A stretch of 37,879 bases of DNA from Myxococcota bacterium (GTDB lineage: Bacteria; Myxococcota_A; UBA796; CAJQPC01). Positions 1 through 37,879 of the stretch are shown one piece after another (position 1 is the stretch's first letter; every line of letters starts with the position of its first letter). The notes below the pieces were generated by a model. It was not told the origin of the DNA and made no database searches. It was given only the letters and a program-made list of their open reading frames with translations. The translations under genes and the position numbers were made by a program. The stretch covers positions 1 to 37,879 of the forward strand of contig JAKLKD010000034.1 in assembly GCA_023150845.1 (NCBI GenBank), read 5' to 3'.

Positions 1-179
1 GCCCCTCGACCACCCCGGCGCCCCGCCGCGCGCCGAAGCCGAGCGCCAAGGCCCCCGTCGCCCCCGCTGAGGCGCCCAACACGACGGCGCGGCTCCTGCC
101 CGGGCTCATCGCCGTGGCGCTGCTCATGGCGGCCCTGGGCCTCGCTTTGGTGCTGCTCATCGCGCGCCTCACGAGCTGA
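1..179 (+). CDS. C-terminal fragment of a single-pass membrane protein (partial)
   Basis: The window opens inside this gene; the frame is open from base 3 to the TGA at 177-179. The visible 58 residues are a Pro/Ala/Lys-rich flexible linker followed by one strongly hydrophobic stretch (about residues 33-55, Leu/Ala/Val/Ile-rich) and a very short tail ending R-L-T-S. This is the layout of a protein whose soluble part is tethered by a C-terminal membrane helix. In Myxococcota such tails are common on Ser/Thr kinases, FHA and TPR proteins, but nothing here shows which domain precedes it. The function is unknown. Confidence 0.7.
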   Translation, partial: PSTTPAPRRAPKPSAKAPVAPAEAPNTTARLLPGLIAVALLMAALGLALVLLIARLTS

Positions 180-342
180 GCGGGCGCGCGCGTTCGACAG
201 CGAATCGTGACTTGCGCCACGATCTCACGCCCACCTCGACACGATCCCCCCTTCCTTGACGTTAGGATAGGGGCATGCGGTCGTTAACAGGCCTAAGGGC
301 CGAGAGACCTCCGCCATGAACATGAACACAGCAGGAGGAGAG

Positions 343-1173
343 ATGACGCGGATGATGAACCTCATGGCGGCCTTTGGCGTAGGCGCGCTCATGGCGATGG
401 CCCCCGGCTGCTCGGGGAGCAAGTCCGACACCACCGACGACAGCGAAGAGGTTGAGGCCGACGCGGACGCCGACACCGACTCCGACAGCGACACGGACAC
501 CGAGCCGACCTACTTCGACGACTACGCCGTCTTCATGAACATCTACACCGGCTACGACGGCTTCGAGTTCACCGACTTCTACGTCGAGGCCGGCGGCGAC
601 GCCTACCCGCCCTACGCCGTGCTCACCTTCGCGGAGGAGGCGTACTTCGAGGACTACGACGACATCTACACCTGCGAGTACGTCGGCCTGCTCGCCGTGA
701 ACGAGCCCCTCGACCTCGGCGTCGAGGACGCCTGGCTCGGCTTTAAGGTCAACCTCACCAGCGGCCAGACCGACTGCGTCGACTTCGACCCCGCGCGCTT
801 CGGCCTCGACGGCACCCCGGTGGAGGCCGTGGAGTCCTTGACCTTCGGCGTCGGCTTCGGCCCGCTCACCGCGGACCTCGAGACCACCTTCGAGGAGGCC
901 TTTGACGCCCAAGGCGCGGACTGGGCCACCGAGGGCAAGCCCTACTTCTTCACGGGGTACCTCGCGTTCTCCGGCGACGGCGGCACGACGTTTGAGGCCT
1001 ACGATCTCAACTACTCCTACGCCTTCATGACCGACGACGACATGGTCGTGCTGGAGGAGGACGGCGCGAACCCGCGCTATGACGGCATGGACGCCGCCGT
1101 TGAGGTGCCGTACCCGTCGCTGCTTCAGTCGAACGCGGCCTACGGCCTGAACTCCCAGGCGCTCTTCCCCTAA
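343..1173 (+). CDS. Secreted lipoprotein with Asp/Ser/Thr linker, TGYDGF family copy 1
   Basis: A predicted outer-membrane or surface lipoprotein. The start at 343 is chosen because AGGAGG (333-338) sits just upstream; an in-frame ATG at 316 is an alternative. A signal peptide leads to the lipobox M-A-P-G-C. An acidic low-complexity linker (D-A-D-A-D-T-D-S-D type) follows, then a globular domain of about 220 residues with paired cysteines (TCEY, TDCVDF). It shares with the next gene the motifs T-G-Y-D-G-F near the domain start, L-x-x-G-x-G-P-L mid-domain, and Y-x-G-M-D-x-A-x-E-V-P-x-P-S near the end, so the two are tandem paralogues. I do not recognise the family and no function can be assigned. 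A clear terminator follows the gene. Confidence 0.85.
   Translation: MTRMMNLMAAFGVGALMAMAPGCSGSKSDTTDDSEEVEADADADTDSDSDTDTEPTYFDDYAVFMNIYTGYDGFEFTDFYVEAGGDAYPPYAVLTFAEEAYFEDYDDIYTCEYVGLLAVNEPLDLGVEDAWLGFKVNLTSGQTDCVDFDPARFGLDGTPVEAVESLTFGVGFGPLTADLETTFEEAFDAQGADWATEGKPYFFTGYLAFSGDGGTTFEAYDLNYSYAFMTDDDMVVLEEDGANPRYDGMDAAVEVPYPSLLQSNAAYGLNSQALFP
457..502 (+). repeat. GAC-rich triplet repeat encoding an Asp/Ser/Thr linker (copy 1)
   Basis: A run of GAC alternating with GCG/GCC/TCC/AGC/ACC codons encodes the acidic spacer directly behind the lipidated cysteine of the lipoprotein starting at 343. Such spacers hold the folded domain away from the membrane and may bind calcium. It is repetitive at both DNA and protein level, so length changes by slippage are plausible. 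Confidence 0.7.
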
Positions 1174-1213
1174 GCGGACGAGATCTGGCAGGCGATCCCC
1201 TGGGGGATCGTTG

Positions 1214-1240
1214 AAGGGCGCCTCTCGGGGCGCCCTTTTT
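1214..1240 (+). terminator. Rho-independent terminator
   Basis: AAGGGCGCC (1214-1222) pairs with GGCGCCCTT (1229-1237) around a six-base loop, followed by a run of five T at 1236-1240. It lies 40 bases after the stop of the lipoprotein ending at 1173 and ends that transcript before the promoter of the next gene. Confidence 0.85.
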
Positions 1241-1245
1241 GCTAT

Positions 1246-1261
1246 AGTACTTTTGAGTACT
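1246..1261. promoter_or_regulatory. AGTACT-N4-AGTACT inverted repeat abutting a -35 box
   Basis: The self-complementary hexamer AGTACT occurs at 1246-1251 and again at 1256-1261, separated by TTTG. The second copy ends on the first base of the -35 box of the next promoter. The local sequence is AT-rich compared with its surroundings. It is a plausible operator; no regulator is identified. Confidence 0.4.
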
Positions 1262-1290
1262 TGCGACGCAGCTAAGATGGGCTGTATCCT
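1261..1290 (+). promoter_or_regulatory. Sigma-70-like promoter of the second TGYDGF lipoprotein
   Basis: TTGCGA (1261-1266), an 18-base spacer and TATCCT (1285-1290). The -10 matches the TAnnCT form seen at many other starts in this window. Transcription would begin near 1297, about 40 bases before the ATG. Confidence 0.5.
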
Positions 1291-1337
1291 GAGGCGGACG
1301 CGGTCATAGCCACGAACCCATGATGGAGTGAGGGCGG

Positions 1338-2195
1338 ATGCGGATCATCAAGACTTTGAGCTGGGGCGCGCTCTTGCTCACGATCGGGGCCTGCCGAGGG
1401 GGTGAGGGCGACGAGCCGACGGATGACTCCCAGGTCGAAGGGGACGCCGACGCCGACGCTGACGCCGACACGGACTCTGACAGCGACGCGGACTCCGACA
1501 GCGACACCGACAGCGACACCGACGCCGACCCCGAGCTCGTGCCCCAGAGCCTCTCGGTGAACGTGCTCACGGGCTACGACGGCTTTGACCTCGCGCCTTG
1601 GACGGACGGAGAGGGCGTTGAGTACCCCATCTCCGCGACCTTCACCTTCACGACAAAAGACCGAAAGTCCGGTCTCAGCGGTAGCTGCGCCGTCGAGACG
1701 AACCTCACGGCGATCGACTGGACCGACTGGGATCTCAACGCCTGGAGCTCTTTTGAGAGCCCCCTTGAGATCGTGTCCAGCGACTGCGCGGCCTTCATCA
1801 CGGAGGACTGGGGCCAAGACGGGGTCCCGGACGACGAGCTCGCGGCCCTGGTGCTCGGCCTGAGCCTCGGCCCCATCGACCCCGGCGCCGCCGACGCCTA
1901 TGGGCCCGTCTTTGAGGAGAACACGGGCCTGGAGTGGTCCCAGGACGGCGTCTCCCAGCACTTCGGCAGCCGGGTCGGCCTGCGCGCCGCCGACGCCTCG
2001 GGCGCCTTTGAGCAGTCCGCCCCCGTGGTCACCGTGGCCTGGGAGGCCGGGGCGAGCCTCGAGATCGCCCTCGATCGTGACGGCCTCGTCGTGCCCTACA
2101 CCGGGATGGACAAAGCGACGGAGGTGCCGTCCCCGTCGATCCTCAACGCCCAGACCTACCCCACGGTGGACCCCGCCGTCGTCTTGATGCGCTGA
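1338..2195 (+). CDS. Secreted lipoprotein with Asp/Ser/Thr linker, TGYDGF family copy 2
   Basis: A 285-residue predicted lipoprotein. A short signal peptide with charged M-R-I-I-K start ends in the lipobox L-T-I-G-A-C (Cys about residue 19). About thirty residues of alternating Asp with Ala/Ser/Thr follow, then a 220-residue domain paralogous to the preceding gene: T-G-Y-D-G-F, L-G-L-S-L-G-P, and Y-T-G-M-D-K-A-T-E-V-P-S-P-S-I-L near the end. The two copies are diverged outside these motifs, so the duplication is old. This copy has its own promoter after the terminator of the first gene. It is an unknown family; surface exposure is inferred from the long acidic spacer. Confidence 0.85.
   Translation: MRIIKTLSWGALLLTIGACRGGEGDEPTDDSQVEGDADADADADTDSDSDADSDSDTDSDTDADPELVPQSLSVNVLTGYDGFDLAPWTDGEGVEYPISATFTFTTKDRKSGLSGSCAVETNLTAIDWTDWDLNAWSSFESPLEIVSSDCAAFITEDWGQDGVPDDELAALVLGLSLGPIDPGAADAYGPVFEENTGLEWSQDGVSQHFGSRVGLRAADASGAFEQSAPVVTVAWEAGASLEIALDRDGLVVPYTGMDKATEVPSPSILNAQTYPTVDPAVVLMR
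1443..1530 (+). repeat. GAC-rich triplet repeat encoding an Asp/Ser/Thr linker (copy 2)
   Basis: About 88 bases of GAC interleaved with GCC/TCC/AGC/ACC codons, twice as long as the equivalent tract in the upstream paralogue. It encodes the acidic spacer behind the lipidation cysteine. The length difference between the two paralogues is consistent with repeat expansion or contraction. Confidence 0.7.
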
Positions 2196-2225
2196 TTGCC
2201 TGAACCCCCCTCGGCGGTTTATGCT
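2196..2225 (+). promoter_or_regulatory. Sigma-70-like promoter directly after a stop codon
   Basis: TTGCCT (2196-2201) begins at the base after the preceding stop codon; an 18-base spacer leads to TATGCT (2220-2225). It should serve the lipoprotein starting near 2265 and argues against starting that protein at the TTG at 2196. Confidence 0.5.
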
Positions 2226-2264
2226 GGAGGGCGTGGGGCCTCGCCCTCACCCCAGCTCGCCGAG

Positions 2265-2810
2265 GTGTCCGTGCTCAGCTTCTTCGTCCTCGCCGCCCTC
2301 TCCGCCTGCGCCGATGGGCCCCCCGCCTGGGCGACGGGCGCGGCCACGGCCACGGCCGAGTCGTCGGGGCTCAGCGGCACCCACGTCTGGACCTTCTACG
2401 ACGACGGCTGGCAGCGCCGGATGTCCGAGCGTAAGCGCCGCTGCGATCTCCTGCAGTCCCTCGACGGGGTGATGATCGGCGAGCTGGACGGCTGCGAGCG
2501 CTGCCTGGTGATGATGGAGGTGCAGCTCCGCTCCATTGAGGATGACTGCGACGGCGCCTACGCCGACGACCCCGCCCTGGAGGGCGTCGTCGCATTCGGC
2601 ATCGGCGCGCCGCCCGAGGGCTCCGAGGAGCTCGACCCCTACCCCGGCCAGAGCCTCGGCTGGTACGTCTCCTACGACGGCGAGACGGCGATGCCCCAGG
2701 GCCTCGTCTACCCCGAGGCCCTCGACCTCGGCGAGACCCGCGACGGCGCCCCGACCTGGACCGCCGGAGAGACCTACCGCTTCATCTCGACCTGGGCCTG
2801 GTCGCTGTAG
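2265..2810 (+). CDS. Small predicted lipoprotein, paralogue of the next gene
   Basis: A 181-residue protein beginning at GTG 2265 (GTG 2271 also possible). The first residues are a short hydrophobic segment ending L-S-A-C, a minimal lipobox, although the n-region lacks a positive charge. The mature part carries C-D-L-L, a C-x-x-C pair and D-D-C-D-G-A, followed by a stretch of the form V-x-F-G-I-G-A and a Y-V-S-Y-D-G motif. The next gene has the same order (C-D-S-L, G-C-D-G-A, L-G-L-G-A, Y-V-A-T-D-G), so they are diverged paralogues. I do not recognise the family. The start depends on the promoter at 2196-2225 being real. Confidence 0.65.
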   Translation: MSVLSFFVLAALSACADGPPAWATGAATATAESSGLSGTHVWTFYDDGWQRRMSERKRRCDLLQSLDGVMIGELDGCERCLVMMEVQLRSIEDDCDGAYADDPALEGVVAFGIGAPPEGSEELDPYPGQSLGWYVSYDGETAMPQGLVYPEALDLGETRDGAPTWTAGETYRFISTWAWSL

Positions 2811-2867
2811 CGGCGGGGCCCGCGGCGCGCTATGCTGAGCGTGGCAGGCAGGGTCGTCACTGGAGCG

Positions 2868-3536
2868 ATGATGTTCGTCCTCTTCGCGCTGAGCGCGCTG
2901 CTGCCCGGCTGTACGCCACTGGACAACGCGGGGCGCTTCGACAGCTCCGACACGGCCGCGTCCGGCGACGACACGGCGGATGACTCCGACACGATGTCGG
3001 CCGACTCCGGCGCCCAGACGCCCTCGTGGTACACCGTCGGCGCCTCGGCGACCTTGAGCGGCGGCCTGCTCACGGCGCTCACCGTGACCTACACCCTGCT
3101 CCCCGAGACCCCCTCCGAGGGCCCGATCTGCGACAGCCTGCGCGCGCCGATCGCCGCCCTAGACGTCGCGCCGCCGGACCCGGCGATCTACCACTGGTGG
3201 CACGTCGAGCTGCCCGGGGACGACGGCGGCTGCGACGGCGCCGAGACCTTGCCGACGACGCTCCTCCTCGGCCTCGGCGCGATGCACCCCGACATCGTCG
3301 CGGGCTTGGAGGCCGACGACGCCGAAGACGCCGCGTCCTCCTTGTACGGCGCCTACGTCGCCACCGACGGGGTGAGCGCGGACGGCCAGGCCGAGACGGT
3401 CTACGTCTACGGCTACGCGGGCACGGCCCAAGACTTTGAGGGGCAGACCGTGCCGGTGTCTACGCCGCCAGCCCCGGACGGGGACTACACCCTCACCCCG
3501 GTCTACGTGCTCAAGCTGCCCGGCGACGGCGCCTGA
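2868..3536 (+). CDS. Predicted lipoprotein, paralogue of the preceding gene
   Basis: About 222 residues. The signal segment ends L-L-P-G-C (lipobox) and is followed by a Ser/Asp/Thr-rich spacer (S-S-D-T-A-A-S-G-D-D type) and a domain of about 170 residues shared with the previous gene. GGAG at 2862-2865 supports ATG 2868 or 2871. In-frame GTG 2841 and ATG 2832 would add an Arg-containing n-region, but a TATGCT -10-like box at 2831-2836 overlaps them. The 3' end overlaps the convergent DUF1028 gene by 26 bases. Function is unknown. Confidence 0.7.
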   Translation: MMFVLFALSALLPGCTPLDNAGRFDSSDTAASGDDTADDSDTMSADSGAQTPSWYTVGASATLSGGLLTALTVTYTLLPETPSEGPICDSLRAPIAALDVAPPDPAIYHWWHVELPGDDGGCDGAETLPTTLLLGLGAMHPDIVAGLEADDAEDAASSLYGAYVATDGVSADGQAETVYVYGYAGTAQDFEGQTVPVSTPPAPDGDYTLTPVYVLKLPGDGA

Positions 3537-4278
3537 GCGCCACGAGGCCCGCCAAGACGACGGCGGCCTCCCCAGCGCCACCCGGCGCGACGGCGCAGCC
3601 CTCTCCGTCCAGCTCAGCGCGTAGGCCCTCGACGGGCGGGCCATAGCCGCGGTCCCGCCAGGTTCGGAGCTCGCCGTCTTCGGTGGCGACGGTGATGAAC
3701 GCGCTCTTCGCGGCGCGCTCCGGCGGGCAGCGGGAGTCCCCACCCTGGGCGGCCCCGGCCTCTAGGCCCCGCATCAGCCGCTCCTCCATCGGCTCCCCCT
3801 CGGCGTCGAGGTAGGCGGCGTAGGCGTCCTCGACGACGGCGGCCTCGGTGAGCAGGTTGCCCTGCACGGTCAAAGAGGCCGCGCTCAGGGAGGTCGCGAC
3901 GTCGCTCGTCTCGGCGCCGGTGAACGCCATGGCCTCCCCCGACAGCGCGGCGACGCCGTATTGCCGCGTCTCAAACGCCGGATCAAAGCCGGGATCGGTG
4001 AGCGCGGCGAGGATCTCCTCCGGGGTGTCCCCGGCGCTCAGGCCCTCGGCGCCGAGGTCGCGGCCATCGAGGAGCGTGTCGGCCTGGGCGACGACGGCGC
4101 CGCGGCCGGGCACGACCTCGGCGATGAACCAGACCATCTTCCCGCAGGTGGCGGCGGCCGCGCCGACCTCTCCCGTCGAGGGGTCAACGGCGACGAGGGA
4201 CCAGGTGGCGGCGGCGGGCGTGGACCAGGCCAGGGCGGCGGCGAGGCCAATGAGGAGCGTGGTGAGGCGGAGTGACAT
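3511..4278 (-). CDS. Secreted DUF1028 family protein with MYXO-CTERM-like tail
   Basis: 255 residues. A signal peptide (about residues 1-24, ending P-A-A-A) precedes T-W-S-L-V-A-V-D-P-x-T-G-E-V-G, the hallmark start of the DUF1028 family, an Ntn-hydrolase-like fold whose reaction is unknown. Family features continue: an A-A-A-T-C-G segment, A-Q-A-D in the region usually reading ATQA, and G-x-x-L-L-T-E mid-protein. The C-terminus has Cys228, a hydrophobic segment and a run of five Arg, resembling the MYXO-CTERM sorting signal cut by myxosortases and linking the protein to the cell surface. The gene follows the TMEM220-like gene with a one-base stop/start overlap, so they form an operon. Surface anchoring is inferred. 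Confidence 0.85.
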   Translation of the reverse strand: MSLRLTTLLIGLAAALAWSTPAAATWSLVAVDPSTGEVGAAAATCGKMVWFIAEVVPGRGAVVAQADTLLDGRDLGAEGLSAGDTPEEILAALTDPGFDPAFETRQYGVAALSGEAMAFTGAETSDVATSLSAASLTVQGNLLTEAAVVEDAYAAYLDAEGEPMEERLMRGLEAGAAQGGDSRCPPERAAKSAFITVATEDGELRTWRDRGYGPPVEGLRAELDGEGCAVAPGGAGEAAVVLAGLVALRRRRRAA

Positions 4279-4640
4279 CAGGGACCTCGGCGGCGAGGGA
4301 GGGCGGTGGGCAAGGCGTAGAGCGTGATGATCAGGAGCCCGCCGAGCTCCCGGGCGAGCTCGACCTCAGGGCGGAGCATCTCCATGTCCGAGACGAGCTC
4401 GTCTAAGGTGACCGGGCCCAAGGACGGCACGATGCTCAGGGCCCAGAGCGAGGCGACCCCGACGAGGCCCCGGGCGAGGCTCGGCGAGGGACGCCCGGCG
4501 GCGCTGAGCCCGGCGAGCGCGGCGGCGACGAGGTACACCGCCGCCCAGCCCCAGGGGTCTGGGTCGTTGTGCTGCACCGCCGCGGACAGGACAAACAGGG
4601 CCACGGCGAGGCCATGGAGAGCGCGTTTGAAGAGGTTCAC
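4278..4640 (-). CDS. TMEM220-like small membrane protein
   Basis: 120 residues starting at GTG. The pattern V-Q-H-N-D-P-D-P-W-G-W-A-A-V-Y in the first third is characteristic of the transmembrane 220 family. About four hydrophobic segments are visible (residues about 8-22, 29-46, 59-74, 99-113) and the protein ends in Arg-rich R-R-R-G-P, so it is a small polytopic inner-membrane protein. No biochemical role is known for the family. The TGA and the ATG of the DUF1028 gene share one base, indicating translational coupling. A link to DUF1028 function is unproven. Confidence 0.75.
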   Translation of the reverse strand: MNLFKRALHGLAVALFVLSAAVQHNDPDPWGWAAVYLVAAALAGLSAAGRPSPSLARGLVGVASLWALSIVPSLGPVTLDELVSDMEMLRPEVELARELGGLLIITLYALPTALPRRRGP

Positions 4641-4801
4641 GAAGCCCCAATGCCCCGTCGTCTGCGGGGCTGCAAGCGCGCACGATCATGGTTTGGTGAG
4701 AGGTCAAGGGGCAGAAGAAAACAAGTTGAGACAGATCGATCGGTGAATCGGCGTTACATTGAGTTTGTACAGTCCTGCAATACAGTCCCTGGAGGGAGTC
4801 T

Positions 4802-5950
4802 ATGATTCGTTCAATCCTGGTGGCGCTCGCGCTCAGCTTGGGCTTTGCCGCCTTCGCTGGTCCGAAGGTAGACGACGCCGCGCTCAGCGCCCTCGGTGAG
4901 GACGCGCGCGTCAACCTCGCCGCCCCCACGAAGGCCCTCGCCGACGCCGAGCTCGCCGTGAAGGACGCCAAGGCCGCCCTGGAGGCCGCCGAGGCCGCCG
5001 AGGCCGCCGCTGAGGCCGCCCGCGCCGACGCCAAGGCCGAGGTCAAAGACGCCAAAGGCGAGGCGAACGAGGCCGACGGCGCGGTCAAAGACGCCAAGGG
5101 CGACGTGAAGGCGAGCAAAGACGACGTGAAGGCCGCCAAGGCGGACGTGCGTGAGGCCAAGAGTGACCTCGCCGCGGTGAAGGATCAGGCCAAGGCCGTC
5201 GAGGAGCAGGGCAAGTCCAACGTCGCCGCCCGGGAGTCCGTCTACGAGGCGCGGAAGGCCGACGAGGCCGCGGCCAAGGTGAAGGCCGACGAGGCCAAGG
5301 CCGGCGTCGTCGCCGCGAAGGCCCGGGTGGTGGAGGCGAAGGCGGCGTACAAGGCCCGCAAGGCCGAGCTCAAGGCCGACGCCACCACGAAGGACGCCGT
5401 CAACGACGCCAAGGTCGCGATCAAGACGGCGAAGTCCGCGGTGAAGGACGCCAAGGCCGCCGAGCACGACGCCAAGGCCGCCCAGAAGGAGGCCAGCGCG
5501 AACGTCAAGGCCGCCAAGGGGGACGTGAAGGCCGCGAAGGCCGAGGCCAAGGAGGCCAACGCCAAGGCCGATGAGGCCGTCGCAGCCCAGAAGGACCAGG
5601 TCAGCGCCGAGCGGTCCGAGGTCAGCGCCACGAAGGACGCCGTCGCCGAGGCCAAGCTGGCCACCGAGGCCGAGCGTCAGAACGCCAAGGCCGCTGAGGC
5701 CGCCGTCGACGCCCGCGCCGCCGAGTCCGCCGAGGCCAAAGACGCCGAGAAGGCGGAGTCCGCCGAGGTGAAGGCCGCCCGCGCCAAGCTCAAGGAGGCC
5801 GAGGCCCGCCGGGACCTCGCCGCCGCGACCTTGGAGCTCGCCGAGGCCCAGGCGCTCGTGGCCTCCGGGCAGGTGATCGACCTCAAGCCCTTCCAGGACG
5901 AGGTCGGCGCCCTCACTCCCAAGACGGCGACGACCACCCCGTCGCAGTGA
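4802..5950 (+). CDS. Secreted Ala/Lys/Glu-rich coiled-coil (LEA-like) protein
   Basis: 382 residues preceded by an excellent ribosome binding site (GGAGGGAG, 4791-4798). A clear signal peptide (M-I-R-S then hydrophobic, cleavage near F-A-G) is followed by about 330 residues made almost only of Ala, Lys, Glu, Asp and Val in quasi-heptad units such as V-K-A-A-K-A-D and V-K-D-A-K. This predicts a long continuous helix or coiled coil in the periplasm. Composition recalls TolA stalks and desiccation-related LEA proteins, but there is no membrane anchor and no TolA C-domain. The tail (V-I-D-L-K-P-F-Q-D-E-V) is more ordinary sequence. The function is unknown; homology calls from composition alone would be unsafe. 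Confidence 0.8.
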   Translation: MIRSILVALALSLGFAAFAGPKVDDAALSALGEDARVNLAAPTKALADAELAVKDAKAALEAAEAAEAAAEAARADAKAEVKDAKGEANEADGAVKDAKGDVKASKDDVKAAKADVREAKSDLAAVKDQAKAVEEQGKSNVAARESVYEARKADEAAAKVKADEAKAGVVAAKARVVEAKAAYKARKAELKADATTKDAVNDAKVAIKTAKSAVKDAKAAEHDAKAAQKEASANVKAAKGDVKAAKAEAKEANAKADEAVAAQKDQVSAERSEVSATKDAVAEAKLATEAERQNAKAAEAAVDARAAESAEAKDAEKAESAEVKAARAKLKEAEARRDLAAATLELAEAQALVASGQVIDLKPFQDEVGALTPKTATTTPSQ

Positions 5951-6248
5951 TCTCCGCGCAGGTCGGCGGCGTCGGCAGCGCGAGCACCGCCGCCTCCGAC
6001 GCCGCGCAGGCCCCCGCCAGCTCGTCCAGGTCCCCCTGGGCGAGCTGCGCCTGCTCCCAGGCCCAGGTCTCGCAGGACGCCGAGAAGTCGGCCTCATCCT
6101 CGTAGCCCTTCGCCGCCCAGGAGAGCCCCTCGGCCTCCAGGCAGGCGCTCGTGGCCTCGGTGACGGCGTCGCAGAGGCTCAGGCAAGGCTGGGGCGCCTC
6201 GGGGGCGCAGGCGCCGAGGCCGAGGCCGATCGCCGCGACCGCTCTCAC
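5913..6248 (-). CDS. Small Cys-rich lipoprotein, third gene of the B12 uptake operon
   Basis: 111 residues from GTG 6248. The signal peptide is very short with lipobox G-L-G-A-C at residue 14. The mature protein has six more cysteines (P-C-L-S-L-C, S-A-C, A-S-C, G-A-C, T-C), enough for three disulfides, in a helical Ala/Glu-rich background. The start overlaps the stop of the beta-propeller lipoprotein by four bases (GTGA), so it is co-transcribed with btuB and under the same riboswitch. Its 3' end overlaps the convergent coiled-coil gene by 38 bases. The family is not recognised; a role in cobalamin capture is only inferred from the operon. Confidence 0.75.
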   Translation of the reverse strand: MRAVAAIGLGLGACAPEAPQPCLSLCDAVTEATSACLEAEGLSWAAKGYEDEADFSASCETWAWEQAQLAQGDLDELAGACAASEAAVLALPTPPTCAEITATGWSSPSWE

Positions 6249-7345
6249 AGCCAGTCCAGGTCGTAGGGCGCGAGCTCGAAGGTGATCGGCGCGTCGGCGT
6301 TCTTGAGGGCGCAGGCGGCGAGGTCCACGACGTAGATCCCCGGCTTGTCGTTCTCAGGGTCCGCCCAGCCCCAGCGCGCGATGACCCAGGCCTCGCCCCG
6401 GTCGTTCGCCTCGGCCTTGGGCAGGTACTCCGAGAAGCTCGCTAGCTCGGTGAGCGCCCCCGTCGCCAGGTCGGCGCAGGTCATCGTGTAGCTGGAGTAG
6501 TCCTCGGAGGGCGCGAGGATCAGGGCGTCTGTGCCCGAGGCCGCCACGTCGCTGATCGCGCCGCTGAGGCGGTCGCCGTCGATGAGCTTCGTGAGCTCGT
6601 CCTCGTCGGGATCGAGCGACCACACCCCGGCCCCGGCGCCGTCGAGGGCCTCGGCGGAGATGAGCAGGCCCGCGCCGTCCCAGGCGTGGAGCTGGGTGTT
6701 CCCGCCCACGGCCCAGCGCCCGGTCACCGTCTCCGCCGCGCAGTCCACCTCCACCACGGCCCCGCCGACGCTCGCCCAGTCGTTCGCCTGATCGAGGCCG
6801 TTGAGCGCGACGTAGAGCGAGTCACCCCGCACGATCATCTCCGTGGCCTCGGGCTCCGGGCCGCCCTGGAGCACGGCGCCGCTGAGGTCCACCTCACTCA
6901 CGAGGTCCCCCGTCGCCGGGTCGAGCACCGCCAAGGCGTCGTCGTTGTACAGGCTCACGAAGAGCTTCCCGGCGCAGGTCACCGCGTCGTAGGGGTTCGT
7001 GCGGTCCCCGGTGCTGCGCTCCCAGACCGGCGCGGCCCACTCGCCGGGGGTGTAACGCCGCACGTTGTCGTATCCGTAGCGGTTGATCTGGTAGATCACG
7101 CCCTCATCGACGCTCAGCGCCGCGTCGCCGGTCGTCAAGAACAGGCTGTCGTTCACCGTCCAGTCCTCCAGGGACACCGATCCGAAGCTGCCCGTGGCGT
7201 AGTCCTGGGCGACGGTGGTGACGAGCGCCATGGGGCCGTCGGCGGCGGGGCTCGTGTCGTCGAGGGGGCCGTCGCCGCCGTCTTTGCAGGCGGTGAGGCC
7301 CAGGGCGAAGAGGGCGAGCGAGATCGTGTTGGATGTGCGGGTCAT
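6245..7345 (-). CDS. Beta-propeller lipoprotein, probable cobalamin-capture partner of BtuB
   Basis: 366 residues with a lipoprotein signal peptide (lipobox L-G-L-T-A-C). The rest shows repeated blades of the YncE/DUF5074 type: L-F-V-S-L-Y-N-D-D-A-L-A-V-L-D-P-A-T-G-D, L-Y-V-A-L-N-G, and G-V-W-S-L-D-P-D-E. The gene starts inside the last four bases of the btuB-like receptor and overlaps the small Cys-rich lipoprotein in the same way. In Bacteroidetes, the unrelated-lineage lipoprotein BtuG is a surface beta-propeller that captures B12 for BtuB. The fold, lipid anchor and position here suggest an analogous role. This is inference; no ligand residues can be identified from sequence alone. Confidence 0.8.
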   Translation of the reverse strand: MTRTSNTISLALFALGLTACKDGGDGPLDDTSPAADGPMALVTTVAQDYATGSFGSVSLEDWTVNDSLFLTTGDAALSVDEGVIYQINRYGYDNVRRYTPGEWAAPVWERSTGDRTNPYDAVTCAGKLFVSLYNDDALAVLDPATGDLVSEVDLSGAVLQGGPEPEATEMIVRGDSLYVALNGLDQANDWASVGGAVVEVDCAAETVTGRWAVGGNTQLHAWDGAGLLISAEALDGAGAGVWSLDPDEDELTKLIDGDRLSGAISDVAASGTDALILAPSEDYSSYTMTCADLATGALTELASFSEYLPKAEANDRGEAWVIARWGWADPENDKPGIYVVDLAACALKNADAPITFELAPYDLDWL

Positions 7346-9411
7346 GGCGTCTCCTCCGGGCCTTTGGGCGCCCAGCGTAAGGTGAACATGAGCGTGCGCC
7401 CGGCGAGGGGGTAGCCCACGAAGTCGGTCATCGGCGTCACCACGAGGGCGTCGTCGTGAGGGTCTGTAGGGGATCGATCGACGACCTGGGTGATCCGGTT
7501 CGTCAGATTCAGCACAGAGATCTCCGCGGAGACGCTCGGCGCGCTCAGCCGCAGGAAGGCGCCGTGAATGGACCTCGGCGCGGCCTCATAAAAGTTTGTG
7601 GCGTCCCAGTAGTTGCCGTCGACGTAGCTCCAGGTGTGCCCGATGCGCAAGGCCGGGGTGAGCTGGGCGCTCGTGGCCTGGCTCAGCTCCCAGACCGGCA
7701 CCCGGGGGAGCTGGTTCATGTAGAGCTCCGGCCGGTCGACGAGGCTCTCGGAGCGGGTCCAGGTGAGGTTCGTCTGGCTGTCGAGGCGGTCCAAGACGCT
7801 GAGCGTGAGCGCCAGCTCGGCGCCGACGGTGCGGGCCTCGCCGAGGTTGACCGGCACGGAGCTGCGCTGGGCGTTCTGCACGAGCACGATGAGGTCTTCA
7901 GCGCGGTTCACGAAGCCCGCGGCGTCGAGCCAGAGGCCGCCCCACGCTGGGCTCCACTCGACCCGGGCCCCGAGGTCGGCCTGGACGCCGCGCTCCGGGG
8001 TGAGGGCGGGGTTGCCTTGTACGGCGCCGCGCTCGCCGAAGAGCTCGGTGAAGTCCGGCGCCCGCAAGAAGCGCCCGGCGTTGGCCCGGAGCGCCAGCCA
8101 AGGCGTCGGCTGGAACGAGGCGCCGAGGCGCGGGGTGAACGCCAGGAGCAGGTGCTCCCCCTCCTCCACGAGCGGCCGCTCGGTGACCGGCGTCACGCCC
8201 AGGGCGCGGGTGTTGATGGCCTGGCCCTGGAGCACCGGGGACAGCTCCCAGACCCCGTCGCCGAGGTGCATCGGCAGGGCCAAGGCCGCGCTCCCGGCGA
8301 GGCGCCGCCGGGGGTCGTCGATGACCCCGCTCGTGAGGTTTGTCTGGGTCACGCCGTCGACCCGCCCGCTCAGGGTGAGGCTGGGGTTCAGCCATGGCGC
8401 CGGGGTCAGGGCCGCGTTGAGGAGCAGGCCCGTGGTGGAGAACACGCTCTCTTGGTAGAGCCCGCCCGTGGCGAGCTCGTCGTCGCGGTCGTCAAAACGC
8501 TCGACGCGGTCGGTGCGGAACAGCCGGGCCTGGCCGACGGCGTCCTCACCGCAGCGCTCGGCCTCCAGCACGCCGACGTGGCGGGTGGTGTTGAGGTGCG
8601 CGCGCAGCGCCGGGCTCTCGACGGCGCCGGGCAGGCCCTCGCCGCGCTGCAGGAGGCTCGACACGAGGGTCACCCGGCCCGCGGCGCCGATGTAGCGGGC
8701 GCGGGCGTGGGTCATCACCTGGGCCTTCTGGTTGTTCACCCGGGGGCCAAGGCGGTCGTCGAGGTTGTTGTAGGGCGTGGCGTTGTCGGAGAAGGCGTCG
8801 AAGTCGCCTTGGGTGCTGAGGCCTTCAGCGATGAGCCACAGCTCGGTGCGACCGCCCCAGCGCGCGGCGCTCGCCCCGCCTGAAGCGCCGCCCTGGAAGG
8901 TGCCGTAGCTGGCGACGGAGGCGCGGGCCCGGGGTGTGGGCGCGCCGGGCTGGCTCACGAGGTTGATCACCCCGCCCATCGGCGCGGCGGCGAAGGACGG
9001 CGGGGCGTTGCCGCGGTAGACCTCGACCCGGGAGAAGGCCTGGAGCGGCAGCTCGGAGAGGTTGACGACGGCGCTGCCGTCGGGGTTGAGCGGCACGCCG
9101 TCGAGGTAGACCTGCACCTGGCGTAAGCTCGACCCGCGGATGCTCACGGCGCTGAGGTCCCCCAGGCCGCCGAGCTGCACGACGGTGGTGCCCGTGGCGG
9201 TCTCGATGACGTCGGCGAGGTCGGCGGCGGCGGAGAGGCGCTCGTCGATCGGGATGATCGTGACGCTCGTGGGGTCGTCGATGGCGCGCACCCCGGGGCC
9301 CTGGGCCTCGACGGTGATCTCGGCGCCCGCCCCCTCCGCCGGATCGGCAGAGCGCGGCTCCTCCTCCTGGGCGAAGGCGGCGGTCAGCGTGAGCAGGGCG
9401 TAGAGGGTCAT
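7342..9411 (-). CDS. btuB: TonB-dependent outer-membrane receptor, probable vitamin B12 receptor BtuB
   Basis: 689 residues: signal peptide (about 1-14, ending A-F-A), a possible TonB box (E-I-T-V-E-A), a plug domain with L-A-D-V-I-E, V-S-I-R-G-S-S-L-R-Q-V-Q-V-Y-L-D-G-V-P-L-N, R-V-E-V-Y-R-G and M-G-G-V-I-N-L-V, then a 22-strand-type barrel ending L-M-F-T-L-R-W. The motifs are general to TonB receptors, and the substrate is assigned from the cobalamin riboswitch in the leader (9500-9680). AGGA lies just before the ATG. It is the first gene of a three-gene operon with four-base overlaps. No BtuCDF ABC transporter is in the window, so periplasm-to-cytoplasm transport must be encoded elsewhere. 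Confidence 0.9.
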   Translation of the reverse strand: MTLYALLTLTAAFAQEEEPRSADPAEGAGAEITVEAQGPGVRAIDDPTSVTIIPIDERLSAAADLADVIETATGTTVVQLGGLGDLSAVSIRGSSLRQVQVYLDGVPLNPDGSAVVNLSELPLQAFSRVEVYRGNAPPSFAAAPMGGVINLVSQPGAPTPRARASVASYGTFQGGASGGASAARWGGRTELWLIAEGLSTQGDFDAFSDNATPYNNLDDRLGPRVNNQKAQVMTHARARYIGAAGRVTLVSSLLQRGEGLPGAVESPALRAHLNTTRHVGVLEAERCGEDAVGQARLFRTDRVERFDDRDDELATGGLYQESVFSTTGLLLNAALTPAPWLNPSLTLSGRVDGVTQTNLTSGVIDDPRRRLAGSAALALPMHLGDGVWELSPVLQGQAINTRALGVTPVTERPLVEEGEHLLLAFTPRLGASFQPTPWLALRANAGRFLRAPDFTELFGERGAVQGNPALTPERGVQADLGARVEWSPAWGGLWLDAAGFVNRAEDLIVLVQNAQRSSVPVNLGEARTVGAELALTLSVLDRLDSQTNLTWTRSESLVDRPELYMNQLPRVPVWELSQATSAQLTPALRIGHTWSYVDGNYWDATNFYEAAPRSIHGAFLRLSAPSVSAEISVLNLTNRITQVVDRSPTDPHDDALVVTPMTDFVGYPLAGRTLMFTLRWAPKGPEETP

Positions 9412-9499
9412 GGGTCCTCCGCGCTCCAGGCAGCGCCGAGCGCCCGCGATGGCGGAGGGGCCCGGCCCTCCATCCCCGGAGAGCGGTCATTTCGTCACG

Positions 9500-9680
9500 A
9501 TGAGGCCGGTCTCCTGGCTCCCAGGTCAAGCCGTCGCCCCGCGCCTTCCCACGCTTGACGCGCAGTGGCTTGTGCGGAGGACGTCCCTGGTCACAGTGGC
9601 GGGGGCCGCGTCGGATTTGGCCCAAGGGCCTCACCGACTTCCCGTTTCACCCCACGGCGTCGCCGTGAGGCACCTCATGC
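9500..9680 (-). ncRNA. Cobalamin riboswitch (RF00174 class) in the btuB leader
   Basis: Read on the minus strand, the leader contains the conserved series of a B12 riboswitch: GAGGTGCC near the 5' end, GGGTGAAACGGGAAGTCGGTG-like core split over 9625-9660, CGCCACTGTGACC, GCCACTGCGCG, GGGAAGGCGCGGGGCGACGG, and the 3' B12 box AGCCAGGAGACCGGCCT (9503-9519 on the + strand). Spacing and order match the class. About 88 bases separate it from the btuB start; that part can form a GGAGGG/CCCTCC hairpin but lacks a T run, so control is more likely at translation initiation. Binding of adenosylcobalamin or a related form should lower expression. Confidence 0.95.
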
Positions 9681-9704
9681 GGTTGGGTTGTCAGAGAGCG
9701 CCCC

Positions 9705-9733
9705 ATCATAGCGAGGTTCTGGGCCAGGGCCAA
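9705..9733 (-). promoter_or_regulatory. Promoter of the riboswitch-btuB transcript
   Basis: On the minus strand TTGGCC (9733-9728), a 17-base spacer and TATGAT (9710-9705). The -10 matches five of six consensus positions. Transcription would begin near 9698, about 25 bases before the first conserved riboswitch element, which is the expected position. Confidence 0.65.
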
Positions 9734-9802
9734 GGAGATCGGCGGAGCGGCCCGCGCCGTGGGCGGCCTGGGGAGGGTCAACACGCGCCGAGGGGCCCGT
9801 CG

Positions 9803-10417
9803 TCAGGCGTCCTTTGGGGGCGTGGCGAAGAAGCCCGTGCCCAGGATCTCCGTGAGGCGGGACGCCAGGGGCTCCGCCTGGTCGGGGCCGACGCCCATGG
9901 CGGCGAAGTGGCCGTCTACAAACATGCGGGCGATGCCGTAGACCATGGCCTGGCCCGCGAGGCTCAACAGCGCGGCGTCGTCGAGGCGCACGCCGGGCTG
10001 GGCGACCGCCTCACCCACCATCTGGTCCACCCGATCTTGGGTGGGCTGGAGGTGGGGCTGGAGGGCCATCAGGACCTCGGGCAGGTTCATGACCCGGTAA
10101 TGAACGGGGTTGTGCGCGGCGAAGCGCACCGTCGCGATGCCCATGGCCCGGAACTGCGAGAGCGGATCCGGCTCTCGGGCGGCGGCCTCTTCAGCGCAGA
10201 GGGCGTTCAGGCGCTCCAGCCCCTCCAGGCCAAGCGCCACCAAGAGCGCCTGCTTGTCCTCAAAGTGGCGGTACGGCGCGCCCGGGGAGACCCCTGCGCG
10301 GCGGGCGGCCTCGCGGAGCGACCAGCCGTGGGGCCCGCCGTTCTCTTCGATGAGCGCCATCGCCGCGTCGAGGAGCGCGCGCCGGAGATCGCCGTGGTGG
10401 TAAGGCTTGTCGGGCAT
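9803..10417 (-). CDS. TetR/AcrR family transcriptional regulator
   Basis: 204 residues. The N-terminal helix-turn-helix is typical: Y-H-H-G-D-L-R-R-A-L-L-D-A-A, then W-S-L-R-E-A-A-R-R-A-G-V-S-P-G-A-P-Y-R-H-F and D-K-Q-A-L-L. The C-terminal ligand domain contains H-N-P-V-H-Y-R-V-M, as in the WHG-type TetR C-terminal domain. It is divergent from the carotenoid oxygenase gene, and a perfect 8-1-8 palindrome sits in that gene's promoter, so it most likely represses it and is relieved by a small hydrophobic ligand, perhaps a carotenoid product. The ligand is inferred. The gene's own -10 is about seven bases before the ATG. Confidence 0.9.
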   Translation of the reverse strand: MPDKPYHHGDLRRALLDAAMALIEENGGPHGWSLREAARRAGVSPGAPYRHFEDKQALLVALGLEGLERLNALCAEEAAAREPDPLSQFRAMGIATVRFAAHNPVHYRVMNLPEVLMALQPHLQPTQDRVDQMVGEAVAQPGVRLDDAALLSLAGQAMVYGIARMFVDGHFAAMGVGPDQAEPLASRLTEILGTGFFATPPKDA

Positions 10418-10424
10418 CCCCAGG

Positions 10425-10452
10425 CTCTTAGCGTGTCGTGGGCGCCGGTCAA
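10425..10452 (-). promoter_or_regulatory. Probable tetR promoter, near-leaderless
   Basis: On the minus strand TTGACC (10452-10447), a 16-base spacer and TAAGAG (10430-10425). The ATG at 10417 lies seven bases after the -10, so the mRNA would have almost no leader. The -10 is weak. Confidence 0.4.
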
Positions 10453-10471
10453 CGGGCCTACGAAATAAACA

Positions 10472-10500
10472 TTGACCACATTGTAAACGTCGTTTACACT
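10472..10500 (+). promoter_or_regulatory. Promoter of the carotenoid oxygenase gene
   Basis: TTGACC (10472-10477), an optimal 17-base spacer and TACACT (10495-10500). Transcription would start near 10507, giving a leader of about 20 bases to the ATG at 10528. The spacer and -10 are occupied by a perfect palindrome, so a bound repressor would block RNA polymerase. Confidence 0.75.
10482..10498. promoter_or_regulatory. Perfect 17-bp palindrome, probable TetR operator
   Basis: TGTAAACG (10482-10489), one central T, CGTTTACA (10491-10498): perfect 8-1-8 symmetry. It lies between -35 and -10 and overlaps the -10 of the oxygenase promoter. A divergently transcribed TetR gene is the neighbour. It is AT-rich within a GC-rich region, as expected of a selected binding site. 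Confidence 0.75.
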
Positions 10501-10527
10501 GGCGCCAGCTTCACCCAGGACGTGCGT

Positions 10528-11913
10528 ATGAACACGAAGGCCCAGCTCCCGGTCGATTGGCGGCCCCTGAACAACAACCTCTCCCGGGGCCACGGCTTTG
10601 AGCCCCTGCGGGTCGAGGGGCGCCTGCCCGAGGGGCTCCAGGGCACCCTCTACCGCAACGGCCCCGGGCTCTTTGAGCTGCACGGCCAGCGCCTGCGGCA
10701 CGCCTTCGAGGCCGACGGCGTGATCTCGGCGGTGCGGTTCGGCGGAGGCGCCGCCTTGGGGGCCGCTCGGGTCGTCGAGACCGAGGGCCTCAAGCGGGAG
10801 CGCGCCGCCGGTCGGCGGCTCTACGGCTCCGGGGCGCCGTGGCTCACCCGCCTCTACCACCAGCTCAAGGGTGAGGGCCGCAACCCGGCGAACACGAGCG
10901 TGCTCTGGCACGGCGGCCAGCTCTTGGCCTTGTGTGAGGCGGGGCTGCCGACGGTCATCCACCCCGACACCTTAGAGGCCATGGGCGAGACCACGATGGA
11001 CGGCGTGCTGGTCGGGGCCTTCTCCGCGCACCCCCACCGGGTCAACGCCCGCCGCGCCACCTACAACTTCGGCCTGCGCTACGGCCGGGTGACCACCCTC
11101 GACGTCTACGTCATGCCCGACGGCGAGCCCGTCCGGCGCCTCTGCTCCGTCCCCCTGAGCGCCCCGGTGATGCTCCACGACTTCATCGTGACCGAGCAGC
11201 ACCTCGTCTTCTTCGTCTCCCCGGCGGTCGTGCAGGTCATGAAGGCTATGCTCGCCCTCGGCGACCTGGCGAGCCTGTTCAAGTGGGAGCCCGAGCGCGG
11301 CACCGAGGTCATCGTCGTGCCCATTGACGCCCCGGACAAGCCGCGCCGCTTCACCACCGAGGCCTTCTGGTGTTTCCACCCCGTCCAGGGCGTCTCCCTG
11401 AGCGATGACCAGGTGCAGGTGGACTACGTCCGTTACCCCAAGCTCAACCTGGGCGAACTCGCCAAGGAGACCGACGACGCCAGCGGCGAAGGAGAGGGCG
11501 GGCGGATTCACCGGGCGACCCTCCACCTCGCCGCCGGGACGCTCACCACCGAGGCGCTCTGGGACCAAGACTGTGAGTTTCCCCGGGTTCACCCCGACCG
11601 TGAGGGCGGCACCGCCGAGCGCATCTGGACGATCTGGGGGGCGAAGGAGCAGGGGATCGCGCGGCTCGACTGGCGTGAGGGCCGCCATCGGGGCTGGGTG
11701 CCGCCATCCCATTGGCGGTGCAGCGAGCCCGTGCCCGTGAAGCGTGGCCCAGACGAGCAGGACGTGTGGGCGCTGACCCTCATCTACGACGGCCACAAGC
11801 AGGTCAGCGGCGTGGGTGTGCTCGACGGCGAGCGCCCGGAGGACGGCCCCGTCGGCGTCGCCTGGTTTGACCACGCCGTTCCCGAGACCTACCACGGGGC
11901 TTGGGTCGGCTAG
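10528..11913 (+). CDS. Carotenoid oxygenase (RPE65/CCD family)
   Basis: 461 residues from ATG 10528; earlier in-frame starts lie upstream of the promoter and are excluded. This family uses a non-heme Fe(II) held by four His in a seven-bladed beta-propeller to split a C=C bond of carotenoids, apocarotenoids or stilbenes with O2. The family start G-x-L-P-x-G-L-x-G-T-L-Y-R-N-G-P-G is present (about 31-47). Iron ligands are visible as S-A-H168-P, L-H217-D-F, F-H284-P and Y-H456-G-A-W at the C-terminus. Length is normal. Control is likely by the divergent TetR. The exact substrate cannot be read from the sequence. Confidence 0.92.
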   Translation: MNTKAQLPVDWRPLNNNLSRGHGFEPLRVEGRLPEGLQGTLYRNGPGLFELHGQRLRHAFEADGVISAVRFGGGAALGAARVVETEGLKRERAAGRRLYGSGAPWLTRLYHQLKGEGRNPANTSVLWHGGQLLALCEAGLPTVIHPDTLEAMGETTMDGVLVGAFSAHPHRVNARRATYNFGLRYGRVTTLDVYVMPDGEPVRRLCSVPLSAPVMLHDFIVTEQHLVFFVSPAVVQVMKAMLALGDLASLFKWEPERGTEVIVVPIDAPDKPRRFTTEAFWCFHPVQGVSLSDDQVQVDYVRYPKLNLGELAKETDDASGEGEGGRIHRATLHLAAGTLTTEALWDQDCEFPRVHPDREGGTAERIWTIWGAKEQGIARLDWREGRHRGWVPPSHWRCSEPVPVKRGPDEQDVWALTLIYDGHKQVSGVGVLDGERPEDGPVGVAWFDHAVPETYHGAWVG

Positions 11914-12020
11914 GGCCGGTGGGGGAGATTGACGGAATTGCCAGATTGGTAATCGTCTTGTTGACGGGTTGTGGCTTATCTGATAGGAGTTGTTCGACCC
12001 CTCCGAGGCGGTGGAGAACG

Positions 12021-12479
12021 ATGTACAGTGGGCTGACAACGATGCGGGCCGCATCCCTGCGGCGCTATGAGGACGCTGAGGCGCTCCTAAAGGCCAAACG
12101 GTGGCTCGGGGCCATCTACCTCTACGGCTACTGGGTAGAGATCACGATCAAGGTCAGGCTCATGGAGGAGTATGGCGTTGAGAAGCTTGAAGCCCTGAAC
12201 CCGGTTCTTCAGAGGACGTTTGGGTTCGCCAAGATGCCCGAGATTCATCGTAAACACACGATATCTTGGCTCACGTTCTTCCATCCCGGGTTCATTCGGC
12301 TCCGAGATTCCGCGCGCTCGAGCGCGCGGCCCACCCATGTGAACCTTCTTGAGCATCTCGCGCTGGTGGATGGCTGGAGCTCCGAGCTTCGCTATTCACC
12401 TGATAAGGGCGCTGAATCAGATGCTGAAAACTATCGGGCGGCCGCCCAGATCGTAGTACGGTTCGTTAAGCACTCCTGA
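12021..12479 (+). CDS. HEPN domain protein
   Basis: 152 residues from ATG 12021, chosen because GGAGA (12013-12017) precedes it. The segment A-L-L-K-A-K-R-W-L-G-A-I-Y-L-Y-G-Y-W-V-E (about 21-40) followed by I-T-I-K-V-R-L is typical of small all-helical HEPN proteins, many of which are RNases or toxins or partners of nucleotidyltransferases. I do not see a clear R-x4-6-H catalytic motif, so RNase activity is uncertain. The stop overlaps the ribosome binding site of the next small gene, suggesting a two-gene unit. GC content is visibly lower than in flanking genes, consistent with acquisition. No MNT-type nucleotidyltransferase partner is present. Confidence 0.7.
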   Translation: MYSGLTTMRAASLRRYEDAEALLKAKRWLGAIYLYGYWVEITIKVRLMEEYGVEKLEALNPVLQRTFGFAKMPEIHRKHTISWLTFFHPGFIRLRDSARSSARPTHVNLLEHLALVDGWSSELRYSPDKGAESDAENYRAAAQIVVRFVKHS

Positions 12480-12486
12480 GGTGACC

Positions 12487-12777
12487 ATGGCCAGTGATCC
12501 CCACATCGTCGAGAAGTTGACCGAGGCGATTCAGCGAGAGTTCGGCCCTGACGTAGAGCTGTACTTCGCGGACGGCCTTCGCGACTACATCTACATGCTC
12601 ATCATCGACAGCAGCTTCGAGGAGCTCAGGGAGTACCAACGCCAGGAGAAGATCTGGGGGGCGATGCGAAAGCACCTCACAGACGCGGAGATCGTGAAGG
12701 TCGCGCTCACCCTCGCCTTCTCCCCCCGTGAGCCCGAGGCACGTCACGCCCTGGAGGACTTCCGCCTCGCGTCCTGA
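12487..12777 (+). CDS. Small protein with BolA-like features, coupled to the HEPN gene
   Basis: 96 residues from ATG 12487 (GTG 12481 possible). GAGGTG, which overlaps the HEPN stop codon, serves as ribosome binding site. Sequence: helix I-V-E-K-L-T-E-A-I-Q-R-E-F, beta hairpin V-E-L-Y-F-A and I-Y-M-L-I-I, then S-F-E-E-L-R-E-Y-Q-R-Q-E-K-I-W-G-A-M and V-K-V-A-L-T-L-A-F-S-P-R-E. The order and the S-F...R-Q...W-G...S-P-R-E pattern resemble BolA/IbaG (class II KH-like fold), but the conserved BolA His is not evident. The role could be antitoxin or RNA-binding partner of the HEPN protein. The family assignment is tentative. Confidence 0.6.
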   Translation: MASDPHIVEKLTEAIQREFGPDVELYFADGLRDYIYMLIIDSSFEELREYQRQEKIWGAMRKHLTDAEIVKVALTLAFSPREPEARHALEDFRLAS

Positions 12778-12803
12778 CCGCCACGGCGTCGGCGGGTTAA
12801 GCT
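12774..12803 (+). promoter_or_regulatory. Promoter of the P5C dehydrogenase gene
   Basis: CTGACC (12774-12779), overlapping the previous stop codon, an 18-base spacer and TAAGCT (12798-12803). AGGAG at 12826-12830 then precedes the ATG at 12837. Confidence 0.55.
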
Positions 12804-12836
12804 CATGGCTCTCCAACCGCCAACCAGGAGCGACCG

Positions 12837-14456
<1,620 letters not shown>

Positions 14457-14526
14457 GCGACGGCGCTCTCGGGGTGACGTTCGAGCGACAGATCCGCGTG
14501 GAGATGTACTTTCCGCGCGGTCTTCC

Positions 14527-14555
14527 TTGACAGGGGATCATGTCAGCCCTAAAGT
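14527..14555 (+). promoter_or_regulatory. Strong sigma-70-type promoter upstream of the XPB operon
   Basis: TTGACA (14527-14532, perfect -35), an optimal 17-base spacer and TAAAGT (14550-14555). It is the closest match to consensus in the window. Transcription would begin near 14562, about 260 bases ahead of the helicase start. Confidence 0.75.
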
Positions 14556-14561
14556 AACGGC

Positions 14562-14823
14562 AGAGAAGGGCCGCGGCGGCGCTCGGCTTGTCCGAGGACT
14601 ATGTCCCACGGCCGCCTTCGTGGCCCCTCTCCACGGCCCCTCCCAAGACGTCACGGCCCGTCGTGTTGACGGTCCCCGGCGTGGGAGGTCTGTCCCTTCA
14701 CGCTGGATGTGCCGCGCGGATGTTTTCCGCCCTTGGCGCTAATTCTGCTGCAACCTCCCTGCGCTCGGCGTGGGGCGGCTCGCCGTCGAGGCTTGCCCCC
14801 CGTCGGAGGATGGGCGTCCCAAG
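14562..14823 (+). other. Long untranslated leader or independent small RNA
   Basis: No credible gene lies here, yet a near-consensus promoter points into it. Several self-complementary pieces are visible: CTCGG/CCGAG (14582-14596, loop CTTGT), CCTCCCA (about 14639-14645) with TGGGAGG (about 14682-14688) enclosing CCGTC/GACGG, and AAGGGC (14566-14571) facing GCCCTT (14729-14734). The outer pairing would enclose about 170 bases. GC-rich DNA makes chance pairings common, so a defined RNA is not established. No T run follows. Confidence 0.35.
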
Positions 14824-16509
14824 ATGAATGTGAGGCCCGAGAACCCTGTCATTGTGCAGGGCGACGGAAAAGTCCTCGTCGAGACCTCCCACCGACGGCA
14901 CGCCGAGGCGCGTGACTTTCTGTCGCGTTTCGCGGAGCTGGAGCAGAGCCCGGAGCATCTGCACACCTACCGCATCTCGCCGCTGTCGCTGTGGAACGCC
15001 GCGGCCGCTGGGGTCTCCCAGGCTGAGCTGGTGAAGGGCCTCAAGGACCTCTCCAAGTTCGACATCCCCAAGAACGTGCTCGACTCCATCCACGAGACGA
15101 TGGAGCGTTACGGCCTCGTCAAGCTCGTCCCGCACCCCGACCGTAAGGACCTGCTGCGCCTGGAGTTCGCCACGGCCTTCATCGCCAAGGTCGTCTCGGC
15201 CCTGCCCGCGGCCAAAGAGATGATGGTGGCCGACGGGCGCCGCTGGTGGGCCATCCAGGCCGGCCACCGCGGCCTCTTTAAGCAGCGCATGTTGACCGCG
15301 GGCTGGCCCATCGAGGACCTCGCGGGCTTCTCCCCCGGCGCCCACCTCGACATCAAGCTCCGCCAGACGACCAAGCTCGCCCAGAAGCCCTTCGTCGTCC
15401 GCGACTACCAGACCGAGGCCGCCAAGCGCTGGTTCATGGACGGCAAGCCCGCGGGCGGCCACGGCGTCATCGTGCTGCCCTGCGGCGCGGGCAAGACCAT
15501 CGTCGCGCTCAAGACGATGAGCCTCGTGAACACCCACACCCTCATCCTCGCCACGAACGCCGCGGCGGTGGACCAGTGGGTGCGGGAGATCCTCGACAAG
15601 ACCCACCTCACGCCCGACCAGGTCGGCGCGTACATGGGCGAGCGCAAAGAGATCCGCCCGGTCACCGTCGCCACCTACCAGATCCTCACCTGGCGGCGGA
15701 ACAAGGGCGACGAGTTTGAGCACCTGCACCTGTTCTCCGACCGCGACTGGGGTCTCATCATCTACGACGAGGTCCACCTGTTGCCGGCGCCGGTCTTCGG
15801 GGCCACGGCCGACCTGCAGGGCCGCCGCCGCATGGGCCTCACGGCCACCTTGGTGCGTGAGGACGGCCGCGAGGGCGACGTGTTCTCCCTGGTGGGCCCC
15901 AAACGGTACGACCTGCCCTGGCAGCTCCTAGAGAAGCAGGGCTTCATCGCTGAGGCGAAGTGTTACGAGGTCCGGGTGCCCTTCGCGCACGGGCTCCTCG
16001 ACCGCTACGAGCGCAGCGACGAGGCCGGGAAGTTTAAGATCGCCTCGGTGAACCCCGCGAAGATGACGGTGATGCGGCGGCTCATCGACAAACACAAGGA
16101 CGACAACGTCCTGGTGATCGGCACCTACATCGACCAGCTTGAGGACATCGCCGCGACCTTCCGCGCGCCCCTCATCACCGGCAAGACCCCCCACGCCCGC
16201 CGGGAGGAGCTGTTCGACAAGTTCCGCAAGGGCCAGATCAAGCTCTTGATCGTGAGTAAGGTCGCGAACTTCTCCATCGACCTCCCCGACGCCAACGTCG
16301 CGATTCAGGTCTCGGGCACCTTCGGCTCGCGCCAAGAGGAGGCCCAGCGCCTCGGGCGAATCCTGCGCCCCAGCGCCAAGAACGACGGCGCCTTCTTCTA
16401 CACCGTGGTCACCCGGGACACGAAGGAGCAGGACTTCGCCATGAAGCGCCAGCTCTTCTTGACCGAGCAGGGCTACCGGTACTTCATCCAAGAGCAGGCG
16501 GCGTCATGA
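14824..16509 (+). CDS. Bacterial XPB-type DNA helicase (SF2)
   Basis: 561 residues from ATG 14824 (an upstream GTG at 14770 is less likely). XPB unwinds DNA 3'-5' and is the bacterial relative of the TFIIH/nucleotide excision repair helicase. An N-terminal domain (about 45-105) with L-H-T-Y-R-I-S-P-L-S-L-W-N-A is typical of bacterial XPB. Then Q motif region V-V-R-D-Y-Q, Walker A L-P-C-G-A-G-K-T (218-225), DEVH box (315-318), G-L-T-A-T, and the XPB-specific R-E-D motif (345-347). Motif VI is Q-R-L-G-R-I-L-R-P. It is first in an operon with a Helicase_C_3 protein and xseB. A repair role is inferred from family. Confidence 0.93.
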   Translation: MNVRPENPVIVQGDGKVLVETSHRRHAEARDFLSRFAELEQSPEHLHTYRISPLSLWNAAAAGVSQAELVKGLKDLSKFDIPKNVLDSIHETMERYGLVKLVPHPDRKDLLRLEFATAFIAKVVSALPAAKEMMVADGRRWWAIQAGHRGLFKQRMLTAGWPIEDLAGFSPGAHLDIKLRQTTKLAQKPFVVRDYQTEAAKRWFMDGKPAGGHGVIVLPCGAGKTIVALKTMSLVNTHTLILATNAAAVDQWVREILDKTHLTPDQVGAYMGERKEIRPVTVATYQILTWRRNKGDEFEHLHLFSDRDWGLIIYDEVHLLPAPVFGATADLQGRRRMGLTATLVREDGREGDVFSLVGPKRYDLPWQLLEKQGFIAEAKCYEVRVPFAHGLLDRYERSDEAGKFKIASVNPAKMTVMRRLIDKHKDDNVLVIGTYIDQLEDIAATFRAPLITGKTPHARREELFDKFRKGQIKLLIVSKVANFSIDLPDANVAIQVSGTFGSRQEEAQRLGRILRPSAKNDGAFFYTVVTRDTKEQDFAMKRQLFLTEQGYRYFIQEQAAS

Positions 16510-16561
16510 CCCTCGCCGCGCCCTGCACACCCCCGTCTTTACACCCCCCGAGGTAGGCAGC

Positions 16562-18901
16562 ATGTCCAGCGACACCGCCGGAAGTGACAGCAGCAAGAGC
16601 AAGCGGCGCCGTCGGCGTCGGCGTCGTGGCAAGGCCGAAGGCGGCGCAGAGGAGCCGCGGCGCGCGCCCCGAGAGGGCGGCGGTGCGGCGACGGCGGCGG
16701 CGGGCGCTGAAGGCGCCAGCGGGGAGCGGTCGGAGCGTGGTGGTCGTGGCGGTCGCCGTCGTGGCGGGGACCGGGGCGAGCGTGGGGAGCGCGGCGAGCG
16801 CCGCGAGCGGGGAGAGCCTGGGGATGACGCGGGGGTGCCCGGCGTCTCGACCCTGAACAGCACCCGCAACCTCCGGAAGCGCCGCAAGCGGAAGCGTCGC
16901 GCGGCGCCGGTCTCCGGGCTCAGCCGTCGGCGGCGCATGTCGCACACGGAGCTGGAGGAGCTCGAGGACTACTTCAACCGGATGCCCAAGGCGCTCCTCG
17001 CGAACCTGTACAAGGCCATCGGCGGCCAGCCCGGCCGCGTGGCGGACCAGGCGCGCATGGTGCAGCTCGCCGTGCGGGCGATCAGCCAAGGCAAACGCCT
17101 CGGCGGCATCGTCAAGGCCATGCACGAGCGTGAGCGCAACGCCTTGGCCCTGCTCATCCAGTGCGGCGGCGTCGCTCACAGCGACGAGTTCCACCGCGAG
17201 CTGATGAACACCCTGGGCGGCCATGAGCGCGACTGGGCGCGGCTGCTCGTCGGCCTCGCCGAGCGTGGCCTCGTCTGCGCGTCTGAAGCCGACGACGACC
17301 AGTTCTTCTACCTCGTCCCCGATCCGCTCATCGAGCACCTCGTCGAGCACATCGAGGCCGAGCTCATGCTCTCGACCTTCCAGCACGACGACGTGAAGGT
17401 GCGCGACGCCCGCCCCTTCTGCCCGCCGCTGGACTTCTCGATCACGACGCTGGCCACCTACATCGCCCAGCGCCCCCCGCGGCTCACCCAGCAGCAAGAG
17501 ATCTTTAAGGTTCACCAAGAGGAGATGGACCGCTTCTTCGCCCAGCTCTGGGAGCCGGGGAGCGAGCTGTTCCACTTCCACATCGACTTCTTGATGACCC
17601 ACGGCCTCGTCGAGCTGCGCGGAGACCGCCTCTCGGTGAACCAGGACGTCGTCGAGGAGTTCCTGAACCTCGACGACCAGGACCAGCGCGACCTCGTGCT
17701 GCGCTCCTTAGAGAAGCGGTTCCCCTACGCGGAGTGGGTGCTGTGGGCCGTGCGCTCGGGCCGCGGGGCCTGGATCGCCGAGCAGCACCTCCAGGCGCTC
17801 TACCGCCGCTGGACCCGGGGCGAGGACTGGCGCCGCCGCTTCCAGCGGGGTGAGCTCGCCGCCACCCGCACGAACGAGCGCGAGAGCTGGTCCTTCGCGC
17901 CTTTGGTGCACTGCGGGATGCTGGAGCTCGGCGAGTGGGGCCAAGAGAAGTTCTACCGCCTCACCCCCCGGGCGACGGCGCTCCTCGACCCGCCCGAGCA
18001 GGACGGCTTCTCACGCTTCTACCTGACCCCCTCCTTTGAGGTGATGGCGCCCGCGGGCCTGAGCCCACAGATCCTGTTCAACATCGGCTCCATCGCCGAG
18101 CTGACGGGCTGCGACCGCGCGAACACCTACAAGATCACTGAGGTCACCGTCGAGCAGGGCTTAGAGCGCGGCTGGCGGCGTGAGGACGTGCTCGACTTCT
18201 TGCGGGAGAACAGCCAGATCGGGCTCCCGGAGAACGTCGAGCAGACCTTGCGGGGCTGGATGGGCGGCCACGGCGACGTCGAGCTGCACGACTGTATGCT
18301 GCTCACCGTACACAAGGGCTGGATCAAGCGGGTCGAGACGAGCCGCGAGCTCAAGCCTTGGCTCTTGCACCGCTTCGCGCCGGGGCTCTACGCCGTGGAC
18401 CGCACGCGGCTCCCGGAGCTCATGGCGGTCTTGGGTGAGGCGGGCTTCTCGGCCTCCAAAGACATCACCCGTTACCCCGGCGACACCGAGCAGAGCGGCG
18501 CCCGCGACCGCCTGCTCAACCTCCTCGCCGAGGCCCGGGAGGGCGCGGACGACCCCGTCGCGCGGGCCCAGACCGCCGACACCCAGCCCGAGGACCTTCA
18601 CCCCGTCCCCGGGAGCGGCGCCAGCAAGTCCACCAAGAAGAAGGCCAAGGAGCCGCCTCCTCCTCCGCGGGTCACCCCCCGCGAGGCGAAGGCCATCCTG
18701 GAGCGGGCCGTGGCGCTCCGGCAGAAGCTGGAGATCCTCTACGTCGGCAAAGACGGCGCCCGCAACACCTTCACCGTCGCCCCGGAGCGCCTGGCCCTGA
18801 ACGCCCAAGGCGAGCAGGTCTTCGTGGCCCTCAACGTCGCCAACCAACAGCGCCTCACCTGGAAGCTCCTCCAGGTGGAGCGCATTCGCCCCCTGAGCTG
18901 A
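16562..18901 (+). CDS. Helicase-associated (Helicase_C_3/XPB N-domain-like) protein with WYL-like C-terminus
   Basis: 779 residues. Residues 1-125 are disordered, Arg/Gly-rich (R-R-R-R runs and R-G-E-R-G-E repeats), probably binding nucleic acid. A large helical/winged-helix region follows, including F-Y-L-T-P-S-F-E-V-M-A-P and later T-Y-K-I-T-E-V-T-V-E-Q-G-L-E-R-G, which resembles the helicase-associated Helicase_C_3 family usually encoded beside bacterial XPB. The C-terminal 75 residues (L-E-I-L-Y-V-G-K-D-G, P-E-R-L, V-E-R-I-R-P-L) look like a WYL domain. It lies 52 bases after XPB with its own ribosome binding site (GAGGTAGG). The activity is unknown; a physical partner of XPB is the best guess. 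Confidence 0.8.
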   Translation: MSSDTAGSDSSKSKRRRRRRRRGKAEGGAEEPRRAPREGGGAATAAAGAEGASGERSERGGRGGRRRGGDRGERGERGERRERGEPGDDAGVPGVSTLNSTRNLRKRRKRKRRAAPVSGLSRRRRMSHTELEELEDYFNRMPKALLANLYKAIGGQPGRVADQARMVQLAVRAISQGKRLGGIVKAMHERERNALALLIQCGGVAHSDEFHRELMNTLGGHERDWARLLVGLAERGLVCASEADDDQFFYLVPDPLIEHLVEHIEAELMLSTFQHDDVKVRDARPFCPPLDFSITTLATYIAQRPPRLTQQQEIFKVHQEEMDRFFAQLWEPGSELFHFHIDFLMTHGLVELRGDRLSVNQDVVEEFLNLDDQDQRDLVLRSLEKRFPYAEWVLWAVRSGRGAWIAEQHLQALYRRWTRGEDWRRRFQRGELAATRTNERESWSFAPLVHCGMLELGEWGQEKFYRLTPRATALLDPPEQDGFSRFYLTPSFEVMAPAGLSPQILFNIGSIAELTGCDRANTYKITEVTVEQGLERGWRREDVLDFLRENSQIGLPENVEQTLRGWMGGHGDVELHDCMLLTVHKGWIKRVETSRELKPWLLHRFAPGLYAVDRTRLPELMAVLGEAGFSASKDITRYPGDTEQSGARDRLLNLLAEAREGADDPVARAQTADTQPEDLHPVPGSGASKSTKKKAKEPPPPPRVTPREAKAILERAVALRQKLEILYVGKDGARNTFTVAPERLALNAQGEQVFVALNVANQQRLTWKLLQVERIRPLS

Positions 18902-18904
18902 GCC

Positions 18905-19126
18905 ATGCCTGAGACCGAGCGCACCTTTGAGCAGATCCTCACCGAGCTGGAGGACCGCGTCCGTAAGCTGGAGTCCGGCGACCAGCCCTTGGAGGACGCC
19001 CTGCGCCTCTTCGAGGAGGGCATCGAGCTGACCCGAGCCTGCCACGAGCGCCTCGACGCCGCCGAGCGCCGCATCGTCGAGCTCACCGAAGGCAAGGACG
19101 GCGAGGTGAAGGAGCGCAGCATCTGA
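18905..19126 (+). CDS. xseB: Exodeoxyribonuclease VII small subunit
   Basis: 73 residues, usual XseB length. The family signature is clear: T-F-E-Q-I-L-T-E-L-E-D-R-V-R-K-L-E-S-G-D then L-E-D-A-L-R-L-F-E-E-G-I-E-L and C-H-E-R-L-D-A-A-E-R-R-I. With XseA it forms exonuclease VII, which degrades single-stranded DNA from both ends into oligonucleotides. xseA is not in the window; here xseB follows the XPB partner gene by three bases, so it is expressed with a putative repair operon. The linkage to XPB is unusual compared with the common xseB-ispA arrangement. Confidence 0.93.
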   Translation: MPETERTFEQILTELEDRVRKLESGDQPLEDALRLFEEGIELTRACHERLDAAERRIVELTEGKDGEVKERSI

Positions 19127-19134
19127 GCGCCGTG

Positions 19135-19164
19135 TAGACGCGCGGCGGAGATTTGGGCTATGCT
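19135..19164 (+). promoter_or_regulatory. Promoter of the antitoxin-like gene, leaderless start
   Basis: TAGACG (19135-19140), an 18-base spacer and TATGCT (19159-19164). The ATG at 19171 begins six bases after the -10, so the message would start at or next to the start codon. Confidence 0.5.
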
Positions 19165-19170
19165 ATGTGC

Positions 19171-19425
19171 ATGACAAAGCTCCCTGCGTATCTCCAGAAC
19201 GGCCGCCTCGTCTTGGATGAGGATCCTGCGCCTTCTTCGGATCGTCCCCCGCTTCATCTCGTGATGGATGATGAGGGGGATGATCCGGTGGAGGAGATTG
19301 ATCTCGACGAGGAGGAGTTGGATCGACTTGAGGCCGTCATTGAAGAGTCGATTCAGCAGCTCGCGCGGGGCGAGGGCATAGACGCAAACGAGGCACTCGC
19401 CCAGATGTGGGCGCTCCATCAATAA
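19171..19425 (+). CDS. Antitoxin-like small acidic protein
   Basis: 84 residues from ATG 19171. The N-terminus (L-P-A-Y-L-Q-N-G-R-L-V-L-D-E) and the C-terminal helix (I-E-E-S-I-Q-Q-L-A-R-G-E-G-I-D-A-N-E-A-L-A) resemble antitoxins partnered with RelE/ParE toxins; the middle is very acidic. The sequence immediately downstream encodes the damaged end of a ParE-type toxin, supporting this call. The codon use (GAT-rich, AT-richer) differs from neighbours. Since the toxin is broken, the antitoxin may be a relic or may neutralise a related toxin elsewhere. Confidence 0.65.
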   Translation: MTKLPAYLQNGRLVLDEDPAPSSDRPPLHLVMDDEGDDPVEEIDLDEEELDRLEAVIEESIQQLARGEGIDANEALAQMWALHQ

Positions 19426-19557
19426 GCGCCCTCCGAGAGCGTTTTTAGCAGCCAGCGGAGCCGCTACCACGTCTACTACGCCGTGAACCCCTCCGGCGAC
19501 TAGGTCGAGATCCTCACCCTCTGGCACACCTCCTGCGGCAAGCTCCCCCGGCTTTAG
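19426..19557 (+). pseudogene. Remnant of a ParE/RelE-family toxin
   Basis: The frame starting right after the antitoxin stop reads S-R-Y-H-V-Y-Y-A-V-N-P-S-G-D, then an in-frame TAG (19501-19503), then V-E-I-L-T-L-W-H-T-S-C-G-K-L-P-R-L and a final TAG (19555-19557). Both halves match the C-terminal strands of ParE-type toxins (Y-H-V-Y-Y ... V-x-I-L-x-L-W-H ... G-x-x-P-x-L). The first half of the toxin is missing. It is a decayed toxin gene behind its antitoxin. Confidence 0.7.
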
Positions 19558-19566
19558 CCCTCAGGC

Positions 19567-20523
19567 TCAGAGCCCCGTGCGGGTGCCCAAGAACGCGGCG
19601 AGCTCCCGGAGCTGCTCCGGCGCGTCCTCGTCCAAGGCCACCTGGGCGAACCCTTGGATCGCGGCGTCCTCCTCGCCGAGCCTGCGGCGCAGGTCGGCCT
19701 GGAGGTAACGGGCCCGGGCCCGGCGCTCGGCGGGGGCGCTCGTGTCCTTGAGGAAGCGCGCCAGCTCCACCAAGGCGAGGCGCTGCATCGCCACCTCGGG
19801 GCCCGTGGCCAAGGCGCGCAGGCGCTTGGACTTCTCCCGCTCGGCGCTCGTGAGCTCGGGCAGGGCATCAAAGCGGCTGAGGTAGCCGTCCCGGGCGTTC
19901 ATGAAGCCGCCGCGGTGGGCCACCCGGGCGAGGTTGTAGAGCAGGGTGCGGGCGAGCTTCTGGCCCTCGGGCTTGAGCAGCTCGGCGTCACCATACGCGA
20001 GGATCTGCTCGGCCTCGACGGGGCCCTCCAGGCCGAGGTAGACCCCGACGGCCTCATCTCGGGCGGTCCAGCTCCCCTCCAGGTAGAGCTGGGCGACGGT
20101 GAGGCCGTCATCCCCCATGGCCCGGCGGTTCTCGGCGGCGCGGGCGTACCGCTCCCAAGCTGTGGCCGAGGGGGCCTTCGCCGCGCGCTGGGCCTTGAGC
20201 GCCGCCTCCAAGGCCGCGCGCTGGGCGGCGCTCACCGGGCGGCCGAAGTCGGCGCCAGGCAAGATCAGGCCGTCGTTGGGGCAGGCCGCCAGCGCGAAGG
20301 CCCGCCACTGGCTCTCGCTGTCGTACGAGGCGAGGTCGGAGTCCCAGCCGCCGTGGGTGTTTGTGGAGAGGCGCTCGTAGACCGAGACGGCGGCGCCGTC
20401 CAAGGGGCAGCTCGCCGTGGTGAGCCCCACCCGGGCGGCGAAGCAGAGGGTGGGGACGAGGAGCGCGGCGAGGAGCAGGGCGCGGGGCGAGAGCACGGAG
20501 TCCACCTCAGGCGAGGCCATCAC
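19567..20523 (-). CDS. Secreted DUF2225-like protein with TPR-like region
   Basis: 318 residues with an N-terminal hydrophobic signal segment (about residues 14-30). The following motif S-C-P-L-D-G ... L-S-T-N-T-H-G-G-W-D-S-D-L and A-C-P-N-D-G resembles the DUF2225 family, in which C-P-x-C-x and S-T-N-x-x-G-G-x-D-S-D are conserved, though here the second Cys of each CxxC-like pair is replaced (C-P-L-D, C-P-N-D), so zinc binding may be altered. The rest is helical with TPR-like Ala/Leu repeats. It lies 57 bases after the universal stress protein gene on the same strand. The function is unknown. Confidence 0.6.
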   Translation of the reverse strand: MMASPEVDSVLSPRALLLAALLVPTLCFAARVGLTTASCPLDGAAVSVYERLSTNTHGGWDSDLASYDSESQWRAFALAACPNDGLILPGADFGRPVSAAQRAALEAALKAQRAAKAPSATAWERYARAAENRRAMGDDGLTVAQLYLEGSWTARDEAVGVYLGLEGPVEAEQILAYGDAELLKPEGQKLARTLLYNLARVAHRGGFMNARDGYLSRFDALPELTSAEREKSKRLRALATGPEVAMQRLALVELARFLKDTSAPAERRARARYLQADLRRRLGEEDAAIQGFAQVALDEDAPEQLRELAAFLGTRTGL

Positions 20524-20580
20524 CCAGCGGCGCGGCCTCGGCCCAGAGGGTGCCGGGTCGCGCCCCGGATGTTCACGGGC

Positions 20581-21486
20581 TCAGCGGCTCAAGAGGCTCG
20601 CGAAGAAGCCCATGTCTTCGCCTTTGGAGCGCAGGATGAGCACCGGGGCGTCCGCGCGACCGGCGATCTCCTGCGCCGTGGAGCCGAGCAGCATCGAGGC
20701 CATCGCCGTCATGCCCCGGGAGGCGACCACCGCCAGGCCCGCGCCATGGAGCGCGCCGAGCAGGGTGTCGATGACGTTGTCCGTCTCCAGCATCACCAGC
20801 GAGGGCGTCGAGGCGCCGGGGGCGAGCTCGGTGAGCACCTCGTCGTTGAACTGCTGGGCGGCGTTGGTCCGCAGGCGGGCCACGAACTCCTCGACGGTGA
20901 TCCCGGAGTGGGTGATGCCCTCGTCGGGGTTCATCGAGTAGATGGCCTTCACCTCTTTGCCGAGCAAACAGGCGGCCTTACAGGCCTCCAAGGAGCGCGG
21001 GGAGAAGTCGATGCCGACACGCACGTCGTTCAGGGTCAAGGTCGAGCCGTGGGGCACGACGAGCACCGAGCGGTGGGCGTAGCGGGTGAGGAGCTGTGCG
21101 TGGGCGCCCCAGGCCTCGTGGCCGTCGCCCGCGCGCAGGCGGCCGAAGATGAGAAGGTCGGCGTCGATCTCCCCCGCCAAAGCGGTGATACGCTCGTGGG
21201 GGCGACCGGCCATGTGGTGACGGTGCACGGACACGTCGCTGTGCCCCGCGGCGGTGAGCCGCTCCCGCAGGTCATCGGCGAGGCCCGCGAGGCCCTCGGG
21301 GGCGGCCGGGGTGAAGGTCTCCACGGGGATGCCGCCCAAGAGCGGGTTCCCGACGACGTCCATGGCGTGAACATAGACGAGGTGGATGCTCCTCACCCCG
21401 GCGGTGCCCGCGAGCGTGACCGCCGCGGCGAGCAGCTCGGGATCGCGGACATCCAAGGCGAGGGGGATGAGCAGGGTGGGGAACAT
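20581..21486 (-). CDS. Tandem universal stress protein (two UspA domains)
   Basis: 301 residues. Domain 1 starts with T-L-L-I-P-L-A-L-D and ends with A-D-L-L-I-F-G ... S-V-L-V-V-P. Domain 2 starts D-V-R-V-G-I-D-F-S-P-R-S and ends with L-A-V-V-A-S-R-G-M-T-A-M-A-S-M-L-L-G-S-T-A-Q-E-I, close to the ATP-binding G-x2-G-x9-G-[ST] type loop, then P-V-L-I-L-R. Domain 1 lacks a clean version of this loop. Such proteins respond to stress or energy state. It lies 24 bases after the degenerate PAS sensor gene, in the likely lar operon. Confidence 0.85.
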   Translation of the reverse strand: MFPTLLIPLALDVRDPELLAAAVTLAGTAGVRSIHLVYVHAMDVVGNPLLGGIPVETFTPAAPEGLAGLADDLRERLTAAGHSDVSVHRHHMAGRPHERITALAGEIDADLLIFGRLRAGDGHEAWGAHAQLLTRYAHRSVLVVPHGSTLTLNDVRVGIDFSPRSLEACKAACLLGKEVKAIYSMNPDEGITHSGITVEEFVARLRTNAAQQFNDEVLTELAPGASTPSLVMLETDNVIDTLLGALHGAGLAVVASRGMTAMASMLLGSTAQEIAGRADAPVLILRSKGEDMGFFASLLSR

Positions 21487-21510
21487 GGGGCTCCTCGGCG
21501 TTCCAGGGGT

Positions 21511-22491
21511 TCAGGTCAGGGGCGCGTCCGGGCTGGCCGGGGCCTCAGTCAAGGCGGCGACGCGGCGGACGCCCTCGGCGAGACGCTCGAGCTGATTGTA
21601 CGCTCGCTCCAGGCGCTCGTGGGAGTCGGCGCTCAGCTCGGGGCGGAGCATGAGCAGCTCCAGGAGCCCCATCGCCGAGGTGAGCGGCTGGTTCAGCTCC
21701 CAGGCCGCCGCGCCGACGGTCATCAGGCGGCTGCCCCGGCGCTCGGCCTGGACGAGCTGGGCCGTCGCCGTGGCGAGACGCTCGCTGAGGGCGTCGTTGT
21801 CACGATCGTCGCGGTAGACGCCCACGAGGCCGTCCCGGGCGCCGCCGGGCCCAAACAGGGCCGCGAGGCTCACCATCGTCGGCACCCGCTCCCCCTCGGC
21901 GGTGCGCAGGCGCACGGGCTGGTTGAGCAGGACGTGGTCCGTCGCCGCGCGCAGGCTGAGGTCGAGGCGGGCCGCCTCGGACGGGCTGTCGAACAGCGCG
22001 CCGAGGTCGAGGTTGCCGACGATCTCTTCAGCGAGGTGCCCCGTGAGCAGCTCCGCGGCCCGGTTGAAGGTGATGATCAGCCCCGAGGCGTCAGTTGTGA
22101 TGATCGCGTCAGGACATGCGTCGAGCACCCGGGCGGCGAAGGCGGCGCGGGGGCGCGCGGCGCGTTCGTTCATCCGGGTGAGCAGGGCGCGGCAGCGGGC
22201 GCGGGTGACGCCGTCGTGGAGCGGCAGCCGGAGCACGTCCGTCGCCCCGGCCTCCAGGGCGGCGCTGGCCTCGCCGTCGCTGCGGGTGACGACGAGGATG
22301 GGCAGGTCCGGGGCCTGCTCCCGCACCCGGCGGCACCACTCCAGGCCCGAGAGCGGGCGGTTCACCCAAGGCACGACGACGAGGTCCGCCCGGGCGGCGG
22401 CGTCGGCGGGGTCATTCGTGAGGAGCAGAGTGAAGCCGAGCTGCTCCAACATCCCGTTGAGGTCGAGGTGGGGCGTCGCGATGAGGCTCAT
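21511..22491 (-). CDS. Degenerate signalling protein: pseudo-receiver, PAS and His-less HisKA
   Basis: 326 residues. Residues about 1-105 resemble a response-regulator receiver (A-D-L-V-V-V-P-W-V-N-R-P-L-S-G-L-E-W, then L-P-I-L-V-V-T and A-G-A-T-D-V-L-R-L-P), but the phosphoacceptor Asp position is Pro41. A PAS domain follows (C-P-D-A-I-I-T-T-D-A-S-G-L-I-I-T-F-N-R-A-A-E, about 125-235). The end matches a HisKA helix (V-G-A-A-A-W-E-L-N-Q-P-L-T), where the phosphorylated His is replaced by Trp264, and no ATPase domain follows. It therefore cannot act as a normal kinase; a ligand-sensing or scaffolding role is inferred. The start overlaps the larC stop by four bases. Confidence 0.8.
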   Translation of the reverse strand: MSLIATPHLDLNGMLEQLGFTLLLTNDPADAAARADLVVVPWVNRPLSGLEWCRRVREQAPDLPILVVTRSDGEASAALEAGATDVLRLPLHDGVTRARCRALLTRMNERAARPRAAFAARVLDACPDAIITTDASGLIITFNRAAELLTGHLAEEIVGNLDLGALFDSPSEAARLDLSLRAATDHVLLNQPVRLRTAEGERVPTMVSLAALFGPGGARDGLVGVYRDDRDNDALSERLATATAQLVQAERRGSRLMTVGAAAWELNQPLTSAMGLLELLMLRPELSADSHERLERAYNQLERLAEGVRRVAALTEAPASPDAPLT

Positions 22492-23786
22492 GGGCGCTCC
22501 TCGTTGGGCAAGGCGCGCAGCGCGGCCTCGATGACCCGGGCGAGGGGCACCCCGGCGGCCTCAGCGAGCCGGGCGCAGTCGTCGTGCTCCGGCTTGGCCT
22601 GGTACGGCGTCCCGCCCCGGGCCCCGACCTTCACCCGCACCTCGCCGAAGGGCGTCTGCACGGGGACGTGGCGGCGGTCGAGCACCTCACGCTGGGCGCG
22701 GTGGCGGCGCAGGCCGAAGCTCGTCGAGTGGCGGAGCAAGGCGTCGCCGACCGCGCCCGCCCGCTCCGGGGCGCAGATCGCCGTGATGAGCTGGCCCAGG
22801 CGCCCCTTCTTCATCAGCACCGGGGCGGCGAAGGCGTCGGCGGCCCCGGCCTGGAGCAAGGCCTGGAGGAGCCCCGGCAGGGCCTCGCCGGGCATGTCGT
22901 CCACCTGGGCCGAGATCACCTCGACCTCGTCCGCGGGCACGTCCGCCGACTCGTCGGCCCGAAGGGGCTCGCCGAGGATCAGCCGGGTGACGTTGTTCCA
23001 GCCCTCGGGGTTGCGGGTGCCCGCGCCGTAGCCCGTCGCGGTCGGGCGCATCGACGGCATCGGCCCCGCCTTGCCCAAGGCCCGGACCAAAGCCGCGCCG
23101 GTCGGCGTGACCAGCTCACCGCGGCGGCCGTCCTGGAACACCGGGAAGCCGCGCAGGAGCTCAATCGTCGCCGGGACGGGCACGGTGAGCACCCCGTGGG
23201 CGGTCTGCACCGTGCCGCCGCCCAGGGGCAGAGGGCTCACGGTGAGGGACTCCACGCCCAGGCGCCAGAGCAGGTAGCAGGCGCCGACCATGTCGATGAT
23301 CGAGTCCACGGCGCCGACCTCGTGGAAGCTCACGCGCTCCACGGGCACGCCGTGCACCCGGGCCTCGGCCTCAGCGAGCGCCCCGAAGGCGGCGACGGCG
23401 CGGTCCTTCACGGCTTCAGGCAAGGCCGAGCCGAGGATCATCCCGCGGATGGTCGCCCAGTCCCGGCCGTGGTCGTGGCCGTGCTCATGATCATGGCCAT
23501 GATCATGGTCGTGGCCGTGATCGTGGCCGTGGTCATGGTGGCGCGCGTCGGCGGCGGGCATCGGCGCGGGGCCGTCGTTCGCCAGGACCACGTCGAAGTG
23601 AAGCCCGGAGATCACGCCCCGGCGCACCCGGGAGAGCCGCAGGGTGAAGCCGCTGAGCCCCAGGCCGAGCATCACGCCGTTTAGCTCGGCGACGAGGCCC
23701 TCGGCGTCGCCCGAGGCGTCGAGCAGGGCCGCGCAGAGCATGTCCCCGGCGAGGCCGGCCCGGGCGTCGAGCCAGGCCAGCGTCAT
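22488..23786 (-). CDS. larC: Nickel-pincer cofactor nickel insertase LarC
   Basis: 432 residues. LarC inserts nickel into the pincer nucleotide (CTP-dependent cyclometallase) that serves lactate racemase LarA and related enzymes. Start W-L-D-A-R-A-G-L-A-G-D-M is the family hallmark; a His/Asp-rich loop at about 82-107 (H-D-H-G repeats) would bind nickel; V-S-F-H-E-V-G-A-V-D-S-I-I-D and T-P-T-G-A-A follow. It is one continuous frame, unlike the Lactobacillus gene that needs a programmed frameshift. It overlaps larB by four bases. No larE or larA is in the window. Confidence 0.95.
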   Translation of the reverse strand: MTLAWLDARAGLAGDMLCAALLDASGDAEGLVAELNGVMLGLGLSGFTLRLSRVRRGVISGLHFDVVLANDGPAPMPAADARHHDHGHDHGHDHDHGHDHEHGHDHGRDWATIRGMILGSALPEAVKDRAVAAFGALAEAEARVHGVPVERVSFHEVGAVDSIIDMVGACYLLWRLGVESLTVSPLPLGGGTVQTAHGVLTVPVPATIELLRGFPVFQDGRRGELVTPTGAALVRALGKAGPMPSMRPTATGYGAGTRNPEGWNNVTRLILGEPLRADESADVPADEVEVISAQVDDMPGEALPGLLQALLQAGAADAFAAPVLMKKGRLGQLITAICAPERAGAVGDALLRHSTSFGLRRHRAQREVLDRRHVPVQTPFGEVRVKVGARGGTPYQAKPEHDDCARLAEAAGVPLARVIEAALRALPNEERP

Positions 23787-24541
23787 GGCAGCCGGTTGAT
23801 GCGGGTGGCCTGGAAGGCGGCCCCGAAGCCGTTGTCGATGTTCACGACCGTCACCCCGGACGCGCAGGAGTTCAGCATGCCCAGCAGCGCCGCGACGCCT
23901 TGGAACGACGCGCCGTAGCCGACCGAGGTGGGCACGGCGATCACCGGCTTGTCCGTGAGCCCGGCGACGACGGACGGCAAGGCGCCCTCCATCCCGGCGA
24001 CGACGATGATCACCCGGGCGCTGCGCAGCTCCTTCGCGTGGGCGAGCACCCGGTGCAGCCCGGCGACGCCGACGTCCACCACCCGGCGCACCCGGTTGCC
24101 CAGCAGCTCGGCGACCACGGCGGCCTCTTCAGCCACGGGCAGGTCCGAGGTGCCCGCGCAGATGACGAGGATCTCGCCGCGGCCTTGGGGCACCGGCGCC
24201 GGCGTAGGCAGGTAGAGCACCCGGGCGACGGGGTAATACATGACCTCGGGGAGCTGGTCCATCACCCAGGTGGCCTTGTCTGGCTCCACCCGCGTCGCCA
24301 AGGCGGGCTGCCCGGCGGCGTTGAGGCGCTGCATAATCGTGAGGAGCTGCTCGGCGGTCTTGCCCAGGCCGAAGATCACCTCGGGCACGCCCGTGCGCAG
24401 CTCCCGGTGGGTGTCCACGGTGGCCTGGTGCATGCCCTCGACCATGAGCTCGTCGTGAAGCAGCGTGCTGAGCACCTGGGCGCGATCGACCTGCCCAGCC
24501 ATGAGCGCGTCGAGCAGGTTCTTGAGACGATCGTGGATCAT
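23783..24541 (-). CDS. larB: Pyridinium-3,5-biscarboxylic acid mononucleotide synthase LarB
   Basis: 252 residues from ATG 24541; an upstream in-frame start at 24598 adds residues unlike the family. LarB carboxylates nicotinic acid adenine dinucleotide and releases AMP, the first step of nickel-pincer cofactor synthesis. Signatures: P-E-V-I-F-G-L-G-K-T-A-E-Q (about 54-66) and the PurE-like half with C-A-G-T-S-D-L-P-V-A-E-E-A, D-V-G-V-A-G-L-H-R, V-V-A-G-M-E-G-A-L-P-S-V and P-T-S-V-G-Y-G. It is first in a tight operon with larC and the PAS-like gene. A TACGCT box (24554-24549) ends seven bases before the ATG, hinting at a leaderless message. Confidence 0.95.
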   Translation of the reverse strand: MIHDRLKNLLDALMAGQVDRAQVLSTLLHDELMVEGMHQATVDTHRELRTGVPEVIFGLGKTAEQLLTIMQRLNAAGQPALATRVEPDKATWVMDQLPEVMYYPVARVLYLPTPAPVPQGRGEILVICAGTSDLPVAEEAAVVAELLGNRVRRVVDVGVAGLHRVLAHAKELRSARVIIVVAGMEGALPSVVAGLTDKPVIAVPTSVGYGASFQGVAALLGMLNSCASGVTVVNIDNGFGAAFQATRINRLP

Positions 24542-24635
24542 GGCCGCAAGCGTAGCACCCCAAGAGGCCCCTGGCACGTCAAGGAAACGCGCATCCACGG
24601 CGGTTCCACGTTACGCTGAGAGGCCGGAGAGCCCC

Positions 24636-27209
24636 GTGTCCTCGCTCGTTCGCCGCGCAGTCCTCCTCTTCACCTTGGGCGCCTTCGCCGCCACGCCGAG
24701 CGTCGCCGAGGCCCCCACGGACCTCGTGGACGCGGCCTTGGATCGCATCGAGACGCTCTACCTCGATCGGGGCAGCCTAGAGGCCAGCGCCGTGCTCGAC
24801 GCCGTCGGTCGTCGGCTGGAGGAGGAGATCGAGTGGCTCATGGTCTCCGGCGGCGGCGGTCGCCTGCACCTGCACGTCGGCGGCGGCGCGGCCTTAGGCG
24901 ACGTGAACGTCATCACCTGGGAGGATCTCCGCCCCGGCCTCAGCCGCGTGCAGCAGCTCATCGCCCAGGCCCCGGCGGACCTCGACGGCGACGTGCGCCT
25001 CGACCTCTTGGTCACCATGGGCGTCACCGACGCCTTGGACCGCCACAGCCGCGTGCTCTACGGCGATCGCCTCGACGCCTTCGACAAGCGCCTCAAGGGC
25101 GTGTTTTATGGCGTCGGCGCCCGCATCGTGCAGAGCCCCCAAGGTGAGCTCGTCGTCGAGGAGGTCTTCCGGGGCAACCCCGCCGAGTCCGCGGGCCTGC
25201 GCGCCGGGGACACGCTCGTGCGCATCGACGGTGTGTCCACCACGGGCATGTCCGTGGAGGACGCCACCAAACGCATCACCGGGCCCTTGGGCTCCTCCGT
25301 CGAGCTGCGGGTGCGCCGCCCCTTGCCGCCGGGCGGCCCTGAAGGCGCCACCGTCGAGCTGACGCTGTTGATCGAGCGCGACGAGGTGCGGATCCCCAAC
25401 GTCACCTGGAAGGTGCTCGACGGCGGCTTCGGCTACATCCGCATCGACCACTTCTCTCAGCAGACCGACTACTGGCTCTCCGAGGCGCTCACCGACCTCG
25501 ACAACATGAACGCCTTGGGCCGGGGCATCGTGCTGGATCTGCGCGACAACACCGGCGGCTCCATGGAGCAGTCCGCCGCCGCCGCGGACGCCTTCCTCAC
25601 CGCCGGAGACATCCTGCGCACCGTGGGCCCCGACGGCGGCAAGGTGCGTGGCCTGATGGAGACGAAGTGGGCCGTGGACGACCACATCGAGCCCGACGCG
25701 CCCATCGTCATCCTGCAGAACCGCCGCACGGCGTCCGGCGCGGAGATCCTCGCCGGGGCCCTGCGTGAGCTGGAGCGCGCCGTGCTCATCGGCGACCGCT
25801 CGTATGGCAAAGGCACGGTCCAGAAGCTCTACACCTTAGACGACGACACCCGCCTCAAGCTCACCGTCGCCCGTTACCTCCTGCCCGGCGACCTCTCCAT
25901 CGCCGACGTCGGCATCCCCGCGGATCTCCCCGTGGGCCGGGTGCGCCTCGACGCCGACGGCGTCTCCTTGGTGATGCCCGTCGAGGAGTCCACGGGCCCC
26001 TCGCCGCTGCTCTTGGTGGACGAGCGCCCCGGCTGGCGCACCCAAGGCACGATGCCCGCCGACCGCGGCGACGTGGAGCTCCAGCTCGCCCTGCGTATCC
26101 TCGCTCGGGCCGAGGGCACGAGCCGCTACGACGTGCTCCAAGCCGCCGGTGAGGTGCGTGAGCTGGTGCGCGCAGAGGAGGAGCAGCGCCTCGCCCAGAC
26201 CCTCGCCATTCACAGCATCGACTGGAGCGCCGCGCCCAAGAGCGGCCCGCTCCCCAAGGTGTCTGTGCGGGTGGAGGCCAGCGAGGGCAAACCCGGCGAG
26301 CCCTTCGTGCTCAAGGCTTACGTCACCAACAACGGCGACACCGCGCTGCACCGTGTCGCCGTCCGCGTATCCAGCACAGAGTCCATCTGGGACGACCTCT
26401 ACCTCCCCGTGGGCCGGGTGAACCCCGGTCAGACGGTCTCTGGCAGCATCACCACCCGCCTGCCCCACTCCTTGAGCGCCCGGGAGTCCCTCGTGGGCCT
26501 CCGTGTGGAGTCTGACTTACGCCCCCCGGCCGACGCGGGCGGCGCCGTGCTCAAGACCAAAGGCGCCCCGCTCCCCGCCCTGCGCCTCTCGCTGCGCCTG
26601 CGCCAGCACCCCGACGGCCAGTCTCGCGCCGAGGTGGTGCTCAAGAACCAGTCCGACCGTGAGCTGAGCGGTCTCAAGGTGTATTTTGAGTACCCCGAGC
26701 TCGCCGGGGTCGAGCTGACCGAGGCCGAGGCGTACCTGCCCTCGCTGAGCCCCGGTCGCCAGGCCCTCGTTCATCTCGGCCTCGACCTCGACCCCAACAA
26801 CACCGTCGATCTCCCCCTGCACATCATCGTCGAGGACGAACGTTACGGCGAGCTTCTGCGCTGGTCCTTCGACCTCCCCCGCGACGGCCGCGTGGTCGAT
26901 CTGGAGGCCCCGCGCATCAGCCCCAAGAACGTGCCCACGAGCGCCCCGGCGGGCCCCTTCACCCTGAGCTGGACCGTACAAGACGACCGCGCGGTACACC
27001 ACCAGCTCACCTGGTCCGACGGCGACAAGCTCAGCTACACCCCGTCCAACACAAAGACCGCCCAGGGTGCTGTGCTCGTTGAGCTGCGCCCCGGCCGAAA
27101 CTCCTTCCTCATCGAGGCCGTAGACGACCAAGGGCTCAGCACCCGCAGCTTCGTCATCCTGCGCGGCCAGGTCGAGGGCGACGTGCCGACGAGTGATGCG
27201 AATCCATGA
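24636..27209 (+). CDS. S41-family C-terminal processing protease with CARDB-like C-terminal domains
   Basis: 857 residues from GTG 24636 (GGAG at 24626-24629). Signal peptide (about 1-24), an N-terminal helical domain, a PDZ domain (about 155-230; G-V-G-A-R-I ... N-P-A-E-S-A-G-L-R-A-G-D), then the S41 catalytic core with I-V-L-D-L-R-D-N-T-G-G, Ser367 in R-R-T-A-S-G-A-E-I, and Lys392 in S-Y-G-K-G-T-V-Q. This is the CtpA/Prc Ser-Lys dyad. The C-terminal 370 residues are beta-rich, including a CARDB-like segment (V-R-V-E-A-S-E-G-K ... F-V-L-K-A-Y-V-T-N-N-G-D) and further Ig-like modules, unusual for the family. It is divergent from larB. Substrates are unknown. Confidence 0.9.
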   Translation: MSSLVRRAVLLFTLGAFAATPSVAEAPTDLVDAALDRIETLYLDRGSLEASAVLDAVGRRLEEEIEWLMVSGGGGRLHLHVGGGAALGDVNVITWEDLRPGLSRVQQLIAQAPADLDGDVRLDLLVTMGVTDALDRHSRVLYGDRLDAFDKRLKGVFYGVGARIVQSPQGELVVEEVFRGNPAESAGLRAGDTLVRIDGVSTTGMSVEDATKRITGPLGSSVELRVRRPLPPGGPEGATVELTLLIERDEVRIPNVTWKVLDGGFGYIRIDHFSQQTDYWLSEALTDLDNMNALGRGIVLDLRDNTGGSMEQSAAAADAFLTAGDILRTVGPDGGKVRGLMETKWAVDDHIEPDAPIVILQNRRTASGAEILAGALRELERAVLIGDRSYGKGTVQKLYTLDDDTRLKLTVARYLLPGDLSIADVGIPADLPVGRVRLDADGVSLVMPVEESTGPSPLLLVDERPGWRTQGTMPADRGDVELQLALRILARAEGTSRYDVLQAAGEVRELVRAEEEQRLAQTLAIHSIDWSAAPKSGPLPKVSVRVEASEGKPGEPFVLKAYVTNNGDTALHRVAVRVSSTESIWDDLYLPVGRVNPGQTVSGSITTRLPHSLSARESLVGLRVESDLRPPADAGGAVLKTKGAPLPALRLSLRLRQHPDGQSRAEVVLKNQSDRELSGLKVYFEYPELAGVELTEAEAYLPSLSPGRQALVHLGLDLDPNNTVDLPLHIIVEDERYGELLRWSFDLPRDGRVVDLEAPRISPKNVPTSAPAGPFTLSWTVQDDRAVHHQLTWSDGDKLSYTPSNTKTAQGAVLVELRPGRNSFLIEAVDDQGLSTRSFVILRGQVEGDVPTSDANP

Positions 27210-27244
27210 TAGGCTGAGCTTGCGTAACCCCTGAGGTGACCCCG

Positions 27245-27589
27245 ATGACCCCACGACGATTGGTGATGCTGGCTGGCCTGCTGGGGGTTGGCTGTGATGG
27301 CGAACTCTTCGAGAAGGAGAGCGTCGATCGTTCGTGGTGTACGACAACCTGGATGTGCAACCCCTACTCAGGCGCCGTGGCAATCGAGGGTTCATCTCAA
27401 TGTCCAGAAGGGCAGGTGCCCGCCGTATGTTTGTATAATCGAGACACAGATGTCAGCGATGAGGATGTGTATTGTCATGATGCTGCGTTGTTTGAGGACT
27501 CGTGTCTATATGAATCGAAGTGCAGTTGGAACGAAGAATCGGGGTATTACTTGGTGGAATGCACGGATGTGCTCTACGGGATGCCGTAA
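27245..27589 (+). CDS. Small six-Cys lipoprotein, copy 1
   Basis: 114 residues from ATG 27245 with ribosome binding site GAGGTGA. Short signal peptide with lipobox L-G-V-G-C. The mature part has C-x8-C, a spacer of 14, then C-x9-C-x5-C-x12-C plus two more Cys near the start; the next gene repeats this spacing, so the two are tandem paralogues. The base composition is clearly less GC-rich than in the flanking genes. Its TAA shares a base with the next ATG (TAATG). A TAGGCT box (27210-27215) is the likely -10. Function is unknown. Confidence 0.75.
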   Translation: MTPRRLVMLAGLLGVGCDGELFEKESVDRSWCTTTWMCNPYSGAVAIEGSSQCPEGQVPAVCLYNRDTDVSDEDVYCHDAALFEDSCLYESKCSWNEESGYYLVECTDVLYGMP

Positions 27590-27939
27590 TGTCTCGCCCT
27601 ACCTTTTTTGTGTATATTCTTTTCGGCGGGTTTACGCTCGCATGTTCAGGCCGTGGCCATGCGCCCGAAGACTCATCCGCGTTTCATTGTGGTAGGCAAG
27701 AGCTCTCCGAACTATTTGACTATTGTGACGGTCCAACCCTCTCCGACGGCGATGACTGCTTGGAGGGCGAGGTTCGTATAAATTGTACAGTCGTGTGGCA
27801 GCAGTATGGCGAGGGATATGGGGGTGCGTTAGAGGACGATCGGTGTGCCCCTGCCGACTACATCCAATCCATCTGTGGGGAGGTCATTCCTTGCTCGGTC
27901 GCGAGCGATGACACGATCTACCTGCGCTGCGGAGAGTAA
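27589..27939 (+). CDS. Small six-Cys lipoprotein, copy 2
   Basis: 116 residues from ATG 27589, overlapping the previous stop by one base. Signal peptide with lipobox F-T-L-A-C. The mature domain has C-L-E-G-E-V-R-I-N-C (C-x8-C), a 19-residue spacer, then C-x9-C-x5-C-x11-C, the same frame as copy 1, including the S-x6-Y-x-L-x-C ending. Six conserved Cys suggest three disulfides. Like copy 1 it is AT-richer than neighbours. The beta-helix lipoprotein starts two bases after it, so the three are probably co-transcribed. Function is unknown. Confidence 0.75.
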   Translation: MSRPTFFVYILFGGFTLACSGRGHAPEDSSAFHCGRQELSELFDYCDGPTLSDGDDCLEGEVRINCTVVWQQYGEGYGGALEDDRCAPADYIQSICGEVIPCSVASDDTIYLRCGE

Positions 27940-27941
27940 TT

Positions 27942-29105
27942 GTGAAGATTCTGACCACCACGATCCTCTTCTTCACGCTTCCAAACACCCGGCGGCGAGC
28001 CCTCCTCCCGTGGCTTCTGCTGCCCTCGCTCCTCGCCTGCAAAGGCGGGGACACCCCCTCCGACGACAGCGCCTCTGACACGGCGCCGACGGGCCCCTGC
28101 GCCGATGGCACCTATGGCCACATGGACCCTGCGGGGGTCATGGTGCGGGTCGATGGCTCCGACGACGAGGGCGACGGCAGCGAGGAGCGTCCCTACCAGA
28201 CCCTCGCCCGCGCCCACATGACCGGAGCCACCAACATCTCCTTGGGGCCTGGTGAGTTCGCGGGCTCTTACGACTTTGGGTACAGCGAGACCTTCAGCCT
28301 CACGGGCTGTGGTCCGGGGGAGACCTTCATCGTCGCAGATGAGAGTGTGCAGCCGGCCATCGACATCGAGTCGCTGTACCTGACCCTTCGCGGCTTCACC
28401 GCCCGTGGGGGGACCGTCGGCCTCTCGATCTTCGGCCCAAGGGAGCTGACCCTGGAGCAGGTCGATGTTGAGGAGTCGTTTAACATCGGCATAACACTCA
28501 ATACTGCGCTCGACGCGACTCTGCGTCACATCAACATCTCCAACATTCAGCCCAGCTCCGCGATGGACAGCACCGGGGTGAGTCTTGTCAATATCGAGGC
28601 GCTCGATGTGCAAGACCTGAGCGTCCGCAGCATGGCGGCGGGGATCGGAATTCTGACGGGTGGAGCGGCCGGGACCTTCCAGCGGGTCGACGTCAGCGAG
28701 ATCAACGGGGTTGGCGCCCATCTGAACTCCAGCTCAATCACCTGGACTGGGGGCTCGGTCACCAACATTCAAGGCATCGGGATCGCTGTGTCGTCTCCCG
28801 GCGAGCGCACCTTCAACAACCTCACCGTGTCTGACATCACCCCGGGTGACAGAGGCAGCGGCGATGGGATCGGGGTGTGGACATCGGGCAGTGACCCGAT
28901 CGAGAGCCGGGTGCTGCGAATCAACAACAGCACGGTGACGAACACCGCCCGCGCGGGCGTCATCGTCAGCAACACGATCGGGGATCTCAACGGCAACACC
29001 GTCGAGGACTGCGCGTTCCCGGTCTGTGTGTTCGCCCAGGAGGGCGCGCAGATGATCGGCTCAGACGAATACATCGAGGCCGAGAAGCCCTTCACCTTCC
29101 CTTGA
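27942..29105 (+). CDS. Right-handed beta-helix lipoprotein
   Basis: 387 residues from GTG 27942. The signal peptide is long, ending L-L-A-C (lipobox), followed by an Asp/Ser/Thr spacer (D-T-P-S-D-D-S-A-S-D-T). The mature part begins with D-G-S-x-x-E-R-P-Y-Q-T-L (DUF1565-like start, 'DGSEERPYQTL') and continues with about ten rungs of short Val/Ile/Asn-rich strands (L-R-H-I-N-I-S-N-I-Q, G-V-S-L-V-N-I-E-A-L-D-V). This is a parallel beta-helix of pectate-lyase fold; no catalytic residues are recognised, so it may be a binding or structural surface protein. Confidence 0.85.
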   Translation: MKILTTTILFFTLPNTRRRALLPWLLLPSLLACKGGDTPSDDSASDTAPTGPCADGTYGHMDPAGVMVRVDGSDDEGDGSEERPYQTLARAHMTGATNISLGPGEFAGSYDFGYSETFSLTGCGPGETFIVADESVQPAIDIESLYLTLRGFTARGGTVGLSIFGPRELTLEQVDVEESFNIGITLNTALDATLRHINISNIQPSSAMDSTGVSLVNIEALDVQDLSVRSMAAGIGILTGGAAGTFQRVDVSEINGVGAHLNSSSITWTGGSVTNIQGIGIAVSSPGERTFNNLTVSDITPGDRGSGDGIGVWTSGSDPIESRVLRINNSTVTNTARAGVIVSNTIGDLNGNTVEDCAFPVCVFAQEGAQMIGSDEYIEAEKPFTFP

Positions 29106-29129
29106 GCGCCTCGCCACCCCCTCCGGCCG

Positions 29130-30383
29130 CTACTCCACCCCCTCCCAAGCCTCCCGCAGCGTCTCGCTCGCCGTCTCAATCCACTCGGTGACCTCGGCGC
29201 GCCCCGTCGTGATGGCCTCCGGGTCACAGGCCCGCGGGTCGGCGTAGACCGCCTCCTCGGTCAGCAGCGCGGCCTGGGCCATCGTCTCGGCGAGGGTGGA
29301 GGCGTCAACGGCGTCGGCGAGGTCACGCGCGGCGTTCGCCCAGTCCCGCTCACAGTCGGGGTCGAGGCGGCAGAGGGCGGCGAGGTTGCCCCGGGGCTCC
29401 TTGAGCGCGTCGGCGCTCTGGGCGTCGGGGAAGAGGATGCCGTCAAGGTCCCACGATCCAAAGCGCATCGGGCCGCCATCGGGGGGGAACCACACACGGT
29501 AGTTGTTCACGATGACGCCGTAGCCGTCGAGGTTGCCGAGCCACTGGTCCGCGGCGAGCTGGCGCTGCAGCCCCGCGAAGTCTACGGCCTCGGCCAAGGA
29601 GTCCGTCACGCGCCCGGCCTCAAAGGAGTCCAAGGTGGCGTTTGAGACGGCGGCGATGTCGGCGTGGCCTACGTCAAAGCCCTCTTGCAGCTCAAACCGC
29701 TCGTCGCGGCCCTCGCCGAAGTCGTTGAACCGGGGCCACCACACGGCGTAGGAGTAGCTGCCCTCGTAGAGGTTGCCCTCGTCGGTGCCAAACACCCGGC
29801 GCATCCAGCGGTCGTCTTGGGCCTCCATGGTGATGTAGAGGCCATAATCTTCACCGTTGATGAAGAGCTGGGCGAAGCCCGCCCGGCTCGCGGGCACGTC
29901 GGCCAGGGCCATGAGCTGCGCGCCGAGGACCTCCTTGAGCTTGCTGGGGTCGATGCTGCCGCTCGCCAAGGCGAGGCGCTCCAGGCCGAAGGGCCGCTGG
30001 TCACTGTACTCGTTGAGATCGAGGTTAAACTTGGGCTTGTCCTCAAACCGCTGGAACGAGCCCAGGCGACCGCGCAGGCGCACGCCGATGGTGCCCACGT
30101 TGACGCCGTCGAGGGTGAGCTGGCCGGGCACCTCAAACCGATCCTCGTGGATCGTGCGCTCTTTGGACAAGGTGCGCACGGCCTCGTCGCTCAGGGTGAG
30201 CTCGATGCGGTTGATGCGCTCCACGGAGAACAGCCAGTCGTTGTTCTCGTCGTCGTCGTCACCGTGGTCGGCGGGCGGGCTCGTGAAGTCGCCGCCTTCG
30301 CCGCAGACCTCCTCCTTGCAGCCGCCGAGGAGCGCGGCGCTCAGCAGGCCGAGCCAGATCGGCGTCAAACGTCGGTTCTTCAT
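29130..30383 (-). CDS. CotH-kinase-family lipoprotein
   Basis: 417 residues with lipobox L-L-G-G-C and an acidic spacer. The core matches CotH: K-P-K-F-N-L-D-L-N-E-Y, L-A-L-A-S-G-S-I-D-P-S-K-L-K-E-V-L-G, A-D-V-P-A-S-R-A, F-I-N-G-E-D-Y-G-L-Y-I-T-M-E-A-Q-D-D, and late N-N-Y-R-V and S-W-D-L-D-G. CotH proteins are atypical kinases; the Bacillus member phosphorylates spore coat proteins. The E-A-Q and W-D-L-D segments correspond to the nucleotide and metal site. Here the protein is probably periplasmic or surface-exposed. It overlaps the upstream small barrel gene by four bases, so they form an operon. Confidence 0.87.
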   Translation of the reverse strand: MKNRRLTPIWLGLLSAALLGGCKEEVCGEGGDFTSPPADHGDDDDENNDWLFSVERINRIELTLSDEAVRTLSKERTIHEDRFEVPGQLTLDGVNVGTIGVRLRGRLGSFQRFEDKPKFNLDLNEYSDQRPFGLERLALASGSIDPSKLKEVLGAQLMALADVPASRAGFAQLFINGEDYGLYITMEAQDDRWMRRVFGTDEGNLYEGSYSYAVWWPRFNDFGEGRDERFELQEGFDVGHADIAAVSNATLDSFEAGRVTDSLAEAVDFAGLQRQLAADQWLGNLDGYGVIVNNYRVWFPPDGGPMRFGSWDLDGILFPDAQSADALKEPRGNLAALCRLDPDCERDWANAARDLADAVDASTLAETMAQAALLTEEAVYADPRACDPEAITTGRAEVTEWIETASETLREAWEGVE

Positions 30384-30913
30384 GGGTTCCCCCAGGTCCA
30401 GACCAGCTCCAGGGTGGCGCGGCGATAGGCCTCCGCGCCCTCGGTGCCCGTGCGGAAGCCCCAGGCGGCGCGGGTGTAGATGCCCAGCTCCCGACCATCG
30501 CGGCGCCGTGTGCGGTCAAAGCCGACGCGGCCGCCCACCCCGAAGGACCCGGCGGGGACGTACCTCACCCGCACACCCTCTAGCTGGGCGTCGCGGCCAA
30601 GCTCCAGATCCAGGCCCGGCATGAGCGCGAGATCCCAGCGCGGCGAGAGCGGCAGGCTGTGGTGGGCGTAGAGGCCGACGCCGAGGCGCGGCCGGGTGGT
30701 CGCCGCGGCGCTCAGCAAGAGCTGGTTCCAGTCGAGCTGAACGTCTACGGAGCCCCAGGCCGTCGGCGCCCGGAGCTCTAGGGTGAGCAGGTCAATGGTG
30801 GGCGCTGGGGCGCGCTCATCGACCTGGGCGCCGCCTCCGAGCCCAACGCCGACGGTGACCGGCGGCGCGGCGGACGCGGCGAGGGTGAACACGAGCAGGA
30901 GCGGCTGGAGCAT
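30380..30913 (-). CDS. Small outer-membrane beta-barrel-like protein
   Basis: 177 residues with a signal peptide (about 1-16, ending A-S-A-A). The mature protein alternates polar and hydrophobic residues in strands (V-T-V-G-V-G-L-G-G-G, L-G-V-G-L-Y-A-H-H-S-L, G-V-G-G-R-V-G-F) and ends L-E-L-V-W-T-W-G-N-P; the last strand is barrel-like though not F-terminated. It is directly upstream of and overlapping with the CotH gene. A -10 box lies five bases before the ATG. No family name is recognised. Confidence 0.7.
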   Translation of the reverse strand: MLQPLLLVFTLAASAAPPVTVGVGLGGGAQVDERAPAPTIDLLTLELRAPTAWGSVDVQLDWNQLLLSAAATTRPRLGVGLYAHHSLPLSPRWDLALMPGLDLELGRDAQLEGVRVRYVPAGSFGVGGRVGFDRTRRRDGRELGIYTRAAWGFRTGTEGAEAYRRATLELVWTWGNP

Positions 30914-30918
30914 GGCCC

Positions 30919-30948
30919 AGGCTAACCCGCTCGACCGGCGGGCGTCAC
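30919..30948 (-). promoter_or_regulatory. Promoter of the barrel-CotH operon, leaderless start
   Basis: On the minus strand GTGACG (30948-30943), an 18-base spacer and TAGCCT (30924-30919). The ATG at 30913 follows after five bases, so transcription would start at or just inside the start codon. Confidence 0.4.
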
Positions 30949-30955
30949 CCGCTCG

Positions 30956-32077
30956 TCATGCCGTCGTGGCCGGGAGGAGCGCGGCTCGGAGGATCGCCGT
31001 GTGGGCGTCGGCGACGGTGAGCCCGCGCTCGGCCGCGTGACGGCGCAGCGCGTCGCGGAGCGAGGCCTCCAAGCCCGAGACCGCGGCGGGCTCCCGAGGC
31101 GGGTTCACCCAGACGCCGCGCTGATGCCAGTCGGCCGGGAAGGCCATCCGCTTGAGCTGGTCGGGGGTGCGCTCCGCGACCAGCGCGACGAGCCGCGCCC
31201 GCCAGGTGCTCTTGGGGTTGAGGTGGTTGAGGATATACGCGAGGACGACGAGGTAGTTGTAGAGGTGTTTGTCGGGGGCGGTGACGAGCTCGCCGCTCGG
31301 CGAGCGTGTGGTGAAGGTGACAAGATCATCGCGGAGCTGATTGAGGGTCGGGAGCCCCTTCGCGTGAAGACGATCCCAGCATCTGTTGTGATGTGCACAC
31401 ACGTTTCGTATTGATGAGAGCGCCTCGACAACGCGGTGGGCGACCTGCTGATTCGGTAGCCCAAGGGCTTCTGAGACTGCTCGTTTTACATTCAAGCTGG
31501 CTGTGTGCTCAAGCCACCGCGAGAGCTCTCCGAAAGACAGGGTCTCTACAAGGGCCCAAACGGGCGGAAAGCGCGGTGAATCGTAGGTGCCACGGTAATG
31601 CACAGCGAATGACTCTTGTGAGTCGTTTAGCTTTCTGGCTCCGTTGGACATCAGGCTGAGGGCATCGACGCTTCCATCTGTCCGTTTAGGGTCAAGCCAG
31701 GCATGTGCGTTTGGGTGCACGCCTCGCTGCTCGTCCGCCTCCCGCGCCAAGGAGTTCGCCCATGCGCTCCTCAGGGTGACCTCGACACGTTCAATGGCCT
31801 CCATGATGAGCAAGCGGAGCTTGCGGTCGAAGACGTAGAGGTCGAGGACCTGGTCGAACGTGGTCCCGGGCAGGATGGCGTGGTCACGAGCCCCACTCTC
31901 TTGAGTCCCCCTCTCAAAGGCTGCGAGGTAACCGCTGAGCCGAAAGTACCCGATCTGACGCAGATATCGAAGCGCGCGCGCTTCATCATCGATTTGGAGA
32001 CCACGAGCACGCAGCAGCGCGATATGCTCAGCGTCCGTCTTGACGGTCTTCGGGTAAGAGATCTTTACCTTCGACAT
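30956..32077 (-). CDS. Abi_2 (AbiD/AbiF-like) HEPN protein, probable RNase toxin of an RNA-antitoxin system
   Basis: 373 residues from ATG 32077; longer in-frame readings run into the hairpin RNA and are rejected. Family features: Y-P-K-T-V-K-T-D-A-E-H-I-A-L-L-R-x-R-G-L at the start, Y-L-R-Q-I-G-Y-F-R-L-S-G-Y (38-50), F-D-Q-V-L-D-L-Y-V-F-D-R-K-L-R, I-E-R-V-E-V-T-L-R, and the HEPN nuclease motif R224-N-V-C-A-H229. Abi_2 proteins give abortive infection against phage. Related AbiF proteins are RNases held by a cognate upstream RNA and are considered relatives of Cas13 ancestors. Here a promoter and a 65-base hairpin lie directly upstream. The gene is less GC-rich than its surroundings. Roughly 80 C-terminal residues look like an extra helical extension. 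Confidence 0.9.
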   Translation of the reverse strand: MSKVKISYPKTVKTDAEHIALLRARGLQIDDEARALRYLRQIGYFRLSGYLAAFERGTQESGARDHAILPGTTFDQVLDLYVFDRKLRLLIMEAIERVEVTLRSAWANSLAREADEQRGVHPNAHAWLDPKRTDGSVDALSLMSNGARKLNDSQESFAVHYRGTYDSPRFPPVWALVETLSFGELSRWLEHTASLNVKRAVSEALGLPNQQVAHRVVEALSSIRNVCAHHNRCWDRLHAKGLPTLNQLRDDLVTFTTRSPSGELVTAPDKHLYNYLVVLAYILNHLNPKSTWRARLVALVAERTPDQLKRMAFPADWHQRGVWVNPPREPAAVSGLEASLRDALRRHAAERGLTVADAHTAILRAALLPATTA

Positions 32078-32112
32078 GCCATTTCCCCGCGCGCGAAGCC
32101 CAGAAACAAGAA

Positions 32113-32183
32113 ACCTCCCCTTTAGACCTTCCGCTCTGCGCTCCGTAAGGAGCGAAGAACGACGAGGTAGGGGAGGTGTTGTC
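32113..32183 (-). ncRNA. abiF-type hairpin RNA upstream of the Abi gene (candidate RNA antitoxin)
   Basis: On the minus strand ACCTCCCCT (32177-32169) pairs perfectly with AGGGGAGGT (32121-32113). Inside, ACCT pairs with AGGT, GTTCT with AGAGC (one G-U pair), and CGCTCC with GGAGCG around the loop TTAC (apex at 32145-32148). Together they make one long imperfect hairpin of 65 bases. A perfect -35 and a -10 lie so that the RNA would begin near 32183, about six bases before the stem. The Abi ATG follows 35 bases after the stem. A conserved 'abiF RNA' motif is known upstream of Abi_2 genes; match to it is inferred, not tested. Confidence 0.75.
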
Positions 32184-32189
32184 TCGCCT

Positions 32190-32218
32190 CGTTTATCTGG
32201 TGGCCCCGACGGTGTCAA
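32190..32218 (-). promoter_or_regulatory. Promoter of the Abi hairpin RNA
   Basis: On the minus strand TTGACA (32218-32213, perfect -35), a 17-base spacer and TAAACG (32195-32190; GATAAA at shorter spacing also possible). It points into the hairpin at 32177-32113 and would also supply the Abi mRNA. Confidence 0.65.
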
Positions 32219-32229
32219 GCAGAAGTCTA

Positions 32230-32240
32230 TCCCGCCGGGA
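32230..32240. promoter_or_regulatory. Short palindrome upstream of the Abi-RNA promoter
   Basis: TCCCG-C-CGGGA, perfect 5-1-5 symmetry, lies 12 bases upstream of the -35 box of the hairpin RNA. It is a possible operator; short GC-rich palindromes also arise by chance. Confidence 0.25.
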
Positions 32241-32451
32241 CAAGGCCCCCGAGATTAGGATCCACCCCCTCTAAAACCTCCACTCCCTGGCCCGGAGGGC
32301 GATGAGCGCAGGGAGGCGAGAGGCGTCGTCGCTCTGCGACTTCGCCGCTTCATCGAGTCCCGTCAAGCATCGCCCGCTCCCATCCCTCAATCTTGGTCAC
32401 CCACCCAATCTTCGCCCAGGGCTCCCCCTGTGCGATCCCCCACACCAACTC

Positions 32452-32481
32452 CTGACAAACCGCCTCGAGCGGTGCTATCCT
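32452..32481 (+). promoter_or_regulatory. Promoter of the first radical SAM gene
   Basis: CTGACA (32452-32457), an 18-base spacer and TATCCT (32476-32481). Transcription would start near 32488, giving a leader of about 44 bases with a purine-rich ribosome binding region before ATG 32532. The stretch 32241-32451 between this promoter and the Abi-RNA promoter holds nothing I can identify. Confidence 0.6.
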
Positions 32482-32531
32482 GTGGAGGTCCGACCCCCTC
32501 GCCGACCTCCAGGAAGGAAGCGGAGCCCCCC

Positions 32532-33941
32532 ATGCGCGTGATGCTGATCCGTCCCCCCGCCAAGCACACCGTCGAGAGCGAGGTGCCCGCCGCGGTTGAG
32601 GCCGAGAACCTGTCGTATCCGCCTTTGGCGATCCTCGCGCTGGCGACGTACTTGAAGGCCCACACCCACCACGAGGTGTGCATCCTCGACGCCCAGCTCG
32701 ACAACCTCGACTACGAGACCTTGGAGGCCAAGGTCAAGGAGTGGGCGCCGGAGGTGGTCGGGATCACGGTGTTCACCGTCGGCCTCGTGGACTGCCTGCG
32801 CACCGTCGCGACCGCCCGCCGCTGCCCCTCGGTCAAGCACATCGTGCTCGGCGGGCCCCACATCAACGACTTCCCCAAGGAGTCCGTGGGCCTGGCCGGC
32901 GTTGACGCGGTCGTGAAGGGTGAGGGCCAGAAGCCCCTGCAGCTCTTGCTGGACGCCTGGGAGAAGGGCCTCACGCCCCGGGGCATCCCCGGCGTCGTCG
33001 CCCACCCCGACGACCCCGTGCCCACCGAGGACGTCTACTTCTCGAACAACCTCGACGACTACCCGCCGCTCGACCTGGACCTCATCGAGTACAACCGCTA
33101 CTACGACGTCATGGGCGAGGGCGGCATCTTCACCACGATGGTCACCAGCCGCGGCTGCCCCTACCGCTGCACCTTCTGCAACACGCCGCGCCACCGCTAC
33201 CGCGTGGCCACGCCGGGCCGGGTCTGCGACGAGATCGAGGGCTTCTTGGCGAAGGGGATCAAGGAGATCTACTTCGTCGATGACACCTTCAACATCACGA
33301 ACAAGCGTGTGCATGAGCTCTGCGACGAGATCCTGCGCCGCGGCCTCAAGTTCACCTGGACGGTGCGCTTCCGCGTGAAGGGCGTCGATCGCCCGCTGTT
33401 GGAGAAGATGAAGGCCGCGGGCTGCCACCGCATCCAGTTCGGCGTCGAGCAGGGCACTGAAGAGGGGCTCTTGCGGCTCAAGAAGGACGTGTCCTCGGCC
33501 GAGATCGAGCACGCCTTCGCGCTCTGCCGGGAGGTCGGCGTGCGCACCGTGGCCTACTTCATGATCGGCACGCCCACCGAGCGCAGCCGCCAGGACGTGG
33601 TGGACACCATCAACTACTCCATCCGCCTGAACCCCGACTTCGTGATGTACAACATCCTCACGCCCTTCCCGGGCACGACGATCTACGACGAGGGGATGCG
33701 CGACGGGGTCCTCGACATCCAGCCCTGGCTCGACTTCATGCGCCAACCGCACGAGGACTTCAAGGCCCAGGTCTGGGACGAACACTTCACCCGGGATGAG
33801 CTGCGGGACATGCTGCACATGGCCTACCGCCGCTTCTACTGGCGTCCCCGCTTCGTCGCCCGAAACCTCGCGCAGATCCGCAACCCACGGGATCTTCTGC
33901 GCAAAGCGACGGCGGGTATCCGCCTGCTCACCGCTGACTAG
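32532..33941 (+). CDS. B12-binding-type radical SAM protein 1
   Basis: 469 residues from ATG 32532 (GGAG at 32522-32525). The N-terminal about 150 residues have the Rossmann-like fold of cobalamin-binding radical SAM enzymes (M-R-V-M-L-I-R-P-P start, V-V-G-I-T-V-F-T, H-I-V-L-G-G-P-H), without the D-x-H-x-x-G motif, as is usual for this class. The radical SAM core has C209-P-Y-R-C213-T-F-C216 for the 4Fe-4S cluster, then F-V-D-D-T-F-N and Y-F-M-I-G-T-P. The C-terminus is a short helical extension ending near R-R-F-Y-W-R-P-R-F. It is an orphan member: such proteins modify lipids, hopanoids, antibiotics or peptides, often by methylation, and the substrate is unknown. Confidence 0.9.
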   Translation: MRVMLIRPPAKHTVESEVPAAVEAENLSYPPLAILALATYLKAHTHHEVCILDAQLDNLDYETLEAKVKEWAPEVVGITVFTVGLVDCLRTVATARRCPSVKHIVLGGPHINDFPKESVGLAGVDAVVKGEGQKPLQLLLDAWEKGLTPRGIPGVVAHPDDPVPTEDVYFSNNLDDYPPLDLDLIEYNRYYDVMGEGGIFTTMVTSRGCPYRCTFCNTPRHRYRVATPGRVCDEIEGFLAKGIKEIYFVDDTFNITNKRVHELCDEILRRGLKFTWTVRFRVKGVDRPLLEKMKAAGCHRIQFGVEQGTEEGLLRLKKDVSSAEIEHAFALCREVGVRTVAYFMIGTPTERSRQDVVDTINYSIRLNPDFVMYNILTPFPGTTIYDEGMRDGVLDIQPWLDFMRQPHEDFKAQVWDEHFTRDELRDMLHMAYRRFYWRPRFVARNLAQIRNPRDLLRKATAGIRLLTAD

Positions 33942-33950
33942 ACCGCTAAC

Positions 33951-33965
33951 TAGACCACTGGTCTA
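33951..33965. promoter_or_regulatory. Perfect 15-bp palindrome between the radical SAM genes
   Basis: TAGACCA-C-TGGTCTA (7-1-7, perfect). The half ACTAGACC is also present 12 bases upstream (33937-33944), so there are one and a half sites on one face of the helix. It lies 46 bases upstream of the -35 of the second radical SAM gene. No T run follows, so a terminator is unlikely; a dimeric regulator (TetR-type sites look alike) is the best guess. Confidence 0.5.
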
Positions 33966-34010
33966 ATCGCCTCGCCAAGATGGCTGTGCGAAACGACCCA
34001 CCCCGGGCGC

Positions 34011-34038
34011 TTGATCCTGGGGGTTCTCGCGCTATCCT
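34011..34038 (+). promoter_or_regulatory. Promoter of the second radical SAM gene
   Basis: TTGATC (34011-34016), a 16-base spacer and TATCCT (34033-34038). Transcription would begin near 34045, at the first base of a short upstream reading frame. Confidence 0.6.
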
Positions 34039-34045
34039 GCTCCTG

Positions 34046-34111
34046 ATGAACCCTTCGCCCTCGCACCGCACCCCCCTCGCGCCCCACGCGCACGCAATGG
34101 AGACGGCATGA
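34046..34111 (+). CDS. Possible 21-codon leader peptide overlapping the radical SAM start
   Basis: ATG 34046 lies seven bases after the -10 box, so it could be read from a leaderless message. The frame encodes M-N-P-S-P-S-H-R-T-P-L-A-P-H-A-H-A-M-E-T-A and its TGA (34109-34111) overlaps the ATG of the radical SAM gene (34108) as ATGA. Translation could couple to the main gene. Peptides this short arise by chance, so this is only a candidate. Confidence 0.3.
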   Translation: MNPSPSHRTPLAPHAHAMETA

Positions 34112-35652
34112 AGCTCACCCGCTGCCTGATGATCGGCCTCTACGGCATCGAGAACAGCGGCGTCCGTCACCTCACCTCGATGCTCAAGCAGCGAGGGGGG
34201 TACCGCGCCGACCTGATGTTCTTCAAGGACTGGCGGCACAACCGCGTGGAGTGGCCGACGGAGGACGAGTACGGCCTGCTCGTCGACCTCATCGAGCGGG
34301 AGGGTTACCACCTCGTCGGCTTGAGCTTCGGCTCGCCGTACTACCGCGTGGCGATCGAGGTCACCAAACGCATCAAGGAGCGCCTGGGCGACAAGGTGCT
34401 GGTCATCTGGGGCGGCCTGCACCCCACGCTCACCCCGGAGCACTGCATCCAGCACACGGACATCGTCTGTGTGGGTGAGGGTGAGTACCCGCTCTTGGAC
34501 CTCGTCGGGCGCCTGGAGGACGGCCGCTCGATCAACGACGTGCCGAACATGTGGATCCGTGAGTCCAACGGCACGATCCACCGGAACCCCGTGAAGGAGC
34601 TCGTCACGAGCCTCGACGACCTCACCTTCCGTGAGTTCGGCGGCGACGACAAGTTCTTGATCGACAACAACCTCCTCACCCGCGGCGATCCCCTCGTTCA
34701 TCACCGCGAGTACCGCATCTTCGCCAGCCGCGGCTGCCCCTACAAGTGCGCCTACTGCTACAACAGCTCTCTGCGCGCCATCTTCCCCGAGGGCAAGGGC
34801 AACTACCACCGACGCCGCAGCGTCGACAACGTCATGGCTGAGCTTCGCCTGGCCCGGCAAAAAATGCCGAACATGGCCTGGGTCAAGTTTGACGACGACA
34901 CCTTCGTCTTCCCCAAGAAGTGGCTGCAAGAGTTCGCCGAGAAGTACAAGGCCGAGTTCGGTGACCTGCCCTGGGACTGTATGATGACCCCGGACGTCGC
35001 CCGCATCGAGAACCTGCGCCTGCTCAAGGACGCCGGGCTCCGCGGCGTACAGATGGGCATCGAGGCGGGCTCGGACCGTGAGCAGAAGGAGGTCTACGAC
35101 CGCACCTCCACCGTCGCGCAGATCCTCGCGTTTGACGAGATGAACCTGGAGCTGGGCCTCGACGTCAAGTACGACGTCATCATCGACAACCCCCTGGCCT
35201 ACACCTCGGACAAAGACGCGCTCTTCCAGCTCCTCATGGACCTGAAGTCGCCGTACAAGATCTATCTGTACTCGCTCACGCTCTACCCCAAGAGCTCGGT
35301 GACCGAGAAGATGTTGACGGCGGGATACGCCACAGAGTCCGACGTCGAGGGCTTCGCCACGAAGTCGTTCCGGCAGTTCCGCGTGAGCGTGGACTGGCAG
35401 CGCAGCAACGAGGACAAGTTCTACCTCGCTCTGTATATGTTGGTGAACAAGCAGTTCATCTCCCGCGACTTCATCTGGAAGATCTACAAGTCCGACTTCT
35501 GGCGTAAACACCCCGACCTGCTCCTGGAGTTTGCCCAGGGCGCCAACCTCGTGCGCATGACGGGCATCGCCGCCGAGATGGCCTTCCGCGGGGAGCTCTC
35601 CCTGCAGAAGGTGCGTGAGTACGGCAACATTCGGAAGATGATCAACCAGTAG
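34108..35652 (+). CDS. B12-binding-type radical SAM protein 2
   Basis: 514 residues from ATG 34108, GGAG at 34099-34102. The N-terminal domain (about 1-160) is the cobalamin-binding-like Rossmann fold with V-G-L-S-F-G-S-P and V-I-W-G-G-L-H-P-T-L-T-P-E, then G-E-G-E-Y-P. The radical SAM core has C210-P-Y-K-C214-A-Y-C217-Y-N, later V-K-F-D-D-D-T-F-V-F and G-V-Q-M-G-I-E-A-G-S. The C-terminal 130 residues form a family-specific helical domain. It is only distantly related to the upstream radical SAM protein and has its own promoter. The substrate is unknown. The 3' end overlaps the convergent ATPase gene by 11 bases. Confidence 0.9.
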   Translation: MKLTRCLMIGLYGIENSGVRHLTSMLKQRGGYRADLMFFKDWRHNRVEWPTEDEYGLLVDLIEREGYHLVGLSFGSPYYRVAIEVTKRIKERLGDKVLVIWGGLHPTLTPEHCIQHTDIVCVGEGEYPLLDLVGRLEDGRSINDVPNMWIRESNGTIHRNPVKELVTSLDDLTFREFGGDDKFLIDNNLLTRGDPLVHHREYRIFASRGCPYKCAYCYNSSLRAIFPEGKGNYHRRRSVDNVMAELRLARQKMPNMAWVKFDDDTFVFPKKWLQEFAEKYKAEFGDLPWDCMMTPDVARIENLRLLKDAGLRGVQMGIEAGSDREQKEVYDRTSTVAQILAFDEMNLELGLDVKYDVIIDNPLAYTSDKDALFQLLMDLKSPYKIYLYSLTLYPKSSVTEKMLTAGYATESDVEGFATKSFRQFRVSVDWQRSNEDKFYLALYMLVNKQFISRDFIWKIYKSDFWRKHPDLLLEFAQGANLVRMTGIAAEMAFRGELSLQKVREYGNIRKMINQ

Positions 35653-37879
35653 CCGCGGGGGCCTCGGCGCCCGCGCCGGGCTCACCACGGATGGTGGCGA
35701 CCAGCGCGCGGGCCCGGGCCGCGCCTTGGCTCCACCCCGCGTTCTCGGCCTCGGCGGCGCTGTCCTCGATGATCTTGAGGAGGTCCACCCGGGAGGCCGT
35801 GAGGATGCTGGCGTGGGCGGTGATCGTGCGCAGCTCGTCGTCCCAGGCGGTCCAGCGGCTGAGCTTGGTGTAGGCGTCGAGGATGTGCACCCGCGCCTCA
35901 AGCTCGTTGAGGTGGTCGCCCCGGGCGTTGAGCTGCCGGGCGGCGGGGGAGAGCACGTGGAGCGCCTCCTCGGGGCGGCCCTGCTGCACGATGAGCAGCC
36001 CGAGGTTCACCGCGACGAGGGTGGCGTCTGTGGCGCCCAGCGCCTCAAACCGATCGATCGCCTGGCGGAAGAAGAGGTCCGCGGCGGGCAGGTCGCCGCC
36101 GTCCAGCGCGCAGAGGCCCCGGATGTTGATCATCGACGCGACGTGCCACCACGCGCCGAGCTCGGTGAACAGGACGGCGGCCTCCTCGGCGTCACGCTCG
36201 GCGAGCTCCAGCTCCCCGAGGCGATAGCGGCTCAAGGAGCGCTCAAACAGCACGAGGCCGAGCTCCAGGGTGAGCCCGTGCGTCTGTGTGTGGTGCCGCA
36301 GCTCCTCCAGCAGCTCAAACGCCTCGGCGGCGCGGTGGTGGCGCCCCAAGGCGCAGGCGTAGACGAACTGGCCGGAGAAGCGGGCCTTGGGATCGTCTAG
36401 GGTGAGGCTCTCATCGGCCATCTGCGCGGCGACGGCGATGGCCTCGTCGAGTCGCCCCGCCCGGGCGAGGCGAACATACCGCGCCTTCCAGACATCGAGG
36501 CGGGTGACACGCCAGGCGATCCCGCCACCCGCGCGAATCGCCTCGTTGACCTTGGCCTCGAGCGCCGTGTACACCGCGGCGTCCACCTGGGCGCCGACAC
36601 GCTCCTGATAAAACAGCCGCATCAGGCCCAGCTCACCCCAGCGGGGGTCCAGCGGCGGGAGCTCCGTGGCGTACATGCAGGCCTCGGCCTCCTGCAAGAT
36701 CGCGAAGCAGGAGCTCGTCTCCCGCTGGGCGCTGAGCTGCTTGGCCGCCCGGAGCAGGGCGTCGATGGCCTCGCCCAGGCGCCCGGCGGCGGCGAGGTGG
36801 TGCCCGAGCCACTCGATACGACGGGGGCTCTCTTGGTTCTCGGCCAGCGCCTCGGCGATCGCGGCGTGGCGGGCCTGCGCCGGATCCTCCGCCCGGAGCA
36901 GCAGGGCGTCCCGCGCGGAGAAGTGGGCGAAGACGAGGCCGCCGGGCACGGCGCGGGCGAGGCGCGCCTCGATGAGCGCGTCGGCGAGGGGCGTGGCCAG
37001 GGCGCGGGGGTCCCCGGTGAGCGCCCGCAGCGCGCGCTGCCAGTCGTCGAGCTCCAGGTGCATACCGACGGTGGCGCCTAAGGCGACGCCGCGCCGGGCG
37101 TTGAGGTCGAGGCCCTCCCAGAGCCGGGCGGCCCGGGCGTCCCAGAGCGTGTCTTGGGGGGCGCTCGGCGCGTCGGCCCGCAGCGCCCAGCCTTGGGGCG
37201 AGGGGATGAGGGCGTCGGCCTGGAGCCACGACTCGATGAGCTGGGTCATCAGCCGCGGGCTGCCTTGGCTCTGCCGGGCGGCGAGCTGGGCGGCGCTGGG
37301 GTCGAGGTTGAGCAAGGACTGGGCCAAGGCGCCGCTCAGCTCCGGGGGGAGCGGGTCGATGCGCAGGCTGAGGCTGTCGGGCCGGGTGAGCAGGGCCTCC
37401 AGGGGCGCCTGGGCTTCAGGGCGCAGCTCCAGGGCCTCGTCCGGGGTCACGAGCACAAAGAGCAAGGGCGCGCTGGCGCTGGGCTCCCGGGCGACGAGGT
37501 CGCCGAGGAGCGTGAGCAGGCTCGGGTCGTAGGGGGCGTCCTCGACGATGACCAGGGCCACCCGCTCGCCGCCCAGGGCCGCGAGCGTGGCGCGGGTGGG
37601 GCCCCCGGAGATCGCCGCGGGGCCTTGGCCCGAGGGCAAGATCGCCTCGATGATGGCCTCCAGGGTGGCCTCGGGCAGCTCCGGCAGGCGGCGGCGGATC
37701 GTGACGCTGAGCGCGGCCCCGGCGACGTGGGGCAGGCGCAGGGCGCGGCGCAGGGCCGAGGGCAGGCCGTCCGACGGGGAGCGCTCAGGGGTGGCCGTGA
37801 CGGAGATCACCTCGGCGGCGCCGACCTCGTGGGCGCGCTCGGCGAAGGCCCGGGCGACGGCGCTGAGCCCGGCCCCGGC
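35642..37879 (-). CDS. Large ATPase-like/TPR protein (5' end beyond the window)
   Basis: The frame is open to the right edge; at least 745 residues are visible. The first visible residues, A-G-A-G-L-S-A-V-A-R-A-F-A-E, occupy the place of a Walker A loop but read G-A-G-L-S, with Leu where Lys is required. V-A-L-V-I-V-E-D-A (about 85 residues later) resembles Walker B. Then come an AAA/NACHT-like helical region and, from about residue 330 on, some nine TPR-like helical pairs (A-V-N-L-G-L-L-I-V-Q-Q-G-R-P-E-E-A-L, Y-R-L-G-E-L-E-L-A-E-R-D-A-E-E-A). This resembles the ATPase-TPR half of Myxococcota Ser/Thr kinase or STAND-like regulators. The missing N-terminus may hold a kinase. Confidence 0.8.
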   Translation of the reverse strand, partial: AGAGLSAVARAFAERAHEVGAAEVISVTATPERSPSDGLPSALRRALRLPHVAGAALSVTIRRRLPELPEATLEAIIEAILPSGQGPAAISGGPTRATLAALGGERVALVIVEDAPYDPSLLTLLGDLVAREPSASAPLLFVLVTPDEALELRPEAQAPLEALLTRPDSLSLRIDPLPPELSGALAQSLLNLDPSAAQLAARQSQGSPRLMTQLIESWLQADALIPSPQGWALRADAPSAPQDTLWDARAARLWEGLDLNARRGVALGATVGMHLELDDWQRALRALTGDPRALATPLADALIEARLARAVPGGLVFAHFSARDALLLRAEDPAQARHAAIAEALAENQESPRRIEWLGHHLAAAGRLGEAIDALLRAAKQLSAQRETSSCFAILQEAEACMYATELPPLDPRWGELGLMRLFYQERVGAQVDAAVYTALEAKVNEAIRAGGGIAWRVTRLDVWKARYVRLARAGRLDEAIAVAAQMADESLTLDDPKARFSGQFVYACALGRHHRAAEAFELLEELRHHTQTHGLTLELGLVLFERSLSRYRLGELELAERDAEEAAVLFTELGAWWHVASMINIRGLCALDGGDLPAADLFFRQAIDRFEALGATDATLVAVNLGLLIVQQGRPEEALHVLSPAARQLNARGDHLNELEARVHILDAYTKLSRWTAWDDELRTITAHASILTASRVDLLKIIEDSAAEAENAGWSQGAARARALVATIRGEPGAGAEAPAATG

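Follow-up and report, generated by a model that had tools for sequence, protein, structure and literature searches.

An abiF-like gene and its HEPN protein

The window (the whole 37,879-nt stretch that was analysed) contains an abiF-like gene of the AbiD/AbiF group, preceded on the same strand by a hairpin RNA and a promoter-like pair of elements (Table 1). The encoded protein carries the Abi_2 domain (Pfam PF07751; E = 1.5e-44, 153 bits against a cut-off of 25.6) and is matched by the PADLOC AbiD model (4.1e-52), which also takes the studied Clostridioides difficile AbiF. These results bear out the first-pass annotation, which had described an Abi_2 protein with an R224/H229 HEPN motif. Its coordinates, extending up to 32218, correspond to a TTG-initiated extended open reading frame that spans the promoter and the hairpin; homologues start near 32077. 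The loss of the motif in relatives, which the same annotation had named as counter-evidence, was looked for in the homologue alignment, and the R, N and H of the motif proved invariant (41/41).

Sequence searches of the PDB gave a single strong match, entry 8vz6 (phmmer 5.3e-40; profile 5.1e-91), described as 'PbAbiF dimer bound to ncRNA'. Foldseek with the AlphaFold model of the window protein (pLDDT 86.8) likewise returned 8vz6 as the sole significant match (E 5.3e-17, TM 0.87 to target). The protein thus combines the features of AbiD/AbiF membership: an Abi_2 domain above the curated threshold, a HEPN R(N/H/D)xxxH motif and the fold of a solved AbiF. The C-terminal extension noted earlier as unusual is real, and in the 41-protein alignment it is genus-restricted: residues ~326-373 have no counterpart throughout, the sister species described below excepted, and residues 353-373 are reached by the window and sister proteins alone. 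The structure model places helices at residues 331-351 and 355-367.

The gene (30959-32077) is a mosaic in composition, with a third-position G+C of 0.66 in codons 1-240 and 0.90-0.92 in codons 241-373, and the gene of the sister species shows a similar mosaic. By composition, its final third appears host-like.

Table 1 Features of the abiF-like locus in the window.
Feature	Position	Strand	Basis
-35 element TTGACA	32213-32218	-	Sequence, perfect; homologues have it at the same distance from the RNA
-10 region, weak	32190-32197	-	TAAACG at 17-nt spacing or GATAAA at 15 nt
Decayed second RNA unit	32244-32332	-	R2, 14.4 bits, E 0.001 in 801 bases
Putative AbiF-type antitoxin RNA (AbiFr-like), intact unit	32096-32185	-	R1 and R2 matches; fold; covariation
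Hairpin proper	32113-32177	-	Exactly 65 nt long, with 35 nt between its end and the ATG
5' strand: basal stem (32169-32177) and core helix ACCU (32165-32168)	32165-32177	-	Fold; frame nearly invariant in four genus units
Apical stem-loop, upper part variable between units	32131-32162	-	Two-sided changes keep pairing
3' side: core helix AGGU (32126-32129), unpaired CUAA, basal stem AGGGGAGGU (32113-32121)	32113-32129	-	Fold
U-rich tract after the hairpin	32100-32112	-	Sequence; T-runs at the same place in homologues
abiF-like gene (AbiD/AbiF group, Abi_2)	30956-32077	-	373 aa; ATG start at 32077, stop included
HEPN catalytic motif R224-N-V-C-A-H229 (RNVCAH)	31391-31408	-	41-homologue alignment
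C-terminal extension, ~residues 325-373	30959-31105	-	41-protein alignment; two predicted helices

Structure and family membership of the upstream RNA

The length and position reported earlier for the hairpin proved exact (Table 1), and its fold of -42.1 kcal/mol (z = -5.5) was equalled by 0/200 dinucleotide shuffles. The usual AbiF RNA carries GCUCAAA or GCGCAC on its 3' side and has a two-pair GC/GC core between the stem and the apical part. The covariance model R1 (see below) aligns the 3' side of the window hairpin with this GCUCAAA/GCGCAC strand. The window core reads ACCU...AGGU-CUAAA. In the R1 alignment the first core pair has changed from G-C to A-U, whereas C-G persists, and two further pairs lengthen the helix; as aligned, the frame of the window RNA is thus homologous but rewired. 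Locus L031 shows the same G-C to A-U core change, and its core is also extended.

The covariance search against the Rfam abiF family (RF03085, gathering threshold 37 bits) that had been proposed as a check gave no match to the window hairpin, whether at Rfam's own gathering level, with E ≤ 10 in a 601-base segment, or across the genome. R1 was built from the RNAs upstream of 29 AbiF genes of Myxococcota, Pseudomonadota, Actinomycetota, one cyanobacterial plasmid and one C. difficile phage, with the window locus and its sister left out; among the 29 was L028, the distant second AbiF locus of the window genome. R1 matches the window at 32107-32182 with 24.9 bits (E = 2.8e-6 over 37.9 kb), the next best score being 10.8. 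Nine pairs in the 29-RNA alignment are paired in 98% of cells, and seven of the nine show two-sided changes (0/500 shuffles). Among 80 Abi_2 loci of viral contigs that had not been used in building, R1 recognised a coding-strand RNA directly upstream in 41; several of these matches lie at 23-27 bits, comparable to the window's score, and covariation holds there too, in an alignment fitted to the model.

Genome-wide, R1 also gives 23.1 bits antisense in a LysR-type gene, and for that reason the significance of the window's 24.9 bits rests on position. The genome-wide R1 search comprised 150 scored candidates among which the window itself is missing, so that it yields no copy count. In the reciprocal direction, a genus covariance model (R2), built partly from the window RNA, finds RNAs upstream of other AbiF genes (L004, 33.7 bits, E = 3.3e-7), and its genome-wide matches are confined to AbiF loci of the two sister genomes. 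The covariation test upstream of homologues, also suggested by the first-pass annotation, came out in favour of the hairpin, which is conserved upstream of the close homologue with compensatory changes between the two, in addition to the reciprocal R1 and R2 matches. The window RNA belongs to a broader AbiF-associated RNA family than RF03085 covers.

A dispersed repeat of the REP or attC kind was considered and rejected: the exact 5' frame occurs once in the window genome (G000) and three times in the sister genome (G069), at the AbiF locus only, and R2 finds nothing beyond AbiF loci.

Promoter and transcript layout

The earlier claim of a promoter ahead of the hairpin stands in part. The -35 element is a perfect TTGACA in a homologue-like position, but the -10 is weak and a generic sigma-70 scan did not call a promoter before the window hairpin. 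Across 33 AbiF loci, the end of the best promoter-like pair lay 3-9 nt ahead of the RNA motif in 85%, while shuffled sequence gave 29%, and at most AbiF loci the -10 ends 5-8 nt before the motif. The window arrangement, TTGACA-17-TAAACG located 7 nt before ACAAC, fits this pattern. Promoter (with its weak -10), RNA and toxin gene thus follow one another directly on one strand of the window. The U-rich tract after the hairpin is possibly a weak terminator or attenuator ahead of the toxin reading frame.

Tandem RNA units in a sister species

A sister species, represented by a Myxococcota metagenome-assembled genome (G069:C136; loci L003, L011 and L084), carries an AbiF protein 89% identical to that of the window at the same chromosomal place, with flanks that are 88-94% identical. 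Its upstream region contains three RNA units, starting at positions 2602, 2750 and 2896 of L003 and thus ~147 nt apart, whose basal frames are near-identical to the window's and whose apical stems differ. The apical stems of units 1 and 3 are still paired; the middle unit, c2, has a damaged basal stem and a fold no better than shuffles (z -0.39). The second unit of the window, at 32244-32332, has a local alignment to c1 and c2 of the sister that was matched by 0/500 shuffles, and its fold no longer beats shuffles (z -0.13). As regards the tandem repeats of type III systems, the window shows one intact and one decayed unit, and the sister three units.

Comparison of the window unit with its positional orthologue, c3, shows 57/57 identical positions in the frame and 11/26 in the apical variable part, while the four-fold degenerate sites of the gene are identical at 136/192 (71%) between the two species. 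The apical value lies below that of the four-fold sites with P ~0.002 if sites are independent and ~0.015 if they are counted as pairs. The window top is nearer to that of c1 (17/26 identical). Any one of exchange between units, relaxed evolution and diversifying evolution would account for the apical divergence between these two genomes. It is conceivable, though we consider it improbable, that the tandem units make up an array with constant frames and variable tops whose apical stem-loops are diversifying or being shuffled because they matter, for example in evading antitoxin-sequestering phage factors or in keeping units distinct. If true, this would be an intermediate on the way from a single antitoxin RNA to an array of the repeat-spacer kind.

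A probable divergent AbiF/AbiFr-type toxin–antitoxin locus

We interpret the locus, with a probability of roughly 0.86, as a divergent AbiF/AbiFr-type (type III-like) toxin–antitoxin and phage-defence locus. Its basis comprises the protein family and fold, the conserved HEPN site, the RNA homology, the covariation and the conserved order of promoter, RNA and gene. Transcription, toxicity, neutralisation by binding, attenuation and a phage trigger would follow by analogy with studied AbiF systems. Toxicity of AbiF-Cd is seen in both C. difficile and Escherichia coli and requires R202 and H207 (PMC12373285); RCd22 neutralises it in cis and in trans by direct binding (PMC12373285). For PbAbiF, the account given in a review (PMC12737573) has one AbiFr per monomer, with single-stranded bulge bases inhibiting the RNase.

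By this analogy, the promoter (32190-32218) would start a short RNA at about ACAAC (32182), which would fold into a basal stem, a core helix with the unpaired CUAA strand and an apical stem-loop. The RNA would end at or beyond the U-rich tract, with occasional read-through giving the toxin mRNA. Its basal and core frame may bind the AbiF protein and so keep the HEPN RNase inactive, until a drop in RNA supply, as in phage infection, would free the homodimeric RNase and stop growth. The hairpin had been proposed earlier as an antitoxin or a guide-like RNA. RNA homology (R1/R2) and covariation tie the hairpin to the RNAs of other AbiF loci, and it presumably shares the antitoxin role of the studied ones; the guide-like part found no support. 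Against the toxin–antitoxin interpretation stand the absence of any RF03085 score for the hairpin, the R1 score of 24.9 bits that is not unique genome-wide (23.1 bits antisense in the LysR-type gene), the weak -10 element and the circumstance that a hairpin followed by U residues could be a mere attenuator.

This last point leads to a rival reading that we hold to be unlikely, in which the hairpin acts in cis only, as an attenuator or leader that keeps toxin expression low without binding the protein. The succession of hairpin and U-rich tract, with 35 nt from the hairpin end to the ATG, is what such an element would look like, and a G+C-rich stem followed by a T-run recurs in many homologues. 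However, a plain terminator needs no conserved frame, and in the window hairpin the core helix and the unpaired CUAA align with the same strand of other AbiF RNAs and the frame is fully identical between species against 71% at four-fold sites. Several homologues (L028, L032 and L005) have a separate terminator-like hairpin after the RNA, and RCd22 and AbiFr work via protein binding (PMC12373285, PMC12737573).

A guide-like RNA, whose variable apical segment would steer the HEPN RNase to targets in a pre-Cas13 arrangement, is very doubtful. The constant frames and differing variable segments of the sister's three-unit array would suit it, as would the proposal that AbiF is the ancestor of Cas13 (PMC12165695, PMC12737573). 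Yet all intact variable segments are self-paired and covary to stay paired, and two 20-mers from apical tops had zero exact matches in viral contigs; a guide role is unlikely for these two reasons. In addition, the protein has one HEPN motif only and no CRISPR-like repeat array lies near the gene. That the locus is a degenerate remnant, with a decaying RNA array and a protein no longer functioning as a toxin, is suggested by the decay of the second window unit and of c2 (z -0.39) and by an orphan abiF-type RNA elsewhere in the genome, which hints that such loci decay, but is scarcely credible given that both species retain an open reading frame with an intact HEPN site (proteins 89% identical) and one intact RNA unit with an identical frame.

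Comparison with known systems

The toxin–antitoxin interpretation places the locus beside AbiF-Cd/RCd22 of the C. difficile prophages phiC2 and phi027 (PMC12373285), which likewise combines an Abi_2 HEPN protein bearing RNxxAH with a structured RNA that has its own promoter, lies directly upstream and contains its motif more than once. With R1 the phiC2 RNA reaches 32.7 bits, this RNA being among the sequences from which R1 was built. The two proteins share 24% identity, and the window protein has the C-terminal extension. The phiC2 RNA matches Rfam abiF, whereas the window RNA does not; RCd22 has two motifs 19 nt apart in one transcript (PMC12373285), whereas the units of this genus start ~147 nt apart. 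PbAbiF-AbiFr (PDB 8vz6; Zilberzwige-Tal et al., Cell 2025, as presented in PMC12373285 and PMC12737573) has the same fold and the same pairing of a HEPN protein with a cognate ncRNA; PbAbiF is 29% identical to the window protein over the aligned structure, a comparison made at the level of the protein fold.

With RF03085 the window RNA shares the succession of stem, short core helix, apical part, conserved unpaired strand and stem, directly upstream of Abi_2 genes. It differs in a longer apical stem-loop, in the core (ACCU/AGGU for GC/GC) and in GUCUAAA for GCUCAAA. Type III toxin–antitoxin systems (ToxIN, CptIN, TenpIN) resemble the locus in having, upstream of an RNase gene, a small and structured RNA, which in the sister is repeated, and, by analogy, probably in inhibition through RNA binding; toxin structure and complex differ. 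ToxI repeats are ~36 nt and toxin-cut (PMC12373285), whereas the units here have ~147 nt between starts and differ in their tops. CRISPR-Cas13 shares HEPN ancestry with the AbiD/F group (PMC12165695), but the window protein has one RxxxxH motif and its variable RNA segments are self-paired; neither of the type VI hallmarks, two HEPN motifs and a CRISPR array, was found, and there are no short, regularly spaced repeats near the gene.

The system type is thus known, and the variant, judged against Rfam, is outside the curated RNA library. With this locus, the AbiF RNA family reaches further than the Rfam model, and the comparison indicates which parts of the RNA are changeable (the core pairs, rewired with compensation, and the apical stem) and which are unchanged (the basal frame and the unpaired strand). 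AbiF with its RNA is the proposed starting point of CRISPR-Cas13, and one genus here offers a natural multiplication of the RNA into a constant-frame, variable-top array, which makes the step from single RNA to array testable.

Related RNAs and genomic surroundings

A second Abi_2 gene of the same genome (G000:C152:15470-16360) has a near-canonical abiF RNA directly upstream, which scores 30.5 bits with Rfam abiF (below the gathering threshold of 37) and 25.5 bits with R1. This second locus (L085:2974-3995, minus strand) is conserved in the sister genome (L029). The orphan abiF-type RNA (G000:C75:8956-9027; L080:2457-2528, plus strand) scores 33.9 bits with R1, has an extended core, CACACGU/ACGUGCAAAA, and is flanked by two chromosomal ORFs, and no Abi_2 gene follows it; a matching intergenic stretch was not found in the sister species. 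The orphan represents either what is left of a lost AbiF locus or an antitoxin RNA on its own. L008 and L012, an actinobacterial and a same-phylum locus, share a different hairpin (stem-CUCU-stem-loop-AC-stem) just upstream of their Abi_2 genes. R1 gives no match to this type at E ≤ 1, and it is possibly another AbiF RNA subtype.

No defence genes were seen among the tested neighbours of abiF, which comprise two radical-SAM/B12-binding proteins, one CotH and one beta-helix protein, and an unassigned ORF. Sister contig L084, elsewhere syntenic with the window, lacks at this position the stretch 27209-29099, which includes the beta-helix ORF (27942-29105). The two radical-SAM proteins with B12-binding domains are encoded by adjacent genes on the plus strand (32529-33941 and 34108-35652), divergent from abiF, and the window also contains a cobalamin riboswitch at 9487-9692 on the minus strand (Rfam RF00174, 119.4 bits).

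Follow-up and report, generated by a model that had tools for sequence, protein, structure and literature searches.

A long-armed abiF-type hairpin RNA, probably an RNA antitoxin, upstream of an AbiF-family HEPN gene in a Myxococcota genome

The abi locus and its HEPN protein

The analyzed window, i.e., the whole 37,879-nucleotide stretch of Myxococcota DNA, carries on its minus strand an Abi_2/AbiF-family gene preceded by a structured leader region, with the following features (listed with their supporting evidence).

30956..32077 (-): Abi_2/AbiF-family HEPN protein, 373 aa (Pfam, PADLOC, PDB sequence, Foldseek, start codon and motif)
32084..32088 (-): GGGGA, the likely abi ribosome-binding site (read from the sequence)
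32103..32112 (-): U-rich tract TTCTTGTTTC directly 3' of the stem, 7/10 T, probable weak terminator/attenuator tail (4-9/10 T at the same place in 34 homologues)
32113..32177 (-): abiF-type RNA hairpin (fold z -6.6; compensatory changes in four copies; first-ranked match of model R1 across the window)
32113..32121 (-): outer stem, 3' arm AGGGGAGGT (sequence and fold)
32122..32125 (-): 0x4 bulge CTAA where outer stem meets inner helix, 3'-sided like that of the homologues (fold and homologue alignment)
32169..32177 (-): outer stem, 5' arm ACCTCCCCT (sequence and fold)
32190..32195 (-): -10-like hexamer TAAACG (17-nt spacer from the -35; 12 nt ahead of the hairpin)
32213..32218 (-): -35 hexamer TTGACA (promoter score)
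32320..32367 (-): probably what is left, after decay, of another promoter-hairpin unit (roughly one repeat period farther upstream; match to sister unit 2)

The encoded protein (ATG start at 32077) matches Pfam Abi_2 (PF07751) at 2e-44 (152.5 bits vs. a cut-off of 25.6) and PADLOC AbiD at 6e-52, and an NCBIfam search with the same protein returned no match. It contains one HEPN motif, RNVCAH at residues 224-229, in agreement with the R-N/H/D-xxx-H pattern, and R224, N225 and H229 are invariant across 28 sequences. The only solved relative detected by sequence (E up to 0.1) is PDB 8vz6, an Abi family protein (7e-40; profile 6e-91), and the same entry, described as 'PbAbiF dimer bound to ncRNA', is the only Foldseek match under 0.001 (E 4.9e-17, TM 0.87 on target) for an AlphaFold2 model with a mean pLDDT of 86. 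In the Abi_2 tree the protein occupies a long branch, its placement without resolution, outside a supported clade of eight. The surrounding genes include a CotH kinase-like protein downstream of abi (29130-30383, -) and two adjacent B12-binding radical SAM proteins (32430-33941 and 34108-35652, both +), the first of which diverges from the abi operon and neighbors abi in a sister genome too. A Cobalamin riboswitch (RF00174, 119 bits) lies at 9487-9692 (-), immediately ahead of an open frame on the same strand (7342-9411).

Fold, promoter and U-rich tract of the leader

The hairpin is a real structured RNA, far more stable than expected by chance. Its minimum free energy of -40.8 kcal/mol compares with -20.6 +/- 3.1 kcal/mol for shuffled sequences (z -6.6), with 0 of 200 shuffles equally stable; a comparison with shuffles is what the initial annotation had proposed as a check on its minus-strand fold of 32113-32183, and that fold is present with small corrections only. 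The paired part comprises 65 nt (32113-32177), preceded by an unpaired 5' sequence (32178-32183). As originally described, it includes a 9-bp outer stem (ACCUCCCCU/AGGGGAGGU), a 4-bp inner helix (ACCU/AGGU) with a 0x4 bulge (CUAA), and a 6-bp apical stem (CGCUCC/GGAGCG) with a UUAC loop above a 1x1 internal loop. The corrections concern the middle stem, in which the five pairs previously noted (GTTCT/AGAGC) stand as the inner part of a 7-bp helix (UCGUUCU/AGAGCGG), and the loop separating it from the inner helix, which is 2x1 (CG x A) rather than 4x3.

The promoter-like site TTGACA-17-TAAACG ends 12 nt before the hairpin, bearing out the precise promoter spacing noted earlier: all but one of the 34 homologues have a corresponding gap of 10-15 nt, and the sister genome likewise has 12 nt (measured from the best sigma-70-like site). 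Its -10 is weak, the score of the whole site being reached by 1.4% of control 60-nt stretches, and a simple scan applying stricter -10 rules missed it; across the set, 33/36 sigma-70-like sites exceed the 95% control level (2040 control stretches). On the other side, the hairpin ends 35 nt upstream of the Abi_2 ATG, on the same strand. The initial observation that no T run follows the stem proved wrong, as the next 10 nt (TTCTTGTTTC) contain seven T residues, in an interrupted tract at the position where homologues often have an unbroken T run. A simple terminator scan of the window did not list the stem with this tract. Because a U-rich tract comes after the outer stem here and in the homologues, the stem and its tail probably also attenuate transcription, and thus the earlier choice between a protein-binding RNA and a terminator was a false one: the protein-binding part is supported, by inference, from comparative layout and homologues, while the denial of a terminator does not survive the U-rich tract.

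Homologous hairpins and the standing of the window RNA

A scan of GTDB contigs yielded nine relatives, and Pfam Abi_2 is present in 18 of 377 Myxococcota genomes and in 39 of 299 genomes from the phylum of a Pasteurellaceae genome (G378). Upstream regions were inspected at 60 loci (the window, the sister locus entered twice as L002 and L027, and 57 others), and homologous hairpins, picked by a descriptor plus eye, were clear at 37, of which 34 were aligned, a duplicate and two hairpins of dissimilar interior having been removed. The descriptor failed or chose another hairpin in 20/60 loci, several of them later recovered by the covariance model described below. In Pseudomonadota, Nitrospinota and other Myxococcota, too, Abi_2 genes were found preceded by this layout of promoter, hairpin and U-tract, and in other phyla it was recovered at most of the Abi_2 genes inspected. 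All 34 hairpins have in common an outer stem of 7 bp starting A-C-C, an inner helix of 3 bp, a bulge confined to the 3' side, and a variable apical stem followed by T-rich sequence; RNAalifold unaided also returned the outer stem and the 3-bp inner helix with its 3' bulge. With an imposed structure, which was derived from the same sequences and therefore favors its own scores, 92% of cells are paired, 11 of 14 pairs show two-sided change, and the covariation score is 0.427 vs. 0.136 for shuffled alignments, all slid versions being far lower. The inner helix (helix 2) is 97% paired, and compensatory changes extend into it in about 33 of 34 rows. Long apical arms are found in otherwise canonical RNAs as well (L033, 74 nt, and L079, 88 nt).

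A covariance model (R1) of these 34 hairpins, built with the window and sister sequences excluded, ranked the window hairpin first on both strands of all 37,879 bases (18 bits, E 0.0042; runner-up 12.1 bits, E 0.3), at a score well below the 42-65 bits of compact relatives. The window hairpin has the family architecture of outer stem, short inner helix, 3'-only bulge and apical stem, and the canonical GCCUCU ... AUGCGCA signature is only partly present, the window having ACCUCG ... AAGGUCU. At the sister locus, copies 3 and 1 of a repeated hairpin are the top two matches and copy 2 is not found. Applied to 57 Abi_2 loci (56 others and the sister), R1 gave a match upstream of the gene at E up to 0.05 in 44, including the 34 training loci; one of the ten remaining positives (L052) is identical to a training sequence. 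Of 22 loci outside the training set, 9 have a match at E up to 0.05 on the correct strand. Locus L063 carries two R1 matches (1068-1120 and 1311-1375), 243 nt apart, before one Abi_2 gene, a further case of tandem organization. The 13 loci without an R1 match (L007, L010, L016, L017, L019, L028, L049, L061, L064, L065, L067, L068 and L072) include two that end at contig edges (L028 and L067) and eight that form one well supported protein clade; since 13/57 loci are negative and a supported clade of eight is among them, part of the Abi_2 family, judged from these sequences, appears to be without an R1-type RNA or to have a different one. In a clade of Abi_2 proteins that have no R1-type RNA upstream (L010, L017, L019, L049, L061 and L064), most members have KPW[KR]S near the N terminus, and perhaps this clade uses a different antitoxin.

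The abiF motif reportedly originates from Weinberg et al. 2017. The corresponding Rfam family, RF03085 (gathering threshold 37 bits), gave no match at gathering across the window and none on 31900-32500 even at E up to 10. A snoRNA hit, the sole Rfam match to that region under the same E limit, was taken as chance. Below gathering, RF03085 does match the RNAs of L003 and L004. Because RF03085 fails to recognize it, we classify the window RNA, on sequence comparison, as a divergent, long-armed abiF variant missed by that model; further AbiF covariance models exist according to the Evo paper (PMC12804078), and these may already cover it. A model of the subtype itself (R2) gave strong matches only in the window and sister genomes, 2 of 377 Myxococcota genomes, and weak matches in four others (G032, G319, G271 and G007). 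Those in G032 and G319 (L107 and L110) overlap long coding frames that belong to a single gene and were dismissed as chance, and the one in G007 is far from the Abi_2 gene of that genome. As a pattern, the subtype occurs once in the 7.1-Mb genome of the window, three times in the sister genome and not at all in 37 other relatives. The window genome also holds a second AbiF system (G000:C152, about 15731-16493, -; loci L011 and L025), in which another Abi_2 gene is accompanied by a canonical-looking abiF RNA (RF03085, 30.5 bits, below gathering) and a separate terminator hairpin, so that one genome contains two RNA/toxin pairs that differ from each other.

In the sister genome, three promoter-hairpin copies, 148 and 146 nt apart, precede the abi gene; the window keeps a single intact unit plus the remnant. 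Identity among the window hairpin and the three sister copies is 94% in the outer 5' arm, 100% in the 5' part of the core and 96% in its 3' part, vs. 46% in the apical arm. With the 26-pair structure imposed on the four copies, 92% of cells are paired and six pairs have changed on both sides; the shuffled mean is 1.9 and 0 of 500 shuffles reach six, in a set of only four related copies. The substituted pairs include G-U besides Watson-Crick. Sister copy 2 looks decayed: two mismatches interrupt its outer stem, and its fold is at chance level (z -1.2). The remnant in the window matches sister unit 2 at 75% over 48 nt (36/48; score 24 vs. a best of 14 in 300 shuffles), and no significant fold is left in 32320-32367. 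That the apical arm derives from a phage spacer-like sequence was considered and set aside, an exact 19-nt scan of viral contigs with one of the four arms having given no match.

Proposed function, alternatives and relation to known systems

Taken together, these observations make it very probable that the hairpin is the noncoding RNA of an AbiF-type RNA toxin-antitoxin system, which would bind and silence the HEPN RNase AbiF. According to PMC12373285, the C. difficile RNA RCd22, located upstream of abiF, neutralizes AbiF in cis and in trans by direct binding, stem-breaking changes abolishing neutralization and compensating changes restoring it; for PbAbiF, a review (PMC12737573) describes a structure with one ncRNA per monomer, in which two bulge nucleotides inhibit the RNase. 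The window RNA, given its layout and homology, should act like these RNAs, and toxin binding, toxicity and inhibition at the window locus are what we infer from them. The sigma-70-like promoter would produce a structured RNA of about 65 nt starting about 12 nt after the -10. By analogy with its relatives, this RNA would be made in excess as a short transcript, with transcription often stopping at the outer stem and U-tract, and would bind the AbiF dimer via outer stem, inner helix and 3' bulge, keeping the RNase inactive, while occasional read-through would yield AbiF mRNA. Were the RNA lost or displaced, e.g., upon phage infection, AbiF would be set free for RNA cleavage and growth arrest. 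The long apical arm would represent a lineage-specific extension of the hairpin, changeable in sequence as long as pairing is kept.

An explanation in which the hairpin acts only in cis, as an attenuator or intrinsic terminator of the abi leader without protein binding, accommodates the G+C-rich outer stem, the 7/10 T that follow it and the unbroken T run often seen there in homologues. A terminator, however, needs no conserved inner helix, 3' bulge or near-invariant core (100% and 96% vs. 46% in the arm), the compensatory changes extend into the inner helix (97% paired), and the best relative of the protein (8vz6) was solved with such an RNA bound, making this explanation unlikely. It is hardly plausible that a DNA element (an operator, a mobile-element end or a repetitive palindrome) merely folds as RNA by accident: despite a strong inverted repeat close to the promoter, the hairpin is single-copy in a 7.1-Mb genome and sits after the -10, not before or over it, its loops and bulge are asymmetric with the side kept, and pair changes to G-U besides Watson-Crick suit an RNA.

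The missing Rfam match, the low R1 score, the confinement to one genus and the long branch of the protein might point to an unrelated protein-binding RNA that arose independently before the AbiF gene and replaced a canonical abiF RNA. Such an origin is nevertheless very improbable, given that the hairpin shares with the homologues its strand, promoter spacing, ACC.. start of the stem, bulge on the 3' side, U-tract and spacing from the gene, and that clear family members (L033 and L079) are long-armed too.

With the hairpin regarded as an AbiF antitoxin RNA, its arms invite a further speculation to which we give little credence, namely, that the core (outer stem, inner helix and bulge) is an AbiF-binding handle and the apical arm a swappable sensor. 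If true, tandem units with rewritten paired arms would let several triggers release one AbiF toxin, and such an RNA would be an intermediate between one lone antitoxin RNA and a guide array. More generally, the presented analysis would add a long-armed RNA subtype missed by Rfam to the AbiF RNA-antitoxin systems, from which Cas13 reportedly descends, with a sister genome in which the antitoxin gene apparently multiplies as whole promoter-RNA units, the core fixed and the arms changing. These RNAs provide a natural variant set for asking which part binds the toxin and whether the arm acts, and the R1 family model shows how many of them the current Rfam model scores below threshold.

A comparison with known systems places the window RNA closest to abiF RNA (RF03085) and RCd22, which likewise are small structured RNAs upstream of and on the same strand as an Abi_2/AbiF gene, with a promoter in front, a terminator-like element behind and a stem-loop with a side bulge; the initial annotation had drawn no link to these known AbiF systems. 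It differs from them in length (65 nt with a long two-part apical arm vs. 33-37 nt), in carrying the U-tract on the hairpin itself rather than on a separate one, and in the sister repeats, which are whole promoter-hairpin units 147 nt apart, whereas RCd22 holds its two abiF motifs within one short RNA (PMC12373285). The window protein, compared as a protein alone, is a clear relative of PbAbiF (PDB 8vz6; AbiFr) by sequence and fold, with the HEPN motif present, 29% identity and a C-terminal extension of about 50 residues past the aligned part. Type III toxin-antitoxin systems (ToxIN, CptIN, TenpIN; AbiQ) likewise place an RNA gene ahead of a toxin gene, and PMC12373285 describes an attenuator between their antitoxin and toxin genes; unlike these, the window toxin is a HEPN RNase rather than a protein of ToxN-like fold, and its RNA is without short tandem repeats inside one transcript. 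Relative to CRISPR-Cas13, whose HEPN domains are reported in PMC12737573 as descendants of AbiF and which combines two HEPN motifs with a repeat-spacer array, the window has a single HEPN motif, no Cas13-sized protein and no repeat-spacer array, its subtype hairpin being present as a single copy genome-wide.
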